NCBI GenBank assembly: GCA_016791365.1
Contig: JAEUMT010000053.1
Location: 1 to 62,251 of the forward strand
Length of the DNA stretch: 62,251 bases
Reading direction: 5' to 3'
Source: Hyphomonadaceae bacterium
GTDB taxonomy: Bacteria; Pseudomonadota; Alphaproteobacteria; Caulobacterales; Aquidulcibacteraceae
Made by a program: the position numbers and the translations under genes. Shown one piece after another: positions 1-62,251 of this stretch. The first letter of the stretch is position 1, and each line of letters starts with the position of its first letter. The notes below the pieces were generated by a model, which was given only the letters and a program-made list of their open reading frames with translations, had not been told where the DNA came from and did no database searches.

Positions 1-85
1 CCCGTGCGGGGCAAAGCTTAAGCGCTGGTCCCACCCGAGGTGGTCCAAGCCTGCGACAGTGCCCCTACAGAGTGACAATGAGACA

Positions 86-102
86 TGGATCACCTCCTTT
101 CT
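86..102 (+). other. 17-nt match to the 16S rRNA 3' terminus (anti-Shine-Dalgarno)
   Basis: The bases tggatcacctcctttct equal the last bases of alphaproteobacterial 16S rRNA, including the anti-Shine-Dalgarno core. The conserved helix-45 sequence that should precede them is absent from positions 1-85, so this is not the end of an intact 16S gene. A 7-bp perfect hairpin (115-121 with 129-135) follows. Positions 1-85 are GC rich with short self-complementary stretches but match no RNA I can name. It may be a recombination remnant of an rrn operon, or chance. Confidence 0.45.
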
Positions 103-228
103 TGCAAAACCAGCGGAAGTCGCTGGAGGACTTCCAAGATAAGTGCTTCGCGCGCCTCCGCAAGCGCCATGGCTAATAGGTGATGCAGCAGGCGAGTGCT
201 CGTGGCACATTGACGACAGGAGGCGAAA

Positions 229-699
229 TTGCGGCAGTTGTTTTTCGCACTTGCGTTCTGCTTGGCTTCCTGCGCGACATCACACGCGGATGCGGACGAA
301 ACGGCGGCTCCGTATGCGAGTGCCGTACAAGTATGCGTGTTTTCAGCGCAAACTGATGATGCGGTCGCGGCATGCCGTGAAGCGACGTCGCGTCCGTGCA
401 TTGAAGATGATGGCGGCACAACGCCGGGGTTGATTGAATGCTACAGCGCCGAAAACGACGGCTGGGAGCATGTGATGGACTTCGTGGCTGGAGAACTTAC
501 CGCAGCGTTTCCCGAAAGCGCCGCGTTGCTTGCCGACGCCCAACACAACTGGCAGCTCTTTCGCGAACAAGATTGCGCGTTCGCTCAGCAACGCTGGGGG
601 CCCGGTTCAGGCGCACAAGTTGAGTACGTGCGCTGTATGGCGACGCACGCAGCTGACCGCGCCGTCGCACTGGTCTTAGTTCAGCGCCATCCGGATTAA
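229..699 (+). CDS. LprI/DUF1311-like secreted lipoprotein
   Basis: 156 aa. The start is TTG, chosen because a strong Shine-Dalgarno (acaggagg) lies just upstream; no in-frame ATG gives the full signal sequence. Residues 1-20 form a signal peptide with a possible lipobox LASC at Cys15. The C-terminal part has spaced cysteines and a W-x-x-x-R-x-x-D-C segment followed by C-M-A-x-x-A-A-D-R, which resembles the lysozyme-inhibitor LprI domain (DUF1311). A periplasmic or outer-membrane-anchored role is inferred; inhibition of lysozyme is known for only some family members. It converges on the next gene, the two stop codons sharing the tetranucleotide TTAA. Confidence 0.7.
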   Translation: MRQLFFALAFCLASCATSHADADETAAPYASAVQVCVFSAQTDDAVAACREATSRPCIEDDGGTTPGLIECYSAENDGWEHVMDFVAGELTAAFPESAALLADAQHNWQLFREQDCAFAQQRWGPGSGAQVEYVRCMATHAADRAVALVLVQRHPD

Positions 700-1268
700 T
701 CGCGCTCCGGCGTCTTCGATCCCAGCAACGTCGCTGTTGTTCCGGCGACCGCTACGCAAGCATTGCTTTCGCCGCCGTCGGGGTAGCAGAAGAGCGCGCT
801 CTGATTGCCGCGCGCCTGTTCATAGACATTGCGCCCAACGGCCGGTTGGAAGCCTGGAGGGCGCGCGGCGCCCGCGGGCCATGCCGGCAATTCGGCCGCG
901 CTGCCGGTCTCGGAGACGTTTTGCGTCCAGGCTTCGATCTCTTCGCGCAGACCCGTCTGTTCGCTGTTCGGATTGAATGCGAGTGACACATCGCGCGTCG
1001 GATAATCGTGCGTGAAGAGCACCTGGCCTTCGGTGGATTTGATGCGGATTGTCGCCACGGCTTCGCCGCACGTGGCGCCATGCGCTTCGGCCTCGATCAC
1101 GTAATATTGGCTGCCGACAGCGGACCAATCGCGCGATGCGTTGGCGTCGCAGCCCGCAAGCGCTGTCCCGGCAACTGGAACTTCGGCGGTTGTTGTCGGC
1201 GTTTCGGACGCGGGCGGAGAGCATGCCATCAGACCAAGCGCAACCAGACCCACGCCAAATCGCTTCAT
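696..1268 (-). CDS. hypothetical lipoprotein, third of a three-gene set
   Basis: 190 aa. A type II signal peptide ends in LMAC (Cys16), followed by a Thr/Pro-rich linker. The mature part has a paired-Cys segment (Cys near residues 40 and 67) then I-K-S-T-E-G-Q-V-L-F, and a C-terminal Cys pair around F-C-Y-P and A-C-V-A. The same order of segments is seen in the two upstream genes, so the three look like diverged paralogues. Its ATG overlaps the stop of the upstream gene (ATGA), which implies translational coupling. No named domain recognised; an envelope location is inferred from the lipobox. Confidence 0.75.
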   Translation of the reverse strand: MKRFGVGLVALGLMACSPPASETPTTTAEVPVAGTALAGCDANASRDWSAVGSQYYVIEAEAHGATCGEAVATIRIKSTEGQVLFTHDYPTRDVSLAFNPNSEQTGLREEIEAWTQNVSETGSAAELPAWPAGAARPPGFQPAVGRNVYEQARGNQSALFCYPDGGESNACVAVAGTTATLLGSKTPERD

Positions 1269-1780
1269 TGCACGCTCTCCTCGACGTCCCGATCAAATAG
1301 GTGGCCTGCGCCGCCGGCCGCAGGCTCCCAAAACACGCAGGTCTGCCGTGCTGTTCCCGAAAAGTGGCATAACATCGGCAGGTCGCGCGCGCGGATGTCG
1401 GCATATGTGAGTTCGTCCAAAGTCGTTTGCCCCGGCGCCAGCGCCGCCCATTCGGGCGCGGTTTGCGTGGTTGCGAGTGCGGGTTGGGCCCATTGTTCCA
1501 GGAATTGCCGCATGTGCTCCGGCTCGTCGGTGAACACATCGCCGAAGGCGCGCGGCAATGGTGTCGCCCACGCCCAGATTGGATGACCTTCGCCATCGGT
1601 GATCTCATAAACGCCGATGGCTTTCTTGCAGGACGCGCCGAAGGATCGCGCCGTGATCGTGTCAGCCGCGGCGCCGCCGGAGAACGCGATTTGTTGTGTG
1701 TGCGTGAAGTCGCAGCGGCCTTGTTGCTGCGCGCACGCGCTTACGAGCGCCAGCGCGCATAGTGCGATAAGGCGGATCAT
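1265..1780 (-). CDS. hypothetical lipoprotein, second of a three-gene set
   Basis: 171 aa from the ATG at 1780, which overlaps the upstream stop codon as ATGA; an upstream in-frame extension is rejected because it would run into the previous gene. The signal peptide has lipobox VSAC. The mature protein begins with a short Cys-containing segment, then T-I-T-A-R-S-F-G-A-S-C, then D-G-E-G-H-P-I-W-A-W. The closely similar element in the gene at 1777-2334 is R-D-A-R-G-D-P-L-W-A-F. Both end with A-R-D-L-P followed by a Cys pair. Function unknown; probably an outer-membrane lipoprotein acting with its neighbours. Confidence 0.75.
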   Translation of the reverse strand: MIRLIALCALALVSACAQQQGRCDFTHTQQIAFSGGAAADTITARSFGASCKKAIGVYEITDGEGHPIWAWATPLPRAFGDVFTDEPEHMRQFLEQWAQPALATTQTAPEWAALAPGQTTLDELTYADIRARDLPMLCHFSGTARQTCVFWEPAAGGAGHLFDRDVEESVQ

Positions 1781-2334
1781 GGGCCGTACGCCACGATCAT
1801 GGTTGGCGAATGGGAGGCCGGGTCCATGATCAAGCACTGCGTCGCCTCGACGGCGGCTGCGTAGCAAATGATCGGCAGATCGCGCGCGCGCATCGCTTCA
1901 TATGTCTCGCGATCGAAGGGCGTGTCGTACGCGAATGTCGTTGCGCTTTCGGTCAAGGTGGCGACGCCTTCGCGCCATTCAGGCAGTTCGCTTGATTTCA
2001 TGCTGGTGACATCGGCCCAACCGGTGAGGAACGCGTCCATCTGTTCGTTGCTGACCGGCGGCGCGCCTTCCGGCGGAATGCCGCCCGACGTCATGTCGTA
2101 GTACGTGGAAGCGAAGGCCCAGAGTGGATCGCCTCTTGCGTCGCGGAGTGTGAACGTCACCACCGCTTGCGTGCAGGTTGGGCCATCGGCGCGTGTCGTT
2201 ACGGTGTCCGGCGCGCCTTCGGCGCTCCATGTCACCTCATGAGTGACGGTGCGCGCGCAGCCTTCGGCGGTTCGGGTTGAAGGATTGCAGGCACTCAATG
2301 CGAGTGCGGCGAGCAGCAAGACACCACGGATCAA
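1777..2334 (-). CDS. hypothetical lipoprotein, first of a three-gene set
   Basis: 185 aa. The probable start is TTG at 2334, preceded by GAGGGG at good spacing and directly followed by a lipoprotein signal peptide with lipobox LSAC; a longer in-frame extension would overlap the patatin gene. The mature part shows the shared pattern of this set: Cys-spaced beta-like segments, D-P-L-W-A-F, and R-A-R-D-L-P-I-I-C near the C terminus. It lies 56 nt after the phospholipase gene on the same strand, so co-transcription is possible. No known family recognised. Confidence 0.7.
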   Translation of the reverse strand: MIRGVLLLAALALSACNPSTRTAEGCARTVTHEVTWSAEGAPDTVTTRADGPTCTQAVVTFTLRDARGDPLWAFASTYYDMTSGGIPPEGAPPVSNEQMDAFLTGWADVTSMKSSELPEWREGVATLTESATTFAYDTPFDRETYEAMRARDLPIICYAAAVEATQCLIMDPASHSPTMIVAYGP

Positions 2335-2390
2335 ATGAACGCCCCTCGAAATCGGGCGCGACCATACAAAAGCGGCGCGCGAGCGCCAGT

Positions 2391-4184
2391 CTAATCCGCC
2401 GTTTCCAATGAAGACCAACCCGCGAGCGAACCGATCGTGTCTTCTTCCGGTTGTTGGAACAAGCCGTGCGGGCGCTGCAGCGCGGCCACCGCGGCTTCGT
2501 AGCCGGCTGTGACAGCATCGTCGAAACGCTTCCAATCGCGCATGTCGATGTCGGGCATTTCGGGCGCGATGAGAACGTCGGCGCCGGAGCGGCCTTCCCA
2601 CGGATCGATCGTCAGCGTCGCCGCGCGCATCAGCAGGGACGCAATCGGTGGCGCCGATTGGAAACCGTGCGCCGCCACCCATCCAAGAAAGCCGGGCGGC
2701 GAGCGGAAATCTTCCAGATCGATACCGTCGCGGCGGGCGACGTCGACGCCGATGATCGGCCCGCGATGCAATTCACGCATCGTATCGACAGGAAAGTTCT
2801 TGAGCACCGCGCCATCGACGAGCAGGCCGTGCTCGCCGTCCACAACCGGCGGCAAAATTCCGGGCAGCGAGATCGATGCGCGCAGCGCGCGCCGTAGCAA
2901 ACCGCCACGGTGGATGCGCACGGCGCCGGCGACAAGGTCGGTCGAAACGGCGAAGAACGGAACGTCGAGATCTTCGATCAACGTTTCGCCGAAATGCTCA
3001 GCCAGCCGATCATCGACGCGCCGCCCGCGTGAAAGGCCGACGACGGGAATGACGTAGTCGCCGAGCGGATTGCTCTCGACGAACGCCTTGGAAATGCGCC
3101 GCTCGATTTCCTCATTGGGCCAGCCCATCGCGACGCAGGCGGCGATGACGGCGCCCATCGAGGTGCCGCCGATCACATCGAAGGGCAGGCCGGCTTCGCG
3201 CAAGGCGCGGACGACGCCAATGTGCGCATAGGCGCGTGCGCCGCCGCCTGAAAGCACAAGTCCGATGGAGCGACGCGCGATGACGCGCGCGAGGCGCGCC
3301 GCGTCGGCGTCCTCCAATCCGCGCCAATGGAAGAGGCGCGCCGCGTCGCAGGCGTCGCGCCATTCATTGGTGGTCGTCGCTTTTCGATCGATGCCGTGAT
3401 GCAGCAGGATGACGTCGACAAGGCGGAATTGACGCGCGGGCGAAGCTTCCTCGGGCGGCAGCAGCGGCGTTGAGGGAAGCGCGTCGGCGCGCGCGAAGAA
3501 CCAGATGCGGTCGGCTTGTCGAATGCAGGTGCGGAACCAGCGTGTGTCCGCGATCGGTGAGACGAGGAAGACGGCGTCGTTCTTCTGTTCGAGCGCGTCG
3601 AACCAGGCGCTGTTCATGCCTTCGCTTGAGATCGCCAGGACATCGGCTTCGGTAATGACAACCGCGCGGGCGCCGAGGCGCCTGAGCGCCGCCTGCAGCG
3701 TACGGGCGCGCAGTTCGATGTCGATCGTCGGCGACGTCGCGATCATCGCATAGACTTTGGGGTCCGAACGCGGACTGGATTTGCCGGTGGCGCGCGCGCG
3801 CGCCAGCATGATGCGCGCGATGTGTTCCATCATCGCCGGGTGTGCATGGACGAGCAGATCGAAAGCGCCAGGCGGCAGTTTCAGAATTTCGCTGTCGCGC
3901 ATCGCGAACACGCTGGCCGAATGCGGCTCGCGCGCGATCATCGCCATTTCGCCGACAGGTTCGCCGGGGCGGATGTAGCCCAGCAATTTATGGCCGCGCT
4001 CGGCCGGCTTGAATGCCGCGAGCGAACCGGAGACGAGGAAATAGACGCCGTCCGGCGGCTCGCCAGCGCTCAGGAGCGGATATCCCGCAGGCACGGAGAA
4101 CCATTCGGCCACAGCGTCCAGCGCCGTCAGGACGTCCGGAGGAATGCCCCCAAGTGGGGTCGCGTCTGCAAGGCTGGGCTTCAT
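2391..4184 (-). CDS. cNMP-binding domain/patatin-like phospholipase (NTE/RssA type)
   Basis: 597 aa. Residues ~20-125 form a cyclic-nucleotide-binding fold (P-D-G-V-Y-F-L-V-S-G-S, G-E-P-V-G-E-M-A). Residues ~140-290 match the middle region found in neuropathy-target-esterase-like bacterial proteins. The patatin domain (~305-490) has the oxyanion loop SGGGARA (312-318), nucleophile elbow GTSMG with Ser342, and the second dyad residue in DGA (Asp457). Expected activity is serine lysophospholipase/esterase on membrane lipids, possibly gated by nucleotide binding. The Ser/Asp dyad is intact. Cytoplasmic, with likely membrane association. Confidence 0.9.
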   Translation of the reverse strand: MKPSLADATPLGGIPPDVLTALDAVAEWFSVPAGYPLLSAGEPPDGVYFLVSGSLAAFKPAERGHKLLGYIRPGEPVGEMAMIAREPHSASVFAMRDSEILKLPPGAFDLLVHAHPAMMEHIARIMLARARATGKSSPRSDPKVYAMIATSPTIDIELRARTLQAALRRLGARAVVITEADVLAISSEGMNSAWFDALEQKNDAVFLVSPIADTRWFRTCIRQADRIWFFARADALPSTPLLPPEEASPARQFRLVDVILLHHGIDRKATTTNEWRDACDAARLFHWRGLEDADAARLARVIARRSIGLVLSGGGARAYAHIGVVRALREAGLPFDVIGGTSMGAVIAACVAMGWPNEEIERRISKAFVESNPLGDYVIPVVGLSRGRRVDDRLAEHFGETLIEDLDVPFFAVSTDLVAGAVRIHRGGLLRRALRASISLPGILPPVVDGEHGLLVDGAVLKNFPVDTMRELHRGPIIGVDVARRDGIDLEDFRSPPGFLGWVAAHGFQSAPPIASLLMRAATLTIDPWEGRSGADVLIAPEMPDIDMRDWKRFDDAVTAGYEAAVAALQRPHGLFQQPEEDTIGSLAGWSSLETAD

Positions 4185-4291
4185 TTGAATGCGAAGGATA
4201 GGGTCCGTTTATTAAGGCGCAATGAGAACAACTGGGGGCTAGGCGCCGCCGCTGGTTTGCGGGGCGGTCGCGGGGGGCTAAAGACGCCCTC

Positions 4292-5512
4292 ATGACCGTA
4301 TTCCTCGCCCACGCGCCAGCCGATCGCCAAACCGCCGAGGCGCTTGAAAAAGTTATCGAGCGCCGCGGGCAATTTTGTGAATTGGACGATGGCCAGACCG
4401 CGTTGCGGCCTGTTGGCAACGGTGACGCGTTCGTGCTCCTGGTTTCGCAGGCGCTTACATTCGCGACCGCGCGGTTGCGGCTGGAGCAGCGCGCGCTGGA
4501 TGCTTGGGCGCGCGGACGGCTCGTGGTTGTAAAGCTCGACCATGGCATCGCGCCGGTCGGTTTGCGGGACTTGCCGGCCGTGGACGCCACCTTCGAGGCG
4601 GCGCGAGAGTTCAAATGGAATGAAGTCGCTGACGCGGTGCGCGATGTCATTCGCGCGCCTGTGGTGTCCGAAGCCGACGATGATGATGACGCCGAGGATG
4701 GTCAACCAGCGCCGACGCCATCCGACCCGGCGCCGCCGCGCCAGCGCGAAGAGGTTCAGCGCAAACCGGGCGGCGCTTGGCGTGCGGTGTTGCTGCCGAT
4801 CCTGTTGGCGCCGGGACTTTTGGCGCTTTCGGCCACGGTGTCGATCTGGCTTGCAAATCGTATCGGACCAACCCCCGGCGGCTGGCCGGAATTGATGGCT
4901 GGCGTCAACGGCTTCGGCGCGCGTTATGGGCTGCCAAATGGCGTGACGCCAATTCTGTTCGCGATTTCGATTGTGCTTTTCTTCGTGGCGCTTGGTCTGA
5001 TCGTGGCAGGCCTTGTTAATCGCGGCGCGTCGCGCGCGGAGGGGGCGCCGCGCAACCCGCGCAATGCGCATAGGCCGCGCGCGACGCGTCCGCGCCGGGC
5101 CGGGGCGACGCCGACAGCGGACGCCGTCTTCGTATCCTACGCCCGCGCCAATGACATGACCGTGCTGCCGCTGGTGGAGGCCGCGAAGAATGAAGGGCGC
5201 AAATTTTGGCTGGATCAGCAGGGCATAAGCGCCGGCGACGGCTGGGCTGGCGAAATCGTCAGGGCGATCAAGGCGGCCGGAGGCGTCGTCGTCATGTGTT
5301 CGCACGCCGCATTTGAAAGCGATCACGTGAAGCGCGAGATTTATCTCGCTGACCGCTACAAAAAGAAGCTAGTGCCTGTGTTCATCGAGCGCGCTGACCC
5401 GCCCGAGGATTTCGAATATTTCTTCGCCGGGGTGCAATCGCTCAACCTCTATGAAACGCCGGAAGAGCAGCGCCCGGAAGCTTTGGTGCGCATGTTAGGA
5501 GCAACCGCATGA
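4292..5512 (+). CDS. membrane protein with two TIR-like domains
   Basis: 406 aa. Residues 1-121 form a TIR-like domain (F-L-A-H-A-P-A-D at the first strand, Glu65 at the usual catalytic-Glu position). An acidic/Pro-rich linker follows, then two transmembrane segments (~165-188 and ~219-242) and a basic linker. A clearer C-terminal TIR domain covers ~277-400, with V-F-V-S-Y-A-R-A-N-D, W-L-D-Q-Q-G-I and Glu349 in the C-S-H...K-R-E segment. TIR domains either scaffold signalling or hydrolyse NAD; both candidate glutamates are kept. Transcribed with the following hydratase, overlapping it by 4 nt. No classical defence partner is adjacent. Confidence 0.85.
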   Translation: MTVFLAHAPADRQTAEALEKVIERRGQFCELDDGQTALRPVGNGDAFVLLVSQALTFATARLRLEQRALDAWARGRLVVVKLDHGIAPVGLRDLPAVDATFEAAREFKWNEVADAVRDVIRAPVVSEADDDDDAEDGQPAPTPSDPAPPRQREEVQRKPGGAWRAVLLPILLAPGLLALSATVSIWLANRIGPTPGGWPELMAGVNGFGARYGLPNGVTPILFAISIVLFFVALGLIVAGLVNRGASRAEGAPRNPRNAHRPRATRPRRAGATPTADAVFVSYARANDMTVLPLVEAAKNEGRKFWLDQQGISAGDGWAGEIVRAIKAAGGVVVMCSHAAFESDHVKREIYLADRYKKKLVPVFIERADPPEDFEYFFAGVQSLNLYETPEEQRPEALVRMLGATA

Positions 5513-6339
5513 GCTTGGAGCCCGAACCTGTATTGCTCGACGTCTCGAGCGAGGGCATTGCTGTCATTACGTTGAACCGTCCGGCCAAGCGCAATGCGTT
5601 TGACGAATTGATGATCGCGGCGCTCAGCGAACATTTCGAGACGCTCAAGGGCGCGGATCATGTGCGCGCCGTGTTTATCCGGGGCGCGGGAGAGGCCTTC
5701 TGCGCGGGCGCGGATATCGATTGGATGAAGCGCGGCGGTGAGCGCTCGGAAGACGATAACGAGGCGGACGCGCTGGCGCTCGCGCGGATGTTGAAGCATC
5801 TGCACGACCTGCCTCAGCTCACAGTGGCGCTGGTTCACGGCGCGGCGATGGGCGGCGGCGGCGGCTTGGTTGCGGCGTGCGATGTCGCCGTTGCGGTCAC
5901 CGACGCGAAGTTCCGGTTCAGTGAAGTGCGCCTCGGGCTCACGCCCGCGACCATCTCCCCCTACGTGGTGGAGGCCATCGGCGCGCGTATGGCGCGCGCG
6001 CTGTTCGCGACGGCGGAAGGCTTCGACGGCGCCTACGCCGAGAAGATCGGGCTTGTGCAATATACGGTCGATGATCAGGCCGGTCTGACAAAGATGATGG
6101 AACATTTGTCAGAATTGGCGATGAACGCGGCGCCCGGCGCTGTTGCGGATTCGAAAGCGTTGGTGCGTTTCCTGGTCGACGACGCTACGAGAGTGCGTAC
6201 TTTGACGACAGGTCACATCATCGACGATCACGTGTTAAAGGAAACGGCTCGCCGGATTGCCAAAAGGCGCGCATCGTCGGAAGGTCGTGAAGGGCTCAGA
6301 GCGTTTCTTGAGAAGCGTAAGCCGGAGTGGAATTCGTGA
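5509..6339 (+). CDS. enoyl-CoA hydratase/isomerase, LiuC-like (methylglutaconyl-CoA hydratase?)
   Basis: 276 aa crotonase-fold enzyme. The N-terminal acyl-CoA-binding strand has N-R-P-A-K-R-N-A-F. The motif F-C-A-G-A-D-I-D-W-M-K is typical of methylglutaconyl-CoA hydratases of leucine breakdown, and the oxyanion loop H-G-A-A-M-G-G-G-G-G is present, as are the E-V-R-L-G-L region and a C-terminal helix. It overlaps the TIR gene by ATGA. An HMG-CoA lyase gene lies far away at 48.9 kb, so the pathway is not clustered. The crotonase assignment is firm; the exact substrate is inferred. Confidence 0.88.
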   Translation: MSLEPEPVLLDVSSEGIAVITLNRPAKRNAFDELMIAALSEHFETLKGADHVRAVFIRGAGEAFCAGADIDWMKRGGERSEDDNEADALALARMLKHLHDLPQLTVALVHGAAMGGGGGLVAACDVAVAVTDAKFRFSEVRLGLTPATISPYVVEAIGARMARALFATAEGFDGAYAEKIGLVQYTVDDQAGLTKMMEHLSELAMNAAPGAVADSKALVRFLVDDATRVRTLTTGHIIDDHVLKETARRIAKRRASSEGREGLRAFLEKRKPEWNS

Positions 6340-6716
6340 AGTTGAAGCGCGGTCTCAGCCGAATTTGGGCCTACCTGCACCGCATCAAGATCGCGCGCTC
6401 GCATATGCCGTTCTGGCGGGTGGTAGTGGAAGCCCGCCTGGACCGCCGCACGAAGAATTGGCCGAAGCGTTTTGATACCGCTGTCGCGCCGGTTTACGTT
6501 TGGGCGCGGACAATCGAAGAGGCCGAGGGATTGGCGGCGTTGGCTGTCGAGGCCGAGGGTCTGGAAGCTCTGACCTGTGACGCCAAGAAATGCGCCCCGG
6601 CGGCGGCACCGCGCCGCGAGCCGGCGGCGGTCGCCAGGGGTGAGTTGGGCTTTCTGCCCCGCCTGGACGGCGAAACCGGCGCCGAAGGCCCATCCCGGCG
6701 CGACGCCCGGGCTTGA
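6336..6716 (+). CDS. conserved hypothetical protein
   Basis: 126 aa from GTG at 6336, overlapping the stop of the hydratase gene as GTGA; an ATG nine bases upstream is an alternative. The first ~85 residues are basic and Trp/Arg rich (R-V-V-V-E-A-R-L-D-R-R-T-K-N-W), then E-E-A-E-G-L-A-A-L-A-V-E-A-E-G-L, a short Cys pair and a charged Ala/Pro tail. No signal peptide and no recognised domain. Coupling to the upstream gene and continuous coding in the run support its reality. Confidence 0.6.
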   Translation: MKLKRGLSRIWAYLHRIKIARSHMPFWRVVVEARLDRRTKNWPKRFDTAVAPVYVWARTIEEAEGLAALAVEAEGLEALTCDAKKCAPAAAPRREPAAVARGELGFLPRLDGETGAEGPSRRDARA

Positions 6717-6748
6717 TCCTTCCCGCCGCGCGCGGGAGACTCGGAACC

Positions 6749-8026
6749 ATGACTGGCGAATTTGAAGCTGCCGGCGCTTTGGCGACCGCGGGCGTCGTGG
6801 GCGCCGCCATTGAAGGCCGCGAAGGCGGCGGCGCCGATGGCGCGCAAAATTGCGCCAATTGCGACGCGCCGGTTAGCGGGCGCTATTGCAGCAATTGCGG
6901 TCAACACGCTCAGCCGCACCGCAAGCTGAGTTCGCTGGCTGGTGAGTTCCTCAACGGTCTTTGGCATCTGGACACCAAGACTTGGCGCACCGTGCCCATG
7001 GTGCTCTTCCGCCCCGGCACGCTCACGCGCAATTACGTGTACGGCAAGCGCGCGCGGTACCTGTCGCCGCTGACCATGTTCCTGTTCGCAATCTTTCTCA
7101 TGTTCTTCGCCTTCTCGACGATCGAAGCGCCGATGAACGTCCGCGACAACGACGTTGAGGTGACCCAATCGGAATTGAACGACGCGCGCGAAGAGCTTGC
7201 CCAGGCGCGGGCCGATCTGGAGCAAGCGCGCGCGCATCCTGATCCCGACAGTCCGGAAGGCCTCGAAGTTTCGCTGGCCGAAGGAGCGGTCAGCTTGGCG
7301 CAGGCGCAAGTGGACCGGCTCGAAGGCCAACTCGCGGAGACTCGGGCGCGCGCGGAGCGGGCGGCGCGCGAGGAGGCGGGTGATGCGGCGACGGGGACTG
7401 ATCCGGCCGCGCCAGCCGGGACCGATCCAGCGCCGGCGCCAACGACCGAGGCGCCCGCGACGACCACAGCCAATGAAACGTCCGCGGAAGCAGCTAGCGA
7501 TGCGGCGCCCGACGGCCGCGAGACGCGATACGAAACCTGGCAGGACGGCGCCCGGGAGATTGCGGCGAGCGATGATTTCGTGGTTTTCGGCGGCGCTGAT
7601 CAGGAATTGAACGAGCGCGTGCGGCGCAAGTTCGAGAATCCGGATTTGGCGCTCTATCAAATTCAGGACGCGGCTTCGAAATACTCGTTCCTTCTTGCGC
7701 CGCTCTCACTGCCGTTTATCGCGCTGCTGTTTTTGTGGAAGCGGGGCGTGACGCTCTACGACCACATGGCGTATGCGCTCTATGCGCTGGCGTTCGCGGC
7801 GTTGTTGTTCTCGGGCGTGGTGCTGTTGGGAAAAATCCCGATCGTCGGTTGGGCGGCCGGGTGGTTGCTGCTGTTGCTGCCGGTGCACATGTATTTTCAC
7901 CTCGGCGGCGCCTATGCCCTCGGCCGCTGGTCGGCGCTTTGGCGGACGGTGTTCATGCTCAATTTTGCTTTGATCGTCGCCTGCACCTTCCTGGTGCTGG
8001 TTGTCGTGGCGGGTCTGGCGGGCTGA
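6749..8026 (+). CDS. DUF3667 family membrane protein with zinc ribbon
   Basis: 425 aa from the ATG at 6749, preceded by a GGGAG Shine-Dalgarno; an earlier in-frame ATG has none. A zinc ribbon (Cys35, Cys38, Cys47, Cys50) is followed by the DUF3667 core: F-R-P-G-T-L-T-R-N-Y-V-Y-G-K-R then a first membrane segment. A coiled-coil of ~60 residues (E/A/R/Q rich) and an Ala/Pro/Thr linker form a long insertion, after which several further membrane segments fill the C-terminal third. Function of DUF3667 is unknown. It runs directly into the next gene (TGATG). Confidence 0.85.
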   Translation: MTGEFEAAGALATAGVVGAAIEGREGGGADGAQNCANCDAPVSGRYCSNCGQHAQPHRKLSSLAGEFLNGLWHLDTKTWRTVPMVLFRPGTLTRNYVYGKRARYLSPLTMFLFAIFLMFFAFSTIEAPMNVRDNDVEVTQSELNDAREELAQARADLEQARAHPDPDSPEGLEVSLAEGAVSLAQAQVDRLEGQLAETRARAERAAREEAGDAATGTDPAAPAGTDPAPAPTTEAPATTTANETSAEAASDAAPDGRETRYETWQDGAREIAASDDFVVFGGADQELNERVRRKFENPDLALYQIQDAASKYSFLLAPLSLPFIALLFLWKRGVTLYDHMAYALYALAFAALLFSGVVLLGKIPIVGWAAGWLLLLLPVHMYFHLGGAYALGRWSALWRTVFMLNFALIVACTFLVLVVVAGLAG

Positions 8027-8445
8027 TGGACTTTCAAAATCCTTTTGGAGCCGCCGAGCTCATTGAACTCGGCGGATCAGCGGCGGTCGTGCTGCTGATG
8101 ATCGGCGTCGCGGCGCTGCTCGGATTTCGCATGTCGGCCCGGATCGATGACGCCGAACTCGCGCGGCTGGCGGACGCCGAGGGCTTGCATGTCAACGGCT
8201 CGGTGATTGCTCAAAACGGGCGCAGCGCGCTGGCGCGGCTTTCCGATGGGCGCGTTATGGTGGCGCGGGTCATGGGCGCGGACGTCAGCGCTCGTTTCGC
8301 GGCTGCGAACAAAGTCAGGCTCGATGTCAAAGCGCGGCGCTTGCACGCAACGTTTGCCGACGTCGGCTTCCCGCCGCTAAAGATGAAGATCGACGACTCG
8401 CCCGCGTGGCTGAATGAGTTCAGCGGTGGAGGAGCAGCAAAGTGA
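8026..8445 (+). CDS. small membrane-anchored hypothetical protein
   Basis: 139 aa. Start ATG at 8026 overlaps the preceding stop by one base. One transmembrane segment near residues 18-38, then a cytoplasmic-type domain with alternating Ala/Arg-rich strands and a C-terminal D-D-S-P-A-W-L-N-E-F. No family recognised. Overlaps on both sides place it inside the plus-strand run between the DUF3667 protein and the sterol-desaturase-like hydroxylase. Confidence 0.7.
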   Translation: MDFQNPFGAAELIELGGSAAVVLLMIGVAALLGFRMSARIDDAELARLADAEGLHVNGSVIAQNGRSALARLSDGRVMVARVMGADVSARFAAANKVRLDVKARRLHATFADVGFPPLKMKIDDSPAWLNEFSGGGAAK

Positions 8446-9374
8446 CGCCCCCAACAGCGCCTTTCGAAATCCCGCCCATCATTACTTACGCGGTGCCCGG
8501 CTTCGTGCTGTTGATCATCATCGAGATGATCTTTGTGAAGCTCACCAGGAAGGGCCGCTACGATTATCGCGACAGCGCGACGAGCCTGGCGATGGGGTTC
8601 GGCAACCGGGTGTTCGGCATCATGTTCGGCGGCCTCGCCGTGCTGGCGTATTTCGCGGTTTATGAATTTCGTTTGTTCAATCTGGGATGGACGTGGCCGG
8701 TGATGGTTGCGTGCTTCTTCGCCGAAGACCTGGCCTATTACTGGTTTCACCGCATCGCGCATGAGCGGCGCTTCTTCTGGGCGAGCCACATCGTTCATCA
8801 CTCATCGCAGCACTACAATTTGACGACGGCGCTGCGCCAAACGTGGACGGGCACGCTCGGGCTTACGTTCATCTTCTGGCTGCCGCTTGTCTATATCGGC
8901 TTCCCGCCGCTCATGGTGCTGATGTTCTCGAGTATCAGCCTTGTGTATCAGTTCTGGATTCACACGGAGACGATTGGCCGGATGGGGCCATTCGAGTGGC
9001 TGTTCAACACGCCCTCGCACCACCGCGTGCACCACGCGACCAACCCTAAATACCTCGATGCGAACTATGCCGGCGTGCTGATCATTTGGGACCGCATGTT
9101 CGGATCGTTTGTCGCGGAGGATGACGCCGAGCGGCCGCACTACGGAATCGTGAGCCAGTTGGGCACGTTCAATCCGTTTCGCGTCGCTTTTCACGAATGG
9201 CTTGGCATTTGGCGCGATGTCGCGAGCGCCAAGAATCTGAGCCATGTGTTTGGCTACGTTTTTGGACCACCGGGATGGAGCCCGGATGGGTCGCGCAAGA
9301 CCTCCGCGTCGATCAAGGCGGATTGGGCAGCGCGCCGCGCACCGCCGCCGTCATCGGCGGTGGCGGCTGAATAA
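8442..9374 (+). CDS. sterol desaturase / fatty-acid hydroxylase superfamily protein
   Basis: 310 aa, GTG start overlapping the previous stop (GTGA). An integral membrane di-iron enzyme: the eight-histidine set is visible as H-R-I-A-H-E, H-I-V-H-H-S and H-R-V-H-H-A-T-N, separated by hydrophobic segments. The Y-Y-W-F preceding the first box and D-A-N-Y-A-G after the last are typical. It should hydroxylate or desaturate a lipid substrate, not identifiable from sequence. Last gene of the tightly packed run that begins at 4292. Confidence 0.9.
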   Translation: MTPPTAPFEIPPIITYAVPGFVLLIIIEMIFVKLTRKGRYDYRDSATSLAMGFGNRVFGIMFGGLAVLAYFAVYEFRLFNLGWTWPVMVACFFAEDLAYYWFHRIAHERRFFWASHIVHHSSQHYNLTTALRQTWTGTLGLTFIFWLPLVYIGFPPLMVLMFSSISLVYQFWIHTETIGRMGPFEWLFNTPSHHRVHHATNPKYLDANYAGVLIIWDRMFGSFVAEDDAERPHYGIVSQLGTFNPFRVAFHEWLGIWRDVASAKNLSHVFGYVFGPPGWSPDGSRKTSASIKADWAARRAPPPSSAVAAE

Positions 9375-9472
9375 CGTGTGCGTCCCGGCGCATTTCGCCG
9401 CCGCGTGAAATGATCTGGTCCTGGCGCGTTGATGCGCTAAGGTTGGCCGGGAAATCACGGGGGGAGGACCTG

Positions 9473-10171
9473 ATGGCTGATGCCGGATACGCAACGCAGG
9501 GCGAAGTCGATTATCCGTGCCCATATTGCCAACGACGCAACCTGCAGACGCGCGCAAACGTGCCGTACGTACGCGGGATGTTGATCGCTTACATGATGGG
9601 GCAAAAACGCCTGGTCGGTTGCGTGAAGTGCGTGCGTGGTGAGATTTTTAAGCAGCAAGGATTGTCGCTGCTTGTTGGCTGGTTCAGCCCCGTCGCGCTG
9701 GTCGCCAATCCGCTCTTCATCACGTACGGGCTCATTCGTGGGCTCTTTGTGTTTCCCAATCCGGTCGGCGTGCGCAGCCTGTTGGCGGAAGCGGGCATCC
9801 CCGATCCGGGCGACAAGGTCGATGTGATGAAGGCGTGCTATGCGCTCGCGGCGACGATGATCCGGGCCGACGGCAAGGTCGATCCGGCGGAAGTTGAAAC
9901 CGCGACCCGTCTCGGCGGCGAACTCATCCCGGGCTTCGATGCCGCGGAGTTCGAAGCGGTCGTGGCCGGCAATCGCGTGCCGGATGATCCCTATATTTTG
10001 GCGGGCTTGCTGCGGAACGTTTTGTCCGACGATGCGCGCCAGCGTGTCTTCGATTACCTCGTCGCGATCGCCAATGCCGATGGCGAATTGGCGAAAGAAG
10101 AGGAAAGACTTCTGGATGGCGTGCGCGTCACGCTTGCCTTGCGGCGCAGGGTTGAGGCACTTGCCGCTTAG
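9473..10171 (+). CDS. TerB-like protein with N-terminal zinc ribbon
   Basis: 232 aa from ATG at 9473, with GGGGGAGGA just upstream. An N-terminal Cys4 zinc ribbon (Cys16, Cys19, Cys50, Cys53) precedes two hydrophobic stretches (~62-85). The C-terminal ~140 residues form a TerB/DjlA-like helical domain containing the metal-binding-like D-G-K-V-D-P-A-E and a second acidic repeat D-G-E-L-A-K-E-E-E. TerB-family proteins occur in tellurite/stress systems and as co-chaperones; no ter operon is present here. The next start overlaps its stop (TAGTG). Confidence 0.75.
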   Translation: MADAGYATQGEVDYPCPYCQRRNLQTRANVPYVRGMLIAYMMGQKRLVGCVKCVRGEIFKQQGLSLLVGWFSPVALVANPLFITYGLIRGLFVFPNPVGVRSLLAEAGIPDPGDKVDVMKACYALAATMIRADGKVDPAEVETATRLGGELIPGFDAAEFEAVVAGNRVPDDPYILAGLLRNVLSDDARQRVFDYLVAIANADGELAKEEERLLDGVRVTLALRRRVEALAA

Positions 10172-10605
10172 TGACCGTTCATATCGTGAAATTGTGCGTC
10201 GGCGCTGACAGCGTCGAGGATCTGGCTGAGTGGCAGATCGGCCAGATCAAGCGCGCCAGGAAAGAAAAGCGAAAGATCGTGGCGCCTGTGTGCGGCACGC
10301 GCATGTGGCCCAAACGGGTGGAGGATGTGCTCGCGGGCGGCTCGCTCTATTGGGTGATCAAGGGCGTCGTGAGTGTGCGCCAGAAGATCATCGCCATCGA
10401 TGATGTGACGGACGACCACGGCGAACGCTGCGGCCTTTACCTCGACGCGCATTTGCAACGCACAGTGCCGCAGCCGCGGCGGGCGTTTCAGGGCTGGCGC
10501 TATCTCGATGTGAAAGATGCGCCGGCTGACTTGAGCGCGGCGCAAGGCGGCGCCGATTTGCCGGAGCATTTGCGGCGCCAATTGGTGGAACTGGGGGCTT
10601 GGTGA
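10171..10605 (+). CDS. DUF1489 family protein
   Basis: 144 aa, GTG start sharing one base with the preceding TAG. The start H-I-V-K-L-C-V-G and the sequence T-R-M-W-P-K-R near residue 45, then G-G-S-L-Y-W-V-I-K-G, are the signature of DUF1489, a family found mainly in Alphaproteobacteria. Function unknown, probably cytoplasmic. Converges on the kynureninase gene across a 57-nt palindromic spacer. Confidence 0.88.
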   Translation: MTVHIVKLCVGADSVEDLAEWQIGQIKRARKEKRKIVAPVCGTRMWPKRVEDVLAGGSLYWVIKGVVSVRQKIIAIDDVTDDHGERCGLYLDAHLQRTVPQPRRAFQGWRYLDVKDAPADLSAAQGGADLPEHLRRQLVELGAW

Positions 10606-10608
10606 TGC

Positions 10609-10662
10609 CTTGGATCGCGGGCCTTCAGGCCCGCATGCGCGTCTGAAGACGCGCGGTCCAAG
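10609..10662. repeat. REP-like palindrome with two inner hairpins
   Basis: The outer arms cttggatcgcg and cgcggtccaag pair with one wobble and enclose two perfect hairpins (GCGGGC-CTTCAG-GCCCGC type and GCGCGTC-TGAA-GACGCGC). The element fills the spacer between two convergent stops almost exactly. Sequences of the type ggaccgcgnnc...gcggtcc are widespread REP-like elements in Proteobacteria. It could act as a bidirectional terminator or mRNA-stabilising structure. A relative lies at 14824-14885. Confidence 0.8.
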
Positions 10663-11835
10663 TTAACCCAAGACCTTCGCCGCGCCCGCGCAGAAGGCGT
10701 CGACATCAGCTTCATCATGGTAGATCGCGACGCCGATGCGCAGGATATCGTCGCGCGCGTCGGTGACGATGTTGTTCGCCATCAGCTCGGACTTCCATTG
10801 CACCGCCTTCGGGTGCCGCAGCGAGATGAAGCGCGATTGCGAGCCGGTGGCGTTTGGTTTCAGCAATTGCGCGTCGCGCAGTGTCGCGCCGGCTTCGCCC
10901 GCCTCGATTGCGCTTACCATCCGGGCGCGCAGCTGTTCGCAGTGCGCACTGATGGACGGCGTATCCAAGCCTTCATCCGCGAGCATGTGGCGGATCGCGT
11001 TGAAGCGATAAAGTCCGGTTGGATCGTACGTCGCGCCGAGGAAGCGTGAGCCGTCCTTGTTGTAGCCGACTTCGCCTTGCTTGCCTTCCATGGCGCCGAA
11101 GTCCGCAAACCAGCCGGTTTGTAGCGGGCGCGGCGCATAGCCGGGAGGCGCATGCAGATAGGCGGCGTTCTCGCCCGCCATCGCGTACTTGTAACCGCCG
11201 CCCATGAGGAAGGCGCGGTCGGCAACCTTCGAGAAGTCGCACGGCATCGCCATGAACGAGTGATAGAGATCGAGCACCACCCAAGGGCCGTCGGGCGAAG
11301 CATAGCTCGCAAGTTCTTCGGCGCCGTCAAAACGGAGGCCCGAGCGGAACATGACGTGGCTAAGAAAGGCGACGTCCGCTGGCTTTTCGCGCATCTCCGC
11401 TAGAAACCGCTGCGTGAAGGTGTCGAACGGCTCGCAGGGTACGATGCGCCGCCTGACCACGCCGCGCTCTTCCCAACGCGCGCTTTGCCGACGGAAGGAG
11501 TGGAATTCGCCATCCGTGGTCAGCACATCGACCGGGCCGCCGAACCATTTGCTGACGAAGATGCGTGAGAGATATTCGTGGGTGTTGGCGGAGAAGGCGA
11601 GCGTGCGCGGGTCTGGAAGGCTGAGTTCGCCGGCGATGTGGCGCTGCGCCTCGGGGATCACTTCGCCGAACACCTTTTCCCACTTCCGGTCCGCGAGCAG
11701 CGCCGCGTCATCCCACGCTGCGAGGTGGCCTTCGTATGAGGCGTCGGGCCACAGATGGTGCGAGTGCGCCGCGAAGTGGATGCGCCCGGGCGATGCGGCC
11801 AGCGCGCGCGAGAAGAGGTGCTTGTAAGATTTCAT
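10663..11835 (-). CDS. kynU: kynureninase-type PLP enzyme (class V aminotransferase fold)
   Basis: 390 aa from the ATG at 11835, which overlaps the dioxygenase stop (ATGA); the longer open frame upstream is shadow. Fold type I PLP enzyme: A-A-H-S-H-H-L-W-P-D near the N terminus, A-F-S-A-N-T-H-E-Y, the Asp-containing V-V-L-D-L-Y-H strand, and G-G-G-Y-K-Y-A with the probable PLP lysine. Coupling to tryptophan 2,3-dioxygenase supports hydrolysis of L-kynurenine to anthranilate and alanine, in tryptophan breakdown. No kynurenine formamidase gene is nearby. Confidence 0.8.
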   Translation of the reverse strand: MKSYKHLFSRALAASPGRIHFAAHSHHLWPDASYEGHLAAWDDAALLADRKWEKVFGEVIPEAQRHIAGELSLPDPRTLAFSANTHEYLSRIFVSKWFGGPVDVLTTDGEFHSFRRQSARWEERGVVRRRIVPCEPFDTFTQRFLAEMREKPADVAFLSHVMFRSGLRFDGAEELASYASPDGPWVVLDLYHSFMAMPCDFSKVADRAFLMGGGYKYAMAGENAAYLHAPPGYAPRPLQTGWFADFGAMEGKQGEVGYNKDGSRFLGATYDPTGLYRFNAIRHMLADEGLDTPSISAHCEQLRARMVSAIEAGEAGATLRDAQLLKPNATGSQSRFISLRHPKAVQWKSELMANNIVTDARDDILRIGVAIYHDEADVDAFCAGAAKVLG

Positions 11836-12623
11836 AGCTTCGTTCTCAGCGACCAAATCTCGGGGAAAGCGCGACGTGACAGTGTTTGCTGCAGATAGCC
11901 GACGCCTTCGGTTCCGCCGGTGCCGGGTCTGCGGCCGATGATGCGCTCGACAGTCAGTACGTGCTTGTGGCGCCAGGTGAGCAGTGCGTCGTCGAGATCG
12001 ATGAGCTTCTCGGCGAGCTGATAGAGCGACCAGTACTTCGTGGGATCGCGATAGACGTTGAGCCACGCGTTCTCGACCGCCTCGCTCGGCTGATATGGCG
12101 CGCCGCTTGGCCGCTCGTAGGCAGATTTCGGAATGTCGAAGCCAGCGGAGGCAAGTTGGCGCAGGGTGTCGTCATAGAGGCTGGGCGACGCCAGCGCTTC
12201 GTCAAGCGTTGCGCGGTCGGCGCTGCCTTCGTCGTGGAATTTGAGGAAGCTCGCGTCCTTGATGCCGAGCTTATATTCGAGCACGCGAAACTGCGCCGAC
12301 TGAAAACCAGAACTGGTGCCGAGCAGATTGCGAAAGCTCAGATAATCCGCCGGCGTCATCGTCGCGAGGATGTCCCAGGTCTGAGTCATCACTGCTTGGA
12401 TGCGCGAGACGCGCGCCAGATGTTTGTATGCCGGAACGAGATTGTCGGCGCGCACTTCGCGCTGCGCGGCGCCTATTTCGTGGATCGCCTGCTTCATCCA
12501 GAGTTCCATGGTCTGGTGCAGGATCACGAAGAGAAGCTCGTCGTGTTCGCCGGTTTGGGGCATTTGCGCCGCCAAAAGTTCCGGCAAACGCAGATAGCTG
12601 CCGTATGTGACGCCCTTGCTCAT
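11832..12623 (-). CDS. kynA: tryptophan 2,3-dioxygenase
   Basis: 263 aa, the usual length for bacterial TDO. The N terminus T-Y-G-S-Y-L-R-L-P-E-L-L and H-D-E-L-L-F-V-I-L-H-Q-T-M-E-L-W are signature segments; R-N-L-L-G-T-S-S-G-F-Q-S and the C-terminal R-H-K-H-V-L-T-V-E-R-I-I-G with the proximal haem His are present. Heme-dependent cytosolic enzyme opening L-tryptophan to N-formylkynurenine. First gene of a two-gene kyn operon, overlapping kynU by four bases. Confidence 0.95.
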   Translation of the reverse strand: MSKGVTYGSYLRLPELLAAQMPQTGEHDELLFVILHQTMELWMKQAIHEIGAAQREVRADNLVPAYKHLARVSRIQAVMTQTWDILATMTPADYLSFRNLLGTSSGFQSAQFRVLEYKLGIKDASFLKFHDEGSADRATLDEALASPSLYDDTLRQLASAGFDIPKSAYERPSGAPYQPSEAVENAWLNVYRDPTKYWSLYQLAEKLIDLDDALLTWRHKHVLTVERIIGRRPGTGGTEGVGYLQQTLSRRAFPEIWSLRTKL

Positions 12624-12796
12624 AGCGCGGCGTTCCTTTCATTGAATCACGGTCTTAGAGCATGCGGCGCCGCAGCGGCAAAGCTCTCTGAGGCCCCGCT
12701 GCAACCCTGCCTCCCACATTTTCGGTTTGGTCATGTCACCCGATTTGGTACTGAAACGCCGCCGAGGGGGCAGAAGCCAAAGGAGGGCGGGCACAC

Positions 12797-13867
12797 ATGG
12801 CCGCTGTGGGACGCACAATTATCATCGTACTCGTCGTGGTGCTGGGACTGGGCGCCGCGCTGTACTTCCTGGGTCCGAAGACCGCGAGCCGTAGCCAATC
12901 GCTTGAGATCGAGCGTCCGGCCGCAACAGTTCTCGCCCGACTTTCGTCAACGCCGGTGGGCGCCACCGTTGTCGAAGGCGTGACCATTGCCGAAGCGCCG
13001 ACCACCGAAGGCGACACTGTGACCGCACCGGTCGCGTTCGCGGACGGCGGCACGGGCCGCGTCACTTACACCGTCACCGCTGACGGCGAAGGCTCGAACG
13101 TCAACGTGAAGCTTGAGCAAGACCTCGGGCCGAACCCGATGAACCGCTTCGCGGCGATCACGGGCGGCGATGTTGCCCCGCTCATCGCCGGCGCCGCGAG
13201 CGCCGCCGAAGCTGACCTCAATGCGCTGCCGAACGCCACGTTCGCCGGCCTGCAATACTCAGTCGTCGATCTGACGGCGCGTCCGTTCTTTTACGTTGAG
13301 AATTGCTCGGATACCTCGGTTGACTCGATCACCTCGATCATCAGCCAGGCCGTTGTCGCGATCCCGCCGGTGATGCAGGCGAGCCGCCTCAGCGTGAACG
13401 GCCCGCTGATGGCCGTCGAGCCGCGCGTTGTCTCGAACCAATATTGCTACCAGGTCGGCTATCCGTACTCGGGCCGTCAGCCGCGTGCGCTGCTGATCGG
13501 CAAGACCGGCGAAACGCCGGCCGGCCAGGCGCTGCGTGTTGTCTATACGGGCGAAGAAGCCAACGTGATTGGACAAGTGTACGACCCGATGGACGCACTC
13601 CTCGGCGCCGCGCACTTGGATAATCCGGCGACGCGTGAAGACGATTGGGTCACGTACGAAGTCTATAACGATGACGCGACGCAATCCGGCGGCTCGCGCA
13701 ATCGCGAAATCTACTACGTCGTGCCGCAAGGCGTGGATATCGCCGCTCTGGCTGCGATCGCTCCGGCAAGCGCTGCTGAACCGGTTCCCGCCAACGCGCC
13801 GGCCGCGCCTGCAACGACGGAAGCTCCGGCAACCACGACGCCGGCGCCAGCCACCACCACGCCATAA
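12797..13867 (+). CDS. SRPBCC/GyrI-like two-domain protein, membrane anchored
   Basis: 356 aa. One N-terminal transmembrane anchor (residues ~7-26). Residues ~33-150 resemble a polyketide-cyclase/START-like (SRPBCC) fold. Residues ~155-315 resemble a GyrI/effector-binding domain (Y-Y-V-V-P-Q-G-V near the end). The final ~35 residues are an Ala/Pro/Thr tail built of A-P-A-T-T repeats. Preceded by an AAAGGAGGG Shine-Dalgarno and followed by a strong terminator, so probably monocistronic. Ligand unknown; the domain assignment rests on pattern only. Confidence 0.6.
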   Translation: MAAVGRTIIIVLVVVLGLGAALYFLGPKTASRSQSLEIERPAATVLARLSSTPVGATVVEGVTIAEAPTTEGDTVTAPVAFADGGTGRVTYTVTADGEGSNVNVKLEQDLGPNPMNRFAAITGGDVAPLIAGAASAAEADLNALPNATFAGLQYSVVDLTARPFFYVENCSDTSVDSITSIISQAVVAIPPVMQASRLSVNGPLMAVEPRVVSNQYCYQVGYPYSGRQPRALLIGKTGETPAGQALRVVYTGEEANVIGQVYDPMDALLGAAHLDNPATREDDWVTYEVYNDDATQSGGSRNREIYYVVPQGVDIAALAAIAPASAAEPVPANAPAAPATTEAPATTTPAPATTTP

Positions 13868-13894
13868 GCGTCTGGCAAAGCACGAAAATGAAGG

Positions 13895-13923
13895 GGCCGT
13901 TGGCGAAAGCCAGCGGCCTTTTT
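13895..13923 (+). terminator. intrinsic terminator after the SRPBCC/GyrI-like gene
   Basis: A 10-bp stem (ggccgttggc / gccagcggcc, one G-U) with a GAAA loop is followed by five T. It lies 28 nt after the stop codon at 13867. Confidence 0.88.
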
Positions 13924-13963
13924 GTTTGCCCGATCGTAACGTAATCTGAGTGTGGAGGCCGTG

Positions 13964-14752
13964 GTGATCCAGCTAATGCGGAATGTGCTCAGCGTTCTCG
14001 CGGCGTCGACGGTGCTGGCTGTGGCGTCCGCGCACGCCCAAGCGCAAGGCGCTGACCAAACGGGCGATGCGTACGATATCACTGTTCAGATCGTCTCGGA
14101 GTCGCGCGGAGAGGGATCGTCTGGAAGTTCTCGGACCAGCTACGCGCTTGTCGAACGCGTTGTCGCGGTGCGTGACGGCGGACTCGAATTAGAGTTTGAT
14201 CTTCCTGGCGACACGCCGCCGGAAGATCGCGCTCGAAACTGGCAGTTTCCAGCGCGCGTGTTCAAGCCGGTCGGTGAGCCCTTTCAGCTTCTAAATGCGC
14301 CGGAGCTGCAAGCGCGTGTCGGAACATGGCTGACGAATGCGCAAATACCAGAAGAGGCCTGTGGCCGCTGGGTGTTCACCTGGACAGCGATCAAGATCGA
14401 ATGCGATCCGCAATCTGTTCTTGGCACGCTTGAAATATTTGATCTGCGGCCGACCGATACGAGTGCGAGCGTTGAAGAAATCGATCCTGTCGCTGTGCGC
14501 AGGGAACGTGCTGAGGCCGACGTGACGATCGCGCAAATGACGGGAGGGGCGGTGATCACGTTGGAGACCGCTATCGAGGCGCGCGAGAGCGAACAATACT
14601 TAGGTACGATTTCGTCGAGCTATGAAGCTGATGCCGCTGGTCGCGTTACCCGGCGCACCGTCGTATCGGAATTGCAGATTACCGAAGCAAACGGGGCGGT
14701 TGAGCGCAGAACGACGACCACAACGATCGAACGCCGCCGCATGGCGCCATAG
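13964..14752 (+). CDS. secreted hypothetical protein
   Basis: 262 aa. GTG at 13964 is chosen because GGAGG lies five bases upstream; ATG at 13976 and GTG at 13952 are alternatives. A Sec signal peptide ends around A-H-A-Q-A. The mature protein has no transmembrane segment and contains two Cys-bearing strands (C-G-R-W-V-F-T-W and I-K-I-E-C) and a Thr/Arg-rich tail. Probably periplasmic. No family recognised. Its terminator is nearly the same sequence as that of the preceding gene. Confidence 0.7.
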   Translation: MIQLMRNVLSVLAASTVLAVASAHAQAQGADQTGDAYDITVQIVSESRGEGSSGSSRTSYALVERVVAVRDGGLELEFDLPGDTPPEDRARNWQFPARVFKPVGEPFQLLNAPELQARVGTWLTNAQIPEEACGRWVFTWTAIKIECDPQSVLGTLEIFDLRPTDTSASVEEIDPVAVRRERAEADVTIAQMTGGAVITLETAIEARESEQYLGTISSSYEADAAGRVTRRTVVSELQITEANGAVERRTTTTTIERRRMAP

Positions 14753-14796
14753 GAAGTTGTGGATTTGGAAGTCGAGCGACGGGACGAAACGAAGGG

Positions 14797-14823
14797 GCCG
14801 TGGCGAAAGCCGGCGGCTTTTTT
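14797..14823 (+). terminator. intrinsic terminator, near copy of the one at 13895
   Basis: The stem gccgtggc / gccggcggc (one bulge) with a GAAA loop runs into six T. The segment gaaggggccg...ggcgaaagcc is shared with the terminator at 13895, suggesting local duplication or a recurring terminator sequence in this genome. Confidence 0.8.
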
Positions 14824-14885
14824 ATGGACCGCCGGCGTCTCGCCGGCCGGCGCCGGAGAAGGCCGGCGGGACGCCGGCGGTCCAT
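14824..14885. repeat. 62-nt REP-like inverted repeat
   Basis: Two 25-nt arms beginning atggaccgccggcg and ending cgccggcggtccat are complementary except for one wobble pair, around a 12-nt GC-rich centre. It directly follows the T-run of the terminator at 14797. The ends (tggaccgc / gcggtcca) match those of the element at 10609-10662, so both are probably members of one family. Confidence 0.85.
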
Positions 14886-14923
14886 ATTGCGCGTGCGTTG
14901 CGCCAATTCGCGACGTCGATTGC

Positions 14924-15421
14924 CTATTTCGGTCCGTCGCTGTCAGGGAGCGAAAATCTAATCGGTATGATCAACTCACCTCGGTCGCCTGTGAAGCGTC
15001 GGGGACCATGTCTGCCGACCTCGCTGCATTGCGACTCTCGTCCGCTCGCGAGGCAAATCTCGGCATAGAGCTGGTCCATATTCCAGTAATCGCCACCCAT
15101 GCCGCCACCGAAACTCGTCTGCAGCTTGAGTGCATTGAGGTTGCGGAGGCTGGCATCGTTGGGAAGATCGATTTGAGCGACGTTGCGTGAGCGGTCCGGC
15201 CATCGCGCGCCGCGGCGATTTAGCAGCACAGGCGCGCTTCACGTCTCGCCGATACGATAGCTTCCGCGAACGCTGTCTCGTCCACCGCGCAGGTCGTCGT
15301 CGCCCGTGACGATGGACACCCGAAGATAGACGCGTAGCGGTTCGCCCTCTTGCGCGGCGGCGGGCGCTGGCGCTGCGAGCGCTGCGAAGAAAGTTGCTGC
15401 GGCGAATGCGAGAATTCTCAT
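14924..15421 (-). pseudogene. secreted protein interrupted by one in-frame TGA
   Basis: Read from ATG at 15421, a signal peptide (A-P-A-P-A-A-A-Q) is followed by V-T-G-D-D-D-L-R-G-G, then a TGA at 15239-15241 (codon 61). The same frame continues without further stops for 104 codons with L-N-R-R-G-A-R-W-P-D-R-S and F-G-G-G-M-G-G-D-Y-W-N. These three segments recur together, in this order, in a class of secreted domains I have seen, so they belong to one protein of 165 codons. A CGA-to-TGA change is the simplest explanation. Without readthrough only a 60-aa fragment is made. Confidence 0.75.
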
Positions 15422-15494
15422 GTGCAATCCTCCCCAGGTTGCTTTGACGCGTGCACGATCCTCCGAGAGACGTGAATCGCCGGTGAATGAGCGG

Positions 15495-17042
15495 CTAGGG
15501 CCGCATCCCAAAACTGCTCGCTCCCGTTTCGCCAACGCGCTGTGCCAAGTTCGCCCACTCACACAACAATTTGCGCGTGTCGCGTGGATCGATGATCTCT
15601 TCGGCGTAGAAGCTTTCAGCGGTGCGGAAGGGCGAGCGCAGCGCTTCGGCCCAGGCGCGGATTTCAGCGAGGCGCGTCGCCGGATCGGCGTGGGCTTCCA
15701 GTTCGGCTTTGAACGCCGCTTCGATGCCGCCCTCGAGCGGCAGCGAGCCCCAATCGCCGCTGGGCCAGCAATAGCGCAGCTTGGTGCGCGTCGGGTTCAT
15801 CATGGCGGAGCCCGCGAGACCGAAGGCTTGGCGCACCACGATCGAGCACCATGGCACGCGCGCTTGATAAACCGCCGCCATCGCTTGCACGCCGAGCTTC
15901 ACGGTTGCGGCGCGCTCGTGCTTCACGCCGACGGCAAAGCCCGGGCAGTCGACGAAGTGAACGACAGGCAGGTGGAAGGTCTGCGCGAGATCGACGTGCT
16001 TGATGAGCTTACGGCAGACATCGGCCGTCCAAGCGCCGCCCATGAAATGGGGATCGCCCGCGAGGACGGCGACGCTGTGGCCGTCGATGCGCGCAAATCC
16101 GGTGATGAGGCCGCGACCCCATTGGCGGCCGGTTTCGAAAAACGTGCCGGCGTCCACGCACGCTTCGACGATGCGGCGCATGCGATACGGCACGCGGCGA
16201 TCGCGCGGCACGGCGTTGATCAGCGTTTCGTCACGGCGATTGGCGGGGTCGTTGGTGGCGATACGCGCCGGCAATTCATGGATTGACGCGGGAAGGTATG
16301 AGAGAAACTTGCGCGCGGCGGCGAACGCTTCGGTCTCGCTGGCGACGATGTCGTCAACGACGCCATTCTTGCCGTTGATGTCGGCGCCGCCCAGGCTCTC
16401 TTTGTCGACATCTTCGCCGATCGCTTTCGCCACCGGAGGCCCGGCGACGAACACCTGGCTCAAGCCCTGAACCATGACGCTGTAATGGCTCGCCGCGACA
16501 CGGCCCGCGCCGAGGCCGGCGCATGGGCCGAGCGCGAGTGCAACAACCGGCACGCTCGCCATGTTGGCGACGACCCATTCCCAGCCTGGCGTTTGCGGAA
16601 TGTAGGTGCGGGGATCTTTCTCCAGCATTTTCACCGAGCCGCCGCCGCCGGTGCCGTCGACCATGCGGATCAGCGGCATGCGATATTCGTTGGCCATTTG
16701 CTCGGCGAAGACGAGCTTTTGCCAGATGCCGGCATCCGCCGCGCCGCCGCGTACGGAAAAATCATCCGATTGAACACAGACAGGGCGGCCGTCGATCTCA
16801 CCACGGCCGATGACGAACGGTGTTGCGCGAAAGGAAGAGAGCTGATTGTCGGGGCCGTATTCGGCTTTGCCCGCGATCTTGCCGGTTTCGTGAAACGAGT
16901 TCGGGTCGAGCAATGCGTCCACGCGCTCGCGTGCGGTGAGCTTGCCCGAGGTCTTTTGGCGCGCGACGCGTTCCTCGCCGCCCATTTTCTCCGCCAACGC
17001 TTCACGCCGGCGGAGTTCTTCGATGTCCTTCTCCCAGCTCAT
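15495..17042 (-). CDS. acyl-CoA carboxylase carboxyltransferase (beta) subunit
   Basis: 515 aa from ATG at 17042, which shares a base with the permease stop; the long N-terminal open frame upstream is a shadow of the permease gene. Two crotonase-like carboxyltransferase halves: G-K-L-T-A-R-E-R-V-D-A-L-L-D near the start, D-G-T-G-G-G-G-S-V-K in the first half, and F-V-D-C-P-G-F-A-V-G plus G-L-A-G-S-A-M-M in the second. Transfers carboxyl from biotin to an acyl-CoA (propionyl-CoA class likely). No biotin-carboxylase or biotin-carrier subunit gene is in this window. Confidence 0.88.
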   Translation of the reverse strand: MSWEKDIEELRRREALAEKMGGEERVARQKTSGKLTARERVDALLDPNSFHETGKIAGKAEYGPDNQLSSFRATPFVIGRGEIDGRPVCVQSDDFSVRGGAADAGIWQKLVFAEQMANEYRMPLIRMVDGTGGGGSVKMLEKDPRTYIPQTPGWEWVVANMASVPVVALALGPCAGLGAGRVAASHYSVMVQGLSQVFVAGPPVAKAIGEDVDKESLGGADINGKNGVVDDIVASETEAFAAARKFLSYLPASIHELPARIATNDPANRRDETLINAVPRDRRVPYRMRRIVEACVDAGTFFETGRQWGRGLITGFARIDGHSVAVLAGDPHFMGGAWTADVCRKLIKHVDLAQTFHLPVVHFVDCPGFAVGVKHERAATVKLGVQAMAAVYQARVPWCSIVVRQAFGLAGSAMMNPTRTKLRYCWPSGDWGSLPLEGGIEAAFKAELEAHADPATRLAEIRAWAEALRSPFRTAESFYAEEIIDPRDTRKLLCEWANLAQRVGETGASSFGMRP

Positions 17043-18451
17043 CAGGTTTTCTTCGCCAGCGCGCTCTGGCGCGCGCCCCACAACAGGTAAACCGGTATGC
17101 CGATCGCCATCCAGATGAAGAAGCGCTCGATCGTTCCGATGTTGAGGCTTGAGAAGAGATAGACACAGCCGATGATGGCGAGGGGCGCGATGATCCAGGC
17201 GAACGGCGTCTTGAACGGACGCTCGCGTGTGGGGTCGCGGCGGCGCAGCACCATGACGGCGATGGCGACAGCGATGAAGGCCGCGAGCGTCCCGGCGTTC
17301 GCGAGCGAGGCGATTTCGCCAAGCGTCAGCAGGCCGGCGAGGATGGACGTCACCACGGCCGTGAAAATGGTGATGAATATCGGGGTGCCGAGCTTTGAGT
17401 GCACGCGTCCCCAGGAGCGTGGCAGCAGGCCGTCGCGCGCCATCACGTAGAAGATGCGGGTTTGCCCGTAGAGGAAGGCGAGGATGACCGTGGGGATCGC
17501 GATGGATGCGACGCCGCCGATGATCGCCGCCGCTTGTGGCTGGCCGAGCGCGCGCACGATGTGCGCGATCGGTTCGCCGCTGGCGGAAAATTCGCGGAAG
17601 TCCATCGCGCCGATCGCTGCCGCGCCAACGAGCATATAAAGCACGGTGCAGATGAGCATCGAGCCAACGATGCCGATGGCGAGGTCGCGGCCCGGGTTCT
17701 TGGCTTCCTCGGCGGCGGTCGATACTGCGTCGAAGCCATAGAAGGCGAAGAACATCACAGCCGCGCCGGCCATGACGCCGACATTGGTGCCGGCCTCGGT
17801 TGGCGTTGAGCCCCAGCCGTAGGGCGTGAACGGCTCGAAGTGCGAAATGTCGAACGCGGGAAGCGCGATGGCGAGGAAGAGGATGAGCGCGGCAATCTTC
17901 GCAACCACGAGGATCGAGTTGATCCAGGCGCTCTCGCGTGTGCCCAGGATAAGCAGGCTGGCGACGAGGAAGATGATGAAGACGGCGAGCGGGTTGAAGT
18001 GCAGCGCATGGCCGGCGACTTCGCCGAATTGAATCATTTGCGGGACCTCGAGGCCCCAACCGGTGAGCAATCCGGAGGCATAGCCCGACCAGCCAACCGC
18101 GACGGCGCTGACCACAACCGAATATTCCAGGATCAGCGCCCAGCCGACGATCCAGCCGGCAAGTTCGCCGAGCGATGAGTAGGTGTAAGTGTAGGCGCTG
18201 CCGGAGGCGGGCATCATGGTTGCGAGTTCGGCGTAGCAAAGCGCGGCGCACGCGCAGACCAGGCCGGCGACGCCGAATGATACGATGATTCCCGGGCCCG
18301 CCATCCCCGCGCCCTGGCCGATGAGAGCGTAGATGCCGGCGCCGACGATGGCGCCAACGCCCAGCGCCACCAGATGCGGCCAGGACAAAGTGCGCTTGAG
18401 TTCCGCGTGCGCAGGCGCTTCAATCGGTTTCAGTCTATTCCAAAACGCCAT
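17042..18451 (-). CDS. APC-family amino-acid permease (cationic amino-acid transporter type)
   Basis: 469 aa with about 12 transmembrane helices. The first helix carries G-V-G-A-I-V-G-A-G-I-Y, and A-L-C-Y-A-E-L-A-T-M-M-P-A-S-G-S-A-Y-T-Y follows; both are signatures of the CAT/YfnA branch. A central F-Y-G-F-D-A-V-S-T-A-A-E-E segment is also typical. Imports amino acids by proton symport or exchange; substrate not resolved. The stop overlaps the carboxyltransferase start, so both are likely one operon, perhaps linking amino-acid uptake to acyl-CoA breakdown. Confidence 0.9.
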   Translation of the reverse strand: MAFWNRLKPIEAPAHAELKRTLSWPHLVALGVGAIVGAGIYALIGQGAGMAGPGIIVSFGVAGLVCACAALCYAELATMMPASGSAYTYTYSSLGELAGWIVGWALILEYSVVVSAVAVGWSGYASGLLTGWGLEVPQMIQFGEVAGHALHFNPLAVFIIFLVASLLILGTRESAWINSILVVAKIAALILFLAIALPAFDISHFEPFTPYGWGSTPTEAGTNVGVMAGAAVMFFAFYGFDAVSTAAEEAKNPGRDLAIGIVGSMLICTVLYMLVGAAAIGAMDFREFSASGEPIAHIVRALGQPQAAAIIGGVASIAIPTVILAFLYGQTRIFYVMARDGLLPRSWGRVHSKLGTPIFITIFTAVVTSILAGLLTLGEIASLANAGTLAAFIAVAIAVMVLRRRDPTRERPFKTPFAWIIAPLAIIGCVYLFSSLNIGTIERFFIWMAIGIPVYLLWGARQSALAKKT

Positions 18452-18523
18452 GGCCCATCGCTCCCCTTGGACTCGTTAGCCTGGAGCCTAAGGCGGCCAA
18501 CGGAAAAGGAAAGCAGCGCAAGA

Positions 18524-18552
18524 AGAAAGGGCCGCGGCTTTCGCCGCGGCCC
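18524..18552 (-). terminator. intrinsic terminator of the TonB receptor gene
   Basis: A perfect 10-bp stem (18529-18538 with 18543-18552) with a 4-nt loop. On the minus strand it is followed by CTTTCTTCTT. It lies 28 nt after the receptor stop. Confidence 0.85.
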
Positions 18553-18579
18553 GATCAAGTCCTGGTCAGCTGTTTTGTT

Positions 18580-21000
18580 TTAGAACGAGCGGCGCACTGT
18601 CAGACCGAGCGTGCGCGGCTGGTTGGTTGCGAATGCAAGACGCGCCCGGCCGCCACGTTCGCGGTCGAACGAGAGATTGGCGTTCTCGTCGGCAGCGTTG
18701 TTGAGGAAGACCGTGACGCCCCATTGGTCGTTCTGGATGCCAGCGCTCAGGTTGATGATCGTGTAAGCGTCCAACTCAAGATCAAGCGCCGTAACTTCCG
18801 CGCCGGTGGCGCCGCCGAAGGCGAGGCCAGAGGCGAAGTTGCCGGCGCCGGCGACCTGGTCGCTGGGTTGCGTGAAGCGGCTGCCCACGTGCTGCACCGA
18901 ACCGGCGAAGAAGGCTTCCATGTCTTCACCGAAGTTGATCGGCCAGTAATAGGCCGCGGTCGCCGCCAGCTGATATTCCGGCACGGAGGCGAGGCGGTTG
19001 CCCTTTTGGATGCCGCCGACGACGGCGCCGAGGCCGGTGGTGACGGTCGAGTCGAATTCCGCTTCGACGAAGCCGCCAGCGAAGGTCAGTTCGAGACCGT
19101 CAACCGGCTCCCAACCGAATTCCACTTCGACACCCGCAGCGTGCGCTTCCGGAACGTTGAACGAAATCCGCGAAGAGCAAGAGCCCGCGTCGAGCGTGAC
19201 TTGCAGATCGTTGATGTCGTTGTAGTAGGCGGCCGCGTTGAAGGTGTAGCGCGAGCGCGTCAGCTTCACGCCGGCTTCGTAGTTCCACGACGTTTCATCG
19301 TCGTAGTTCTGGAAGCCGCCGAAGATGGCGGCGTCCTGCGCGGAGCAGAGCGGCAGGTTCAGCGGGTCGTTGACGCCGCCGAGACGGAAGCCTTGGCTCG
19401 CTTGCAGGTTCAGCGTCGTGTCAGGCGACAGATCGTAGCTGGCCATGATCCGCGGCGTGACGCCGTTCGAGGAGGTGGAGTCGCGGCGGTTGTCGCCGTT
19501 GGCAAATACGCCGCCGGAGACGAACGCACGATCTTCGTTGAACTGATAGTAACGTGCGCCAATCGTGACGTTGAGGCGATCGGTGACATCGTAGGTGCCT
19601 TCACCGAAAATCGCCCACTGGCTGATGTCGTAGGGCAGGTCCGAATTGTACGGCGAGTCAGCTCCGAACCCGTTTGCCGTTTGCGCGGCGGTCGGGAAAT
19701 TCGTCAGCGGATCGCCGTCAGCGGCCAGAACCGCCGAACGCAGATCCTGGAACGCGTCGTAGCCAGGCGTCGGGAGACGCTGGGCATAGATGCGCTCGAC
19801 GTCCGAATAGAACGCGCCCAGGAGCCATTGGAACGGTGAGTCCGTATCCGAGGCCAGGCGGATTTCTTGCGTGAATTGTGAGAACTCCGTGGTGTCGCGG
19901 AGGTTTGAGGGAAGCGTGTAGGACGTCGGGTCAAACTGAAGGTCGATCGACACGCTGCCTGTCAGCGCGCTGGCGTCACGGCTGGCGAGGATGTTGCGAT
20001 GCAGATAGCCGGTGATCGACGTGAATTGGACGTCGCCGAGATCGTAGTTCACCGCGAGATCGGTCAAGAACGTCTCGTCGCTGAATTCCTCGTCGAGCAA
20101 CAAGAATTGCTCGCGATCGCTGAACGTCACCGCGGGTCGCGTCGTGGTGAAGGGGTTGGCGAAGAGGTTGAAGCGCTCCTGGCGGTTGAAGCCGTTCACC
20201 TGCAGGTGCTGGTACACAACGCGCGGCACAATCGTGAGATTGGAGTTCGGCGTGATCGAGAGCGAAGCGCGGATACCCGACCGCTCGCCGTCATTGACGT
20301 CCTCGGTGCGGCCGCCGCCCTCGCGAAGCGCATCGATGAAGCCGGCGTATTCGGTGTGATAGGCGACGACGCGAAGGCCGAGCCGATCCTCAACGAGCGG
20401 GATGTTGACCATGCCCTTCAAGTGGCCGCCGATGCCGCCATCGGTAACCGAATTCAAATTGCCTTCGATCATGCCCTCGAAGGCTTCTGAGTTGGGCTGG
20501 TTGGTGATGTAACGGATGGTGCCGCCGACCGAACCCGAGCCGAACAGCGTGCCCTGCGGGCCGCGCAGCGTTTCGACGCGGTTGAGATCGAACAGATCGA
20601 CGTCCGGTGTGAACAGCGAGAGTGAGATGACAGAATCGTCGAGATACACGCCGACTTGTTCTTTCACGCCCGGTTGGTCGCGCACGATCTGGCCGGCGGA
20701 CACGCCGCGAAGCGAGACCTGGCTTTGGCCGGGGCCGAGGTTTTGCACCGACATGCCGGCGACGTTGCGACCGATGTCTTCAAGCGAGGTCGCGCCCGAA
20801 CGCTCGATGTCTTCTTGCGTTTGCGCGTTCACCGAGAACGGCAAATCCTGGATCGAACTCTCGCGCAGCGTTGCGGTGACGACTATTTCCTCGCCTTCGC
20901 TCGCGGCGGTCTGATCTTGTGCGAACGCCAGGTTCGGCGTGACGCAAAACGCCAGCGCAATGGCGCTGATCGCATACGCCCATTTGCGTTTACGGGTCAT
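18580..21000 (-). CDS. TonB-dependent outer-membrane receptor
   Basis: 806 aa. Sec signal peptide to about A-F-A-Q; TonB box E-E-I-V-V-T-A near residue 37; plug domain with V-E-T-L-R-G-P-Q-G-T-L-F-G and G-G-T-I-R-Y; then a long beta-barrel ending in a terminal Phe. The start has a GAGGGGAG Shine-Dalgarno. Family members take up siderophores, vitamins or glycans; the substrate cannot be read here and there is no neighbouring transporter. Monocistronic, with its own terminator. Confidence 0.93.
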   Translation of the reverse strand: MTRKRKWAYAISAIALAFCVTPNLAFAQDQTAASEGEEIVVTATLRESSIQDLPFSVNAQTQEDIERSGATSLEDIGRNVAGMSVQNLGPGQSQVSLRGVSAGQIVRDQPGVKEQVGVYLDDSVISLSLFTPDVDLFDLNRVETLRGPQGTLFGSGSVGGTIRYITNQPNSEAFEGMIEGNLNSVTDGGIGGHLKGMVNIPLVEDRLGLRVVAYHTEYAGFIDALREGGGRTEDVNDGERSGIRASLSITPNSNLTIVPRVVYQHLQVNGFNRQERFNLFANPFTTTRPAVTFSDREQFLLLDEEFSDETFLTDLAVNYDLGDVQFTSITGYLHRNILASRDASALTGSVSIDLQFDPTSYTLPSNLRDTTEFSQFTQEIRLASDTDSPFQWLLGAFYSDVERIYAQRLPTPGYDAFQDLRSAVLAADGDPLTNFPTAAQTANGFGADSPYNSDLPYDISQWAIFGEGTYDVTDRLNVTIGARYYQFNEDRAFVSGGVFANGDNRRDSTSSNGVTPRIMASYDLSPDTTLNLQASQGFRLGGVNDPLNLPLCSAQDAAIFGGFQNYDDETSWNYEAGVKLTRSRYTFNAAAYYNDINDLQVTLDAGSCSSRISFNVPEAHAAGVEVEFGWEPVDGLELTFAGGFVEAEFDSTVTTGLGAVVGGIQKGNRLASVPEYQLAATAAYYWPINFGEDMEAFFAGSVQHVGSRFTQPSDQVAGAGNFASGLAFGGATGAEVTALDLELDAYTIINLSAGIQNDQWGVTVFLNNAADENANLSFDRERGGRARLAFATNQPRTLGLTVRRSF

Positions 21001-21148
21001 GGTTGTGGCTCCCCTCGAACCCGCGCTTGCTCTCCATCACGCAGGACGCATTAGGATTAACTGGGGAACGCCGTGCCGCCGTCACAAACGCCCGAGTGGG
21101 GAAATTTTCGGGACGTAGTGGGCGGAATACGCCTGACGTGCGCTCTGA

Positions 21149-21997
21149 TTACACGGCCATGTTGTCGATGAGCCGTGTTTTGCCCAGCCAGGCGGCGGCG
21201 AGAATGCGTGCGGGCCGGGAGAGATCGACGATCGGCGCGAGCGTCTCGGCGTCGCGGATGGCGAGATAGTCGACGCTCGTGAAACCGGCCGTAATGATAT
21301 GGCGCGCCGCTTCGGCTTCGGCGGACGCGATCGCGTCACCGGCGCGCGCCGCTTTGATTGCGTCATGCATGATGAGGTTGAGGCGCGAAGCGATGCGCCG
21401 TTCGTCGGCGCTGAGATAGGCGTTGCGCGAACTCATCGCGAGGCCATCGCTCTCACGCACAGTCGCGCAGCCTTCGATCGCAACAGGGATGTCGAGATCG
21501 CGCGCCATGCGCTTGATCACTTGCAGCTGCTGGTAGTCCTTCTCGCCGAAGAACGCTGTGTCGGGGAGGGCTTGCAGGAGCAGCTTGGTGACGACAGTGG
21601 CGACGCCGCCAAAAAAGTGAGGCCGAAACTCGCCTTCAAGCGGGGTGGAGACGTCGGAGACGATGACGTTTGTCGCAAAGCCCGCGGGGTACATGACGCC
21701 GCGATCGGGCGCGTAGAGCAGGTCGCAGCCGGCGCCGGCGAGCATGGCGGAGTCGCCCGCTTCATCACGCGGGTAGCGGTCGAAATCCTCGTGCGGCGCG
21801 AACTGGCGCGGATTGACGAACAGCGTCGTCACGACGCGATCGGTCTTTTCCTTGGCGGTGCGCACCAGGGAGAGGTGTCCTTCGTGCAGCGCGCCCATCG
21901 TCGGCACCAAGCCCACGGTGAGCCCGCTTGCGCGCCACGCGGTGACTTCGTTTCGGAGTGCGGACACATCGCGGACGACGGGGAGAGGCGCTGTCAT
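21149..21997 (-). CDS. panC: pantothenate synthetase (pantoate-beta-alanine ligase)
   Basis: 282 aa from ATG at 21997; an in-frame ATG at 22012 is possible and neither has a clear Shine-Dalgarno. Signature elements: V-P-T-M-G-A-L-H-E-G-H (ATP-binding HxGH), F-V-N-P-R-Q-F, F-F-G-E-K-D-Y-Q-Q-L and S-S-R-N-A-Y-L-S. Joins pantoate and beta-alanine with ATP to give pantothenate for CoA synthesis. Diverges from mipZ. Confidence 0.95.
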   Translation of the reverse strand: MTAPLPVVRDVSALRNEVTAWRASGLTVGLVPTMGALHEGHLSLVRTAKEKTDRVVTTLFVNPRQFAPHEDFDRYPRDEAGDSAMLAGAGCDLLYAPDRGVMYPAGFATNVIVSDVSTPLEGEFRPHFFGGVATVVTKLLLQALPDTAFFGEKDYQQLQVIKRMARDLDIPVAIEGCATVRESDGLAMSSRNAYLSADERRIASRLNLIMHDAIKAARAGDAIASAEAEAARHIITAGFTSVDYLAIRDAETLAPIVDLSRPARILAAAWLGKTRLIDNMAV

Positions 21998-22038
21998 TGG
22001 CTTCGCATCCATGGGTGTTAGGCGCGCGTCAAGACGGC

Positions 22039-22054
22039 TTAAGCGCCCCTTAAC
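22039..22054. promoter_or_regulatory. CtrA box between panC and mipZ
   Basis: The sequence ttaa-gcgcccc-ttaac is a perfect match to the CtrA consensus TTAA-N7-TTAAC. It sits 88 nt before the mipZ start and 42 nt before panC. CtrA is the cell-cycle master regulator of Caulobacterales; binding here is inferred. Confidence 0.65.
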
Positions 22055-22141
22055 CTCAATCAACGAGGTTTAAGACATGTGTGTCGGCGCAACCGTCAGG
22101 TTCAAGCCCGCCGCGCCCGTTCCAGTGGACGGGGTGCGCCG

Positions 22142-23005
22142 ATGAGCCTTGCCTACGCTCACGAGCCGGCGCCGCGGCGCGCGCACGTTATTGTGGTCGG
22201 CAACCAAAAGGGCGGCGCCGGCAAGTCGACCGTGGCGATGCACGTCATTGTCGCGTTGATGCGGATGGGACGCCGCACGGGCGTGCTGGATCTGGACGTC
22301 CGCCAACGTTCGCTCACGCGCTACATTGAGAACCGCGCCCGCTGGATCGCCGCGCGCGGGGCGCATTTGGCGTCGCCGCAAATCCTCGAATTGCACGAAA
22401 GCGCCGAGCGGCAGCTTGATCTGGCGGAGGCCGAAGAGGATGCGAGCTTTCGTTCCGCGCTAAAGCGGCTGGCTGAAACCTGCGATTTCATCGTCATCGA
22501 TAGCCCGGGCGGCGACTCGTTCCTGGCGCGGCTTGCTCACTCATGGGCCGATACGCTCATTACGCCGCTCAATGACAGTTTCGTCGATTTCGACCTCCTG
22601 GGAGATATCGACGAGAACTGCGCTGATATTGTGAGGCCCTCGATCTACAGCGAGATGGTTTGGGAGAGCCGCAAGAAGAAGGCGCTCGCCGAGCGGACGC
22701 CGATCGACTGGGTGGTGCTGCGCAACCGTACAGCGACGTCGAAGATCGAGGCGAAGAACAAGCAGAAGGTCGGCAAGGCGCTTTCGACGCTATCGGGCCG
22801 CATCGGCTTTCGCATGGCGCCGGGGCTATCGGAGCGCGTGATCTACCGGGAGCTGTTCCCCCAGGGCCTGACCATGCTCGATCTCGATGGCGAGGGCGTG
22901 CCCACGGACATGCGCATGGCGCACGTGGCGGCGCGCCAGGAATTGCGCGACCTGTTCATCACGCTGAAGCTTCCGGGTTTCGATGGCGAAGCGCTGAAAT
23001 TCTAG
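22142..23005 (+). CDS. mipZ: MipZ, ParA-like ATPase that positions the division plane
   Basis: 287 aa from ATG at 22142 (the open frame begins earlier but that part has no Shine-Dalgarno). Deviant Walker A K-G-G-A-G-K-S-T at 23-30, L-D-L-D-V-R-Q-R-S after the second strand, and I-V-I-D-S-P-G-G-D as switch II. These match MipZ closely, including the A-M-H-V-I-V-A-L-M-R-M-G helix. In Caulobacter MipZ binds ParB at the poles and inhibits FtsZ polymerisation, restricting the Z ring to midcell. A CtrA box lies upstream. Confidence 0.95.
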   Translation: MSLAYAHEPAPRRAHVIVVGNQKGGAGKSTVAMHVIVALMRMGRRTGVLDLDVRQRSLTRYIENRARWIAARGAHLASPQILELHESAERQLDLAEAEEDASFRSALKRLAETCDFIVIDSPGGDSFLARLAHSWADTLITPLNDSFVDFDLLGDIDENCADIVRPSIYSEMVWESRKKKALAERTPIDWVVLRNRTATSKIEAKNKQKVGKALSTLSGRIGFRMAPGLSERVIYRELFPQGLTMLDLDGEGVPTDMRMAHVAARQELRDLFITLKLPGFDGEALKF

Positions 23006-23059
23006 AGCTGATGTGCTAACCGCGCACCGGAATGGCCCGGCGACGGGCTGGGAGGTGGC

Positions 23060-23491
23060 GTGGTACCGGCACTACTCGTAATCACCCTTGTGTTCGCGGT
23101 GCTGTTCCTGACGCGCCTCGGCGGCGTCTATCGCGCGGAACTTCTGCGGCGCTGGCCGGTCGTCTTGTTAGCGGGTGCAGCATTCGTGTGTCTGCTGCGC
23201 GGCCTGATCGGGCCGGCGGTGACGCTCGGCGTTCTGGCGTCATTGGCCTGGATCATGTGGCCGTCCATCGAGCGTTTAGGCCGTCCGCTACCAGCGTCAC
23301 CACAACACGACACGCCGGAAGATTTCGCCGCCCGACGCCTGCTTGGCGTCGGCCCTGAGGCAACCGCGGACGAAATCCGGCGCGCGTACCGCGCCAAGAT
23401 GGTTCAGGCGCACCCGGACCGGGGGGGCTCACATAACGAAGCCGCGCGGCTTGCGGCCGCGCGGGATCGTCTTCTGAAACGGAAGCGCTAG
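23060..23491 (+). CDS. small membrane J-domain (DnaJ-like) protein
   Basis: 143 aa, GTG start with GGGAGG just upstream. Two hydrophobic segments (~3-20 and ~33-68) anchor it in the membrane. The C-terminal ~60 residues are a J domain (A-R-R-L-L-G-V, E-I-R-R-A-Y-R) with the HPD motif in A-H-P-D-R-G-G. This TIM14/DjlC-like layout recruits DnaK to the membrane in known homologues. Located 54 nt after mipZ, so possibly co-transcribed. Confidence 0.85.
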   Translation: MVPALLVITLVFAVLFLTRLGGVYRAELLRRWPVVLLAGAAFVCLLRGLIGPAVTLGVLASLAWIMWPSIERLGRPLPASPQHDTPEDFAARRLLGVGPEATADEIRRAYRAKMVQAHPDRGGSHNEAARLAAARDRLLKRKR

Positions 23492-23495
23492 GCGC

Positions 23496-24530
23496 CTATT
23501 CCATTTCCTCGGTGGTGGCTTCGTCGCCCTGGCCTGACGGCTCATCGATCGGCGCACGCACCGGCGACAACGTCTCGATGACCATGCCTTGCGACAGCTG
23601 ATACGGCGAGGGCGGCAGCGGCGTCGCGGCGTTGGCTTGCAGCGTGCCGGGCGCCAGTTGGACGTCCAGGCGGCGCGTCGGCATTGAGGCGAACTGGGCG
23701 CCGTTCGGATCGTCGCGGCGCGCATATTCCTGGTAAGCGCCTTCCACGAGATAAGCGACTTGCGCATCGCGGGCGGCTGACGTTTCGCCACCCAGGACGA
23801 CGACGATCACGCGGTGACCATGGCGCTCGGCCATCGTGGCGAGGTTGAAGCCGGATGCGCGGGTGTAGCCGGTCTTGATGCCATCCACGCCGTCAACCTG
23901 GCCGAGGAGGCGGTTGTGGTTGCGGCCGGAGCCGCGGCGCCAGGCAAAGCTTGGCGTCTGAAAAACGTGATAATGCTCGGGAAAGTCGCGCCACAGAGCC
24001 TGGGCAAGCGTCGCCATATCGCGCGCCGTCGTGCGGTGGCGCGTATCCGGCAGGCCGCTGGCGTTGGCGAAGCGCGTGTCCGACATGCCAAGTTCGCGAG
24101 CGCGCGTGGTCATGCTGGAGGCAAAGCGCGCTTCTGAACCGCCGAGGCGCTCCGCCACCATGGTGGCGACATCATTAGCGGACTGCACGACCAGCGCGCG
24201 GATCGCTTGGTCAACCGTAATTGAGTCACAGGCGCCGCGCCGAGGGCAGCGGAGGCCAAGACGCGACGGCGGTTGGCGTGACGCGTTTCGGGACGCTGTC
24301 AGGCGAGTGTCCATGCTGATGTCGCCGCGCTCGAGCGCCTCGAACAGCATATAGAGCGTCATCATCTTGGTGAGCGACGCCGGGAAACGGGCGGCGTCCG
24401 CCTGGTCTTCCAGCAGCACTTCGTTGGTCCGCGCGTCCATAACGATCGCCGAATAGCGATCTTGAGCGGAGGCCGGCGCGGCGAGGCCCAATGCAAAAAG
24501 CGCCAAGAAGGCGCTAACGATCATCCGCAT
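23496..24530 (-). CDS. D-alanyl-D-alanine carboxypeptidase (penicillin-binding protein 5/6 family)
   Basis: 344 aa from ATG at 24530; another ATG two codons later is possible. Sec signal peptide to about P-A-S-A-Q. Active-site motifs: S-L-T-K (SxxK), S-A-N (SxN) and K-T-G. The domain trims the terminal D-Ala of peptidoglycan pentapeptides in the periplasm. Compared with typical relatives, there is an extra C-P-R-R-G-A-C-D segment before the T-V-D-Q-A-I-R helix, adding two cysteines. The C terminus is acidic. Converges on the J-domain gene with a 4-nt gap. Confidence 0.92.
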   Translation of the reverse strand: MRMIVSAFLALFALGLAAPASAQDRYSAIVMDARTNEVLLEDQADAARFPASLTKMMTLYMLFEALERGDISMDTRLTASRNASRQPPSRLGLRCPRRGACDSITVDQAIRALVVQSANDVATMVAERLGGSEARFASSMTTRARELGMSDTRFANASGLPDTRHRTTARDMATLAQALWRDFPEHYHVFQTPSFAWRRGSGRNHNRLLGQVDGVDGIKTGYTRASGFNLATMAERHGHRVIVVVLGGETSAARDAQVAYLVEGAYQEYARRDDPNGAQFASMPTRRLDVQLAPGTLQANAATPLPPSPYQLSQGMVIETLSPVRAPIDEPSGQGDEATTEEME

Positions 24531-24758
24531 TTTTGAACCACCCGCTGACGTCATCTGCGTCCAATCCCGCACAAACACGGACAATTTCAGGCAAATCGCG
24601 TGCCGCGCAGCTTACAGATTCATTAGACCCCGTTAAGGCGCAGTTGCAGCACAGGGTTAAAGTCTTCTGCTCTCGGCGAAGCGATTCCGATCTACATGCC
24701 CAGGTTGTGGAGAACGTGGTTAACGGCAGGTGAATTAAATTCTCCTGTCCTGCGAAAA

Positions 24759-24830
24759 TGCCGGGCAGGGCTGCATGTTGCATTGCAGCAAAAAGACCGT
24801 TGACTTCGCAGGTGCAGCATAACATATAGG
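24759..24830 (+). promoter_or_regulatory. phasin promoter region with CTGC/GCAG repeats
   Basis: The 380-nt gap between the divergent carboxypeptidase and phasin genes holds ttgact at 24800-24805 and, 17 nt later, catata (24823-24828) or tatagg as -10 candidates. Just upstream is an inverted repeat ctgc...gcag (24771-24788), and another tgcagca overlaps the spacer. Such CTGC/GCAG-rich sites are known targets of PhaR, the polyhydroxyalkanoate-sensing repressor of phasin genes. The rest of the gap shows nothing I can name. Confidence 0.5.
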
Positions 24831-24910
24831 GGCTACAGAGTCGCCGCTCCCCATGGCGACGTCCATCAATTTGGGCCGGCAGCGGCCCAGGGAACTGAAC
24901 GGAGACCAAA

Positions 24911-25369
24911 ATGGCCACTGCGAAGACCGCCCCCCGCGCCGCCAAGACGGCTACGGAAGCGTTTGAAACCCTCACCGCGTCGTCGAGCGAGACGGTTCGC
25001 GAGAACATCGACCGCAGCCTCGCGGCGTTCTCGGAAGCCTCGTCTTTCGGCAAGCAAAACATGGAAGCCTGGGTGGCTTCGGCTACCGCCGCTCAAAAGG
25101 GCTTCGAAACCCTCTCGGCGCGCGCTGTCGCCTTCCAGAAGGCCGCCCTCGAAAATCATGTCGCGGCCGCCAAGTCGCTCATGACCTCGAAGAGCGTTCA
25201 GGAATTCACCGAGAAGCAAAGCGACTACGCCAAGACCTCGTTCGAGGCTTATGTCGCGGAAGTCACGGAAGTTTCTGAACTCGTTCAAGGCCTCGCGAAG
25301 GAAACGCTGCAGCCGATCAACGAGCGCGTGAACGCCGTCGGCCAGCTGATCCAAACCGCTGGTCGCTAA
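24911..25369 (+). CDS. phasin family protein
   Basis: 152 aa, almost entirely amphipathic helix, rich in Ala, Glu, Lys and Ser. N-terminal A-T-A-K-T-A-P-R-A-A-K, then F-G-K-Q-N-M-E-A-W-V-A-S-A-T-A-A-Q-K-G-F-E-T-L-S and the Phasin_2-type C-terminal helices (V-Q-E-F-T-E-K-Q-S-D-Y-A-K). Phasins coat polyhydroxyalkanoate granules. The ATG has GGAG upstream, and a strong terminator follows, so the gene is monocistronic and likely well expressed. No PHA synthase gene is in the window. Confidence 0.9.
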   Translation: MATAKTAPRAAKTATEAFETLTASSSETVRENIDRSLAAFSEASSFGKQNMEAWVASATAAQKGFETLSARAVAFQKAALENHVAAAKSLMTSKSVQEFTEKQSDYAKTSFEAYVAEVTEVSELVQGLAKETLQPINERVNAVGQLIQTAGR

Positions 25370-25410
25370 GAAGATAGACTTCGGGAGCAATCCCGAGGGG
25401 CTGAATTGGG

Positions 25411-25446
25411 ACGGGCCTGGCTCTTACGAGCCGGGCCCGTTTCTTT
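25411..25446 (+). terminator. intrinsic terminator of the phasin gene
   Basis: A 13-bp stem (acgggcctggctc / gagccgggcccgt, one wobble) with a TTAC loop is followed by ttctttt. Confidence 0.9.
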
Positions 25447-25575
25447 TGCGCCATAGTCTGAACTGGGTATGGCGCAAGCCCTTCCATAAGCGCCGTTGAT
25501 CCATAAATTGTTCAGCATGTGAGCGAAGGCTCATGCGTGAACGAGTCGGCGGCAGGCTCAACCGAACGGACCTCA

Positions 25576-25917
25576 ATGAGCGGCGGCGAATATTGGGATG
25601 ACAAAGAGGATGGAGAAGGCGGGGCCGATGGCCGCGTCGGAACCCAAACTGTCACCCGCACAAAAAAGCCATCGCTCTACCGTGTGCTGCTGCTGAACGA
25701 CGATTACACGCCGATGGAATTTGTCGTCTATGTTCTTGAGCGTTTCTTTCAGAAGAACGCCGAGGAAGCGACGACGATCATGCTGCACGTCCACCAGAAC
25801 GGCGTCGGACTGTGCGGCATCTATACGTACGAGGTGGCCGAGACGAAGGTCGCCCAGGTTTTGGATCTCGCGCGGCGGAATGAACACCCGCTGCAATGCA
25901 CGATGGAAAAGGACTGA
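25576..25917 (+). CDS. clpS: ClpS, adaptor of the ClpAP protease
   Basis: 113 aa from the ATG at 25576. A GTG at 25519 would add 19 residues but has no ribosome-binding site. The flexible N-terminal arm is acidic and Gly-rich. The core has [13 protein letters not shown], the H-V-H-Q-N-G-V-G segment and Y-T-Y-E-V-A-E-T-K, all typical of ClpS, including residues that hold N-degron side chains. It delivers N-end-rule substrates to ClpA, whose gene starts 6 nt after its stop. Confidence 0.95.
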
Positions 25918-25923
25918 CGTCGA

Positions 25924-28242
<2,319 letters not shown>

Positions 28243-28268
28243 CGCGCCAGGCTTTGTGAAATTGACCA

Positions 28269-28299
28269 GCGGCGGTTCCGGCAACGGGGCCGCCGCTTT
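28269..28299 (+). terminator. probable terminator after clpA
   Basis: A 7-bp perfect stem (gcggcgg / ccgccgc), extendable through G-U pairs, is followed by only three T then cgctt. It lies 27 nt past the clpA stop. Weak T-tract. Confidence 0.5.
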
Positions 28300-28346
28300 C
28301 GCTTGCGCGCATCAATGTGCGAGAACGTGCGTTGAGGGAGAGACGC

Positions 28347-28559
28347 ATGCCGAACTCGTGTCCGAAATGCCAATCGTCGATGAAGCGTGGTTTCGTGCTT
28401 GACCACACTTACGGCAGCCGCGCCGCGGCAAGCTGGGTGGAAGGTGAGCCGGAGCGCAGCATCTGGTACGATGTGAAGCTCGGCGGCAGACAGGTGCTTG
28501 AGATAGAGACCTGGCGCTGCAGCAAGTGCGGCTATCTCGAAAACTACGCGAAGGTATAG
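28347..28559 (+). CDS. small zinc-ribbon protein (DUF6487-like)
   Basis: 70 aa from ATG at 28347 with GAGGGAGAG upstream. Two CxxC pairs: C-P-K-C near the N terminus and C-S-K-C near the C terminus, framing G-S-R-A-A-A-S-W-V-E-G and R-Q-V-L-E-I-E-T-W-R. This fits the small family of cytosolic zinc-binding proteins of unknown role (DUF6487). The next gene starts 4 nt after the stop. Confidence 0.75.
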   Translation: MPNSCPKCQSSMKRGFVLDHTYGSRAAASWVEGEPERSIWYDVKLGGRQVLEIETWRCSKCGYLENYAKV

Positions 28560-28563
28560 GCCG

Positions 28564-28989
28564 ATGTGGCGGGGGATCGCTTTGCTGTTGGCGCTAGGCG
28601 CCTGTGCGAGCGCCTCGGCGCAGCTCGCGCCATTGCCGATGGCGCTTTGCGCGGGTTGGCGGAATGAGCCTGTGTGCGAGCTGTTGCAGGAAGATGCGCA
28701 GATCCGTGTGCTGCGCTGCACGTTTGCGCCCGGCGTGGGGCACGAGACGCACTATCATCCGCCGCACTTCGGCTACGTGCTCGAAGGCGATAGCGTGATG
28801 CGGATTACGACCGCGGGCGGTGTTGTGGATCGACCCGTAAGCGCGGGCTCGGCTTTCGCCAACGACAGCGAAATTCAGCATGCCGCGCTCAACGTCGGCA
28901 ATGAAACCACGCGCTATCTCATCGTCGAAAAGAAGTACGCCGACACGCGCGCGCCCGAAGCGATAGCGCCGGGACTTTGCGCTCGCTAA
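28564..28989 (+). CDS. secreted cupin-domain protein
   Basis: 141 aa. The N-terminal signal sequence contains L-G-A-C, so it may be a lipoprotein or simply exported. The cupin core shows G-V-G-H-E-T-H-Y-H-P-P-H-F-G-Y-V-L-E-G with three metal-ligand-type His and a Glu, then the second motif with H-A-A-L-N-V-G-N. A single-domain cupin of unknown substrate in the envelope. Confidence 0.8.
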   Translation: MWRGIALLLALGACASASAQLAPLPMALCAGWRNEPVCELLQEDAQIRVLRCTFAPGVGHETHYHPPHFGYVLEGDSVMRITTAGGVVDRPVSAGSAFANDSEIQHAALNVGNETTRYLIVEKKYADTRAPEAIAPGLCAR

Positions 28990-29043
28990 TCCGGACCGGG
29001 TATGTGTACTTGCTGGCATCAACGTCGGTGCGGTGGCGTCGCC

Positions 29044-29171
29044 CTTCGACAGGCTCAGGGTGACGCCATTTCCGTCCCTCGTCAGTGCCCAAAGTAGCGT
29101 CATCCCCGGATTTAATCCGGGGTTGTCGAAGCAGACGCGGGCCACGAGCAGGTGATGCCGGCGATGACGCT
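29044..29171. repeat. composite intergenic repeat with nested inverted repeats
   Basis: Between convergent genes. It holds a cttcgacaggctcagggtgac segment like a common alphaproteobacterial intergenic repeat. Next comes agcgtcat (29096-29103), a tight hairpin ccccggatttaatccgggg (29104-29122), and the outer partner atgacgct (29164-29171). Probably a REP-like element that could also end transcription from both sides. Confidence 0.7.
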
Positions 29172-29175
29172 TGGC

Positions 29176-29610
29176 CTAAAGCGCCGCCGCGATCTCCTTG
29201 GCGATCGCTTCAAGTTCGGCGATGTCCGCCTTTTGACCGTGGCTATGGCCTGCAAGTCGCTGCCCCGCGTAGCGGGGGATGATGTGGAAGTGCAGGTGGA
29301 AGATGGTCTGGCCTGCGTCTTCGCCGTTGAATTGCGTCACGGTGAGGCCGTCGGGCTTCAAGGCTTTTTCCGTTGCGATCGCGAGTTTGTGGACGCGTTC
29401 CATCAGCGGCGCCACACGCGCCGCCGGCAGTTCCAGAAAATTCCGCGCCCGCACATTCTTCGGCACGACCAGCACATGCCCGCGCGTCTGCGGGAAGATA
29501 TCCATGAAGGCGAGGACATCGGCATCCTCATAAACCTTCACCGACGGAATTTCGCCGCGCAGAATCTTGGCGAAGAGGTTATCGTCGTCGTAGGTCCCGT
29601 GCAGGCTCAT
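29176..29610 (-). CDS. HIT family nucleotide hydrolase (Hint type)
   Basis: 144 aa. N-terminal F-A-K-I-L-R-G-E-I-P and the catalytic HxHxHxx motif H-L-H-F-H-I-I-P. D-I-F-P-Q-T-R-G-H-V-L-V-V-P-K forms the conserved middle strand. Hydrolyses purine nucleoside phosphoramidates in characterised members. Starts 32 nt from the divergent DUF4287 gene. Confidence 0.93.
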   Translation of the reverse strand: MSLHGTYDDDNLFAKILRGEIPSVKVYEDADVLAFMDIFPQTRGHVLVVPKNVRARNFLELPAARVAPLMERVHKLAIATEKALKPDGLTVTQFNGEDAGQTIFHLHFHIIPRYAGQRLAGHSHGQKADIAELEAIAKEIAAAL

Positions 29611-29642
29611 GGGGCGTTGCTCCTATGTGCGGAGGTGTAGCG

Positions 29643-30251
29643 ATGGGCGTCAGCGGTGAAAAGGCGAAGAAGGCCGCGGCGAAATCGGTTTTGACCGAAC
29701 GCCAGCAAAAATGGTTCGCCAGCGTCGAAGCCAGCCTGGAGCGCGATACCGGCAAGCCGATTGCCGAATGGGTCAAGATCGCCAAGAAATGTCCCGAGAC
29801 GGCGCCGCGCAAGCGCACACAATGGTTCCGCGACAAATACGGCCTGGGCGTCAACCGGATCGCGCACATCATCTCCGCCGCCTTTCCTGATGGGCCGGGT
29901 TGGGACGAGCCGGAGGCGCTGCTGGATCAGCTTTGGAAGGAAAAAGAGGGACGCGCGATCTATGAGGCTGTCGCCAAGCTCGTGCGCAAGGAATTTCCCG
30001 ACGCGGTGATCGGTCCGCGCAAGACCTTCGTGTCGTTCTCGCGGAAGATTCAATTCGCCGGCATCATTCCCGCGCGAGGCGGCAAAGCCGAAATCGGGTT
30101 GCCTCTGCCGCTCAGCACGAGCAAGCGCCTCACGCCGATGAAGAGCCGCCCGTGGGCGGCGAAGCACACGGCGATCCTGGAGCTATCGTCGCCGAAAGAG
30201 GTCGACGCCGAAGTGAAGCGCTTGCTCAAGCTCGCCTACGGCAAAGGCTAA
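29643..30251 (+). CDS. DUF4287/DUF5655 protein
   Basis: 202 aa from ATG at 29643 with GGAGGTG upstream. The N-terminal half has W-x-x-I-A-K-K-C-P and Y-G-L-G-V-N-R-I-A-H-I-I, features of DUF4287; the C-terminal half with K-T-F-V-S-F-S-R-K-I-Q-F-A resembles DUF5655, the usual partner domain. Cytosolic, function unknown. Converges on the nitroreductase gene with a 4-nt overlap. Confidence 0.8.
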   Translation: MGVSGEKAKKAAAKSVLTERQQKWFASVEASLERDTGKPIAEWVKIAKKCPETAPRKRTQWFRDKYGLGVNRIAHIISAAFPDGPGWDEPEALLDQLWKEKEGRAIYEAVAKLVRKEFPDAVIGPRKTFVSFSRKIQFAGIIPARGGKAEIGLPLPLSTSKRLTPMKSRPWAAKHTAILELSSPKEVDAEVKRLLKLAYGKG

Positions 30252-30925
30252 TCGTCGAACCCGACGAATGTCGCGGCCTCATCGACCGGCTTGCGCTCGG
30301 AGATCACGGCGTTTGCCGGAAAGCTCTCGTCCGGCCATCCGAGCGCGATGCTCTTCATGATCACCTGATCGTCGGCGATGCCCGCATGCTCGCGCACGAC
30401 AGGCGATTGCATGATGCCTTGGCTGTTGATCACCGCGCCAAGCCCGCGCGACCATGCCGCGTTCACCAGTGCGTTTGCCACGGCGCCGCAATCGAACGGC
30501 GTGTCGTCGCTGCCATCCAGCACCCGGTCGTAGGTGACGATCACGCAGACCGGCGCGTCGAACTGGCGAAAGCCGCGCAGCACCCAATCCTGCCGCCGCT
30601 CGCTATCCTCGCGCGCGATGCCCATCGCGGAGAACAATTGCTTGGCGACGCCAATCTGCCGCTCGCGGTGCTGGCCCGCGAAAGCGGGGCCGGTTCGGAA
30701 TTCGCGCGATTGCGGCACGCCGCCGAGCATGCGCTCGGTGTTGCCGGCGCGGATGCGGTCGAGAGCATCGCCGGTGATGACGTAGAAGTTCCACGGCTGC
30801 GTGTTCATCGAAGACGGCGCCCGCATCGCCAGCGCCAATATTTCTTCGATCAATGCGCGCGGCACCGGATCGGGTTTGTACCCACGAATGCTGCGGCGGC
30901 CGAGAACGACGTCGTCAAACTCCAC
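30248..30925 (-). CDS. nitroreductase family FMN oxidoreductase
   Basis: 225 aa from GTG at 30925, two bases after the SDR stop; the much longer open frame upstream is shadow of the SDR gene. R-R-S-I-R-G-Y-K-P-D near the N terminus, A-P-S-S-M-N-T-Q-P-W-N-F-Y-V as FMN/substrate region, and G-L-G-A-V-I-N-S-Q-G-I then A-L-G-W-P in the C-terminal half. An NAD(P)H/FMN enzyme of unknown physiological substrate. Probably one operon with the SDR. Confidence 0.87.
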   Translation of the reverse strand: MEFDDVVLGRRSIRGYKPDPVPRALIEEILALAMRAPSSMNTQPWNFYVITGDALDRIRAGNTERMLGGVPQSREFRTGPAFAGQHRERQIGVAKQLFSAMGIAREDSERRQDWVLRGFRQFDAPVCVIVTYDRVLDGSDDTPFDCGAVANALVNAAWSRGLGAVINSQGIMQSPVVREHAGIADDQVIMKSIALGWPDESFPANAVISERKPVDEAATFVGFDD

Positions 30926-30927
30926 GA

Positions 30928-31731
30928 TCAGGTCGCCGGCGATTGGACGTTGCGGACGATTTTCAGCAGCGTCTTGCGCGGCAGAAATTTCACCAGCCCA
31001 GCCTGGAACGAATTTTGTGCGCCAGTGACGATGACGGGGCGGTTGCTCTTCCACGCGTTGTAACCCGCGCGTGCAACCGGCGCCGACGGCACGGCCTTGC
31101 TGCGTTGGCCGAGATTGGTTTTGCCGGTGCCGGCGCGTTCGCGGAATTTGGAAACGGTCGGGCCGGGGCAGAGGCAGCTCACGTGCACGCCGGTGCCGCG
31201 CGCTTCTTCCCACATCGCTTCGGAGAAGGAGAGCACATAGGCTTTTGACGCGTAGTAGTTCGCCATCAGCGGGCCGGGCTGAAACGCCGCCGTCGAGGCG
31301 ACGTTCAAGACGCCGCCGCGTTTGTTGGCGAGCATGCGGTCCCAATAGATGTAGGTGAGTTCGACCAGCGCGCGGACGTTGAGATCGATCATGCCGAGTT
31401 GCGTTTGCATGTCCGAGGAGGTGAGCGCGCCGGCGTGGCCGTAGCCGGCGTTGTTGACGACCACATCGACGTTCAGTCCTTTCGCGGCGATGGCTCCCGC
31501 GAGCGCGGAGCCGCCGCCGTATGCGCCGAGGTCCTGTGCGATTGCATGCGCTTTGACGGCGTGCGTCGCGGAAAGCCGGTTTGCGACTTCTTGCAGCGCG
31601 TCCTGGCTGCGGGCGCTGAGGATGAGGTCGTAGCCGTCGCGGGCGAAGCATTCGGCAAGATCGACGCCGATCCCGGCGGAAGCGCCGGTGACCAGTGCCG
31701 TTTGGCCTTCGCCAAGTTTACGTCGCGCCAT
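30928..31731 (-). CDS. short-chain dehydrogenase/reductase
   Basis: 267 aa classical SDR. Cofactor motif T-G-A-S-A-G-I-G, N-N-A-G, catalytic Ser in S-T-A-A-F and Y-A-S-K for Tyr/Lys. C-L-C-P-G-P-T follows. The first-strand sequence lacks an acidic residue right after beta 2 and has S-A-R-S, which favours NADP. Substrate unknown; the following nitroreductase gene starts two bases after its stop. Confidence 0.9.
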   Translation of the reverse strand: MARRKLGEGQTALVTGASAGIGVDLAECFARDGYDLILSARSQDALQEVANRLSATHAVKAHAIAQDLGAYGGGSALAGAIAAKGLNVDVVVNNAGYGHAGALTSSDMQTQLGMIDLNVRALVELTYIYWDRMLANKRGGVLNVASTAAFQPGPLMANYYASKAYVLSFSEAMWEEARGTGVHVSCLCPGPTVSKFRERAGTGKTNLGQRSKAVPSAPVARAGYNAWKSNRPVIVTGAQNSFQAGLVKFLPRKTLLKIVRNVQSPAT

Positions 31732-31817
31732 CTTGCCACTCCCATTTTTCGTGCGCGACGATAGGCGCGTGCGGTTCCCGTTCCAAGCGGAGGCGGTCGC
31801 CGTGCTAGGAGGGGCGC

Positions 31818-32486
31818 ATGAGCGCCAACGAGTTCAAGCTCAACGCTGACGAACAGCCGTTTGACAGGCCCGACGCGGAAAAGCCGAAGGCGACGCGCCC
31901 ACGTGATGCGGCGACGCTCATCCTGGTGCGCGGCGGTCGGGAAGTGATGATGGGCCAGCGTTCAAAGGGCCATGTCTTCATGCCCGACAAATGGGTGTTT
32001 CCCGGCGGCCGGGTCGATCCTGGCGACGCACGCGCCAAAGCGGCCACCGAACTCACCGCCGAGACCGAGGCGCTGCTGAGGAAGGGCACGCAGAGCCGCC
32101 GGCCAGTGCGGGCATTCGCGCTGGCCGCGACCAGGGAGACCCTGGAGGAGACCGGCCTGACCGTCGGCGGCCCATCCGGCCCGGAGCTGGACAAGCTCAG
32201 CTTCGTCGCCCGGGCGATCACGCCGCCCTACCGCCCACGCAGGTTTGACGCCCGGTTTTTCATGGCCGACGCCGAAGCGGTTCTGGCCGACGATAAGCCC
32301 GCCATTGGCGAAGAATTGCTGCATGTACGGTGGTTTAGCCTCGAAGACGCCAATGCGCTGGACTTGCCGTCGATCACCCGATTTGTGCTTAAGGAGGTCG
32401 CGGCGCGCCTGGCCGGGGAGGCGGTGCAGCCCCCATTTCTGCGCTGGAGTCGTGGTTCGCACACGCTGGAGCGGCTTACGAGTTGA
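31818..32486 (+). CDS. Nudix hydrolase (NUDT19/CoA-type)
   Basis: 222 aa. A Nudix fold with G-G-R-V-D-P-G-D and, after a longer than usual insertion of about 40 residues, R-E-T-L-E-E-T-G-L completing the Nudix box. The split box and the F-M-P-D-K-W-V-F-P-G-G approach are features of the NUDT7/NUDT19-like acyl-CoA/CoA diphosphatase branch. Cytosolic. The ATG is preceded by AGGAGGGG. Confidence 0.85.
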   Translation: MSANEFKLNADEQPFDRPDAEKPKATRPRDAATLILVRGGREVMMGQRSKGHVFMPDKWVFPGGRVDPGDARAKAATELTAETEALLRKGTQSRRPVRAFALAATRETLEETGLTVGGPSGPELDKLSFVARAITPPYRPRRFDARFFMADAEAVLADDKPAIGEELLHVRWFSLEDANALDLPSITRFVLKEVAARLAGEAVQPPFLRWSRGSHTLERLTS

Positions 32487-32549
32487 CTTATGCGGGTTCG
32501 CCCCTATTTTCCGCCGCTTCCTTGAACCCAGAGAATTCCGAGCCCGACC

Positions 32550-32717
32550 ATGGCTAAGCCGACAGTCATCAAGATCCGCCTGAACTCGACCGCGGACACG
32601 GGCTACTTCTACGTGACCAAGAAGAACCCGCGTACGAAGACGGAAAAGCTGAAGTTCAACAAGTACGACCCGATCGCGAAGAAGCATGTCGAGTTCGTCG
32701 AAGGCAAGATTAAGTAA
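32550..32717 (+). CDS. rpmG: 50S ribosomal protein L33
   Basis: 55 aa, below the size usually picked up by simple ORF scans. The sequence starts [15 protein letters not shown] and continues [11 protein letters not shown], then K-L-K-F-N-K-Y-D-P, the alphaproteobacterial L33 pattern lacking the zinc-binding cysteines (C- form). A short G-rich ribosome-binding region is not obvious. Standalone between the Nudix gene and cinA. Confidence 0.97.
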
Positions 32718-32748
32718 GCAGCTGCGCTGCCCTATGGCAGTCGGTAAT

Positions 32749-32779
32749 GGGCAGTAGGCATTTGGCCCGCTGCCCTTTT
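32749..32779 (+). terminator. probable terminator after rpmG
   Basis: gggcag (32749-32754) pairs with ctgccc (32770-32775), followed by tttt. The 15-nt loop is large, so strength is uncertain. Confidence 0.5.
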
Positions 32780-32877
32780 GTTTGCGCACAATCTTATCGC
32801 TATCGCCCGCAGCCGCATACGCCATCCGCGAGTGTTCACTCGTCGGACCGCTTGCCGCTTTGTGCTAGTATGCGCGC

Positions 32878-33645
32878 ATGACGCAACGCCAAGTCAATGC
32901 CGCCGTTCTGCTCATCGGCGATGAGCTTCTGTCGGGCCGCACTCAAGACATCAACCTGCAAGCGATCGCGAAATATCTGGCGCCTCTTGGCGTGCAAGTG
33001 GCGGAAGCGCGTGTTGTGGCGGATGTGCCGGAGGCGATCGTCGCCGCGGTGAACACGCTCCGCGCATCGTATGATTATGTGTTCACGACCGGCGGCATTG
33101 GTCCAACGCATGACGACAAGACGGCCGACGCGGTAGCTGCGGCCTTCGGGGTCGGCATCGATGTGCGTGATGATGCGCGCGCGATTCTGGAAGCGCACTA
33201 TAAGGGCAGGACGAGTCTCAATGAGTCGCGTCTGCGTATGGCGCGCATTCCGGACGGCGCTTCGCTGATCGACAATCCTGTGTCGAAGGCGCCCGGCTTC
33301 CAACTTGGCAACGTGTTCGTGATGGCGGGGGTGCCGTCGATCATGCGCGGGATGCTGCAGGACATTGGTCATCGCCTTGAAGGCGGCGCGGTCGTGAGCG
33401 CGCGGACGGTTCGCGCGAAGGGTGTTCCCGAAGGCGAAATCGCAGACGCGCTTGGCGAGCTTGAAAGCGCCACCAACGGCGCGGTGTCGTTCGGTTCGTA
33501 TCCTTGGTTCACGCCGGAGGGGTTTGGCGTGCACCTGGTTGCGCGATCCGCGGACGCTGCCGCGCTCGAAAAGGCCGTCGCGGATCTGATGCAGATGATC
33601 CGCGCGCGCGGCGCCGAGCCTGAGGAAATCGCGGAGCCTAGCTGA
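32878..33645 (+). CDS. CinA N-terminal/MoaB-like molybdopterin-binding domain protein
   Basis: 255 aa, the single-domain form of the competence/damage-inducible protein CinA. A-A-V-L-L-I-G-D-E-L-L-S-G-R-T-Q-D, then T-T-G-G-I-G-P-T-H-D-D-K-T and V-F-V-M-A-G-V-P-S-I-M are the MoCF-type motifs. The C-terminal amidohydrolase half of full CinA is absent, as is common in alphaproteobacteria. The stop overlaps the convergent DUF1345 gene by 8 nt. Confidence 0.88.
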   Translation: MTQRQVNAAVLLIGDELLSGRTQDINLQAIAKYLAPLGVQVAEARVVADVPEAIVAAVNTLRASYDYVFTTGGIGPTHDDKTADAVAAAFGVGIDVRDDARAILEAHYKGRTSLNESRLRMARIPDGASLIDNPVSKAPGFQLGNVFVMAGVPSIMRGMLQDIGHRLEGGAVVSARTVRAKGVPEGEIADALGELESATNGAVSFGSYPWFTPEGFGVHLVARSADAAALEKAVADLMQMIRARGAEPEEIAEPS

Positions 33646-34300
33646 ACAAGCCGGCGGCGACATTGATCGCCAGCGCCAGGATCACGGTATTGAACAAAAA
33701 CGCCAGCACGCCGTGGAGCGTGACAATGCGGCGGATCGGTTTTGCGGAGATTTGAATGTCCGCTGTTTGCGACGCGACGCCGATCACGATCGCAAAGTGA
33801 AAGAAATCCGCGAAGTCCGGGTCGTCGCCGCCAGGAAAGACGAGCCCCTTGCGGATGCCGCCACCGTCGGCGGGGCCGTAGAATTCGTGGGCATAGTGCT
33901 TCGCGAAGCTGGTGTGCACGAAGAGCCACGAGAGTGCGACGGTGGCGAAGACGAACGCGGCGTGGGCGTTCCTGGTCATTCCGGGTTCAAGTTTGGATTG
34001 AAGCTCGAGGATGATCGCCGTCAGGCTTGCCAACACACCGGCGATGGAAACGAACAGCACGAAATAGCGTCCTTCATCCGCTTGGGCGGCGTGTTCGATC
34101 ATGTGTTGCGACGTGATGTTGCGTGTCTGCCGCCAGATCGCGATGAGATAGATGGCGATCGCCGCGTCCCAGGCGATGAGCATGCGCGTCAGGTCAGCGA
34201 AGTCGTGTCCGCTGAGGGAAAGGGCAACGTGCAGTCCCACGCCGACGCTGAGTGCGAGCATGAGCGGGGTATGGCGCCAGAACGCGCGAAGCCATGCCAT
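33638..34300 (-). CDS. DUF1345 membrane protein
   Basis: 220 aa with five or six transmembrane segments. The W-L-F-V-H-T-S-F-A-K-H-Y-A-H-E-F-Y segment and the following D-F-A-D-F-F-H-F-A-I-V-I-G are the DUF1345 hallmarks. Inner-membrane protein of unknown function. Its ATG shares one base with the acetyltransferase stop, so the two are coupled. Confidence 0.88.
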   Translation of the reverse strand: MAWLRAFWRHTPLMLALSVGVGLHVALSLSGHDFADLTRMLIAWDAAIAIYLIAIWRQTRNITSQHMIEHAAQADEGRYFVLFVSIAGVLASLTAIILELQSKLEPGMTRNAHAAFVFATVALSWLFVHTSFAKHYAHEFYGPADGGGIRKGLVFPGGDDPDFADFFHFAIVIGVASQTADIQISAKPIRRIVTLHGVLAFLFNTVILALAINVAAGLFS

Positions 34301-34980
34301 CAGGTTCGCGCCCAGACCGCGTGGATGACTTCGCAGCGTTGCTCAAAACCCAGCGACGTATAGAGCGCGATTGCTGTCGTATTGTCGGCGTAGCTGTGGA
34401 GGAACGGCGTAGCGCCGTCGCTGAGGATTCGCGCGCCGACTGTGCGCATGAGGGCTGCGCCATAACCGCGGCCGCGATAGTCCGGGTGGGTGCACACGGC
34501 GCTGATCTCGATGAAACCGTCTGTCTGCAGGCGCTCGCCCGCCATGGCGATGAGTCTGCCATTGTCGCGAATGCCGACGAAGCGACCGAGCGCATGCGTG
34601 CGTGCGCGAAACGGCCCCGGCCGGGTGAGAGTCGCCAGTTCCAGCATTTCAGCAGCATCGGCATCGCCGAGCGCTTCGATCGGAAGGCTCTTTTCGTTCG
34701 GCGTCATTGCTTGCGCCACCATCTGCACGCCAAGCGCGCTCATGGTGATGGTGACGCCGGCGGGCGGTTGGGGTGGCGCAACTTGTAGCAGCGAGAGGTC
34801 GCCCGAGTGCGGAACGAGCGCTCCGAGAGCCGCCGCCGCCTCCGGCGATGCGTCCGCCGCTGCGCCGAAGGGGCTGATCTCGGCGGTGAAGCGCCTGGCT
34901 TGGTCGCCGCCTTCTCCAAAGCGCGCCAGGCGCGAGCTCAGCGCGGACCAGATCGGGTTGTCGAGGGGGTGGCCGCTCAC
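34300..34980 (-). CDS. GNAT-family N-acetyltransferase
   Basis: 226 aa. The C-terminal ~130 residues hold the GNAT fold: I-S-A-V-C-T-H-P-D-Y-R-G-R-G-Y-G-A-A-L as the acetyl-CoA site and Y-T-S-L-G-F-E at the end. The N-terminal ~95 residues are a separate, less conserved region, as in FR47-like members. Acceptor substrate unknown. Confidence 0.88.
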   Translation of the reverse strand: MSGHPLDNPIWSALSSRLARFGEGGDQARRFTAEISPFGAAADASPEAAAALGALVPHSGDLSLLQVAPPQPPAGVTITMSALGVQMVAQAMTPNEKSLPIEALGDADAAEMLELATLTRPGPFRARTHALGRFVGIRDNGRLIAMAGERLQTDGFIEISAVCTHPDYRGRGYGAALMRTVGARILSDGATPFLHSYADNTTAIALYTSLGFEQRCEVIHAVWART

Positions 34981-35178
34981 CCGCTCAAGTTAGCGCGATG
35001 CGGACGGGCTTCAAAGCGGGGAGGTGGGACTGCGGCGCAACAGGGGAAGACGACCCCGGTATCCCGTGCGACGGCGCAACTGTCATGATCAACGCCGCCG
35101 CACGTTACCGCAGCCCCGCTCCAGTTTGGCGAAGACTCGGACTTTTCGTTTCACGCGTTTGGGTGAAAGTCTGAAAAT

Positions 35179-35922
35179 TTAGAGCCGCCAGTCCACGGCT
35201 TCGGAGGTCGTCGCGCCGGCGCGGCGGCGGAGCAACTCGCGCAAGCGATCGATGTCGAGGATCCAAAGCTCGCGCTTGTTCTGCCGGATGATGCCTTCGC
35301 TGGCGAGCGCGCGCAGCTCGCGCGTTACGGCCTCGCGCTGCGCGCCGATGGTCGATGCAATGGCCTCGTGAGTCGGCGCCTCGCGGATCAAGATGCCGTT
35401 ATCAGTCTGCTCGCCGGTCGACGCCAATCGCAACAATTCCGCGTAGAGGCGAAACCGCATTTCCAAGGCGGCGAGTTCAAAAACACGGTCGGTGAGCGCG
35501 ACTACGGTGCGCGCCAGATGCGCCGCGACCACGGTGGCGAAGGCGCCGTCGCGCGCCATTAATCCGAGGAACGCTTCTTTCGGGCACTCGGCCACGAGGC
35601 CGTCCGTTTCCGCGTCGATTGAAACCGATCGCGGAGTTTCAGAGATCGCCGCGATTTCTCCGAAATGGCTGCCCGCGGCGAGGAGCCGGAACGCCACTTG
35701 CCGGCCGAGAAGCGTCTCCAATCGCGCGCGGTAGTCACCTTCAATCGCGAAATACACGTGATTGTCCGTGTTGAGATGCGAGACGATGAGATCGCCTGCA
35801 CTTACGGTTCGCCAGTTCAGGGCTTGCGCGAGCGTATCGAGATCGCCGTCACCCACGTCCTGCAGGATGCGGATTTTGCGCAGCATTTGCCGCGCCTGGA
35901 TCGGATCAGGTTTCCGGTTCAT
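35179..35922 (-). CDS. Crp/Fnr family transcriptional regulator
   Basis: 247 aa. An N-terminal cyclic-nucleotide-type beta-roll (residues ~20-125) has V-Y-F-A-I-E-G-D-Y and G-S-H-F-G-E-I-A-A-I-S-E-T-P-R-S; no Cys cluster of FNR type. After the dimer helix comes a winged HTH with T-H-E-A-I-A-S-T-I-G-A-Q-R-E-A-V-T-R-E-L. Diverges from the LuxR-type gene, with a shared 117-nt region that includes a 24-bp palindrome. It could regulate that gene and the borosin-like locus behind it, which is inference from position. Confidence 0.9.
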   Translation of the reverse strand: MNRKPDPIQARQMLRKIRILQDVGDGDLDTLAQALNWRTVSAGDLIVSHLNTDNHVYFAIEGDYRARLETLLGRQVAFRLLAAGSHFGEIAAISETPRSVSIDAETDGLVAECPKEAFLGLMARDGAFATVVAAHLARTVVALTDRVFELAALEMRFRLYAELLRLASTGEQTDNGILIREAPTHEAIASTIGAQREAVTRELRALASEGIIRQNKRELWILDIDRLRELLRRRAGATTSEAVDWRL

Positions 35923-36009
35923 TGGCCTTACGTTCCCAACATCCTGTCCGTCTGTCGCGACGAAAAGCCAAAGATGCTGTGCGATATTTCACATAGCAGT
36001 TCAGCAACG

Positions 36010-36033
36010 CTCCGCAGAGATATCTCTGTGGAG
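36010..36033. promoter_or_regulatory. 24-bp palindrome enclosing the LuxR-type gene's ribosome-binding site
   Basis: ctccgcagagat / atctctgtggag is symmetric except for one pair, which as RNA is a G-U wobble. Its 3' arm contains the GGAG used by the ATG at 36040. It can be a dimeric-protein operator in DNA, or an mRNA hairpin that hides the Shine-Dalgarno. Confidence 0.75.
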
Positions 36034-36039
36034 ACTTGT

Positions 36040-37038
36040 ATGCCCTGCGAAGCGCGGTTGTTTGCCTTTGAATCCTGGATGGAAGCGGCGCTCGGCGGCG
36101 GCGATTGGTTCGCGCCATTGCGCAAGAGCGCCGACCTGCTCGATGCGCGCAATGTGATCGTGCTGTGGAACGATTTTGCAGGGGGCGGCCTGACGCTTCT
36201 TGCTGCACCCGACGCGCCTTCGGACTTCATTCGAATATGCATGACCGTTCCGCCGGGTGAACGCTCCGGGAGCGTGCAGGTAGAGAGCATCGCGCGGGCA
36301 TGGTGGCAACGCGTTCGCGCCGATGGCGAAATCGAAGGTGAGCTCACGCTGTTCGCGCTGGCGGATGTTGCGGGCGATCAGAGCTTGTTGGGTGAAATCG
36401 CCGCAGTAGCGATGCGCGCGGTGACCGCCAGGATCAAGCTGAACGCGGTGCGCGCGACATCGGCGCTCAAGACCGCCGCTTTCGATCAATTGCCGTTTGG
36501 CATGGTCATTATCGACAAACACATTCGTATCGCGGAGAAAAACGAGGCGTGCCGGGCCTTGTTTGCACGCTCAGACGGCCTTGGCGCGTGTCAGGAGAAG
36601 TTGTCGTGCCATGAGCCGGCCGACCAGTCCGCGCTGATGTCGGCGATTGAACGCGCTTTGTCCGGCGACTTGAACGCGGCTGTGCTGAAGGTTCATCGCG
36701 CTGGCGGCGCGCAACCGTATGTGGTGCGCGTGGTGGCGCCCCGCGCGGGGCCGCGCGATCATTGCCTGCTGATGATTGTGGATCCGGATGACGAGCCCGC
36801 GGCGGGGTCCGAGATTTGGCGCGCGATGTTTGATCTCACGGATTGTGAGCTCATCATCGCCGAAGGCCTGGTGTCTGGTCGCCGCATTACCGAGATTGCC
36901 AACCAGCGTGGCGTTTCGATTGAAACAGTGCGCTCACAGACCAAACGCATGTTCGAGCGCTTGAATGTTTCGAGCCAGGCCGAGGCGGCGGCGCGCCTCA
37001 GCCGATCGGCGCCATTCAAGCTGGCGTCCCTAACTTAA
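36040..37038 (+). CDS. LuxR-type transcriptional regulator with PAS-like sensor region
   Basis: 332 aa from ATG at 36040, which has GGAG seven bases upstream; the open frame extends far upstream but that part covers the crp gene in antisense. Residues ~150-260 look like a PAS domain (F-G-M-V-I-I-D-K-H-I-R-I-A-E-K-N-E-A). The C-terminal ~65 residues form a LuxR HTH: L-T-D-C-E-L-I-I-A-E-G-L and I-A-N-Q-R-G-V-S-I-E-T-V-R-S-Q. Lies 72 nt before the amine oxidase gene on the same strand and is the best candidate regulator of that locus. Confidence 0.87.
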   Translation: MPCEARLFAFESWMEAALGGGDWFAPLRKSADLLDARNVIVLWNDFAGGGLTLLAAPDAPSDFIRICMTVPPGERSGSVQVESIARAWWQRVRADGEIEGELTLFALADVAGDQSLLGEIAAVAMRAVTARIKLNAVRATSALKTAAFDQLPFGMVIIDKHIRIAEKNEACRALFARSDGLGACQEKLSCHEPADQSALMSAIERALSGDLNAAVLKVHRAGGAQPYVVRVVAPRAGPRDHCLLMIVDPDDEPAAGSEIWRAMFDLTDCELIIAEGLVSGRRITEIANQRGVSIETVRSQTKRMFERLNVSSQAEAAARLSRSAPFKLASLT

Positions 37039-37072
37039 AATTGTATTTATGATGTAGAACAACCTGTAGTTT

Positions 37073-37084
37073 AGTGCTAGCACT
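37073..37084. promoter_or_regulatory. 12-bp perfect palindrome before the amine oxidase gene
   Basis: agtgctagcact is a perfect palindrome 26 nt before the GTG start at 37111, in an AT-richer stretch (37035-37085) that is the only promoter-like gap before the locus. Possible operator; no clear -35/-10 pair seen. Confidence 0.4.
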
Positions 37085-37110
37085 CGCTTTCGGTTACGCC
37101 GGGAGCAGCA

Positions 37111-38697
37111 GTGCTGGACGTCGCGATCATCGGTGGGGGCGTTGCGGGTTGCTATTGCGCCTACCGGCTCGCCGCGGAGCGAGGCGGGATCGCGCTTTTC
37201 GAAGGAAGCGGACGCATAGGCGGCCGGCTCTGGTCCGTGCCCGTGGCCGGCGCGGACGGTCCGGTCGCCGAGATCGGCGGCATGTTCTTTCGCCGCAATC
37301 AGCAGAACGTAAGCGCCCTGATCGAGCATCTGGGGCTCAAGCATGAGCCGGTGAACTTCAAACGATCCGGCCAGTTCGCACGCGGCACGTTTTTCGAGGA
37401 CGCTGATTTCACGTCAGACCGGCTGCCGTTCAAACTGGACGCGGGAGAGCGATCACCTGGTCCAAGCGCGCTTTTGATCCATACGCTCGAACAGATCGTT
37501 CCTGGCGCTGTCGAACTGTGGCCGATCAATCGAGAGAAGCCTGCTTCCGCGCAGGCGACGTTCGATCGGCTGCGCGCCGTTCGTCACCATGGGCGTCCGC
37601 TCCACGTCTATGGGCTCTGGAATGTCCTGGCGGATGTGATCAGCAACGAAGCCTATGCCTTGCTCACGGCTGTGTTGGGCAGCGTGTCGATGCTTCGCAA
37701 CGTCAATGCGTTCGATGGCGTTTGGAGCTTGCTGCACGAAGTGGGTGACGGCGCCGGCAGTGCGCTGTGCGGCGGATATCAGCAGCTGCCGATCGCGCTT
37801 CGCCTTGCCGCCGAGCGTGAAGGCGCCGCGACACATCTGAACCGCAAGCTCCTTGGCGTTTCACGTGCCGGCGGGCATTTCCGGCTGCGCTTTAGCGGTT
37901 CTGACGATGCAGACATTGAGATCGAAGCGCGCCAGGTCATCCTCGCCTTGCCGCAACTGCCGTTGCAGCACTTGGCGCTGAGCGACGATCTCTTCGTCGA
38001 TGCGCGTGTTTTCCGGCATGCGTTGGATCGCGCCGTGCTGCCGATGCGCTCGTGCAAGATTTTTCTTACCTATGATCAGGCCTGGTGGGGAGAGGGCGGC
38101 GCAGACGAGGTGTCCGCCACGTACGCCGATCTGCCGATGCAGCAATGCTATCGCTGGAGCAATTCGGGTGGCGGCAGTCCTGCGCTGCTGATGGCGGCTT
38201 ACGCGGACGATGTGGGCGCCACGTTCTGGGCGCCGTTGGCGCGACCGCGGCAGGATGTTGACGGCGCACACGATCTCGCCGCGTCGGCGGCCATGGTGGA
38301 AGCGGTGCAGCGGCAACTGACGAAGCTGCGCAAAGGCGATGCGCCGCCGACGCCGGCGGGCGCGCTCTATTTTGATTGGAGCGCAGCGCCTTTTGGCGCG
38401 GCGTGGCACGGCTGGGCGCCTCATTTCGAAAGTTGGAACATTCGGCCTTTTATGCGCCGGCCGAATCCAAGCCTCGACCTCTTCATATGCGGCGAGGCGT
38501 ATTCCCAGCGAAACGGCTGGGTCGAAGGCGCACTTAACTCAGCGGAGCTGGTTCTCGAACAGCTCGGTCTCACGCGGCCGAGCTGGATCAATGATCCTGA
38601 TTTTCAGTTCGAAGCCGGCGTTAGAGGAGTAGAAAATGACCACAGCAACACTTCGGATGTACAACGCTTTGGCGCAAGACATGGCGCTGCAGCGTAG
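37111..38697 (+). CDS. FAD-dependent amine oxidase of the borosin-like locus
   Basis: 528 aa, GTG start with GGGAG upstream. N-terminal dinucleotide fold I-I-G-G-G-V-A-G, then E-G-S-G-R-I-G-G-R-L as the flavin amine-oxidase fingerprint. The C-terminal F-I-C-G-E-A-Y-S-Q-R-N-G-W-V-E-G-A is the FAD-closing motif. Monoamine/L-amino-acid oxidase superfamily; substrate unknown. The last ~20 codons overlap the peptide gene in another frame, so the two are translationally linked. The position suggests that it modifies the peptide or an amine derived from it; that is inference. Confidence 0.85.
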   Translation: MLDVAIIGGGVAGCYCAYRLAAERGGIALFEGSGRIGGRLWSVPVAGADGPVAEIGGMFFRRNQQNVSALIEHLGLKHEPVNFKRSGQFARGTFFEDADFTSDRLPFKLDAGERSPGPSALLIHTLEQIVPGAVELWPINREKPASAQATFDRLRAVRHHGRPLHVYGLWNVLADVISNEAYALLTAVLGSVSMLRNVNAFDGVWSLLHEVGDGAGSALCGGYQQLPIALRLAAEREGAATHLNRKLLGVSRAGGHFRLRFSGSDDADIEIEARQVILALPQLPLQHLALSDDLFVDARVFRHALDRAVLPMRSCKIFLTYDQAWWGEGGADEVSATYADLPMQQCYRWSNSGGGSPALLMAAYADDVGATFWAPLARPRQDVDGAHDLAASAAMVEAVQRQLTKLRKGDAPPTPAGALYFDWSAAPFGAAWHGWAPHFESWNIRPFMRRPNPSLDLFICGEAYSQRNGWVEGALNSAELVLEQLGLTRPSWINDPDFQFEAGVRGVENDHSNTSDVQRFGARHGAAA

Positions 38698-38860
38698 CTT
38701 CTCCCTGGACAAGGAAAGCATCATGCGTGCGTTCGGCCTCACCGGCGCAGAGCGCGAAGCCGTGAAGACCGCTCAGGACCGCGAGATCAAGAAGATGCTG
38801 GGCAAGCCGCAAGTGTCGTGCTTTCTCCTCGGGCTGACGAGAACTTCTGTCAGCGAGTAA
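38636..38860 (+). CDS. putative split-borosin precursor peptide
   Basis: 74 aa. ATG at 38636 has a near-ideal AGAGGAG six bases upstream, inside the 3' end of the oxidase gene. Residues ~8-56 are helical with Y-N-A-L-A-Q-D, E-S-I-M-R-A-F-G-L-T and A-E-R-E-A-V. This is the LigA-like fold and spacing of the borosin-binding domain of bacterial precursors such as SonA (comparison from memory). Residues ~58-74 (P-Q-V-S-C-F-L-L-G-L-T-R-T) are a short hydrophobic then polar tail, the expected core to be N-methylated. The methyltransferase gene is 2.8 kb downstream on the same strand. Alternative: a stand-alone LigA-like protein. Confidence 0.78.
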   Translation: MTTATLRMYNALAQDMALQRSFSLDKESIMRAFGLTGAEREAVKTAQDREIKKMLGKPQVSCFLLGLTRTSVSE

Positions 38861-38878
38861 GCGCTAGTCCCAACCGGC

Positions 38879-38896
38879 GGCCTCTCGCGGGAGGCC
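38879..38896 (+). promoter_or_regulatory. hairpin covering the Shine-Dalgarno of the large regulator gene
   Basis: ggcctc (38879-38884) pairs with gaggcc (38891-38896), the latter containing the GGGAGG that serves the ATG at 38900. It lies between the precursor and regulator genes, so it could lower translation of the regulator or stabilise a short precursor transcript. Confidence 0.5.
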
Positions 38897-38899
38897 AAG

Positions 38900-41656
38900 A
38901 TGCATTCTCAAGGGCCGCCGGTCGGGTATCTCCTCGCTGACATCGAAGCGAGCACGGAGCGCTGGGAGCGAAGTCCGGCGCAGATGCAGGTCGCGGTCGC
39001 GCGCCTCGATGTCCTTATTGAAGATGTTGTCTCCCGGAACGGCGGCAAAATCCAAGACCGTTCAGGCGATGGCGTCTTTGCGTTGTTTACAACCGGCAAT
39101 CCTTTGCAATGCGCGCTCGACATGCAGCTTGAAATGCAGCGCACCGATTGGAGCGCCGTCGGAGGGTTGGACCTCCGCATCGGCGTTCACGCGAGCATCA
39201 ACAGTGCGCCAGGGCAACTTGACCGCGCGGCTGTGAATCGCGGTGCGCGCATCATGGCAAGCGGATGGGGTGGCCAGATCGTTGTCAGCCGCGACGCGGC
39301 CCGGCTTTACAAAGCTCCGCGCGGCGCGACGCTCACCGATCTGGGTCTTTGCCGATTTAAGGGCGTTGGTGAGGCGATACACCTGGCGTCGCTGGGACAT
39401 CCAGAGCTTGTGCGCTCTGAGTTTCCGCCTCCGCGTTCGCTGCAGTTCAACGGCAACGCCATCGACGCGTTGGCGATCCCGATGTTCGGGCGCCAAGCCG
39501 AACTCGGCGATATCCTGCACAAGCTAAAGCAGGTTCGCCAGCTGACGATTACGGGTCCCGGCGGCAACGGCAAGACCCGCCTTGCGTTGCAGGTCGGCGC
39601 CGAAATCACCGCACGCCAGCCGGTTTGCTTTACCTCGTTGGCGGGCATGTCGCGCGACACTGACTTGCCCTCTGTAATTGCCGCGGCGCTGCGGTTGGAG
39701 AGCGTGGCCGGCCGCAGCCTCGAAGAGCACTTGATCGATTACCTGCGCGACAAGCAGATGCTGATCGTGCTCGACAACGCAGAGATTGTCGCGGGACGGG
39801 CGGCTTTCATCGACACGCTGATCGGTTCATGCCCGCAGCTGGGGGTGTTGGCGACCAGCCGCGAGCCGTTGGGCGTTGAAAACGAGCTTATTGTGCGTTT
39901 GCCGGGCATCGATCTCTTGGATGCCAACGGACAAATCAGCAAATCGTCACCCGCGGTTCAGTTGTTTGTTCACGAGGCGAAGCTGAAGGATCCGGCTTTT
40001 GAGTTGGCGGATCAGGACCTGGCCTGCTTCGAAGAAATTTACGCCGCGGTGCACGGGTCGCCGCTTGCCTTGCGGCTGATTGCGCAATGGACCAGCCTGC
40101 TCTCGCTCGGTGAAATTCTGGAGCGCCTGCATGAAAGCCTGGCTTTTCTCTCCGATCCGAGCGTCGCGCAGCCTGGTCAGAACCTTCGTGGTGTGTTCGA
40201 GGGCTCCTGGACGTTGCTGAGCCAGCAACAGCAAGCGACTCTGGCGAAGCTTTCGGTTTTTGTTAAAGCGTTCGATTTGACGGCGGCCGCTCATGTGACG
40301 GGCGCTGATCTTGCCGATTTCCTGACACTGGAGCGCAAGGGACTTATCGTCCGCGCCGCCAATGGCCGCTTCGCGATGCATGCCTTGGTGCGCGACTACG
40401 CCGCCGAGCGGCTGGAGGCCAATTCCGCGCAAGCCAAAGCAGCGCTTCGGCAGCATGCCACCTATTATTTGGAGGCCGTCCGCGCCTGCATGGAGGGGAC
40501 GCAACTTCCTTCGCGCGGCGCGGCGAGCGAACAATTGCGCCAGGACATCGCTGAAATCCGGGCAGCCTGGGTGCGGGCAATTGGGTTCAAAGCAAAGGCG
40601 CTGCTTCAAAACGCCATCGAGCCTTTGTGCTACTTTCTCTACACGCGCTCGATGTTCCGCGACGCCGTGGATATCTTCGGCGTCGACATCGCGAACGACG
40701 GGCTCCGGCGCCATGCGGCCGCGATCCGCGCCAACTTCCTGGTCCACCAGGGTGATGCGGAAGGCAGCGCCGCCGCGGCGTCGAGCGCCCTCGCCGGACC
40801 GGGCGCTTCGCAGCTAGCGAAGGCGCATGCCAATCAGGCTCTTGGAAATCTCGCGCATATGCGCGGCGAGTTTAAGCAGGCCCACACGCACTACATGCGT
40901 GCTGCGGCCATTCGCGAGAAGGTCGGCGATCTCAGGGGCTTTGCCTACGCGAGTATCGCGTTGGGCGCATTGCATCTGTTGTTCGAACGCGTTGAGACGG
41001 CGCGTGAGCATATCAAGTCCGGATATCGCATCGCGCGCCAGGTCGGCGATCCTTTCGGCATGATGGTGTCGCACCTCTATGCGGGCGATCTCGCCGCCGC
41101 CGAAAACCGCTTGGAGGACGCCATGAGCAATTACGAAATGGGCCTTGGTGTCGAGGATTCGACCTCAAACACGCAATTTCGGGCCATGTTTGCGCGTCGA
41201 CTTGGGGCGCTGTTCGCTTTGAAGGGCGATGCGGCCGGCGCCCTGGCGCACCATCAGCAGGCGCATGATCTCTCCCGCGACGTCGGCGATCAGCGCACGC
41301 GCGCTCATGCGCTGATCGAGATGGGCAATGACCTCAGATTGATGGGCGATCTGCCAAATGCGCGGATGGCGGTGGTGCGCGGCATACGCCTGAGCATGAA
41401 CCTTGGCATGCAACCGGCGTTGCGGCGCGGCTTGCTTGAGTTGGCCTATATCGATCTAGCGCTGGGCAATGTGGAGGCGGTTCATCGCTCAGTGCGGGCT
41501 TTGGAGCGCGCCGATCTTGGCGATCTCCGGTCATCTTACGATGCGCTGGTGACGCAGCTGAAAGGCGGGCGCCCGGCGAACATGGCGCCGGTGACGGTGC
41601 AGGATCTGCTCAGCGAACTCGTGGCCGAAGCGGAAGTGGATACGCTCAAATTGTGA
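38900..41656 (+). CDS. class III cyclase-like/STAND ATPase/TPR signalling protein
   Basis: 918 aa. Residues 1-175: adenylate/guanylate cyclase homology domain; the two metal Asp are present (L-L-A-D-I-E-A-S-T and R-S-G-D-G-V-F-A). Residues ~195-460: STAND NTPase with Walker A G-P-G-G-N-G-K-T and Walker B M-L-I-V-L-D-N-A-E, then T-S-R-E-P-L-G-V as sensor. From ~560 to ~880: TPR-like helical repeats (A-L-G-N-L-A-H-M-R-G-E-F, A-L-I-E-M-G-N-D-L). No HTH seen. Such proteins couple a ligand to ATPase-driven signalling. Its stop overlaps an alternative GTG start of the methyltransferase gene, so it belongs to the same operon. Confidence 0.85.
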   Translation: MHSQGPPVGYLLADIEASTERWERSPAQMQVAVARLDVLIEDVVSRNGGKIQDRSGDGVFALFTTGNPLQCALDMQLEMQRTDWSAVGGLDLRIGVHASINSAPGQLDRAAVNRGARIMASGWGGQIVVSRDAARLYKAPRGATLTDLGLCRFKGVGEAIHLASLGHPELVRSEFPPPRSLQFNGNAIDALAIPMFGRQAELGDILHKLKQVRQLTITGPGGNGKTRLALQVGAEITARQPVCFTSLAGMSRDTDLPSVIAAALRLESVAGRSLEEHLIDYLRDKQMLIVLDNAEIVAGRAAFIDTLIGSCPQLGVLATSREPLGVENELIVRLPGIDLLDANGQISKSSPAVQLFVHEAKLKDPAFELADQDLACFEEIYAAVHGSPLALRLIAQWTSLLSLGEILERLHESLAFLSDPSVAQPGQNLRGVFEGSWTLLSQQQQATLAKLSVFVKAFDLTAAAHVTGADLADFLTLERKGLIVRAANGRFAMHALVRDYAAERLEANSAQAKAALRQHATYYLEAVRACMEGTQLPSRGAASEQLRQDIAEIRAAWVRAIGFKAKALLQNAIEPLCYFLYTRSMFRDAVDIFGVDIANDGLRRHAAAIRANFLVHQGDAEGSAAAASSALAGPGASQLAKAHANQALGNLAHMRGEFKQAHTHYMRAAAIREKVGDLRGFAYASIALGALHLLFERVETAREHIKSGYRIARQVGDPFGMMVSHLYAGDLAAAENRLEDAMSNYEMGLGVEDSTSNTQFRAMFARRLGALFALKGDAAGALAHHQQAHDLSRDVGDQRTRAHALIEMGNDLRLMGDLPNARMAVVRGIRLSMNLGMQPALRRGLLELAYIDLALGNVEAVHRSVRALERADLGDLRSSYDALVTQLKGGRPANMAPVTVQDLLSELVAEAEVDTLKL

Positions 41657-41664
41657 GGTTCGGT

Positions 41665-42447
41665 ATGGCGCGTGGAAGTCTGATTGTTGTCGGCACGGGC
41701 ATCAGAATTGGCAATCAGTGCACGATCGAAGCGAAGCATCATATCGTCACCGCTGATGTTGTGTTTGAGGTTGTAGGCGATGAGCTGGCGCAGGAGTTTC
41801 TGCGATCGCTCAATGAGAACGTCGTGTCCCTCCAGCACCTCTATGGCGGCGGCCGTGCGCGGAGCGACACGTACAAGGCGATGATCGAGATCATCCTTAG
41901 CGCCGTTCGGGAGGGTAAGCGCGTGTGCGCGGCGTTTTACGGACACCCTGGCGTGTATGTGTATCCGTCTCACGAGAGCGTGCGTCGCGCGCGCGAAGAG
42001 GGATACGAGGCCGAGATGCTGCCGGCGGTGTCCGCCGACGCATGTGTGTTCGCCGATCTTGGCTTTGATCCTGGCTGGCTCGGCTGCCAGAGTTTCGAGG
42101 CGACGGACTTTGTGATCAACGCGCGAAAGTTCGATCCGACGGCGGTGCTGATACTGTGGCAGATTGCGCTGGTGGGAGATCGCAGCCTGCGTGTGTTCAG
42201 TTCCGATCCGCGCCGCATTCGGTTGTTGGCCGAGGTGCTGATGGAGCACTACCCGCCCGATCATCCGGTCACCGTCTATTGCGCGGCGACATTGCCCATG
42301 GGCCACGCCGATGTGCAAACACTGCCGCTGTCGCGATTGGATGAGGCTGTCATCACGCAGGAATCGACTTTGGTCGTGCCGCCGTACGGCGAGGCCAGGC
42401 CATCGGCCGATCGCCTTGCTCTGATGGAAGCGCGGCTGGGCGCCTGA
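41665..42447 (+). CDS. borosin-type peptide backbone alpha-N-methyltransferase (SonM/OphMA-like)
   Basis: 260 aa from ATG at 41665, with GAGG seven bases upstream; a GTG at 41653 overlapping the previous stop is possible. Tetrapyrrole-methylase fold: V-V-G-T-G-I-R-I-G for SAM, F-Y-G-H-P-G-V-Y-V-Y-P-S-H, and M-L-P-A-V-S-A-D-A-C-V-F-A-D-L-G. The last two are strongly conserved in borosin methyltransferases. Tyr60, Arg66 and Tyr70 line up, from memory, with the catalytic Tyr-Arg-Tyr set of SonM. The enzyme N-methylates backbone amides of a separate precursor; the likely substrate is the 74-aa peptide encoded at 38636. Confidence 0.9.
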   Translation: MARGSLIVVGTGIRIGNQCTIEAKHHIVTADVVFEVVGDELAQEFLRSLNENVVSLQHLYGGGRARSDTYKAMIEIILSAVREGKRVCAAFYGHPGVYVYPSHESVRRAREEGYEAEMLPAVSADACVFADLGFDPGWLGCQSFEATDFVINARKFDPTAVLILWQIALVGDRSLRVFSSDPRRIRLLAEVLMEHYPPDHPVTVYCAATLPMGHADVQTLPLSRLDEAVITQESTLVVPPYGEARPSADRLALMEARLGA

Positions 42448-42450
42448 AGG

Positions 42451-42537
42451 TGGTGCGAGCGGCGGGAGTTGAACCCGCATAGCCTTGCGGCCTACGGATT
42501 TTAAGTCCGCTGCGTCTACCAGTTTCGCCACGCTCGC
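42451..42537 (-). tRNA. tRNA-Leu (anticodon TAA)
   Basis: The minus strand folds as a class II tRNA: acceptor gcgagcg / cgctcgc, discriminator A, encoded CCA, TAA in the anticodon loop, a long variable arm (gccgcaaggc) and gttcaactc in the T arm. Its 3' end lies 3 nt from the methyltransferase stop. tRNA 3' ends are common insertion points for mobile DNA, but no att repeat was found. Confidence 0.96.
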
Positions 42538-42727
42538 GCCGTTGAAATAAAGGATTTTTCCGGATTCGCTGCAACGGCGAAGTGAGAACGAAGGGCGAAA
42601 AAGGGATGCGTCGGGACGGATAATCCCGAAATCGGGCCTGCGAGTTCGCGCTTCCGAAGAGCGCACAGAATTGGAACTTTCCCCGACTTCGAGCGTTGGA
42701 ACCCCGGTCGAAGTTCGGGGGAATTTC

Positions 42728-44647
42728 ATGGAAAGTGGACGGCGCTCTGGCCTCATCGCCGGGTCGGCAGCGGTGCTGGCTGGGGTCTTGCTTGCCGGCG
42801 CGGCCATGCCCGCGGAGGCGCAAACCCAGTCCAACGACGCGCTGGAAACGGAATTGGACGCGCTCTCACTTGAGCAATTGAGCGAAGTCGAGGTGACCTC
42901 GGTCTCCGGCAGCGCCCAACCCGTGGGGGAGGCGCCCGCCGCGATCTACGTCATCACCTCCGACGACATCGAGCGTGGCGGAATCCGCAGCATTCCCGGC
43001 GCCCTTCGTCTCGCCCCCAATCTGCAAGTTGCACGGATCGACGCTTCCACATTCGGGGTCACCGCGCGGGGCTTCAACCAATCAAGCGGCACGGCGAACA
43101 AGTTGCTCGTCCTGATGGACGGCCGCATCGTTTACACACCGTTGTTCTCCGGCGTGTTCTGGGACGAGCAGAACGCGATCATGGAAGACCTTGATCGCAT
43201 CGAGGTGGTGAGCGGACCGGGCGGGAGTTTGTGGGGATCGAACGCCGTGAACGGCGTCATCAACATCGTGTCCCGAAACGCGCACGAGACCCAAGGGTTG
43301 CTTGTGACCGGCGGCGCCAGCGACGCAGCGCAAGCTTTGGGGGTTCGCTATGGCGCGCGCTTCGGCGATGCCGGAGCGGTTCGCGTATATGGGCTTGGTC
43401 TGCGGCGGGCGGTGAATGAGCCGGCCGAGTGGCGCAACATGCAGGCGGGGTTCAGGGCAGACTGGGGCGACGCGCGTGATGCGCTCACGCTGCAGGGCGA
43501 TGTTTACACCGGCGATCAAGATCAGTTGCCCGGGCAATTCTCCGACACGACAATCAGCGGCGGCAACATTCTCGGGCGGTGGACGCGACGCTTCAGCGAT
43601 GCTTCCGCGTTTCAAGTACAGGCGTACGTCGACCGCACGCAGCGTCATATCTCCAGCGGCATTCGCGCCGACGTCGACGCCGCAGCGATCGACGCTCAGT
43701 ACAATTTCTCACTGGGCTCGGCGCACCAGATTGTCCTCGGCGCCGGCGCGCGCGTGACCAGTGATACGTTCACGCCGGGCCCAGGGACGGTGTTTCTCGA
43801 TCCGGACTCGCGAACGCTGCAGACTTACAACGTATTCGCGCAAGACACGGTGACGCTGTCGCCGTCGCTGGAGCTGATCGCGGGCTTGAAGCTCGAAAAC
43901 AATTCGTATTCCGGGCTTGAGTATATGCCGAGCGCCCGATTGGCCTGGCGGCCAGATCCTAACGCGCTCGTATGGGCGGCCGTGTCGCGTGCCGTGCGCA
44001 CGCCATCGCGCTTCGATAAAGACCTCATCAACGGAGTGACGTTTACGGGCGGGCCGGACTTCACATCGGAAGAAGTCGTCGCTTACGAGCTTGGTTATCG
44101 CGCCCAGCCCGATGATCGTTTCTGGTACTCGATCTCGGCCTATTACAACGTTTATGACGATCTTCGCACGGTTGAAGGCACGACGGCGTTTGTGTTTCCG
44201 CTTCAAGTGCGCAACGGCATGCATGGCGAGACGTACGGCATCGAGGCATGGGGAAGCTACGCCGTGACCGATTGGTGGCGTTTGAATGCCGGGCTGTGGC
44301 TGCTGGAGAAGGATTTGGCGCTCGACGCTGGTAGCACGGATGTGTTTGGCGTTGGCTTCGCCGGCAACGATCCGGATGTGCAGGCGTCGCTGCGTTCGCT
44401 CATGGATTTCGGCGAACGGACGCAGTTCGATCTCGCAATTCGTTACGTGGGCGACCTGCCCAGCCCGAGCGTGCCGTCCTATGTCGGCGTGGACGCCCGC
44501 ATCGGATATCGTGTGACGGATCGCTTGGAGCTATCGATCGCGGGCTACAATCTGCTGGATGAGGGGCACGTCGAATTTATCAATCCGTCTTTGCCGCCGC
44601 GAGAAACGTCACGATCATTCTTCATAAGCGCCCGCTGGAGGTCGTAA
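42728..44647 (+). CDS. TonB-dependent receptor of a receptor/YfiR/kinase operon
   Basis: 639 aa from ATG at 42728. Signal peptide to A-E-A-Q, then L-S-L-E-Q-L-S-E-V-E-V-T-S-V-S, the start typical of the receptor branch that travels with YfiR genes. Plug with V-S-G-P-G-G-S-L-W-G-S-N-A-V-N-G-V-I-N-I and a barrel ending in F-F-I-S-A-R-W. Likely a sensor-transporter for a small ligand. Followed after one base by the YfiR-like gene. Confidence 0.92.
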   Translation: MESGRRSGLIAGSAAVLAGVLLAGAAMPAEAQTQSNDALETELDALSLEQLSEVEVTSVSGSAQPVGEAPAAIYVITSDDIERGGIRSIPGALRLAPNLQVARIDASTFGVTARGFNQSSGTANKLLVLMDGRIVYTPLFSGVFWDEQNAIMEDLDRIEVVSGPGGSLWGSNAVNGVINIVSRNAHETQGLLVTGGASDAAQALGVRYGARFGDAGAVRVYGLGLRRAVNEPAEWRNMQAGFRADWGDARDALTLQGDVYTGDQDQLPGQFSDTTISGGNILGRWTRRFSDASAFQVQAYVDRTQRHISSGIRADVDAAAIDAQYNFSLGSAHQIVLGAGARVTSDTFTPGPGTVFLDPDSRTLQTYNVFAQDTVTLSPSLELIAGLKLENNSYSGLEYMPSARLAWRPDPNALVWAAVSRAVRTPSRFDKDLINGVTFTGGPDFTSEEVVAYELGYRAQPDDRFWYSISAYYNVYDDLRTVEGTTAFVFPLQVRNGMHGETYGIEAWGSYAVTDWWRLNAGLWLLEKDLALDAGSTDVFGVGFAGNDPDVQASLRSLMDFGERTQFDLAIRYVGDLPSPSVPSYVGVDARIGYRVTDRLELSIAGYNLLDEGHVEFINPSLPPRETSRSFFISARWRS

Positions 44648-44648
44648 C

Positions 44649-45188
44649 GTGCGACTGGCGTCCGCCATCGCTATGCTTGTGACGGCGGCGCTGATGGGCG
44701 CCGCGCCCCCGGCGCGTGCGCAGACTTCCGAAGAATCCGTGAAGGCCACTTTCGTCTCGCGCTTCATCTCGTTTGTGACGTGGCCGCCAATTGAAGGCGA
44801 TGCGGCCAACGCCCCGGTCACTCTCTGTGTGATTGGCGCGGAGCCATTTGCCAACGAACTGGAGCGGGTGGTTTCCGATCAACGCATAAATGGCAGGCCG
44901 TTCGATGTCCGCCGTATCGCCGAACCTGCCTCCGCCGCGCGATGCAACGCCGTTTATGTCGTCGGCGCGCGCGTTGAAGACACCTTGCGCGCGGTGCGTG
45001 GCCGTCCGGTGCTGACCATAACGGACGGCGCCGCGGGGGACGACGCGCGCGGGATCATTCACTTCGTCATTGTCGACCGTCGCGTTCGCTTTCACATTGA
45101 CGATGCACGCGCGGCCGAGGGCGGGCTGTTCATGAGCTCGCGGCTTCTGTCGCTTGGTGTCTCCGTGCGCCGTAGGCCTGCCTCATGA
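44649..45188 (+). CDS. YfiR/DUF4154 periplasmic protein
   Basis: 179 aa, GTG start one base after the receptor stop. Sec signal peptide ending near A-R-A-Q. Core: V-K-A-T-F-V-S-R-F-I-S-F-V-T-W-P, V-T-L-C-V-I-G, then R-C-N-A-V-Y-V-V and the final G-G-L-F-M-S-S-R-L-L-S-L, as in the YfiR family. YfiR in Pseudomonas inhibits a membrane cyclase (YfiN) through its periplasmic domain; here the partner is probably the CHASE8-type kinase encoded next, which overlaps by ATGA. Confidence 0.9.
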   Translation: MRLASAIAMLVTAALMGAAPPARAQTSEESVKATFVSRFISFVTWPPIEGDAANAPVTLCVIGAEPFANELERVVSDQRINGRPFDVRRIAEPASAARCNAVYVVGARVEDTLRAVRGRPVLTITDGAAGDDARGIIHFVIVDRRVRFHIDDARAAEGGLFMSSRLLSLGVSVRRRPAS

Positions 45189-46906
45189 AATGGCGCCCGC
45201 GCTTTCGGTTTGACCGGGACTTTGCCTTTATTGGCGCACTGATTGTGCTCGCTTTGGGTCTGGTCATCGGCGTCATCAATGAGAGCGCCGTGTCGGATCG
45301 CAAGTTGCGTGAGCTTGACACCGAGGCGAAGATTCTTGCGCAGAGCGTCGTGGCCTCTGTCATGTTCAGCGATCAGGTTGCGGCGCGCGAAAGCGCTCTG
45401 GCATTCTCCCAAAATCCGGAGGTCGACGCGGTTGGCGTTTACGAACAGGGCGGCGCGCTCATCGCCTCGTTCAGCCGGGAAGGGGCGGAGGCTTTGCCGC
45501 CGCGGCCCACCGCGCGCGCGTCCGCATATCGTGGCGGCTTTCTGGAGACGATCCGCACCGTGGAACGTGATGGTCAAACGTATGGCCATGTCTATCTGCG
45601 TTTGCGGCGCGAACCGCTCCTGGCGCGCCTTGGTCGCTATACGCCGCTCGCATTGCTCGTCCTGATGACAGCGCTTGTGCTCGCGGTGGCGGGCGCGGCG
45701 CAAGGCGCTTTGAAGCGCGCCTATGCGCAACTCGAACAGAAGGCCGCTGATCTTGAAGCGGCGAACAGTTCGCTGAAAGGCGAAATCGATCAGCGCAAGA
45801 GCGCGGAAGAGGCTCTGGTGCAGAGCCGAAAGATGGAAGCCATTGGGCAATTGACCGGCGGCGTCGCCCACGACTTCAACAATCTGCTGATGGTGGTTTC
45901 GGGCGGTTTGCGGATGCTGACGCGCCACGACGATCCCGAACGCCGGCGCAACATCATGGAGGCGATGCAGCAGGCGGTGGAGCGAGGCGCGGGTTTGACA
46001 CGCCAATTGCTCTCGTTCGCGCGCCGTCAACCGGTTGAGTTGCAAACCATCTCCGTTGCCGCGCGCATCAACGGCATGCGCTCGCTGCTCGAGCGTTCAT
46101 TGCGCGCCGACATCTTGCTGGACATCAACATACCCGAGGATCTGCCTCCGGTATCAACGGACCCAGGCCAGCTTGAGCTGGCCGTGCTGAACCTCTGCGT
46201 AAACGCGCGCGACGCTATGCAAAAGGGTGGCGTGATCACGATTAGCGCTCGTCTGGGTTCGCGGCTGAGAACGGTTGAAGTCCTGGTGCGCGATACCGGC
46301 GCCGGCATTCCGCCTGAAATCCTAAGCCGCATTTTTGAACCCTACTTCACGACCAAGCCGTTGGGCCAAGGCACAGGGCTGGGCTTGTCTCAGGTGTACG
46401 GCTTCGCCCAACAATCCGGCGGCGAGGCGCGTATCGAAAGCCAAGTCGGTTTTGGCACAACCGTGATTTTGTCCCTGCCGATCTCGTCCGAGCAGTTGAG
46501 TGCGCCTTCGCCGAATCCGCTACCTGTGGCGATCGAAGACCGCTCGCGTCATGTGTTGGTCGTGGAGGATGATGATCAGGTCGCATCGACGGTATGCTCA
46601 ATGTTCGAGGACCTCGGCCATCAGACGACACGCGCCAGCTCCGCCGAAGAGGCCTTGAGTGCTCTGCAGCGAAATCATGCGTTCGATCTCGTCTTCTCGG
46701 ACATTGTGATGCCGGGGGGACAGAATGGGATTGAGCTTGCTCGGGAATTGGAACGCATCGCGCCGAATTTGCCGGTGCTTTTGACGACCGGATATAGCGG
46801 GCACGAAGACGTTGACCCCGGGCGGCCGGTGCTTCGCAAACCATATGAGATCGGCGATCTCCGCGAGGCGCTCTTCAAGGTGCTGAACCGCAGAGCGGCC
46901 GCGTGA
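45185..46906 (+). CDS. hybrid sensor histidine kinase with CHASE8-like sensor
   Basis: 573 aa. Two transmembrane segments (~16-36 and ~156-178) enclose a periplasmic CHASE8-like region with A-K-I-L-A-Q-S-V-V-A-S-V-M-F-S-D. A coiled coil leads to the HisKA domain, with H229 in G-G-V-A-H-D-F-N-N. The ATPase domain has N-A-R-D-A-M, D-T-G-A-G-I-P and G-T-G-L-G-L-S. A C-terminal receiver has D506 in S-D-I-V-M-P. Phosphorelay output is unknown, since no separate regulator is adjacent. Last gene of the TonB-YfiR-kinase operon. Confidence 0.93.
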   Translation: MKWRPRFRFDRDFAFIGALIVLALGLVIGVINESAVSDRKLRELDTEAKILAQSVVASVMFSDQVAARESALAFSQNPEVDAVGVYEQGGALIASFSREGAEALPPRPTARASAYRGGFLETIRTVERDGQTYGHVYLRLRREPLLARLGRYTPLALLVLMTALVLAVAGAAQGALKRAYAQLEQKAADLEAANSSLKGEIDQRKSAEEALVQSRKMEAIGQLTGGVAHDFNNLLMVVSGGLRMLTRHDDPERRRNIMEAMQQAVERGAGLTRQLLSFARRQPVELQTISVAARINGMRSLLERSLRADILLDINIPEDLPPVSTDPGQLELAVLNLCVNARDAMQKGGVITISARLGSRLRTVEVLVRDTGAGIPPEILSRIFEPYFTTKPLGQGTGLGLSQVYGFAQQSGGEARIESQVGFGTTVILSLPISSEQLSAPSPNPLPVAIEDRSRHVLVVEDDDQVASTVCSMFEDLGHQTTRASSAEEALSALQRNHAFDLVFSDIVMPGGQNGIELARELERIAPNLPVLLTTGYSGHEDVDPGRPVLRKPYEIGDLREALFKVLNRRAAA

Positions 46907-46916
46907 TAATTCTGCG

Positions 46917-47966
46917 TTAGGGCTTTAGCAGGACGCGGCCGAGCACTTTTCCGGCGCGCAGATCGTCAATGGCGCTGTTGGCTTGATCCAATGGCCGTTC
47001 GCTCATCGGCGGCGCTGGCGCGGCTCCAGCACGCAATAGGGCGATGAGTTCGCGCGCTTCATCTAGTCTGCCGACATATGACCCGATGAGCGAAATCGGC
47101 CGAAGCGGCAGCGTCGCGAGCGGCAATGATGCTTTGCCGCCGAACAGACCGACGATGATGTATTTGCCGCCGCGCCGGAGTGCGGCCGTCCCAAAGCCGA
47201 ACGTTGCGGGCGCGCCGACGAAATCGATTGCCGCTACCGCTGCGCCGTGGCGGGCGCTGACTTCCTTCCAAGCTTCGGGTGTTGGTTCGATGGCTTCGAT
47301 CGCGCCATAGCGCAACGCGGCGGCGCGTTTCTCCGCATCGATGTCCGCCGCGATGATCGGGTTGGGCAGCACACTCTTGGCAAGCGCCATCGCCATGAGA
47401 CCAACGCCGCCCATGCCGAGCAACAGCACAGGCTGGTTTGAAGGCGGCGCGCCGATTTTCTTTAATGCGGAATATGCGGTGAGCCCGGAGCACATCGCAA
47501 TGGCGCCAAGCCCCGGCGCGAGATCGCCGATCGGGATCAGGGCGTTCGCAAATGGCACGTGAACGTATTCTGCCATCCCGCCCCATTTGGCGACGCCAAG
47601 CGCGCGACGGGGAAGTGCGATGCACAAGTGTTGATCGCCGGCGCGGCACGTATCGCAGGCATTGCAGCCAAGCCATGGATAGACCGCAACGCGTGTGCCG
47701 ACCGCGAGATCGCTTTGGCCTTCGCCTAGTTCGGCAATCTCGCCCTCGATCTCGTGGCCGAGGATAGCCGGCATATCGATCGCCACCGGCTGGCGCGCAT
47801 CGCCAAAGTCGAAATAGCCGTCGTGGATGTGCAGATCCGAGTGGCACAGGCCGGCGCGCGTGACCTTGACGAGCGCTTCCCCGGCGCCGGGCTTTTGTGG
47901 CGTGAGATCCATCGGCGTCAGCGGTGCGCCGAACGCGGTCATTGCTTGTGCCTTCATGACCGCCAC
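46917..47966 (-). CDS. zinc-dependent alcohol dehydrogenase
   Basis: 349 aa medium-chain dehydrogenase. Catalytic zinc ligands in G-L-C-H-S-D-L-H and G-H-E; structural zinc with four Cys in C-N-A-C-D-T-C-R-A-G-D-Q-H-L-C. Rossmann motif G-M-G-G-V-G-L-M, then D-I-D for NAD. Converges on the hybrid kinase gene with a 10-nt gap. Alcohol or aldehyde substrate not resolved. An ATG three codons in is an alternative start. Confidence 0.9.
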   Translation of the reverse strand: MAVMKAQAMTAFGAPLTPMDLTPQKPGAGEALVKVTRAGLCHSDLHIHDGYFDFGDARQPVAIDMPAILGHEIEGEIAELGEGQSDLAVGTRVAVYPWLGCNACDTCRAGDQHLCIALPRRALGVAKWGGMAEYVHVPFANALIPIGDLAPGLGAIAMCSGLTAYSALKKIGAPPSNQPVLLLGMGGVGLMAMALAKSVLPNPIIAADIDAEKRAAALRYGAIEAIEPTPEAWKEVSARHGAAVAAIDFVGAPATFGFGTAALRRGGKYIIVGLFGGKASLPLATLPLRPISLIGSYVGRLDEARELIALLRAGAAPAPPMSERPLDQANSAIDDLRAGKVLGRVLLKP

Positions 47967-47995
47967 TATCGGTCGGTCAAGGGCCTTTGCAAGGC

Positions 47996-48238
47996 CTAAG
48001 CGGCGAGGCGGAAGCTCGTGGAATCCTGCTTGGCGAGGCGCCCGTCAATTGTAAGATATTGGATCGCGGCGTCGGCGCTGATCTGTATCCCGCGTGCGTT
48101 GAGCACCTCGGTCACGATGGTGCGCAACTCGGCTGTTGTCGCTTCGCCGCGGCCAGCCAGTTTGTGCGCCACGTGTTCGTAGATCGCCGCGCGGGCTCTG
48201 CGGTTGATGGCGGGGCCAAGGGATTGGGCGAAAAACAT
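47996..48238 (-). CDS. small conserved-looking hypothetical protein
   Basis: 80 aa from ATG at 48238, with GGAG eight bases upstream; a GTG at 48259 is an alternative. Helical, with R-A-R-A-A-I-Y-E-H-V-A-H-K-L and T-A-E-L-R-T-I-V-T-E-V-L, then a short C-terminal strand Y-L-T-I-D-G-R. It could be a small nucleic-acid-binding fold, but no family is recognised. Diverges from the TRIC-like gene. Confidence 0.6.
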   Translation of the reverse strand: MFFAQSLGPAINRRARAAIYEHVAHKLAGRGEATTAELRTIVTEVLNARGIQISADAAIQYLTIDGRLAKQDSTSFRLAA

Positions 48239-48305
48239 TTCGGCGTCTCCACGTGTCACTTGCGCAGGGTGGACTGATTCAGCCCAAACGCGGCAGGTTC
48301 TTCGG

Positions 48306-48935
48306 GTGTTTGGTTCTGAGTCGCTTCCTGTTCTGCCGCCCGCGTTCGACTATGCCGGCGTGACCGTCTTTGCGCTGACCGGCGCTCTGGCCGCCGCGCG
48401 CGACAGGCACGACATCGTGACGTTCTGGTTTTTCGCGGTGGTCACGGGCATCGGCGGCGGAACGTTGCGCGATTTGCTGATTGGCGCGCCGGTATTCTGG
48501 ATCGGTGACGCAACTTATCTCGGAATCGGCTTGTTGGCCGCGATCGCCGTGTGGCTCGCCGCGCCTCGTATCGAGCGGCTGAAAACGCTGATCTGGCTCG
48601 ACGCGATTGGGCTCGGCGCCTATGCCGTTATCGGCGCGGCGAAGGCTTTGGCGTTCGACGTCGGCCCGTTTGTCGCCGTCGCCATGGGCGTGCTGACCGC
48701 ATGTTTCGGCGGCGTGATCCGCGACGTGCTGGCGGTGCAGCCCTCGGCGCTGCTCAAGCGCGAGATCACGATTTCAGCGGCGCTGCTGGCGGCGGGCGGC
48801 TTCGTCGCGCTCACGTATCTTGGCATACCGCCCGTTTGGGCAGGGGTCGCCGGCGCTGTCGCGGGTTTCGGATTGCGCGCCGGAGCCATACATTATGGCT
48901 GGGCGCTGCCCGCGTTCGGAGAAAAGCCGAAGTGA
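48306..48935 (+). CDS. TRIC/UPF0126 family membrane channel protein
   Basis: 209 aa with the GTG at 48306 as start; longer in-frame starts lack good signals and overlap the divergent small gene. Seven transmembrane helices in two repeated halves, each with G-x-G-G-G-x-x-R-D (T-G-I-G-G-G-T-L-R-D and F-G-G-V-I-R-D), typical of the bacterial YadS/TRIC cation-channel fold. Inner-membrane cation or glycine-related transport is suggested. Its stop overlaps the HMG-CoA lyase start (GTGA). Confidence 0.85.
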   Translation: MFGSESLPVLPPAFDYAGVTVFALTGALAAARDRHDIVTFWFFAVVTGIGGGTLRDLLIGAPVFWIGDATYLGIGLLAAIAVWLAAPRIERLKTLIWLDAIGLGAYAVIGAAKALAFDVGPFVAVAMGVLTACFGGVIRDVLAVQPSALLKREITISAALLAAGGFVALTYLGIPPVWAGVAGAVAGFGLRAGAIHYGWALPAFGEKPK

Positions 48936-49834
48936 CGAAGGAAAAGCTCGAACTGGTGGAGGTCAGCCCGCGGGACGGGCTGCAGAACGAGCCGGATATC
49001 GTCTCCACCGAGAACAAGCTCGCGCTCATTGATCATATTTTGGCGGCGGGTTTCCGGCGCCTGGAAGCGGGCAGCTTCGTCAATCCGAAGAAGGTGCCGC
49101 AAATGGCGGATGGCGACGCCATCTTCGCCGGCGTGCCGAAACGCGATGACGCGACCTTCATCGCGCTCGCCCTGAACTTGCGCGGTGTGGAGCGCGCGCT
49201 CGCGGCCGGCGCGAAGGAGATCAATTACGTCTTTTGCGCCTCTGACGGTTTTTCCGTCCGCAACAATGGCGGCACGGTTGAAGAGACGTTCAATGTCTGG
49301 CCCGAGGTTGCGGCGGCGGCGAGGGCGGGCGCCGCGCGGCTCTCCGCCACGATCTCGACAGCGTTCGGGTGCCCGTTCGATGGCGAAGTGGCTGTCACCC
49401 GGGTTGTCGCGGTTGCCGAGCGCTGCGTCGGCGAGAGCATTTTTGAGTTGGCGATCGCGGACACGATCGGCGTTGCGTCGCCCGGCGATGTGCACGAGCG
49501 CGTTCGCGCGGTGAAGTCGGTGACGCCATCGCACATTCAATTGCGCGCGCATTTTCACAATACGCGCAACACGGCGCTTGCCAACGCGGTCGCTGCTGTC
49601 GAAGAGGGCGTGCGTGTGCTGGACGGCTCCTTGGCGGGCATCGGCGGTTGTCCGTTCGCACCAGGCGCCGCGGGCAACGTGCCGACGGAAGATCTCCTCT
49701 ACATGTTCAACCGCATGGGCTTTGACACGGGCGTCGACCTCGATCGGGCGATCGAAGTGGCGCATTTCATCGGCGGTGTCCTCGGTCGCAAGACGCCGGG
49801 CATGGTCAGCCGCGCGCCCAAGTGGCCGGCATGA
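48932..49834 (+). CDS. mvaB: hydroxymethylglutaryl-CoA lyase
   Basis: 300 aa, GTG start overlapping the previous stop. L-V-E-V-S-P-R-D-G-L-Q-N-E at the N terminus carries the divalent-metal Asp and catalytic Arg. A-D-T-I-G and H-F-H-N-T-R contribute further metal ligands. The signature G-G-C-P-F-A-P-G-A-A-G-N contains the catalytic Cys. Cleaves HMG-CoA to acetoacetate and acetyl-CoA, ending leucine degradation. The other leucine-pathway-like gene is at 5.5 kb. Confidence 0.93.
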   Translation: MTKEKLELVEVSPRDGLQNEPDIVSTENKLALIDHILAAGFRRLEAGSFVNPKKVPQMADGDAIFAGVPKRDDATFIALALNLRGVERALAAGAKEINYVFCASDGFSVRNNGGTVEETFNVWPEVAAAARAGAARLSATISTAFGCPFDGEVAVTRVVAVAERCVGESIFELAIADTIGVASPGDVHERVRAVKSVTPSHIQLRAHFHNTRNTALANAVAAVEEGVRVLDGSLAGIGGCPFAPGAAGNVPTEDLLYMFNRMGFDTGVDLDRAIEVAHFIGGVLGRKTPGMVSRAPKWPA

Positions 49835-50454
49835 ACGGCAAACTCGCGCTGATCACAGCGTTGCTGGGCGTGGCCTGGCTTCTCGTGATGGTGCTGGTTG
49901 GGGGCGCGTCTTTCGACGGCTACGATCACGTCTCGCAGTACATTTCCGAACTCGGCGCTAATGGCGCGCCGTTTGGTTGGCATGTGAGCTGGCTCGGCTT
50001 CCTGCCCGTTGGCGTGCTCATCTGCGCGTTCTCGTATTTCGCGTGGCGCGCGGCGCCGCAGTCCGTGCTCGCGACTTTGGGATTTGTCGGAATTTTTCTC
50101 TTCGCGATTGGCTATGTGGGTTCGGCGTTCTTTCGCTGTGACTTTGGATGCCGGCCTGAGGAGCCAAGCTTCTCGCAGATCATGCACGAGCTGGGCGGTC
50201 TTGCCGGTTACATGCTGGCGCCGGTCACGCTTTTGCTCTTAGGGCTCGCCGCGCGAACGTGGCCAGGTGCGGTTTGGCTTTCGATCCTGGGATTTATCGG
50301 AGCCGCCGGCGCGTTGGTTGGTTTGAGCGGGCTGCTTGATGATGGCTCGCCGACCGTTGGCCTCTACCAACGTGTGCTTGAGACGAGCGTGCTCTCTTGG
50401 GTGCTCGCCTGCGGCTTCTATCTTGGCCTGCAAAAGCGAACGGCCGCTCCGTAG
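49831..50454 (+). CDS. DUF998 membrane protein
   Basis: 207 aa from ATG at 49831, overlapping the lyase stop (ATGA). Six transmembrane helices. The D-H-V-S-Q-Y-I-S-E-L-G segment after the first helix and the later C-D-x-G-C before M-H-E-L-G-G are features of DUF998. Function unknown. The stop lies inside a terminator hairpin. Confidence 0.85.
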   Translation: MNGKLALITALLGVAWLLVMVLVGGASFDGYDHVSQYISELGANGAPFGWHVSWLGFLPVGVLICAFSYFAWRAAPQSVLATLGFVGIFLFAIGYVGSAFFRCDFGCRPEEPSFSQIMHELGGLAGYMLAPVTLLLLGLAARTWPGAVWLSILGFIGAAGALVGLSGLLDDGSPTVGLYQRVLETSVLSWVLACGFYLGLQKRTAAP

Positions 50455-50464
50455 AGCGGCCGTT
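50439..50464. terminator. bidirectional terminator between the DUF998 and TorF genes
   Basis: A perfect 11-bp stem aacggccgctc / gagcggccgtt with a cgta loop, sitting on the DUF998 stop codon. On the minus strand it is followed by cgcttttg. It serves both converging genes. Confidence 0.75.
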
Positions 50465-50488
50465 GCCAATCTCAGATGATGAGATTGA

Positions 50489-51199
50489 TTAGAGTTCGCG
50501 ACCGATGGTGACCACGAAAGCGCTGTCGTAGCTCGACTCGCCGAACGTGTAGGCTTCGATGTCCGAGCCGGCGTTGATGTCGGTGTCGTGGTAGCGCAGG
50601 TCGATTTCAAAGCCGTGCGTGGCGTATGTGCCGCCGACATTCCAGGTGTTGTAATCGTCCTCGGTGTCCGGGCCGTTCGGCTCTTCGATGTTCTGGTTGC
50701 CGTACGCCGCCGTGAAGGCGAGTGCGTCGCTCATCGCGTAGGCGCCGTTGAGTTCGAGATAGAGCGCATCGCCCGTGTCGCCGTAATTTTCCGGCGCATA
50801 GAACGCGGCGGCGCCAAGCGTGAGCTGGTCGCTGAAATCGTGGCTCGCGCCGACCTTGAGCTCCGCGTAGTCGAACTCAGCGCCATCGTCGTCTGCGCCC
50901 GGATAGAAGTAGCCGATGACGCCTAGGTCCCAATCGATCGGGCCGGTGCTCGGCGTGATGCCGGCGTAAACGTCGATTTCCATGCCGTCGGACAGGCTTG
51001 AGCCCCAAACGCCCGCGTACCATGCCTCAGCTTCGTAATCGAAGCCGCCTTGGATCGCCGGGCCATTGTCCGACAGGGAAACGCCGCGGAAAACGTAGTC
51101 GCTGGTCAGCGAAACGTTCGCGGAAACAGTACCTTCAGCGCTTGCGATGCCTGCGCTGGCTGCGGTCGCCAGAATGGCGAGACCAATGATTTTCTTCAT
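50489..51199 (-). CDS. TorF family putative porin
   Basis: 236 aa. Signal peptide to about S-A-E; then T-S-D-Y-V-F-R-G-V-S-L-S-D-N-G-P-A-I-Q-G-G-F-D-Y, the hallmark of the TorF/Gcw_chp beta-barrel family. Very acidic surface loops and alternating beta strands to the end. Outer membrane. The 362-nt stretch upstream to queF (51200-51561) holds the promoters of both divergent genes. I find only a low-GC patch (tcttaacgtaaacgtccggttaatc) and no clear boxes or RNA gene. Confidence 0.9.
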   Translation of the reverse strand: MKKIIGLAILATAASAGIASAEGTVSANVSLTSDYVFRGVSLSDNGPAIQGGFDYEAEAWYAGVWGSSLSDGMEIDVYAGITPSTGPIDWDLGVIGYFYPGADDDGAEFDYAELKVGASHDFSDQLTLGAAAFYAPENYGDTGDALYLELNGAYAMSDALAFTAAYGNQNIEEPNGPDTEDDYNTWNVGGTYATHGFEIDLRYHDTDINAGSDIEAYTFGESSYDSAFVVTIGREL

Positions 51200-51561
51200 A
51201 AGCCAAATTCCCCTTGAGCCGCGCGGCAGACCCGCGTTCGCCGAAAATCCAATCTTAACGTAAACGTCCGGTTAATCAGTGTGAGCGTTTCAGATAGAAT
51301 CGTTTGCATCCTCGCAGCTGTGTCGTCGTTACCACACGCTCTGTCGTCGCGCTCGTCTCCAACGCTCGTGTTTTGCTCCGGCGCATGGCGACGCTTCCCG
51401 GGTGTCGCGTGGCGCGGCAAGGGCGGCGGGCCATGGGCGTGCCGCGTGCGTAGTGTCCGCCTAATTTCGTGGCGCGTTTGGCTTCAAATGGCGGGATTAT
51501 AGGCGGCGGCGCGCCATTAAGGCGCTTGTCAGCGATGGAGCGTCCCGCCAAAGCTCCGCCA

Positions 51562-52023
51562 ATGACCAGCGATACGACAGGCCTTACCCAGCTCGGCGGC
51601 GCCGCGGCGATTCCCGCGAGCCCAAACGACGCCAAGCTTGAACGCGCGCCAAATCCGCACGTCGGCACACTCTATCTCGCGCGCTTTACGGCGCCTGAGT
51701 TCACATCAATCTGCCCGGTTACGGGTCAACCTGATTTTGGCGTGCTTGTGCTGGACTATGCGCCGAAGGATTGGATTGTGGAGTCCAAGAGCCTCAAGCT
51801 GTTCTTGCAGAGCTTCCGCAATCACGGCGCCTTCCATGAAGATTGCACTGTTGGCGTAGCCAAGCGCGTGGCCGAGGCCATTGATCCGCTCTGGTTGCGT
51901 ATAGGCGGCTATTGGAATCCGCGCGGCGGCATGCCGATCGACGTGTTCTGGCAGACAGGAGCGCCCCCGGCAGGCTTGTGGCTGCCGGATCAAGGTGTCG
52001 CCAGCTACCGGTCGCGCGGCTAA
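51562..52023 (+). CDS. queF: NADPH-dependent 7-cyano-7-deazaguanine reductase (preQ1 synthase)
   Basis: 153 aa from ATG at 51562; ATG at 51535 is possible. The short unimodular form: nucleophile Cys in [20 protein letters not shown], and F-H-E-D-C near the substrate site. Reduces preQ0 to preQ1 in queuosine tRNA modification. No preQ1 riboswitch-like sequence was seen upstream. Converges on the flippase gene with a 4-nt overlap. Confidence 0.94.
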
Positions 52024-53462
52024 GCGGCGCCTGGCGAAAGCATCGCGCGCACATTTTTGAGCTGACCCATGATTTCGCGGCGCTGGAAGAGCACAAGCGC
52101 GGCATAGGCGACGATTGTCTCCAAAGCGACGATGCCGATCTCGGCCCAAAGCCCGACATGGACCGTGCTCATCAGCAGACGGTGGCCGATAAAGAGCGCG
52201 AAGGCGGCGAACGCCGGCGCCGCAAGCACGCGCACGAAGTCCATCGGCGAGCACTCGATCGGACGCAGATAAAGGTGCAGCAAACGCGGCAGATAGATCA
52301 ATGACGTCACCGTGCAGCCGAGCGCCACTGCATGGATGCCGAACGGCGCCGTCGCCAACGCCGAGATGGTCCAGAGGATCGCGTATTCGATTGTGAGCCG
52401 CAGACGTGTGCCGGTGCGGCCGATCGCCTGCAGCAGCGAGCCATTGATGGCGACGATGGTCTGGATCGCAGCCGCGCCGGCCAGCAGCGTGAAAATCTCG
52501 CCCGACGCTTGCCAGCGCTCTGAGAGCAGCAATGTGAAGAACGCATGGCTGGCCGCGGCTACCGCGGCAATCGCGGGAAACACCAGCACCGCCTGGGCCA
52601 TGGTCGTGAACAACACGAGCTCGCGCAGAGCCTTGTTGTTCTCGCGGAGTGTGACGAAGCGGGGATAGACGGCGCTGTGCAACGAGCCGCCGAGGATGTT
52701 CACCGGCAATTGCATGATGCGAACGGCGACGTTGTAGAGGCCGAGAGTCGCCGCGCCGAGGAACTTGCCGACCACCAGCGTATCCGCCTGGCGGTTGACG
52801 AACATGGTCATTGACCAGGCGGCGGTGTCGAGCATGAACCGCAGGTGCTCTTTGAGCTTTTCAACATTGAGCACCAGGCGCGGGTAGAGCCGGCTTGCGA
52901 GTTGAACGACCACGCCTTTGACGATGCGCTGCGCCAAGTGCTGCCAGACCAGCGCCCAGGCGCCGCCGCCATTGAACGCCACCACCAGCGCGACAATGAC
53001 GCCCGCCATGGCCGCGGCGAATTCGGCGCCCGCGAGCCATTGGAATTTTTCCTTCTGCAGCAGCGAGGCTGCTGGAATTTCCGCAATCCCCATCAGCAGC
53101 GGCGCTAGCGAAAGCACCATCATGATTGGGACGAGGCGCGGTTCGTTGAAGAACGCCGCCGCCGGCCAGGAGATGAGGAAAAACAGCACCGAGAGCGCCG
53201 TCATCAGCAGCACGCTCGCCCAGAACGCGCTCGACCATGCTTCTGTATCGTTCGCGTCCACGCGAACCAGCGAACGGCCGAGGCCGGCGTCGCCGATCAT
53301 CGTGAAGAACATCACCAATGAAAGCGCGAGGGCGGCCAAGCCGAAATCGACGGGCGTCAGCATGCGCGCCAGGAAGGGTATGGCGACAAAGCTCGACGCC
53401 AATTGGATCACGCGCGCGGCCGAAAGCGTCGCAACGCCGAATGCGATCCGCTTCAGGGCCAC
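52020..53462 (-). CDS. oligosaccharide/lipopolysaccharide flippase (Wzx-like, MOP superfamily)
   Basis: 480 aa with 12-14 transmembrane helices. The start [27 protein letters not shown] is typical of polysaccharide flippases (PF01943/PF13440). [20 protein letters not shown] is the conserved internal motif. Flips undecaprenyl-linked glycans across the inner membrane. A role in holdfast or LPS export is possible but not shown by neighbours. Confidence 0.88.
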
Positions 53463-53601
53463 TGGTTAACTCCAAGCGCCGCGCCGCCAGGCGGGCCAAC
53501 CATCTTATGCAAAGGATTTGCCGTGGACATTGTCGTATCGGACGCCGTTTCTATGGCGCGGTCGTTGCTCATGTAAGGGTGATTGCGACGGACCAGTGCT
53601 A

Positions 53602-54675
53602 ATGCTTAGGGGAATGCGGTCACTTTGGGCCAGCGGCGCGCGTATGCGTCGCAGTGTCCTGACGCAAGCCGTCGAGGCTTTCCGCGCCGTGCTGTTCATC
53701 ATACTGCGCAGCGGCGCGCGGGTGTTGCCGCGATCGTGGGCGTATGGGCTCGCGGATTGGGTCCGGTTATTGCTGGCGGCGTCGCCGATCGGCCTGCTGG
53801 CGCGCAGGGATATGCGCGCCGCCTTTTCAGAGCAACGGATCGATGACCTCGCCGCCGATTGGCTCGGCCGGCCATTCCGGGACCATGTGAACGCGACCCG
53901 CGTGACGGCGCGCAGCGAGCGCTCGCGCGAGTGGACCGTCGACATGCGCGGCGCGCCGGAATTCTTGGATGATCCAAGCCAATCGTTCATCATGGCCACC
54001 GGCCATTTCTCACGCGAAGCGATGTCGTGCATTTATATGCCCTGGATCTTGCCGCGGCGCCTGGCGACCGTGATCGCGCCGATGACGCAAGCGAGAACGC
54101 CGCGCGGTTTGAGGGTGCGTCTGCAGATGCGCGAGATGGTGAGCGGCATTCGCGCGATGCGTGACGGTGACGTCGATATCGCGGAAGTCGCCGGCAAATC
54201 ATTCCTGGTGCGTCTGCTGCATCATCTGCGCGAGCCGGGCGGAGTGGTGGTGATCGCATCGGACGCCTCGTGGGGCGCCGCGAAGGGCGATGGTCTGACG
54301 CGGCCATTCGCCGGTTATGCGTCGCAGACGTTTGCCTTGGGAACGGCGCGGCTTGCACGCCTCAGCCAAACGCCGATCGTCACCTGCGTGCCGTTCCTTG
54401 TGAGCGACCGGCACATCATCATGGAATGGAGCCAGGTGATCCCGGCGCCCGATCGCAATGACGCGGCCGCTGATGTCCGCATCACTAACGAAATCCTGGA
54501 TTGGATCGAGCGCCGCATTGGCGAGCGTCCGGATCAATATGTGTTGTCCTTCGGTACAGAGCGTCGCTGGAGTTCGGTTGCGCGCTGCTGGGTCGATGAC
54601 GATCATCCGGAAGCGAGCAACGACAGCGCGCCGGCGCCGCCAGAGTCTGCTAAAATCGCGAAATCCGCGAGCTGA
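53602..54675 (+). CDS. lysophospholipid acyltransferase family protein (LpxL-like)
   Basis: 357 aa, start uncertain among ATG at 53602, 53614 and 53644. Central motif A-T-G-H-F-S-R-E-A-M matches the H-x4-E/D motif of LpxL/HtrB-type acyltransferases. V-I-A-S-D-A-S-W is the later nucleotide-like segment, and V-P-F-L-V-S-D-R-H-I-I-M-E-W follows. N-terminal hydrophobic stretches suggest membrane association. Acyl acceptor not known. Its end overlaps the convergent nitroreductase by 26 nt. Confidence 0.75.
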   Translation: MLRGMRSLWASGARMRRSVLTQAVEAFRAVLFIILRSGARVLPRSWAYGLADWVRLLLAASPIGLLARRDMRAAFSEQRIDDLAADWLGRPFRDHVNATRVTARSERSREWTVDMRGAPEFLDDPSQSFIMATGHFSREAMSCIYMPWILPRRLATVIAPMTQARTPRGLRVRLQMREMVSGIRAMRDGDVDIAEVAGKSFLVRLLHHLREPGGVVVIASDASWGAAKGDGLTRPFAGYASQTFALGTARLARLSQTPIVTCVPFLVSDRHIIMEWSQVIPAPDRNDAAADVRITNEILDWIERRIGERPDQYVLSFGTERRWSSVARCWVDDDHPEASNDSAPAPPESAKIAKSAS

Positions 54676-55279
54676 CGTCGGCCCGCACGCGCTCCGCCGC
54701 GCCTTGCGTTGGCGTGCCCAAATACACAAAACCCGCGATGCGTTCCTCCGGCGCCAATCCCAACGCGCCGCGCGCGCGTTCATCGAACGCCGGCCATTCG
54801 GTCAGCCAGCTTCCCGCATAGCCCATTGCATGGGCGGCAAGCAGCAGGTTGAAACAAACCGCGCCGGCCGAGAGGATTTGCTCCCATTCGGGCACTTTGG
54901 GGTTCGGGCGCGGGGATGAGACGACCATCACGCAGGCGGGCGCGCGGTCGAACCAGCCGCGGATGAACTCGCGGCGCGCGTCGTCGACGCCTTCGTCACT
55001 GTGGATCACTTTTTCCAACACGGCGCCGGCGCGGCCGCGCGCGTCGCCATCGATGATCACGAAGCGCCAGGGTCCGATCTTGCCGTGATCGGGAACGCGA
55101 GCGGCGAGTGTGATCAAGGCGTCGAGTTCTTCGCCGCCGGGTGCGGGCGCAGCGAGGTGCATAAGCTTGAGTGAGCGCCGGCGGGCCAATAGCGCGAGCG
55201 TCTCGGCGCTTTCGCGTACGGCGTTGGCCGGTTCGTTGTCATGCGGCTGAGCGGGGATGGCGGAAAGCGGAAGGGGCAT
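54650..55279 (-). CDS. nitroreductase family protein (YdjA-like)
   Basis: 209 aa from ATG at 55279, which has GGAGA upstream. R-R-S-L-K-L-M-H-L, A-R-V-P-D-H-G-K-I-G-P-W-R-F (FMN region), and A-M-G-Y-A-G-S-W-L-T near the C terminus identify the short YdjA branch. NAD(P)H/FMN oxidoreductase of uncertain substrate. Diverges from the Nudix gene. Confidence 0.87.
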   Translation of the reverse strand: MPLPLSAIPAQPHDNEPANAVRESAETLALLARRRSLKLMHLAAPAPGGEELDALITLAARVPDHGKIGPWRFVIIDGDARGRAGAVLEKVIHSDEGVDDARREFIRGWFDRAPACVMVVSSPRPNPKVPEWEQILSAGAVCFNLLLAAHAMGYAGSWLTEWPAFDERARGALGLAPEERIAGFVYLGTPTQGAAERVRADVSSRISRF

Positions 55280-55324
55280 ATCGTCTCCGTGGCGCGGGCG
55301 CGCGCCCAACGCTAGACAGGTAGG

Positions 55325-55933
55325 ATGAGTGATACGTGGGATGAAGGCGGCAATCCTTGGATCGTCAAGGGCGTGACGCACGCGTTCGAGAACGATTGGT
55401 TCCGGATCGACGAACACGACGTTATCCGCCCAGACGGGGCGAAGGGGTATTACGGCGTCATTCGCGTGCGCCGTCTGGCCGTGGGCGTGCTGCCGATTGA
55501 CGCCGAGGGATGTGTGCATCTCGTCGGCCAGTGGCGGTTTCCGCTGGCGCGCTATTCCTGGGAAATGCCGGAGGGCGGCGCAGAGCCCGGCGAGGACGCG
55601 CGCGGGTGCGCGGCGCGCGAACTTGCGGAAGAGACCGGATTGCGGGCGCGGGAATGGGTGCAGGTTCTGGAGATGGATCTTTCCAATTCGCTGACCGACG
55701 AGCAGGCCGTGATCTTCATCGCGGCGGGTTTGTCAGCGGGCGAGGCCGATCCCGACCCGACAGAGGTATTGAAACGCCGCCAGGCCCACTTCCTGGAGGT
55801 CCTGGGTCGCGTTGCCGACGGTTACATTCGCGACTCGCTCACGGTTGCCGCGGTGCTGCGCGCCCACCACATGGCGGTGACGGGACAATTGCCAGCGGCG
55901 CTGACCGCGGCGATGCTCCGGCAAGGAGAGTAG
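55325..55933 (+). CDS. Nudix hydrolase, ADP-ribose pyrophosphatase-like
   Basis: 202 aa. Nudix box G-G-A-E-P-G-E-D-A-R followed by A-A-R-E-L-A-E-E-T-G, and W-E-M-P-E-G just before it. Y-Y-G-V-I-R-V-R and the Q-W-R-F-P segment match ADP-ribose/GDP-mannose pyrophosphatases. Cytosolic. Followed 3 nt later by cysE. Confidence 0.9.
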   Translation: MSDTWDEGGNPWIVKGVTHAFENDWFRIDEHDVIRPDGAKGYYGVIRVRRLAVGVLPIDAEGCVHLVGQWRFPLARYSWEMPEGGAEPGEDARGCAARELAEETGLRAREWVQVLEMDLSNSLTDEQAVIFIAAGLSAGEADPDPTEVLKRRQAHFLEVLGRVADGYIRDSLTVAAVLRAHHMAVTGQLPAALTAAMLRQGE

Positions 55934-55936
55934 GCG

Positions 55937-56746
55937 ATGGCTGAGCCGCGCGTGTTTGAAGCATCGGGCGGCGTCTGGGCGCAATTGCGCGTTGAGGCCA
56001 TGCAAGCGGCGGCGGAAGAGCCGTTGCTGGCGTCATACCTGCACGCGTCGATTTTGCACCATGACCGGATCGAGGACGCGCTCTCGTATCACCTGGCTCA
56101 GAAACTGGGCGCCGGCGATTTGCCGGCGCTGCAGCTGCGCGAAGTGATCCGCGAAGCGTATCAGTCGGAGCCTGAGCTGGTTGTGCAGGCGACGCGCGAC
56201 ATGAGGGTTGTTCGTGAACGCGATCCGGCGTGCCGGACGTATCTGCAGCCCTTCCTCTACTTTAAAGGTTATGGCGGTCTGCAATCCTATCGCATCGCCA
56301 ATTGGCTCTGGCGTCAGGAACGCGAAGTGCTTGCCTATCACCTGCAGAGCCGCGTCTCGGAGTTGTTCGCGGTTGATATTCACCCGGCCGCCAAAATCGG
56401 CGCCGGCGTGTTTATCGATCACGCGCACGGCATCGTTATCGGTGAGACGGCTGTTGTCGAAGACGATGTGTCGATGCTCCACTCGGTGACCCTCGGCGGC
56501 ACCGGCAAGGAGGGCGGCGATCGTCATCCGAAAATCCGGCGCGGTGTGATGATCGGCGCCGGCGCCAAGGTGTTGGGCAATATTGAAGTTGGCGCGGATG
56601 CCCGCATCGCCGCTGGTTCCGTTGTTCTCGAAGACGTGGCGCCGCGTTGCACGGTCGCCGGTGTGCCGGCGCGTCCGACGGGCGGCCCATGCTGTGAAGG
56701 CGTGACGCCTGCCGAAGCGATGGACCAGAACTTTGAAGGCGAGTAG
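55937..56746 (+). CDS. cysE: serine O-acetyltransferase
   Basis: 269 aa. The N-terminal helical domain (D-P-A-C-R-T-Y-L-Q-P-F-L-Y-F-K-G-Y) is followed by the left-handed beta-helix with D-I-H-P-A-A-K-I-G-A-G-V-F-I-D-H-A-H-G, whose His residues are catalytic. S-V-T-L-G-G-T-G-K completes the active site. Makes O-acetylserine for cysteine synthesis from serine and acetyl-CoA. Usual length. Confidence 0.95.
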   Translation: MAEPRVFEASGGVWAQLRVEAMQAAAEEPLLASYLHASILHHDRIEDALSYHLAQKLGAGDLPALQLREVIREAYQSEPELVVQATRDMRVVRERDPACRTYLQPFLYFKGYGGLQSYRIANWLWRQEREVLAYHLQSRVSELFAVDIHPAAKIGAGVFIDHAHGIVIGETAVVEDDVSMLHSVTLGGTGKEGGDRHPKIRRGVMIGAGAKVLGNIEVGADARIAAGSVVLEDVAPRCTVAGVPARPTGGPCCEGVTPAEAMDQNFEGE

Positions 56747-56789
56747 CGGCGGGCGCGGCGCATCCTGTGCCGCACGGCTTGGCTAGCGC

Positions 56790-57995
56790 CTAGCCGCCTG
56801 GCGGGCGCGCGGAGTAGGTGGCGGCGTTGCCGATCGCGGTGGAGGTTGCGCCGACTGTGCCCGCGCCGCTCGTGCGGATGGTGGAGGACGAATAGACGTT
56901 GCCGTCATTGGTTTGCGAGCTTGAAGCGTAGAGGCCTGGTACGGCGCCGCTTGCATCGCAGCTGGTGCACACTGCGCCCGTGATGCTGTTGCCGTACGCC
57001 GCCGAAGAGGCGAGCGCCATGCCGCCACCGTCGCCCGCGAGGCCGGCATTGGCCGAGACGCCGCCGCCATTTGATTGGGTTACATCGAGCACCGTGTCCG
57101 AGCCGACGTTGGCGACGGTGGCCTGGTTGCCGACGCCATATGCGCCGGCGGAAGCAAAGCCGGCAAATTCGTTGCCGAGCGTAACGTAAGAGTCGGCCTG
57201 GACCTGAGACGTGGCGTTCTGTTCGATCGCTGCGTTCACGTATCCCCATTGATTGTCGATGGTGACGGAGTTGGCGTTGGCTGTTGCGTTGCCCGAAGCG
57301 TCGGTTGCGTAGCCGGCATAGAGATCCGAACGCGCGGTTACGCTGGCGCCGGTCGCGTTCTGACGTGTCGCGTTGAGCACGGTTGCGGTTTCGCCGCCGA
57401 TGCTGAGATTGTTGGCGCTCGCGATCGCACCGGACACGGCTTGATCCTCAACGATGTCGGCGTCCATTTCCGCCGACGCGCTGACAGAACCGGCGCTTTC
57501 CTGAGTCATCAACACGCGCACTTCGGCGTTTTCCGCCGAGACAGCGGCTGTGTTGCTGCTGGCCGAGGCTGAAACCGCAGCGTTGTAGGAATAGCCATTG
57601 CGCAGCGTGGTTGCGGCGTTTGCATCGCCGTGGCCGAGCTGTTCAGCTTCGATATTGCTCGATCCGCCGCTGATCACGGCCGTGCCGCCATTGGCGACGG
57701 CGGCTGACGTGATGGCGACGTTGCCTTCGGCGGTCCAAACGGTCGCGTTGGCGCCGGCGGTCGTGTCGCCGTCCATGTGCTGAGTGCTGGTCAGATCGGT
57801 GTCGCTGTCTTCCTGCGTCGTGGAGACGGCGTTGCCGCTGGCGACGGCGGTGGCGCCGGCGTCATGGGCATAGCCGGCTTCCACATCCGTGACCGCGGTG
57901 GCGTCGCCGCCTTGGTATTGGGTGTTCGACTGCGCGTAGGCGGCCGGCGCGCTTACGAGCGCTGTGGTGACAAGCAGAGAAAGGACGGCGCGCAT
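56790..57995 (-). CDS. hfaD: holdfast anchor protein HfaD
   Basis: 401 aa. Signal peptide ending in A-Y-A-Q. The rest is low-charge, Ala/Ser/Thr/Asn/Gly rich with repeating beta-type blocks (N-A-T, A-V-S, G-N-A) and only one late Cys pair (C-T-S-C). This is the composition and position expected for HfaD in the hfaABD operon of Caulobacterales, where it anchors the polar holdfast adhesin on the outer membrane. The assignment depends heavily on hfaA and hfaB upstream. Confidence 0.85.
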   Translation of the reverse strand: MRAVLSLLVTTALVSAPAAYAQSNTQYQGGDATAVTDVEAGYAHDAGATAVASGNAVSTTQEDSDTDLTSTQHMDGDTTAGANATVWTAEGNVAITSAAVANGGTAVISGGSSNIEAEQLGHGDANAATTLRNGYSYNAAVSASASSNTAAVSAENAEVRVLMTQESAGSVSASAEMDADIVEDQAVSGAIASANNLSIGGETATVLNATRQNATGASVTARSDLYAGYATDASGNATANANSVTIDNQWGYVNAAIEQNATSQVQADSYVTLGNEFAGFASAGAYGVGNQATVANVGSDTVLDVTQSNGGGVSANAGLAGDGGGMALASSAAYGNSITGAVCTSCDASGAVPGLYASSSQTNDGNVYSSSTIRTSGAGTVGATSTAIGNAATYSARPPGG

Positions 57996-58019
57996 GAGCG
58001 GGCTCCGTTGGCGGCGCTC

Positions 58020-59003
58020 TTACGAGCGGCCGCGCAGGCCGGTGAAGTTATTGTCGCGGCGGGCGTTCCACGCGTCCGGATTGGCGCGGGCTTGCTCGAT
58101 AGCGGCGGTCGCGGGGCTGACGTTGGCGGCGGTTTGCGTCGTGGCCGGGCCCATTGGATCGCCTTCGGCCTGGATCGCACTGGCGCAGACGCCGCTGTCG
58201 GTTGCGTTGTAGAAGCGGCTCATCACTTCGACGACCGCGCGTTCCACGCCGGCGCGGACCGCGAGCTGGACCGGCTCAAGGGCGCGCTCGCCGGCGGCGA
58301 TATCGACGATCGTGTCATCGAAGAAAGAGAATACGCCAGCGCGGAGTTCGCGGCCGATGATCTGCTTTTGATACGAAATCACGTCGACAACTTCGAGCGT
58401 GCGCGTATCGATCAGGCGGAAGTCGAGCGCGATGTTCATGACATAGAGGCGCCCGCCGAGATTGCCGACGCCGTCGCGGGCGTCAGTGTGGCCCCCTTGG
58501 GCGTCAACGCCCATCGAGCGGATGTTGTAGTTGAGTTCGGTGATGCCGCCGACGAAGTAATAGTCGGAGCCCGGCATTTGGCCGGCATAGATACGGCGGA
58601 CGTTCTCGTCGCCTTCCTGGCCGATCAAGCGATTGTTGGCGTAACGGAGTTCCAGTTCCGTGACCGACGTATCGAAGCGTTCGACCAAGCGGGCGCCGGC
58701 TTTGTTGAAAGCCGACATCGCCATCAGCGAAGCGCCTTGCGTGATGCGGCGGCCGCCTTCTTCCGAGACAGAGCCGGTGTAATCGAGGATGCGGCCGACA
58801 GCGATGCGCGGGGCGGCAACCTGATTGCTGGCGGCGTAGCTGTGCAGGCAATCCAGCGCCGGCGTGTAAGCCGTGGGGTTTGCAGTGACAGGCGCATCGC
58901 CGATCGGCAGCGCGTACATGCCGTCATTGCCGGAGTGCGGCGTGACGCAGGCGGTGAGAGCGGTGGTGGCCGCAAGGACAGCGAGGGTCTTGAACGCGCG
59001 CAT
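58020..59003 (-). CDS. hfaB: holdfast anchor protein HfaB (CsgG-like secretion lipoprotein)
   Basis: 327 aa. Lipobox L-T-A-C. CsgG-like core: I-A-V-G-R-I-L-D-Y-T-G, G-A-S-L-M-A-M-S-A-F, then R-F-D-T-S-V-T-E-L-E, Y-Y-F-V-G-G-I-T-E-L-N-Y and L-D-F-R-L-I-D-T-R-T-L-E-V-V. HfaB is an outer-membrane pore-like lipoprotein needed for surface display of HfaA and HfaD. One base separates it from hfaA. Confidence 0.93.
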   Translation of the reverse strand: MRAFKTLAVLAATTALTACVTPHSGNDGMYALPIGDAPVTANPTAYTPALDCLHSYAASNQVAAPRIAVGRILDYTGSVSEEGGRRITQGASLMAMSAFNKAGARLVERFDTSVTELELRYANNRLIGQEGDENVRRIYAGQMPGSDYYFVGGITELNYNIRSMGVDAQGGHTDARDGVGNLGGRLYVMNIALDFRLIDTRTLEVVDVISYQKQIIGRELRAGVFSFFDDTIVDIAAGERALEPVQLAVRAGVERAVVEVMSRFYNATDSGVCASAIQAEGDPMGPATTQTAANVSPATAAIEQARANPDAWNARRDNNFTGLRGRS

Positions 59004-59004
59004 T

Positions 59005-59364
59005 TCAATCGTCTCCGACGACGGCGGTGATGTCGCCGTTATTGATCTGGGTAGAGTCCACGATCACCGTGTTGTAGTTGCCCTGGGTGATCACGTTGAG
59101 CTGGTTGCCGATGGCGCTTGAGGCGCCGAAACCGGTGGCGAAGGAATCCTGCAGGCCGCCGGTGAGCGAGCCTTCGATTTCCATGCGTCCATTGACGATA
59201 ACGCGGTTGCCGTTTTCGTCGCGCGTGGCCGGATTGATCGGCGAGTCAAACGACTCGTAACCCATGCCGAAGCCGCCGCTGAAATCGCCGGCGCCGTTAG
59301 GAACCGGATCGGCGCTGGCCGCGCTGGCGAACGCGATAGCGCCGATAAAAATAAACGTACGCAC
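59005..59364 (-). CDS. hfaA: holdfast anchor protein HfaA
   Basis: 119 aa. Signal peptide ending near A-S-A-D-P. G-M-G-Y-E-S-F-D-S-P-I-N-P, then G-N-R-V-I-V-N-G-R-M-E and curlin-like repeats (I-G-N-Q-L-N-V, G-N-Y-N-T-V-I-V). In Caulobacter HfaA forms amyloid-like, very stable surface polymers at the stalk tip. First gene of hfaABD; its promoter should lie in 59365-59472, an AT-richer stretch. Confidence 0.93.
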   Translation of the reverse strand: MRTFIFIGAIAFASAASADPVPNGAGDFSGGFGMGYESFDSPINPATRDENGNRVIVNGRMEIEGSLTGGLQDSFATGFGASSAIGNQLNVITQGNYNTVIVDSTQINNGDITAVVGDD

Positions 59365-59472
59365 GTGAGGTGCTCCGCAAAAAATTCGTCTGCAGAGCGA
59401 GAAAGCAATCGGCGTGCCAGCGATTTTGGCGAGGAAAACGCCTCAAAATCGGATCGCTATGGTTAAGAGCCG

Positions 59473-60075
59473 TTAGAGCCAGCTCAAATCGAAGCGTTCA
59501 CCATCGATTAACAGTGCTTTGAGCCGCGCGCGGCCGTCCCGGCCCACGGAGAGAATGGCAAACGCGCGCGTTTCCTGATCCGGCCGCTGCTCACCTAGAA
59601 CGCGCTCGATGCGCGTCGCGTCGGTCTGGTTGATGTGAAAGCGGTCGACGCCGACATTGAGGCTCAACCAGCCAGGCAGACCCTCAACGCCTTGCGAAGG
59701 CGGGGTTGGCGGCGAACAGGTAAATGTGCCTTTAACCGCCAGCGGACCGAGACGTTCAGCTTGATCGCGGGACGGGGCGCCGCCGGCGACAACATAGATT
59801 CCGTTGGATGGGCGCAGCGCCACCCATTCCCAGTCGTCGTTCAGCGCGGCGCCGCTGGTGTCGACAGGGCAGGCCTCGGCCGCTTCAAGGCGCCGGGTAA
59901 AGTTAAGCTGCACATAGTGGCCGCTTAGGAGCGAGCGCGGATCGACCGCTTCCATGGGCAGTGTGATCTCTTGTCCGTCCGCGCGCGCAAGGCCCTCGGC
60001 GATGACAAGCCCGATCAGGGCCGCGGCGCAAAGAGCGGCGACAGTGAGGATGCGAGGGGCGGCGGCGAGTTTCAT
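59473..60075 (-). CDS. GDYXXLXY domain protein
   Basis: 200 aa. One N-terminal transmembrane segment, then D-P-R-S-L-L-S-G-H-Y-V-Q-L-N-F, the variant of the GDYxxLxY signature that gives the family its name. Periplasmic domain with one Cys pair (A-C-P and F-T-C). Function unknown; the family regularly follows DUF2157 genes, as here with an ATGA overlap. Confidence 0.87.
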   Translation of the reverse strand: MKLAAAPRILTVAALCAAALIGLVIAEGLARADGQEITLPMEAVDPRSLLSGHYVQLNFTRRLEAAEACPVDTSGAALNDDWEWVALRPSNGIYVVAGGAPSRDQAERLGPLAVKGTFTCSPPTPPSQGVEGLPGWLSLNVGVDRFHINQTDATRIERVLGEQRPDQETRAFAILSVGRDGRARLKALLIDGERFDLSWL

Positions 60076-61151
60076 GCGCCGCTCTTGCGGTTACGCAGCA
60101 CCAGCCCCGCGATGATCGCGGCGACGGCGCATACAAGGAACACGCCCGCCGCGGCGAGGAGGTCGAGGCCAAGATCGTTCAGCAGCGCGCAGATCGCTAT
60201 CATGATGCTGAGCACGCCGGCGGTGGTCACCAGACCATGTTGATCGTAACGCCCGAGCGCCAGCACGCCGCCCGACGCCGCAAGCCACGCAATGCGATGC
60301 GCAATGCCGCCATTGCCATCTTCCGCGCCGAACCAAGGCAAATACCCGCTGATTGCGAAGAACAGCAGCGCACCCGCCGTGAACCAACCGTAGAAGATTC
60401 CCGCGAACGGACGATCTTGAGAATGCAGCCAGCGTGCACCGGTGGCCATCGCCGCCATCATGATTGCGAGGAAGAGAAAGACCCCGGCTTCCGCTTCTGT
60501 CTTCCCCGCGAACCATCCGAAGCAGTAGATGATTGCCAGCGCTGATGCGTGCGCGAGCGCGCTCGATCCCCAACGCAATGCAAGATAACCGCTCAGCGGC
60601 GCCGCAATCAGCATCCACGGCGTCTCCGAATCCACGCCCGAAAACCAATGCGTGTCAGTGAAATCGCCGAAGGCGATGAAAATCAGGCCGGCCAGCGCCG
60701 CGCCCGTTGAGCGCCCCGCCGCACCAAGAGCGAAAGCGGCGACGCCGGCGCCGTAGGCCGCGCTGCGTGGATCGCCGGCAATGTCAAAGATTTGTCCGGT
60801 GAGTCCGATCGACGCCGCGAACACGAGAGCGGCGACGGTCAGCAGAATGTTCGAGAGAGTGGGGCGTTCTTTTTGCGCGGCCCACGCGGCGCACGCGCAT
60901 AAGCCCAGAAACGCCATCAACAGAAGGGCAAAGCGTACAAGTTTCGGCGTTATGTCCCAGTTCGCCGAGACAAAGGTGATGATCGCTATGCCAAGGAGAA
61001 CGCCGCCAACCCAAGCGAGGGCGGTGGCCGCGTCCAAACGGCGGCTCTCAGGAAGCGTAGCGAGGATTGCGTCGCGCTTGCCGGCGTCCACCAATCCCGC
61101 GCCGATCCAACGATCGAGGTCTTGTCTCACGCGGTCTTTGTACGCTGCCAT
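60072..61151 (-). CDS. DUF2157 membrane protein
   Basis: 359 aa from ATG at 61151; an earlier in-frame ATG adds 12 unlikely residues. A cytosolic N-terminal D-L-D-R-W-I-G-A-G-L-V region of about 45 residues precedes ten or so transmembrane helices, starting W-V-G-G-V-L-L-G-I-A-I-I-T-F-V-S-A-N-W, the DUF2157 motif. Pairs with the GDYXXLXY gene. Function unknown. Confidence 0.88.
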   Translation of the reverse strand: MAAYKDRVRQDLDRWIGAGLVDAGKRDAILATLPESRRLDAATALAWVGGVLLGIAIITFVSANWDITPKLVRFALLLMAFLGLCACAAWAAQKERPTLSNILLTVAALVFAASIGLTGQIFDIAGDPRSAAYGAGVAAFALGAAGRSTGAALAGLIFIAFGDFTDTHWFSGVDSETPWMLIAAPLSGYLALRWGSSALAHASALAIIYCFGWFAGKTEAEAGVFLFLAIMMAAMATGARWLHSQDRPFAGIFYGWFTAGALLFFAISGYLPWFGAEDGNGGIAHRIAWLAASGGVLALGRYDQHGLVTTAGVLSIMIAICALLNDLGLDLLAAAGVFLVCAVAAIIAGLVLRNRKSGA

Positions 61152-61267
61152 TGGCGTTGAGCTTAACGCGCCGCAACATGACGTCAAAGCAGGTGTTCGC
61201 GCTTGAAGCGTAGGCGAGCCGGGCGCAAGCTCCGGTCATATTGAGGTGGGTCCAGGAGGAAACGCCT

Positions 61268-61702
61268 ATGCTGATCGCACAGGTCATCGGCGACAAGGGC
61301 GCGGTGGTGCACTCGCTCGCCGCATGCGCAACGCTTGAAGAAGCAGCCCGAGAACTCAACGAAAAGCGCGTCGGCGCGTTGGTCGTGATTGATGCGGAAG
61401 GCGCCATTATTGGCGTGTTTTCCGAGCGTGATTTGGTGCGCGAGCTTGCGCGCCACGGCGCCGACGCTTTGGGCCGCGATGTCGCCCACGCCATGTCGCG
61501 GGAAATCATAACCGCGCACCCGGACGAAACGATCGACGATTGTCTCGGCAGAATGACGGATCGGCGCGTTCGTCACCTGCCGGTGGTGGTCGACGAGATC
61601 CGTTTGATCGGGATCGTATCGATCGGAGACCTAGTGAAGCACCGGATTGCGGTCGCGGAAGCTGAAAACGCTGCAATGCAGGCTTACATCGCTGCCCAAT
61701 AG
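61268..61702 (+). CDS. CBS-domain protein
   Basis: 144 aa from ATG at 61268, with AGGAGG upstream. Two CBS repeats: A-L-V-V-I-D-A-E-G-A-I-I-G-V-F-S-E-R-D-L-V-R and R-H-L-P-V-V-V-D-E-I-R-L-I-G-I-V-S-I-G-D-L-V. A small stand-alone CBS pair that likely binds adenosine nucleotides. Last gene before the rrn promoter region. Confidence 0.93.
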   Translation: MLIAQVIGDKGAVVHSLAACATLEEAARELNEKRVGALVVIDAEGAIIGVFSERDLVRELARHGADALGRDVAHAMSREIITAHPDETIDDCLGRMTDRRVRHLPVVVDEIRLIGIVSIGDLVKHRIAVAEAENAAMQAYIAAQ

Positions 61703-61926
61703 CGCCGGTTTTCATCTTGAATTCAGAGGTCTATGGCCCACTTAAAGGAGCCGCCGACTATTCGCATTTGGCTTGAAGCCTGAGAGGCGAATCGGTAGGT
61801 TAAGATCGTTGCGGCTCCCGAACGTCTTGCGCAGATAGCGCATGTGTGCGGGCGTGCAAAAATCACGCTGATTTTCTTGGCTTTTTTCGTGTTGCTGAGA
61901 AATGCGTTTTTTGCGCGAAAAGGTCG

Positions 61927-61955
61927 TTGACATACCTAAAGGGCGCGCATAGAAA
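61927..61955 (+). promoter_or_regulatory. rRNA operon promoter
   Basis: A perfect -35 ttgaca (61927-61932), a 17-nt spacer and tagaaa (61950-61955). It is followed by a GC-rich discriminator (ccgcgcc), as usual for rrn promoters. The bases from 61703 to 61926 hold no gene that I can support. Confidence 0.85.
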
Positions 61956-62251
61956 CCGCGCCTTCCGCCGGGACCCAAACGTCTCGGCCCGCACGCGCCG
62001 GGCTTCGGCATAGCGTGGGCGGGCTCAGGAAAACGTCCGCCAAAAACGGGCTTTTTCGTTGAGTGGCGCTCTTTGACATTGTGATTTTGGAGAAGGGAAA
62101 CGCAGGCGGCGGTGTGCTGCAGGCAAGCGAGTAATCGCAAGCCAAGCGACACTGACGGTTATGCGTTTTCTGGAACTATAACTGACTTACAGGATGAGGA
62201 CCTAGTCTTAGGATTGGGGACCTCAGAATGTGCGTCGGTTCCCGTTACTTA
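61956..62251 (+). ncRNA. rRNA operon leader with boxA (16S gene just beyond the window)
   Basis: gctctttgaca at 62068-62078 is the boxA antitermination element that precedes 16S genes in Alphaproteobacteria. It is followed by gagaagggaaacgcaggcgg, a segment also typical of such leaders. The window stops before the 16S start sequence (agagtttgat) is reached. Confidence 0.8.

Follow-up and report, generated by a model that had tools for sequence, protein, structure and literature searches.

Gene content of the locus

The locus lies at 36040-42537 of a 62,251-nt stretch of DNA from a Hyphomonadaceae bacterium (GCA_016791365.1, contig JAEUMT010000053.1, 1-62,251, forward strand), referred to here as the window. 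The preliminary description of this DNA had named an oxidase, a peptide, a cyclase/STAND/TPR protein and a methyltransferase, all of which were found where it had placed them; it had left out the PAS-LuxR regulator at 36040-37038. A CRP-family gene just outside the locus belongs with the gene set. The features are as follows.

35179-35922, minus strand: CRP/FNR-family regulator with cNMP-binding and HTH_Crp domains (Pfam, 6.2e-13 and 4.8e-14), divergent from the cluster
35978-35993, no strand assigned: candidate CRP-type operator TGTGCGATATTTCACA in the divergent promoter region (consensus match)
36040-37038, plus strand: PAS-LuxR (GerE) regulator (Pfam GerE, 5.5e-6; PAS_4, 2.2e-5)
37111-38697, plus strand: FAD amine oxidase with an L-amino-acid oxidase (LAAO)-like fold (Pfam Amino_oxidase, 1.1e-32)
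38636-38860, plus strand: borosin precursor, 74 aa, core QVSCFLLGLTRTSVSE (SonA, 5.6e-4; profile, 7.6e-16)
38900-41656, plus strand: class III cyclase-like, STAND ATPase and TPR protein, 918 aa (Pfam TPR_MalT, 2.6e-13)
41665-42447, plus strand: SonM-type backbone alpha-N-methyltransferase (SonM, 3.1e-63)
42451-42537, minus strand: tRNA-Leu(TAA), the end of the locus

The TonB receptor, YfiR and kinase genes at 42728-46906 were considered as cluster members and ruled out, since the tRNA gene intervenes and the 12 related loci gave a single weak TonB match (in L021).

Methyltransferase, precursor and linked genes in other genomes

The gene at 41665 encodes, as had been proposed, a SonM/OphMA-type backbone N-methyltransferase, whose match to SonM in the PDB search (3.1e-63) was accompanied by matches to OphMA-type enzymes of about 2e-47. 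Its Tyr60, Arg66 and Tyr70 were invariant in 13/13 aligned sequences and correspond in the alignment to Tyr58, Arg67 and Tyr71 of SonM, the catalytic set according to the accessible text of PMC8429565.

The reading of the 74-aa peptide as a bacterial borosin precursor, with a binding domain at about residues 1-58 followed by a hydrophobic core at about 59-74, was likewise upheld. The single sequence matched SonA with an E value of 5.6e-4, and the proposed comparison with the SonA-type binding domain, run with an 18-row precursor profile, gave 7.6e-16. The same profile also matched OphMA-type enzymes near their C-terminal region (1.5e-4 to 2.7e-4). The binding domain had been called LigA-like; the Pfam LigA match, at 18.1 bits, is under the cut-off of 25.3. 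The peptide was the sole match of the precursor profile in its genome. As had been noted, its gene starts inside the 3' end of the oxidase gene; the overlap is 62 nt, and a Shine-Dalgarno-like GAGGAG lies immediately 5' of the start (by eye). The four closest relatives retain the frame at 51-65% identity, with an identical 62-nt overlap.

A separate SonM-type methyltransferase with the Tyr/Arg/Tyr set and a precursor of about 75 aa, composed of a helical borosin binding domain (BBD) and a hydrophobic core, are both features of the SonM/SonA pair of Shewanella oneidensis, as far as that pair is set out in the accessible text of PMC8429565. Unlike that pair, the window has the cyclase-STAND gene between precursor and methyltransferase, a gap of 2.8 kb with one gene, and an oxidase gene overlapping the precursor gene. 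The precursor directly adjoins the methyltransferase in L019-L022 and in all 9 gammaproteobacterial loci read. In L023 and L024, the region between oxidase and methyltransferase holds only short peptides with no recognizable BBD.

The co-occurrence of peptide and methyltransferase in relatives, set beforehand as a test of the borosin proposal, holds. The neighborhood survey also indicated that the association of the oxidase with borosin genes is conserved and not incidental. The same 11/30 genomes of the genus have the methyltransferase, the oxidase and the STAND-cyclase (raw counts, kinship ignored), and the oxidase-precursor-methyltransferase set was found in 9/43 Wenzhouxiangella-family genomes, with a diguanylate cyclase upstream, plus one case at a contig end. 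The oxidase gene adjoins the precursor or methyltransferase gene on the same strand in 12/12 same-genus borosin loci and in 9 gammaproteobacterial loci. Genes linked in this way would be expected to occur together simply by moving as a unit. In the gammaproteobacterial family, the oxidase accompanies the close methyltransferase type and not the more distant paralogues. Presence of the oxidase required 2 changes on an 86-row methyltransferase tree versus 16.7 after shuffling (quick method), and pairwise distances of the methyltransferase correlated with those of the oxidase at 0.89 (n = 18) and with those of the STAND-cyclase at 0.96 (n = 11). Some cases depart from the pattern: L074 groups with the gammaproteobacterial oxidase clade on a long branch of the quick tree and has, upstream, a permease-like frame and no oxidase (by eye); G712 has an oxidase at a contig end and no methyltransferase match; and L019 has no STAND gene nearby and one elsewhere in its genome. 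No conserved peptidase or exporter was seen among the shared families listed across the loci, part of which were scanned with Pfam.

Cyclase-STAND protein and CRP-family regulator

The 918-aa protein at 38900-41656 has the composition given in the preliminary description, with a cyclase-like domain at about residues 8-175 followed by a STAND ATPase and TPR. The TPR matches are above the Pfam cut-offs; the STAND (NB-ARC/AAA) matches are sub-threshold, as is the Guanylate_cyc match (16.2 bits, cut-off 21.9). The putative catalytic Asp, Asn and Arg residues, which we take to be the two metal-binding Asp and the transition-state Asn and Arg of class III cyclases, were invariant in 11/11 STAND-cyclases. 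The position presumably occupied in adenylate cyclases by the adenine-selecting Lys is Asp in 11/11. The sub-threshold score and the Asp in place of the base-selecting Lys make the cyclic-nucleotide product uncertain; it could be cGMP or another nucleotide. The protein had been described as a large signaling ATPase; a more fitting reading is a cyclase-STAND sensor, possibly wired to the neighboring CRP.

The CRP-family protein of the window combines a cNMP domain carrying the GE...R-S/T cassette with HTH_Crp (Pfam and motif alignment). A CRP homologue lies within the fetched stretch of 10/12 same-genus borosin loci, with none in those of L019 and L021, and the cyclic-nucleotide motif is present in 9/10 aligned homologues (RS in 8, RT in 1). 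The candidate operator at 35978-35993 is the sole site in the 62-kb window with <=1 mismatch to TGTGA-N6-TCACA, where 1.6 such sites are expected anywhere; at <=2 mismatches, there are 13 other sites. A site with <=2 mismatches was present in 9/9 CRP/LuxR-side intergenic regions tested. The operator search found none 5' of the oxidase in L019 and L021-L024, none 5' of the STAND gene in L020 and L021, and none 5' of the CRP gene in L020. The CRP-family gene beside the cluster and the conserved predicted CRP-type operator suggest that the cluster may encode its own cyclic-nucleotide circuit.

A different account would have the cluster make a usual antimicrobial or metal-related RiPP, with the STAND-cyclase and CRP being an ordinary stress regulator that sits there by chance. 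The STAND/TPR part resembles HaaT, which is, according to NCBIfam, a TPR protein of cyclophane RiPP biosynthesis; the best stretch of the HaaT model matches 282-531 (1.9e-18). The overall score of 66 against the HaaT cut-off of 1125, the fused cyclase-like domain and the CRP gene travelling along set the window protein apart from HaaT. The TonB receptor beyond the tRNA would also fit a usual product, but in the sequence retrieved around the other loci its only match is the weak one already mentioned. Chance placement is consistent with the LuxR/CRP pair adjoining other gene sets as well (L129 and L133), whereas the STAND-cyclase (E <= 1e-40) was absent from 19/19 genus genomes without the methyltransferase. 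This account is considered somewhat unlikely.

Flavin oxidase and proposed pathway

The FAD amine oxidase named in the preliminary description is confirmed by its Pfam match. The closest solved structure is 8jhe (7e-63), and the closest relatives of known structure are oxidases of free L-amino acids, Arg and Lys. The window oxidase is like AncLLysO, HTAncLAAO2 and the Pseudomonas arginine oxidase, as presented in the accessible text of PMC8405998 and PMC9814856, in its fold (Foldseek TM about 0.81), its FAD motifs, its Gly-Trp motif and its O2-activating Lys. The FAD-binding GxGxxG and the C-terminal CGE...GW motif are conserved across the aligned oxidases, and the O2-activating Lys (Lys316 in the window, K387 in AncLLysO) is present in 18/18 borosin-type oxidases and 5/5 further ones, 23/23 in all. 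Unlike those L-amino-acid oxidases, the window protein has Phe59 at the position of R76, the carboxylate-clamp Arg of AncLLysO (motif alignment), and this Arg is absent from 23/23 borosin-type oxidases. It is retained in 4/4 stand-alone alphaproteobacterial oxidases and in the 5 PDB sequences compared. According to the accessible text of PMC8405998 and PMC9814856, LAAO activity is abolished by R76A and strongly lowered by R88A. Loss of the clamp Arg with retention of the O2-activating Lys weakens the case for a free-amino-acid oxidase and indicates that the enzyme may act on another substrate than LAAOs do, perhaps the peptide.

The first suggestion, that the oxidase acts on an amine or a Cys of the core, is unsupported as a general mechanism. 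Among the 20 oxidase-linked precursors that have the binding domain, Cys follows this domain in 9 and Lys or Arg in 16, and Lys, Arg, Cys, His and Met are all absent from the L137 core (VDDAAVQLLIV). A conserved core side chain as the oxidase target was dropped as a general rule, since the oxidase-linked cores have no reactive side chain common to all.

The oxidase and precursor genes overlap by 62 nt in 5 loci and by 4 nt in L037; otherwise they are 3-46 nt apart or form one frame. The single frame, a 600-aa oxidase-BBD-core protein, occurs only in L017/L028, which are one genome and the same locus from two collections. The structure prediction for this fusion, made from an input alignment of oxidase rows only, has five C-terminal helices with low confidence in that region; five helices are reported for the SonA BBD in the accessible text of PMC8429565. 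In the model, the core is disordered (pLDDT about 30), confidence in the BBD is low, and nothing suggests that the core docks on the oxidase. Apparent oxidase-BBD fusions in Wenzhouxiangella, from tblastn with the fused L017 protein, were rejected because the matches ran through stop codons and the ORFs are separate genes.

The oxidase might instead be an ordinary amino-acid or amine oxidase, a maker of H2O2 or remover of amines, that is merely co-regulated and never touches the peptide. The fold and nearest solved relatives, the lack of a common core side chain and the fusion model without docking agree with this, but the loss of the carboxylate clamp in all 23 borosin-type oxidases, the overlap, close spacing or fusion of the two genes and the tracking of one methyltransferase type by the oxidase argue against it, and we regard it as unlikely.

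The locus is probably a type IV split borosin cluster of an oxidase-coupled subtype, in which the oxidase would modify the precursor or its core and a built-in cyclase-CRP circuit would set expression. As judged from sequence, it combines a BBD-type precursor, a SonM-type methyltransferase and a co-inherited flavin oxidase whose gene overlaps the precursor gene (in one relative, in frame), and the product appears to be a small backbone-methylated peptide. The methyltransferase would dock the helical domain of the precursor and N-methylate amides of the backbone within the hydrophobic CFLLGL segment, around Leu64 and Gly66 by alignment to SonA. The oxidase would oxidize this precursor or the core within it. 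Since the cores have no reactive side chain in common, the backbone or a terminus is the most likely site. A ligand would be sensed by the TPR/STAND portion of this 918-aa protein, and the cyclase domain would then make a cyclic nucleotide; once bound to it, CRP would act on the divergent CRP/LuxR promoter through the site at 35978-35993. In the gammaproteobacterial relatives, a 7TM diguanylate cyclase would take the signaling role. That the methyltransferase is inactive on a true precursor, or that the cluster is decaying, is highly improbable despite the gap between the two genes, given the retained catalytic residues, 80-83% identity of the methyltransferase to the three closest loci, no internal methyltransferase stop codon in the 12 same-genus matches checked and the single cognate precursor in the genome.

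The joining of an oxidase and a second-messenger switch to borosin genes appears to define a new variety within a known class of peptides. The main text of PMC8429565 has no word beginning oxidase, oxidoreductase or cyclase (word search), and its accessible text states that by 2021 a final product had been assigned to none of the type IV split borosin pathways. The literature search found no borosin paper with an FAD-dependent enzyme; Imani 2022, Cho 2022, Lee 2024 and Crone 2023, which lay outside the search, may list an oxidase or cyclase association. For RiPPs with an L-amino acid oxidase, none of the 15 papers listed out of 82 matches has such an enzyme. The one match for borosins and RiPPs with an amine oxidase was a graspetide paper, in whose accessible text the enzyme is a copper amine oxidase of a graspetide group. 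If it modifies the peptide, a dedicated amine oxidase without the amino-acid clamp would be a new kind of peptide-modifying flavoenzyme.

A further reading, which we consider quite unlikely, is that the oxidized, N-methylated peptide serves as a signal, either intracellular or membrane-permeant, and not as an antibiotic; the TPR/STAND part of the cyclase, whose gene lies between those of the precursor and the methyltransferase, would sense the peptide and the cyclic nucleotide would activate CRP, closing a loop from peptide to second messenger. If this were true, many borosins of bacteria would be peptide signals coupled to second messengers, as related borosin clusters have a diguanylate cyclase next to these genes. 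With a cyclase/CRP or diguanylate-cyclase module inherited alongside, the function of bacterial borosins becomes directly testable through what the STAND-cyclase binds and which targets CRP has.

Methyltransferase, precursor peptide and gene order

The frames named in the preliminary description were all found where it had placed them, and the locus reads as follows.

35179-35922, minus strand, CRP-family gene
35978-35993, CRP operator-like site TGTGCGATATTTCACA, in the divergent promoter between the CRP and LuxR genes
36040-37038, plus strand, PAS-LuxR gene
37111-38697, plus strand, FAD amine oxidase
38636-38860, plus strand, 74-aa precursor peptide
38900-41656, plus strand, 918-aa STAND-cyclase protein
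41665-42447, plus strand, backbone N-methyltransferase (MT)

The locus belongs to the type IV split borosins. The MT, described earlier as SonM/OphMA-type, matched SonM of Shewanella oneidensis (E 3.1e-63) and OphMA-type enzymes (about 2e-47) in a PDB search. Excerpts of PMC8429565 report Tyr58, Arg67 and Tyr71 as active-site residues of SonM; their counterparts in the window, Tyr60, Arg66 and Tyr70, were invariant in all 13 aligned sequences. The reading of the 74-aa peptide as a borosin precursor was upheld by a profile of 18 precursors, which matched SonA at 7.6e-16. The single peptide sequence matched SonA at 5.6e-4, and residues 321-377 of the OphMA-type enzymes, the fungal counterparts, matched the profile weakly (1.5e-4 to 2.7e-4). 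In the window's own genome, the one genome scanned, the peptide was the sole match to the profile.

At a threshold of E <= 1e-15, the MT was present in 12 of 299 genomes of the order, 11 of them, including the window's own, from the window's genus. Stretches of 15-19.5 kb were fetched around each of 12 further loci, one of which (L025, from another genus) has an MT without an oxidase. A separate scan of species genomes gave 281 relatives; in 13 of the best 80 of these 281, an oxidase lies within 5 kb (7 already in the fetched set, 6 gammaproteobacterial, including Wenzhouxiangella). The association with an oxidase proposed earlier recurs in 12 same-genus loci (the window and L014-L024) and 6 gammaproteobacterial loci, where the oxidase comes first, the small gene(s) next and the MT last, all on the same strand. 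The precursor directly follows the oxidase in both groups, and a precursor with a borosin binding domain (BBD) is present in 16 of the 18 loci. In L023 and L024, no recognisable BBD was found, and short peptides alone (56 and 47 aa) lie between oxidase and MT. These two peptides have a KIVHA motif in common, which occurs twice in L023. The oxidase and cyclase module is what is new relative to known type IV split borosins, although we do not claim its absence from print.

Oxidase chemistry and the junction with the precursor

The nearest solved structures to the window oxidase are L-amino-acid, arginine and lysine oxidases. According to excerpts of PMC8405998 and PMC9814856, R76 of AncLLysO holds the substrate carboxylate and K387 binds O2, and neither R76A nor K387A has measurable activity; R89 of AncLAAO-N5 and R88 of AncLAAO-N4 have the same role as R76, and activity falls about three orders of magnitude in R88A. 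Residues were mapped by position counts on the 7eih alignment, with the K387A change seen in 7eii; R76 is then the GGMR-motif Arg, and K387 corresponds to Lys316 of the window. All 18 aligned borosin oxidases have the O2-binding Lys, as do five more (L131 and L135-L138, L138 being included with an MT that falls outside its contig), making 23 of 23. The carboxylate Arg was absent from all 23, and was present in all four stand-alone oxidases and in all five PDB sequences among the matches listed. Because the Lys is present and the Arg absent throughout, the borosin oxidases appear, on sequence, to retain the machinery of an oxidase but no longer the means to hold free amino acids. This loss points to the precursor as the natural candidate substrate, or else to some other molecule that lacks a free carboxylate.

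Beyond the BBD, where methylation sites would presumably lie, the precursors of the five closest loci carry CF[LIVM]LGLTR and those of L019-L022 carry PPK or APK, with ends resembling IVxVP; the gammaproteobacterial loci have NKLQFVIL, HMNFIVL, MCRLIIF or AAVQLLIV. Across 20 precursors, Cys occurs in 9 and Lys or Arg in 16. Since no reactive side chain is common to all peptides, oxidation at a backbone or terminal position seems more likely than at a fixed side chain.

The oxidase and precursor frames overlap by 62 nt in the window, L014, L015, L016 and L131 and by 4 nt in L037, and are separated by 3-11 nt in L029, L031 and L075 and by 27-46 nt in six gammaproteobacterial loci. In L017/L028, one locus in two collections (L028:5389-7191), oxidase, BBD and core form one 600-aa open frame, which may contain an internal start. 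The predicted structure of this fusion was confident across the oxidase, with a disordered core and a low-confidence C-terminal part of five helices, equal to the number that excerpts of PMC8429565 report for the SonA BBD.

TIR-domain genes adjoin the oxidase at L019:5875-7323, L021:12143-13681 (with a C-terminal LuxR domain) and L020:12760-14211 (below the Pfam cut-off).

Co-inheritance of the module

Thirty genomes of the genus were compared (E <= 1e-15 for MT, as in the order survey, oxidase and CRP; E <= 1e-40 for STAND-cyclase). MT, oxidase and STAND-cyclase each occurred in 11 genomes, the same ones every time, and the remaining 19 lacked all three; two such sets would agree by chance once in about 5.5e7, kinship ignored. 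CRP was present in 10 of the 11 MT-bearing genomes and in two without MT. Of the 12 same-genus loci, 11 have a STAND-cyclase near the MT and 10 have a CRP gene; in L020, L023 and L024, the two are neighbours on one strand. Genomes G000, G053 and G266 carry extra unlinked STAND copies and the sole copy of G112 is unlinked, all four being MT-bearing. Unlinked copies (L127, L128, L129 and L130) came only from MT-bearing genus genomes, and a CRP gene adjoins that in L128.

In the family of a Wenzhouxiangella, 20 of 43 genomes had the MT and 10 the oxidase. Nine of these 10 have a full-length MT, with 50% or more identity to the query, next to the oxidase and on its strand; in G712, the oxidase is at a contig end and no MT match was found in the genome. 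In G706, a close MT is truncated at a contig end with no oxidase in view, and no oxidase lies beside any family MT at 34-44% identity. Across the class (oxidase E <= 1e-30), 5 of 385 genomes had the oxidase, and no MT was found in the stretches fetched from the four other than the window's. The oxidase label can be fitted to an MT tree of 86 rows with 2 changes vs 16.7 in shuffles (a quick method, with many open forks). Distance correlations of 0.89 for MT-oxidase (18 loci) and 0.96 for MT-STAND (11 loci) can be explained by vertical descent alone.

Cyclase-STAND protein, CRP-type sites and neighbouring genes

In the class III cyclase-like domain of the 918-aa protein, the Asp pair presumed to bind metal, and the Asn and Arg presumed to act on the transition state, were invariant in 11 of 11 sequences. 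Asp occupies the position of the presumed adenine-selecting Lys. Within the 62 kb, TGTGCGATATTTCACA is the sole site that departs from the CRP consensus at no more than one position (1.6 expected by shuffling). With up to two mismatches allowed, a site occurs in all nine of the corresponding intergenic regions, with differing flanks (chance per region 0.015 to 0.049, the sequences being related); two of the nine, L129 and L133, belong to non-borosin loci. Further CRP-type sites lie before CRP in L022-L024, before STAND in L022 and before the oxidase in L020; none was found before the oxidase in L019 and L021-L024, STAND in L020 and L021, or CRP in L020. The cyclic nucleotide and any control it exerts are putative.

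At L129:6552-11133 and L133:6172-11134, the same divergent LuxR/CRP pair and an operator-like site stand beside other genes, which encode proteins of about 610 and 315 aa. A palindrome, AGTGCTAGCACT, was seen by eye at 37073-37084, in the gap that separates the LuxR and oxidase genes.

All 10 loci read in the gammaproteobacterial branch have a 7TM-GGDEF-type protein immediately before the oxidase (the six and L135-L138; full Pfam check on L078 only). A GGDEF, class III cyclase or STAND protein lies within 5 kb of the MT in 31 of the best 80 of 281 loci, including Anaerolineae-type MAGs (L038, L040, L050 and L103) and, weakly, archaeal MAGs (L036 and L088). Counts within 5 kb vs 5-10 kb, for the 52 of these best 80 with 10 kb on both sides, were 13/2 for GGDEF, 10/1 for STAND, 6/1 for cyclase and 9/0 for oxidase; these ratios are descriptive, as the profiles were built from members of the same loci and related loci were counted apart.

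A tRNA-Leu(TAA), at 42451-42537 in the window, lies within about 14 nt after the MT in the window and L014-L016, and was not found there in L017-L024. Beyond it, 42728-46906 encodes a TOL_0244-type TonB receptor, a YfiR-like protein and a hybrid kinase.
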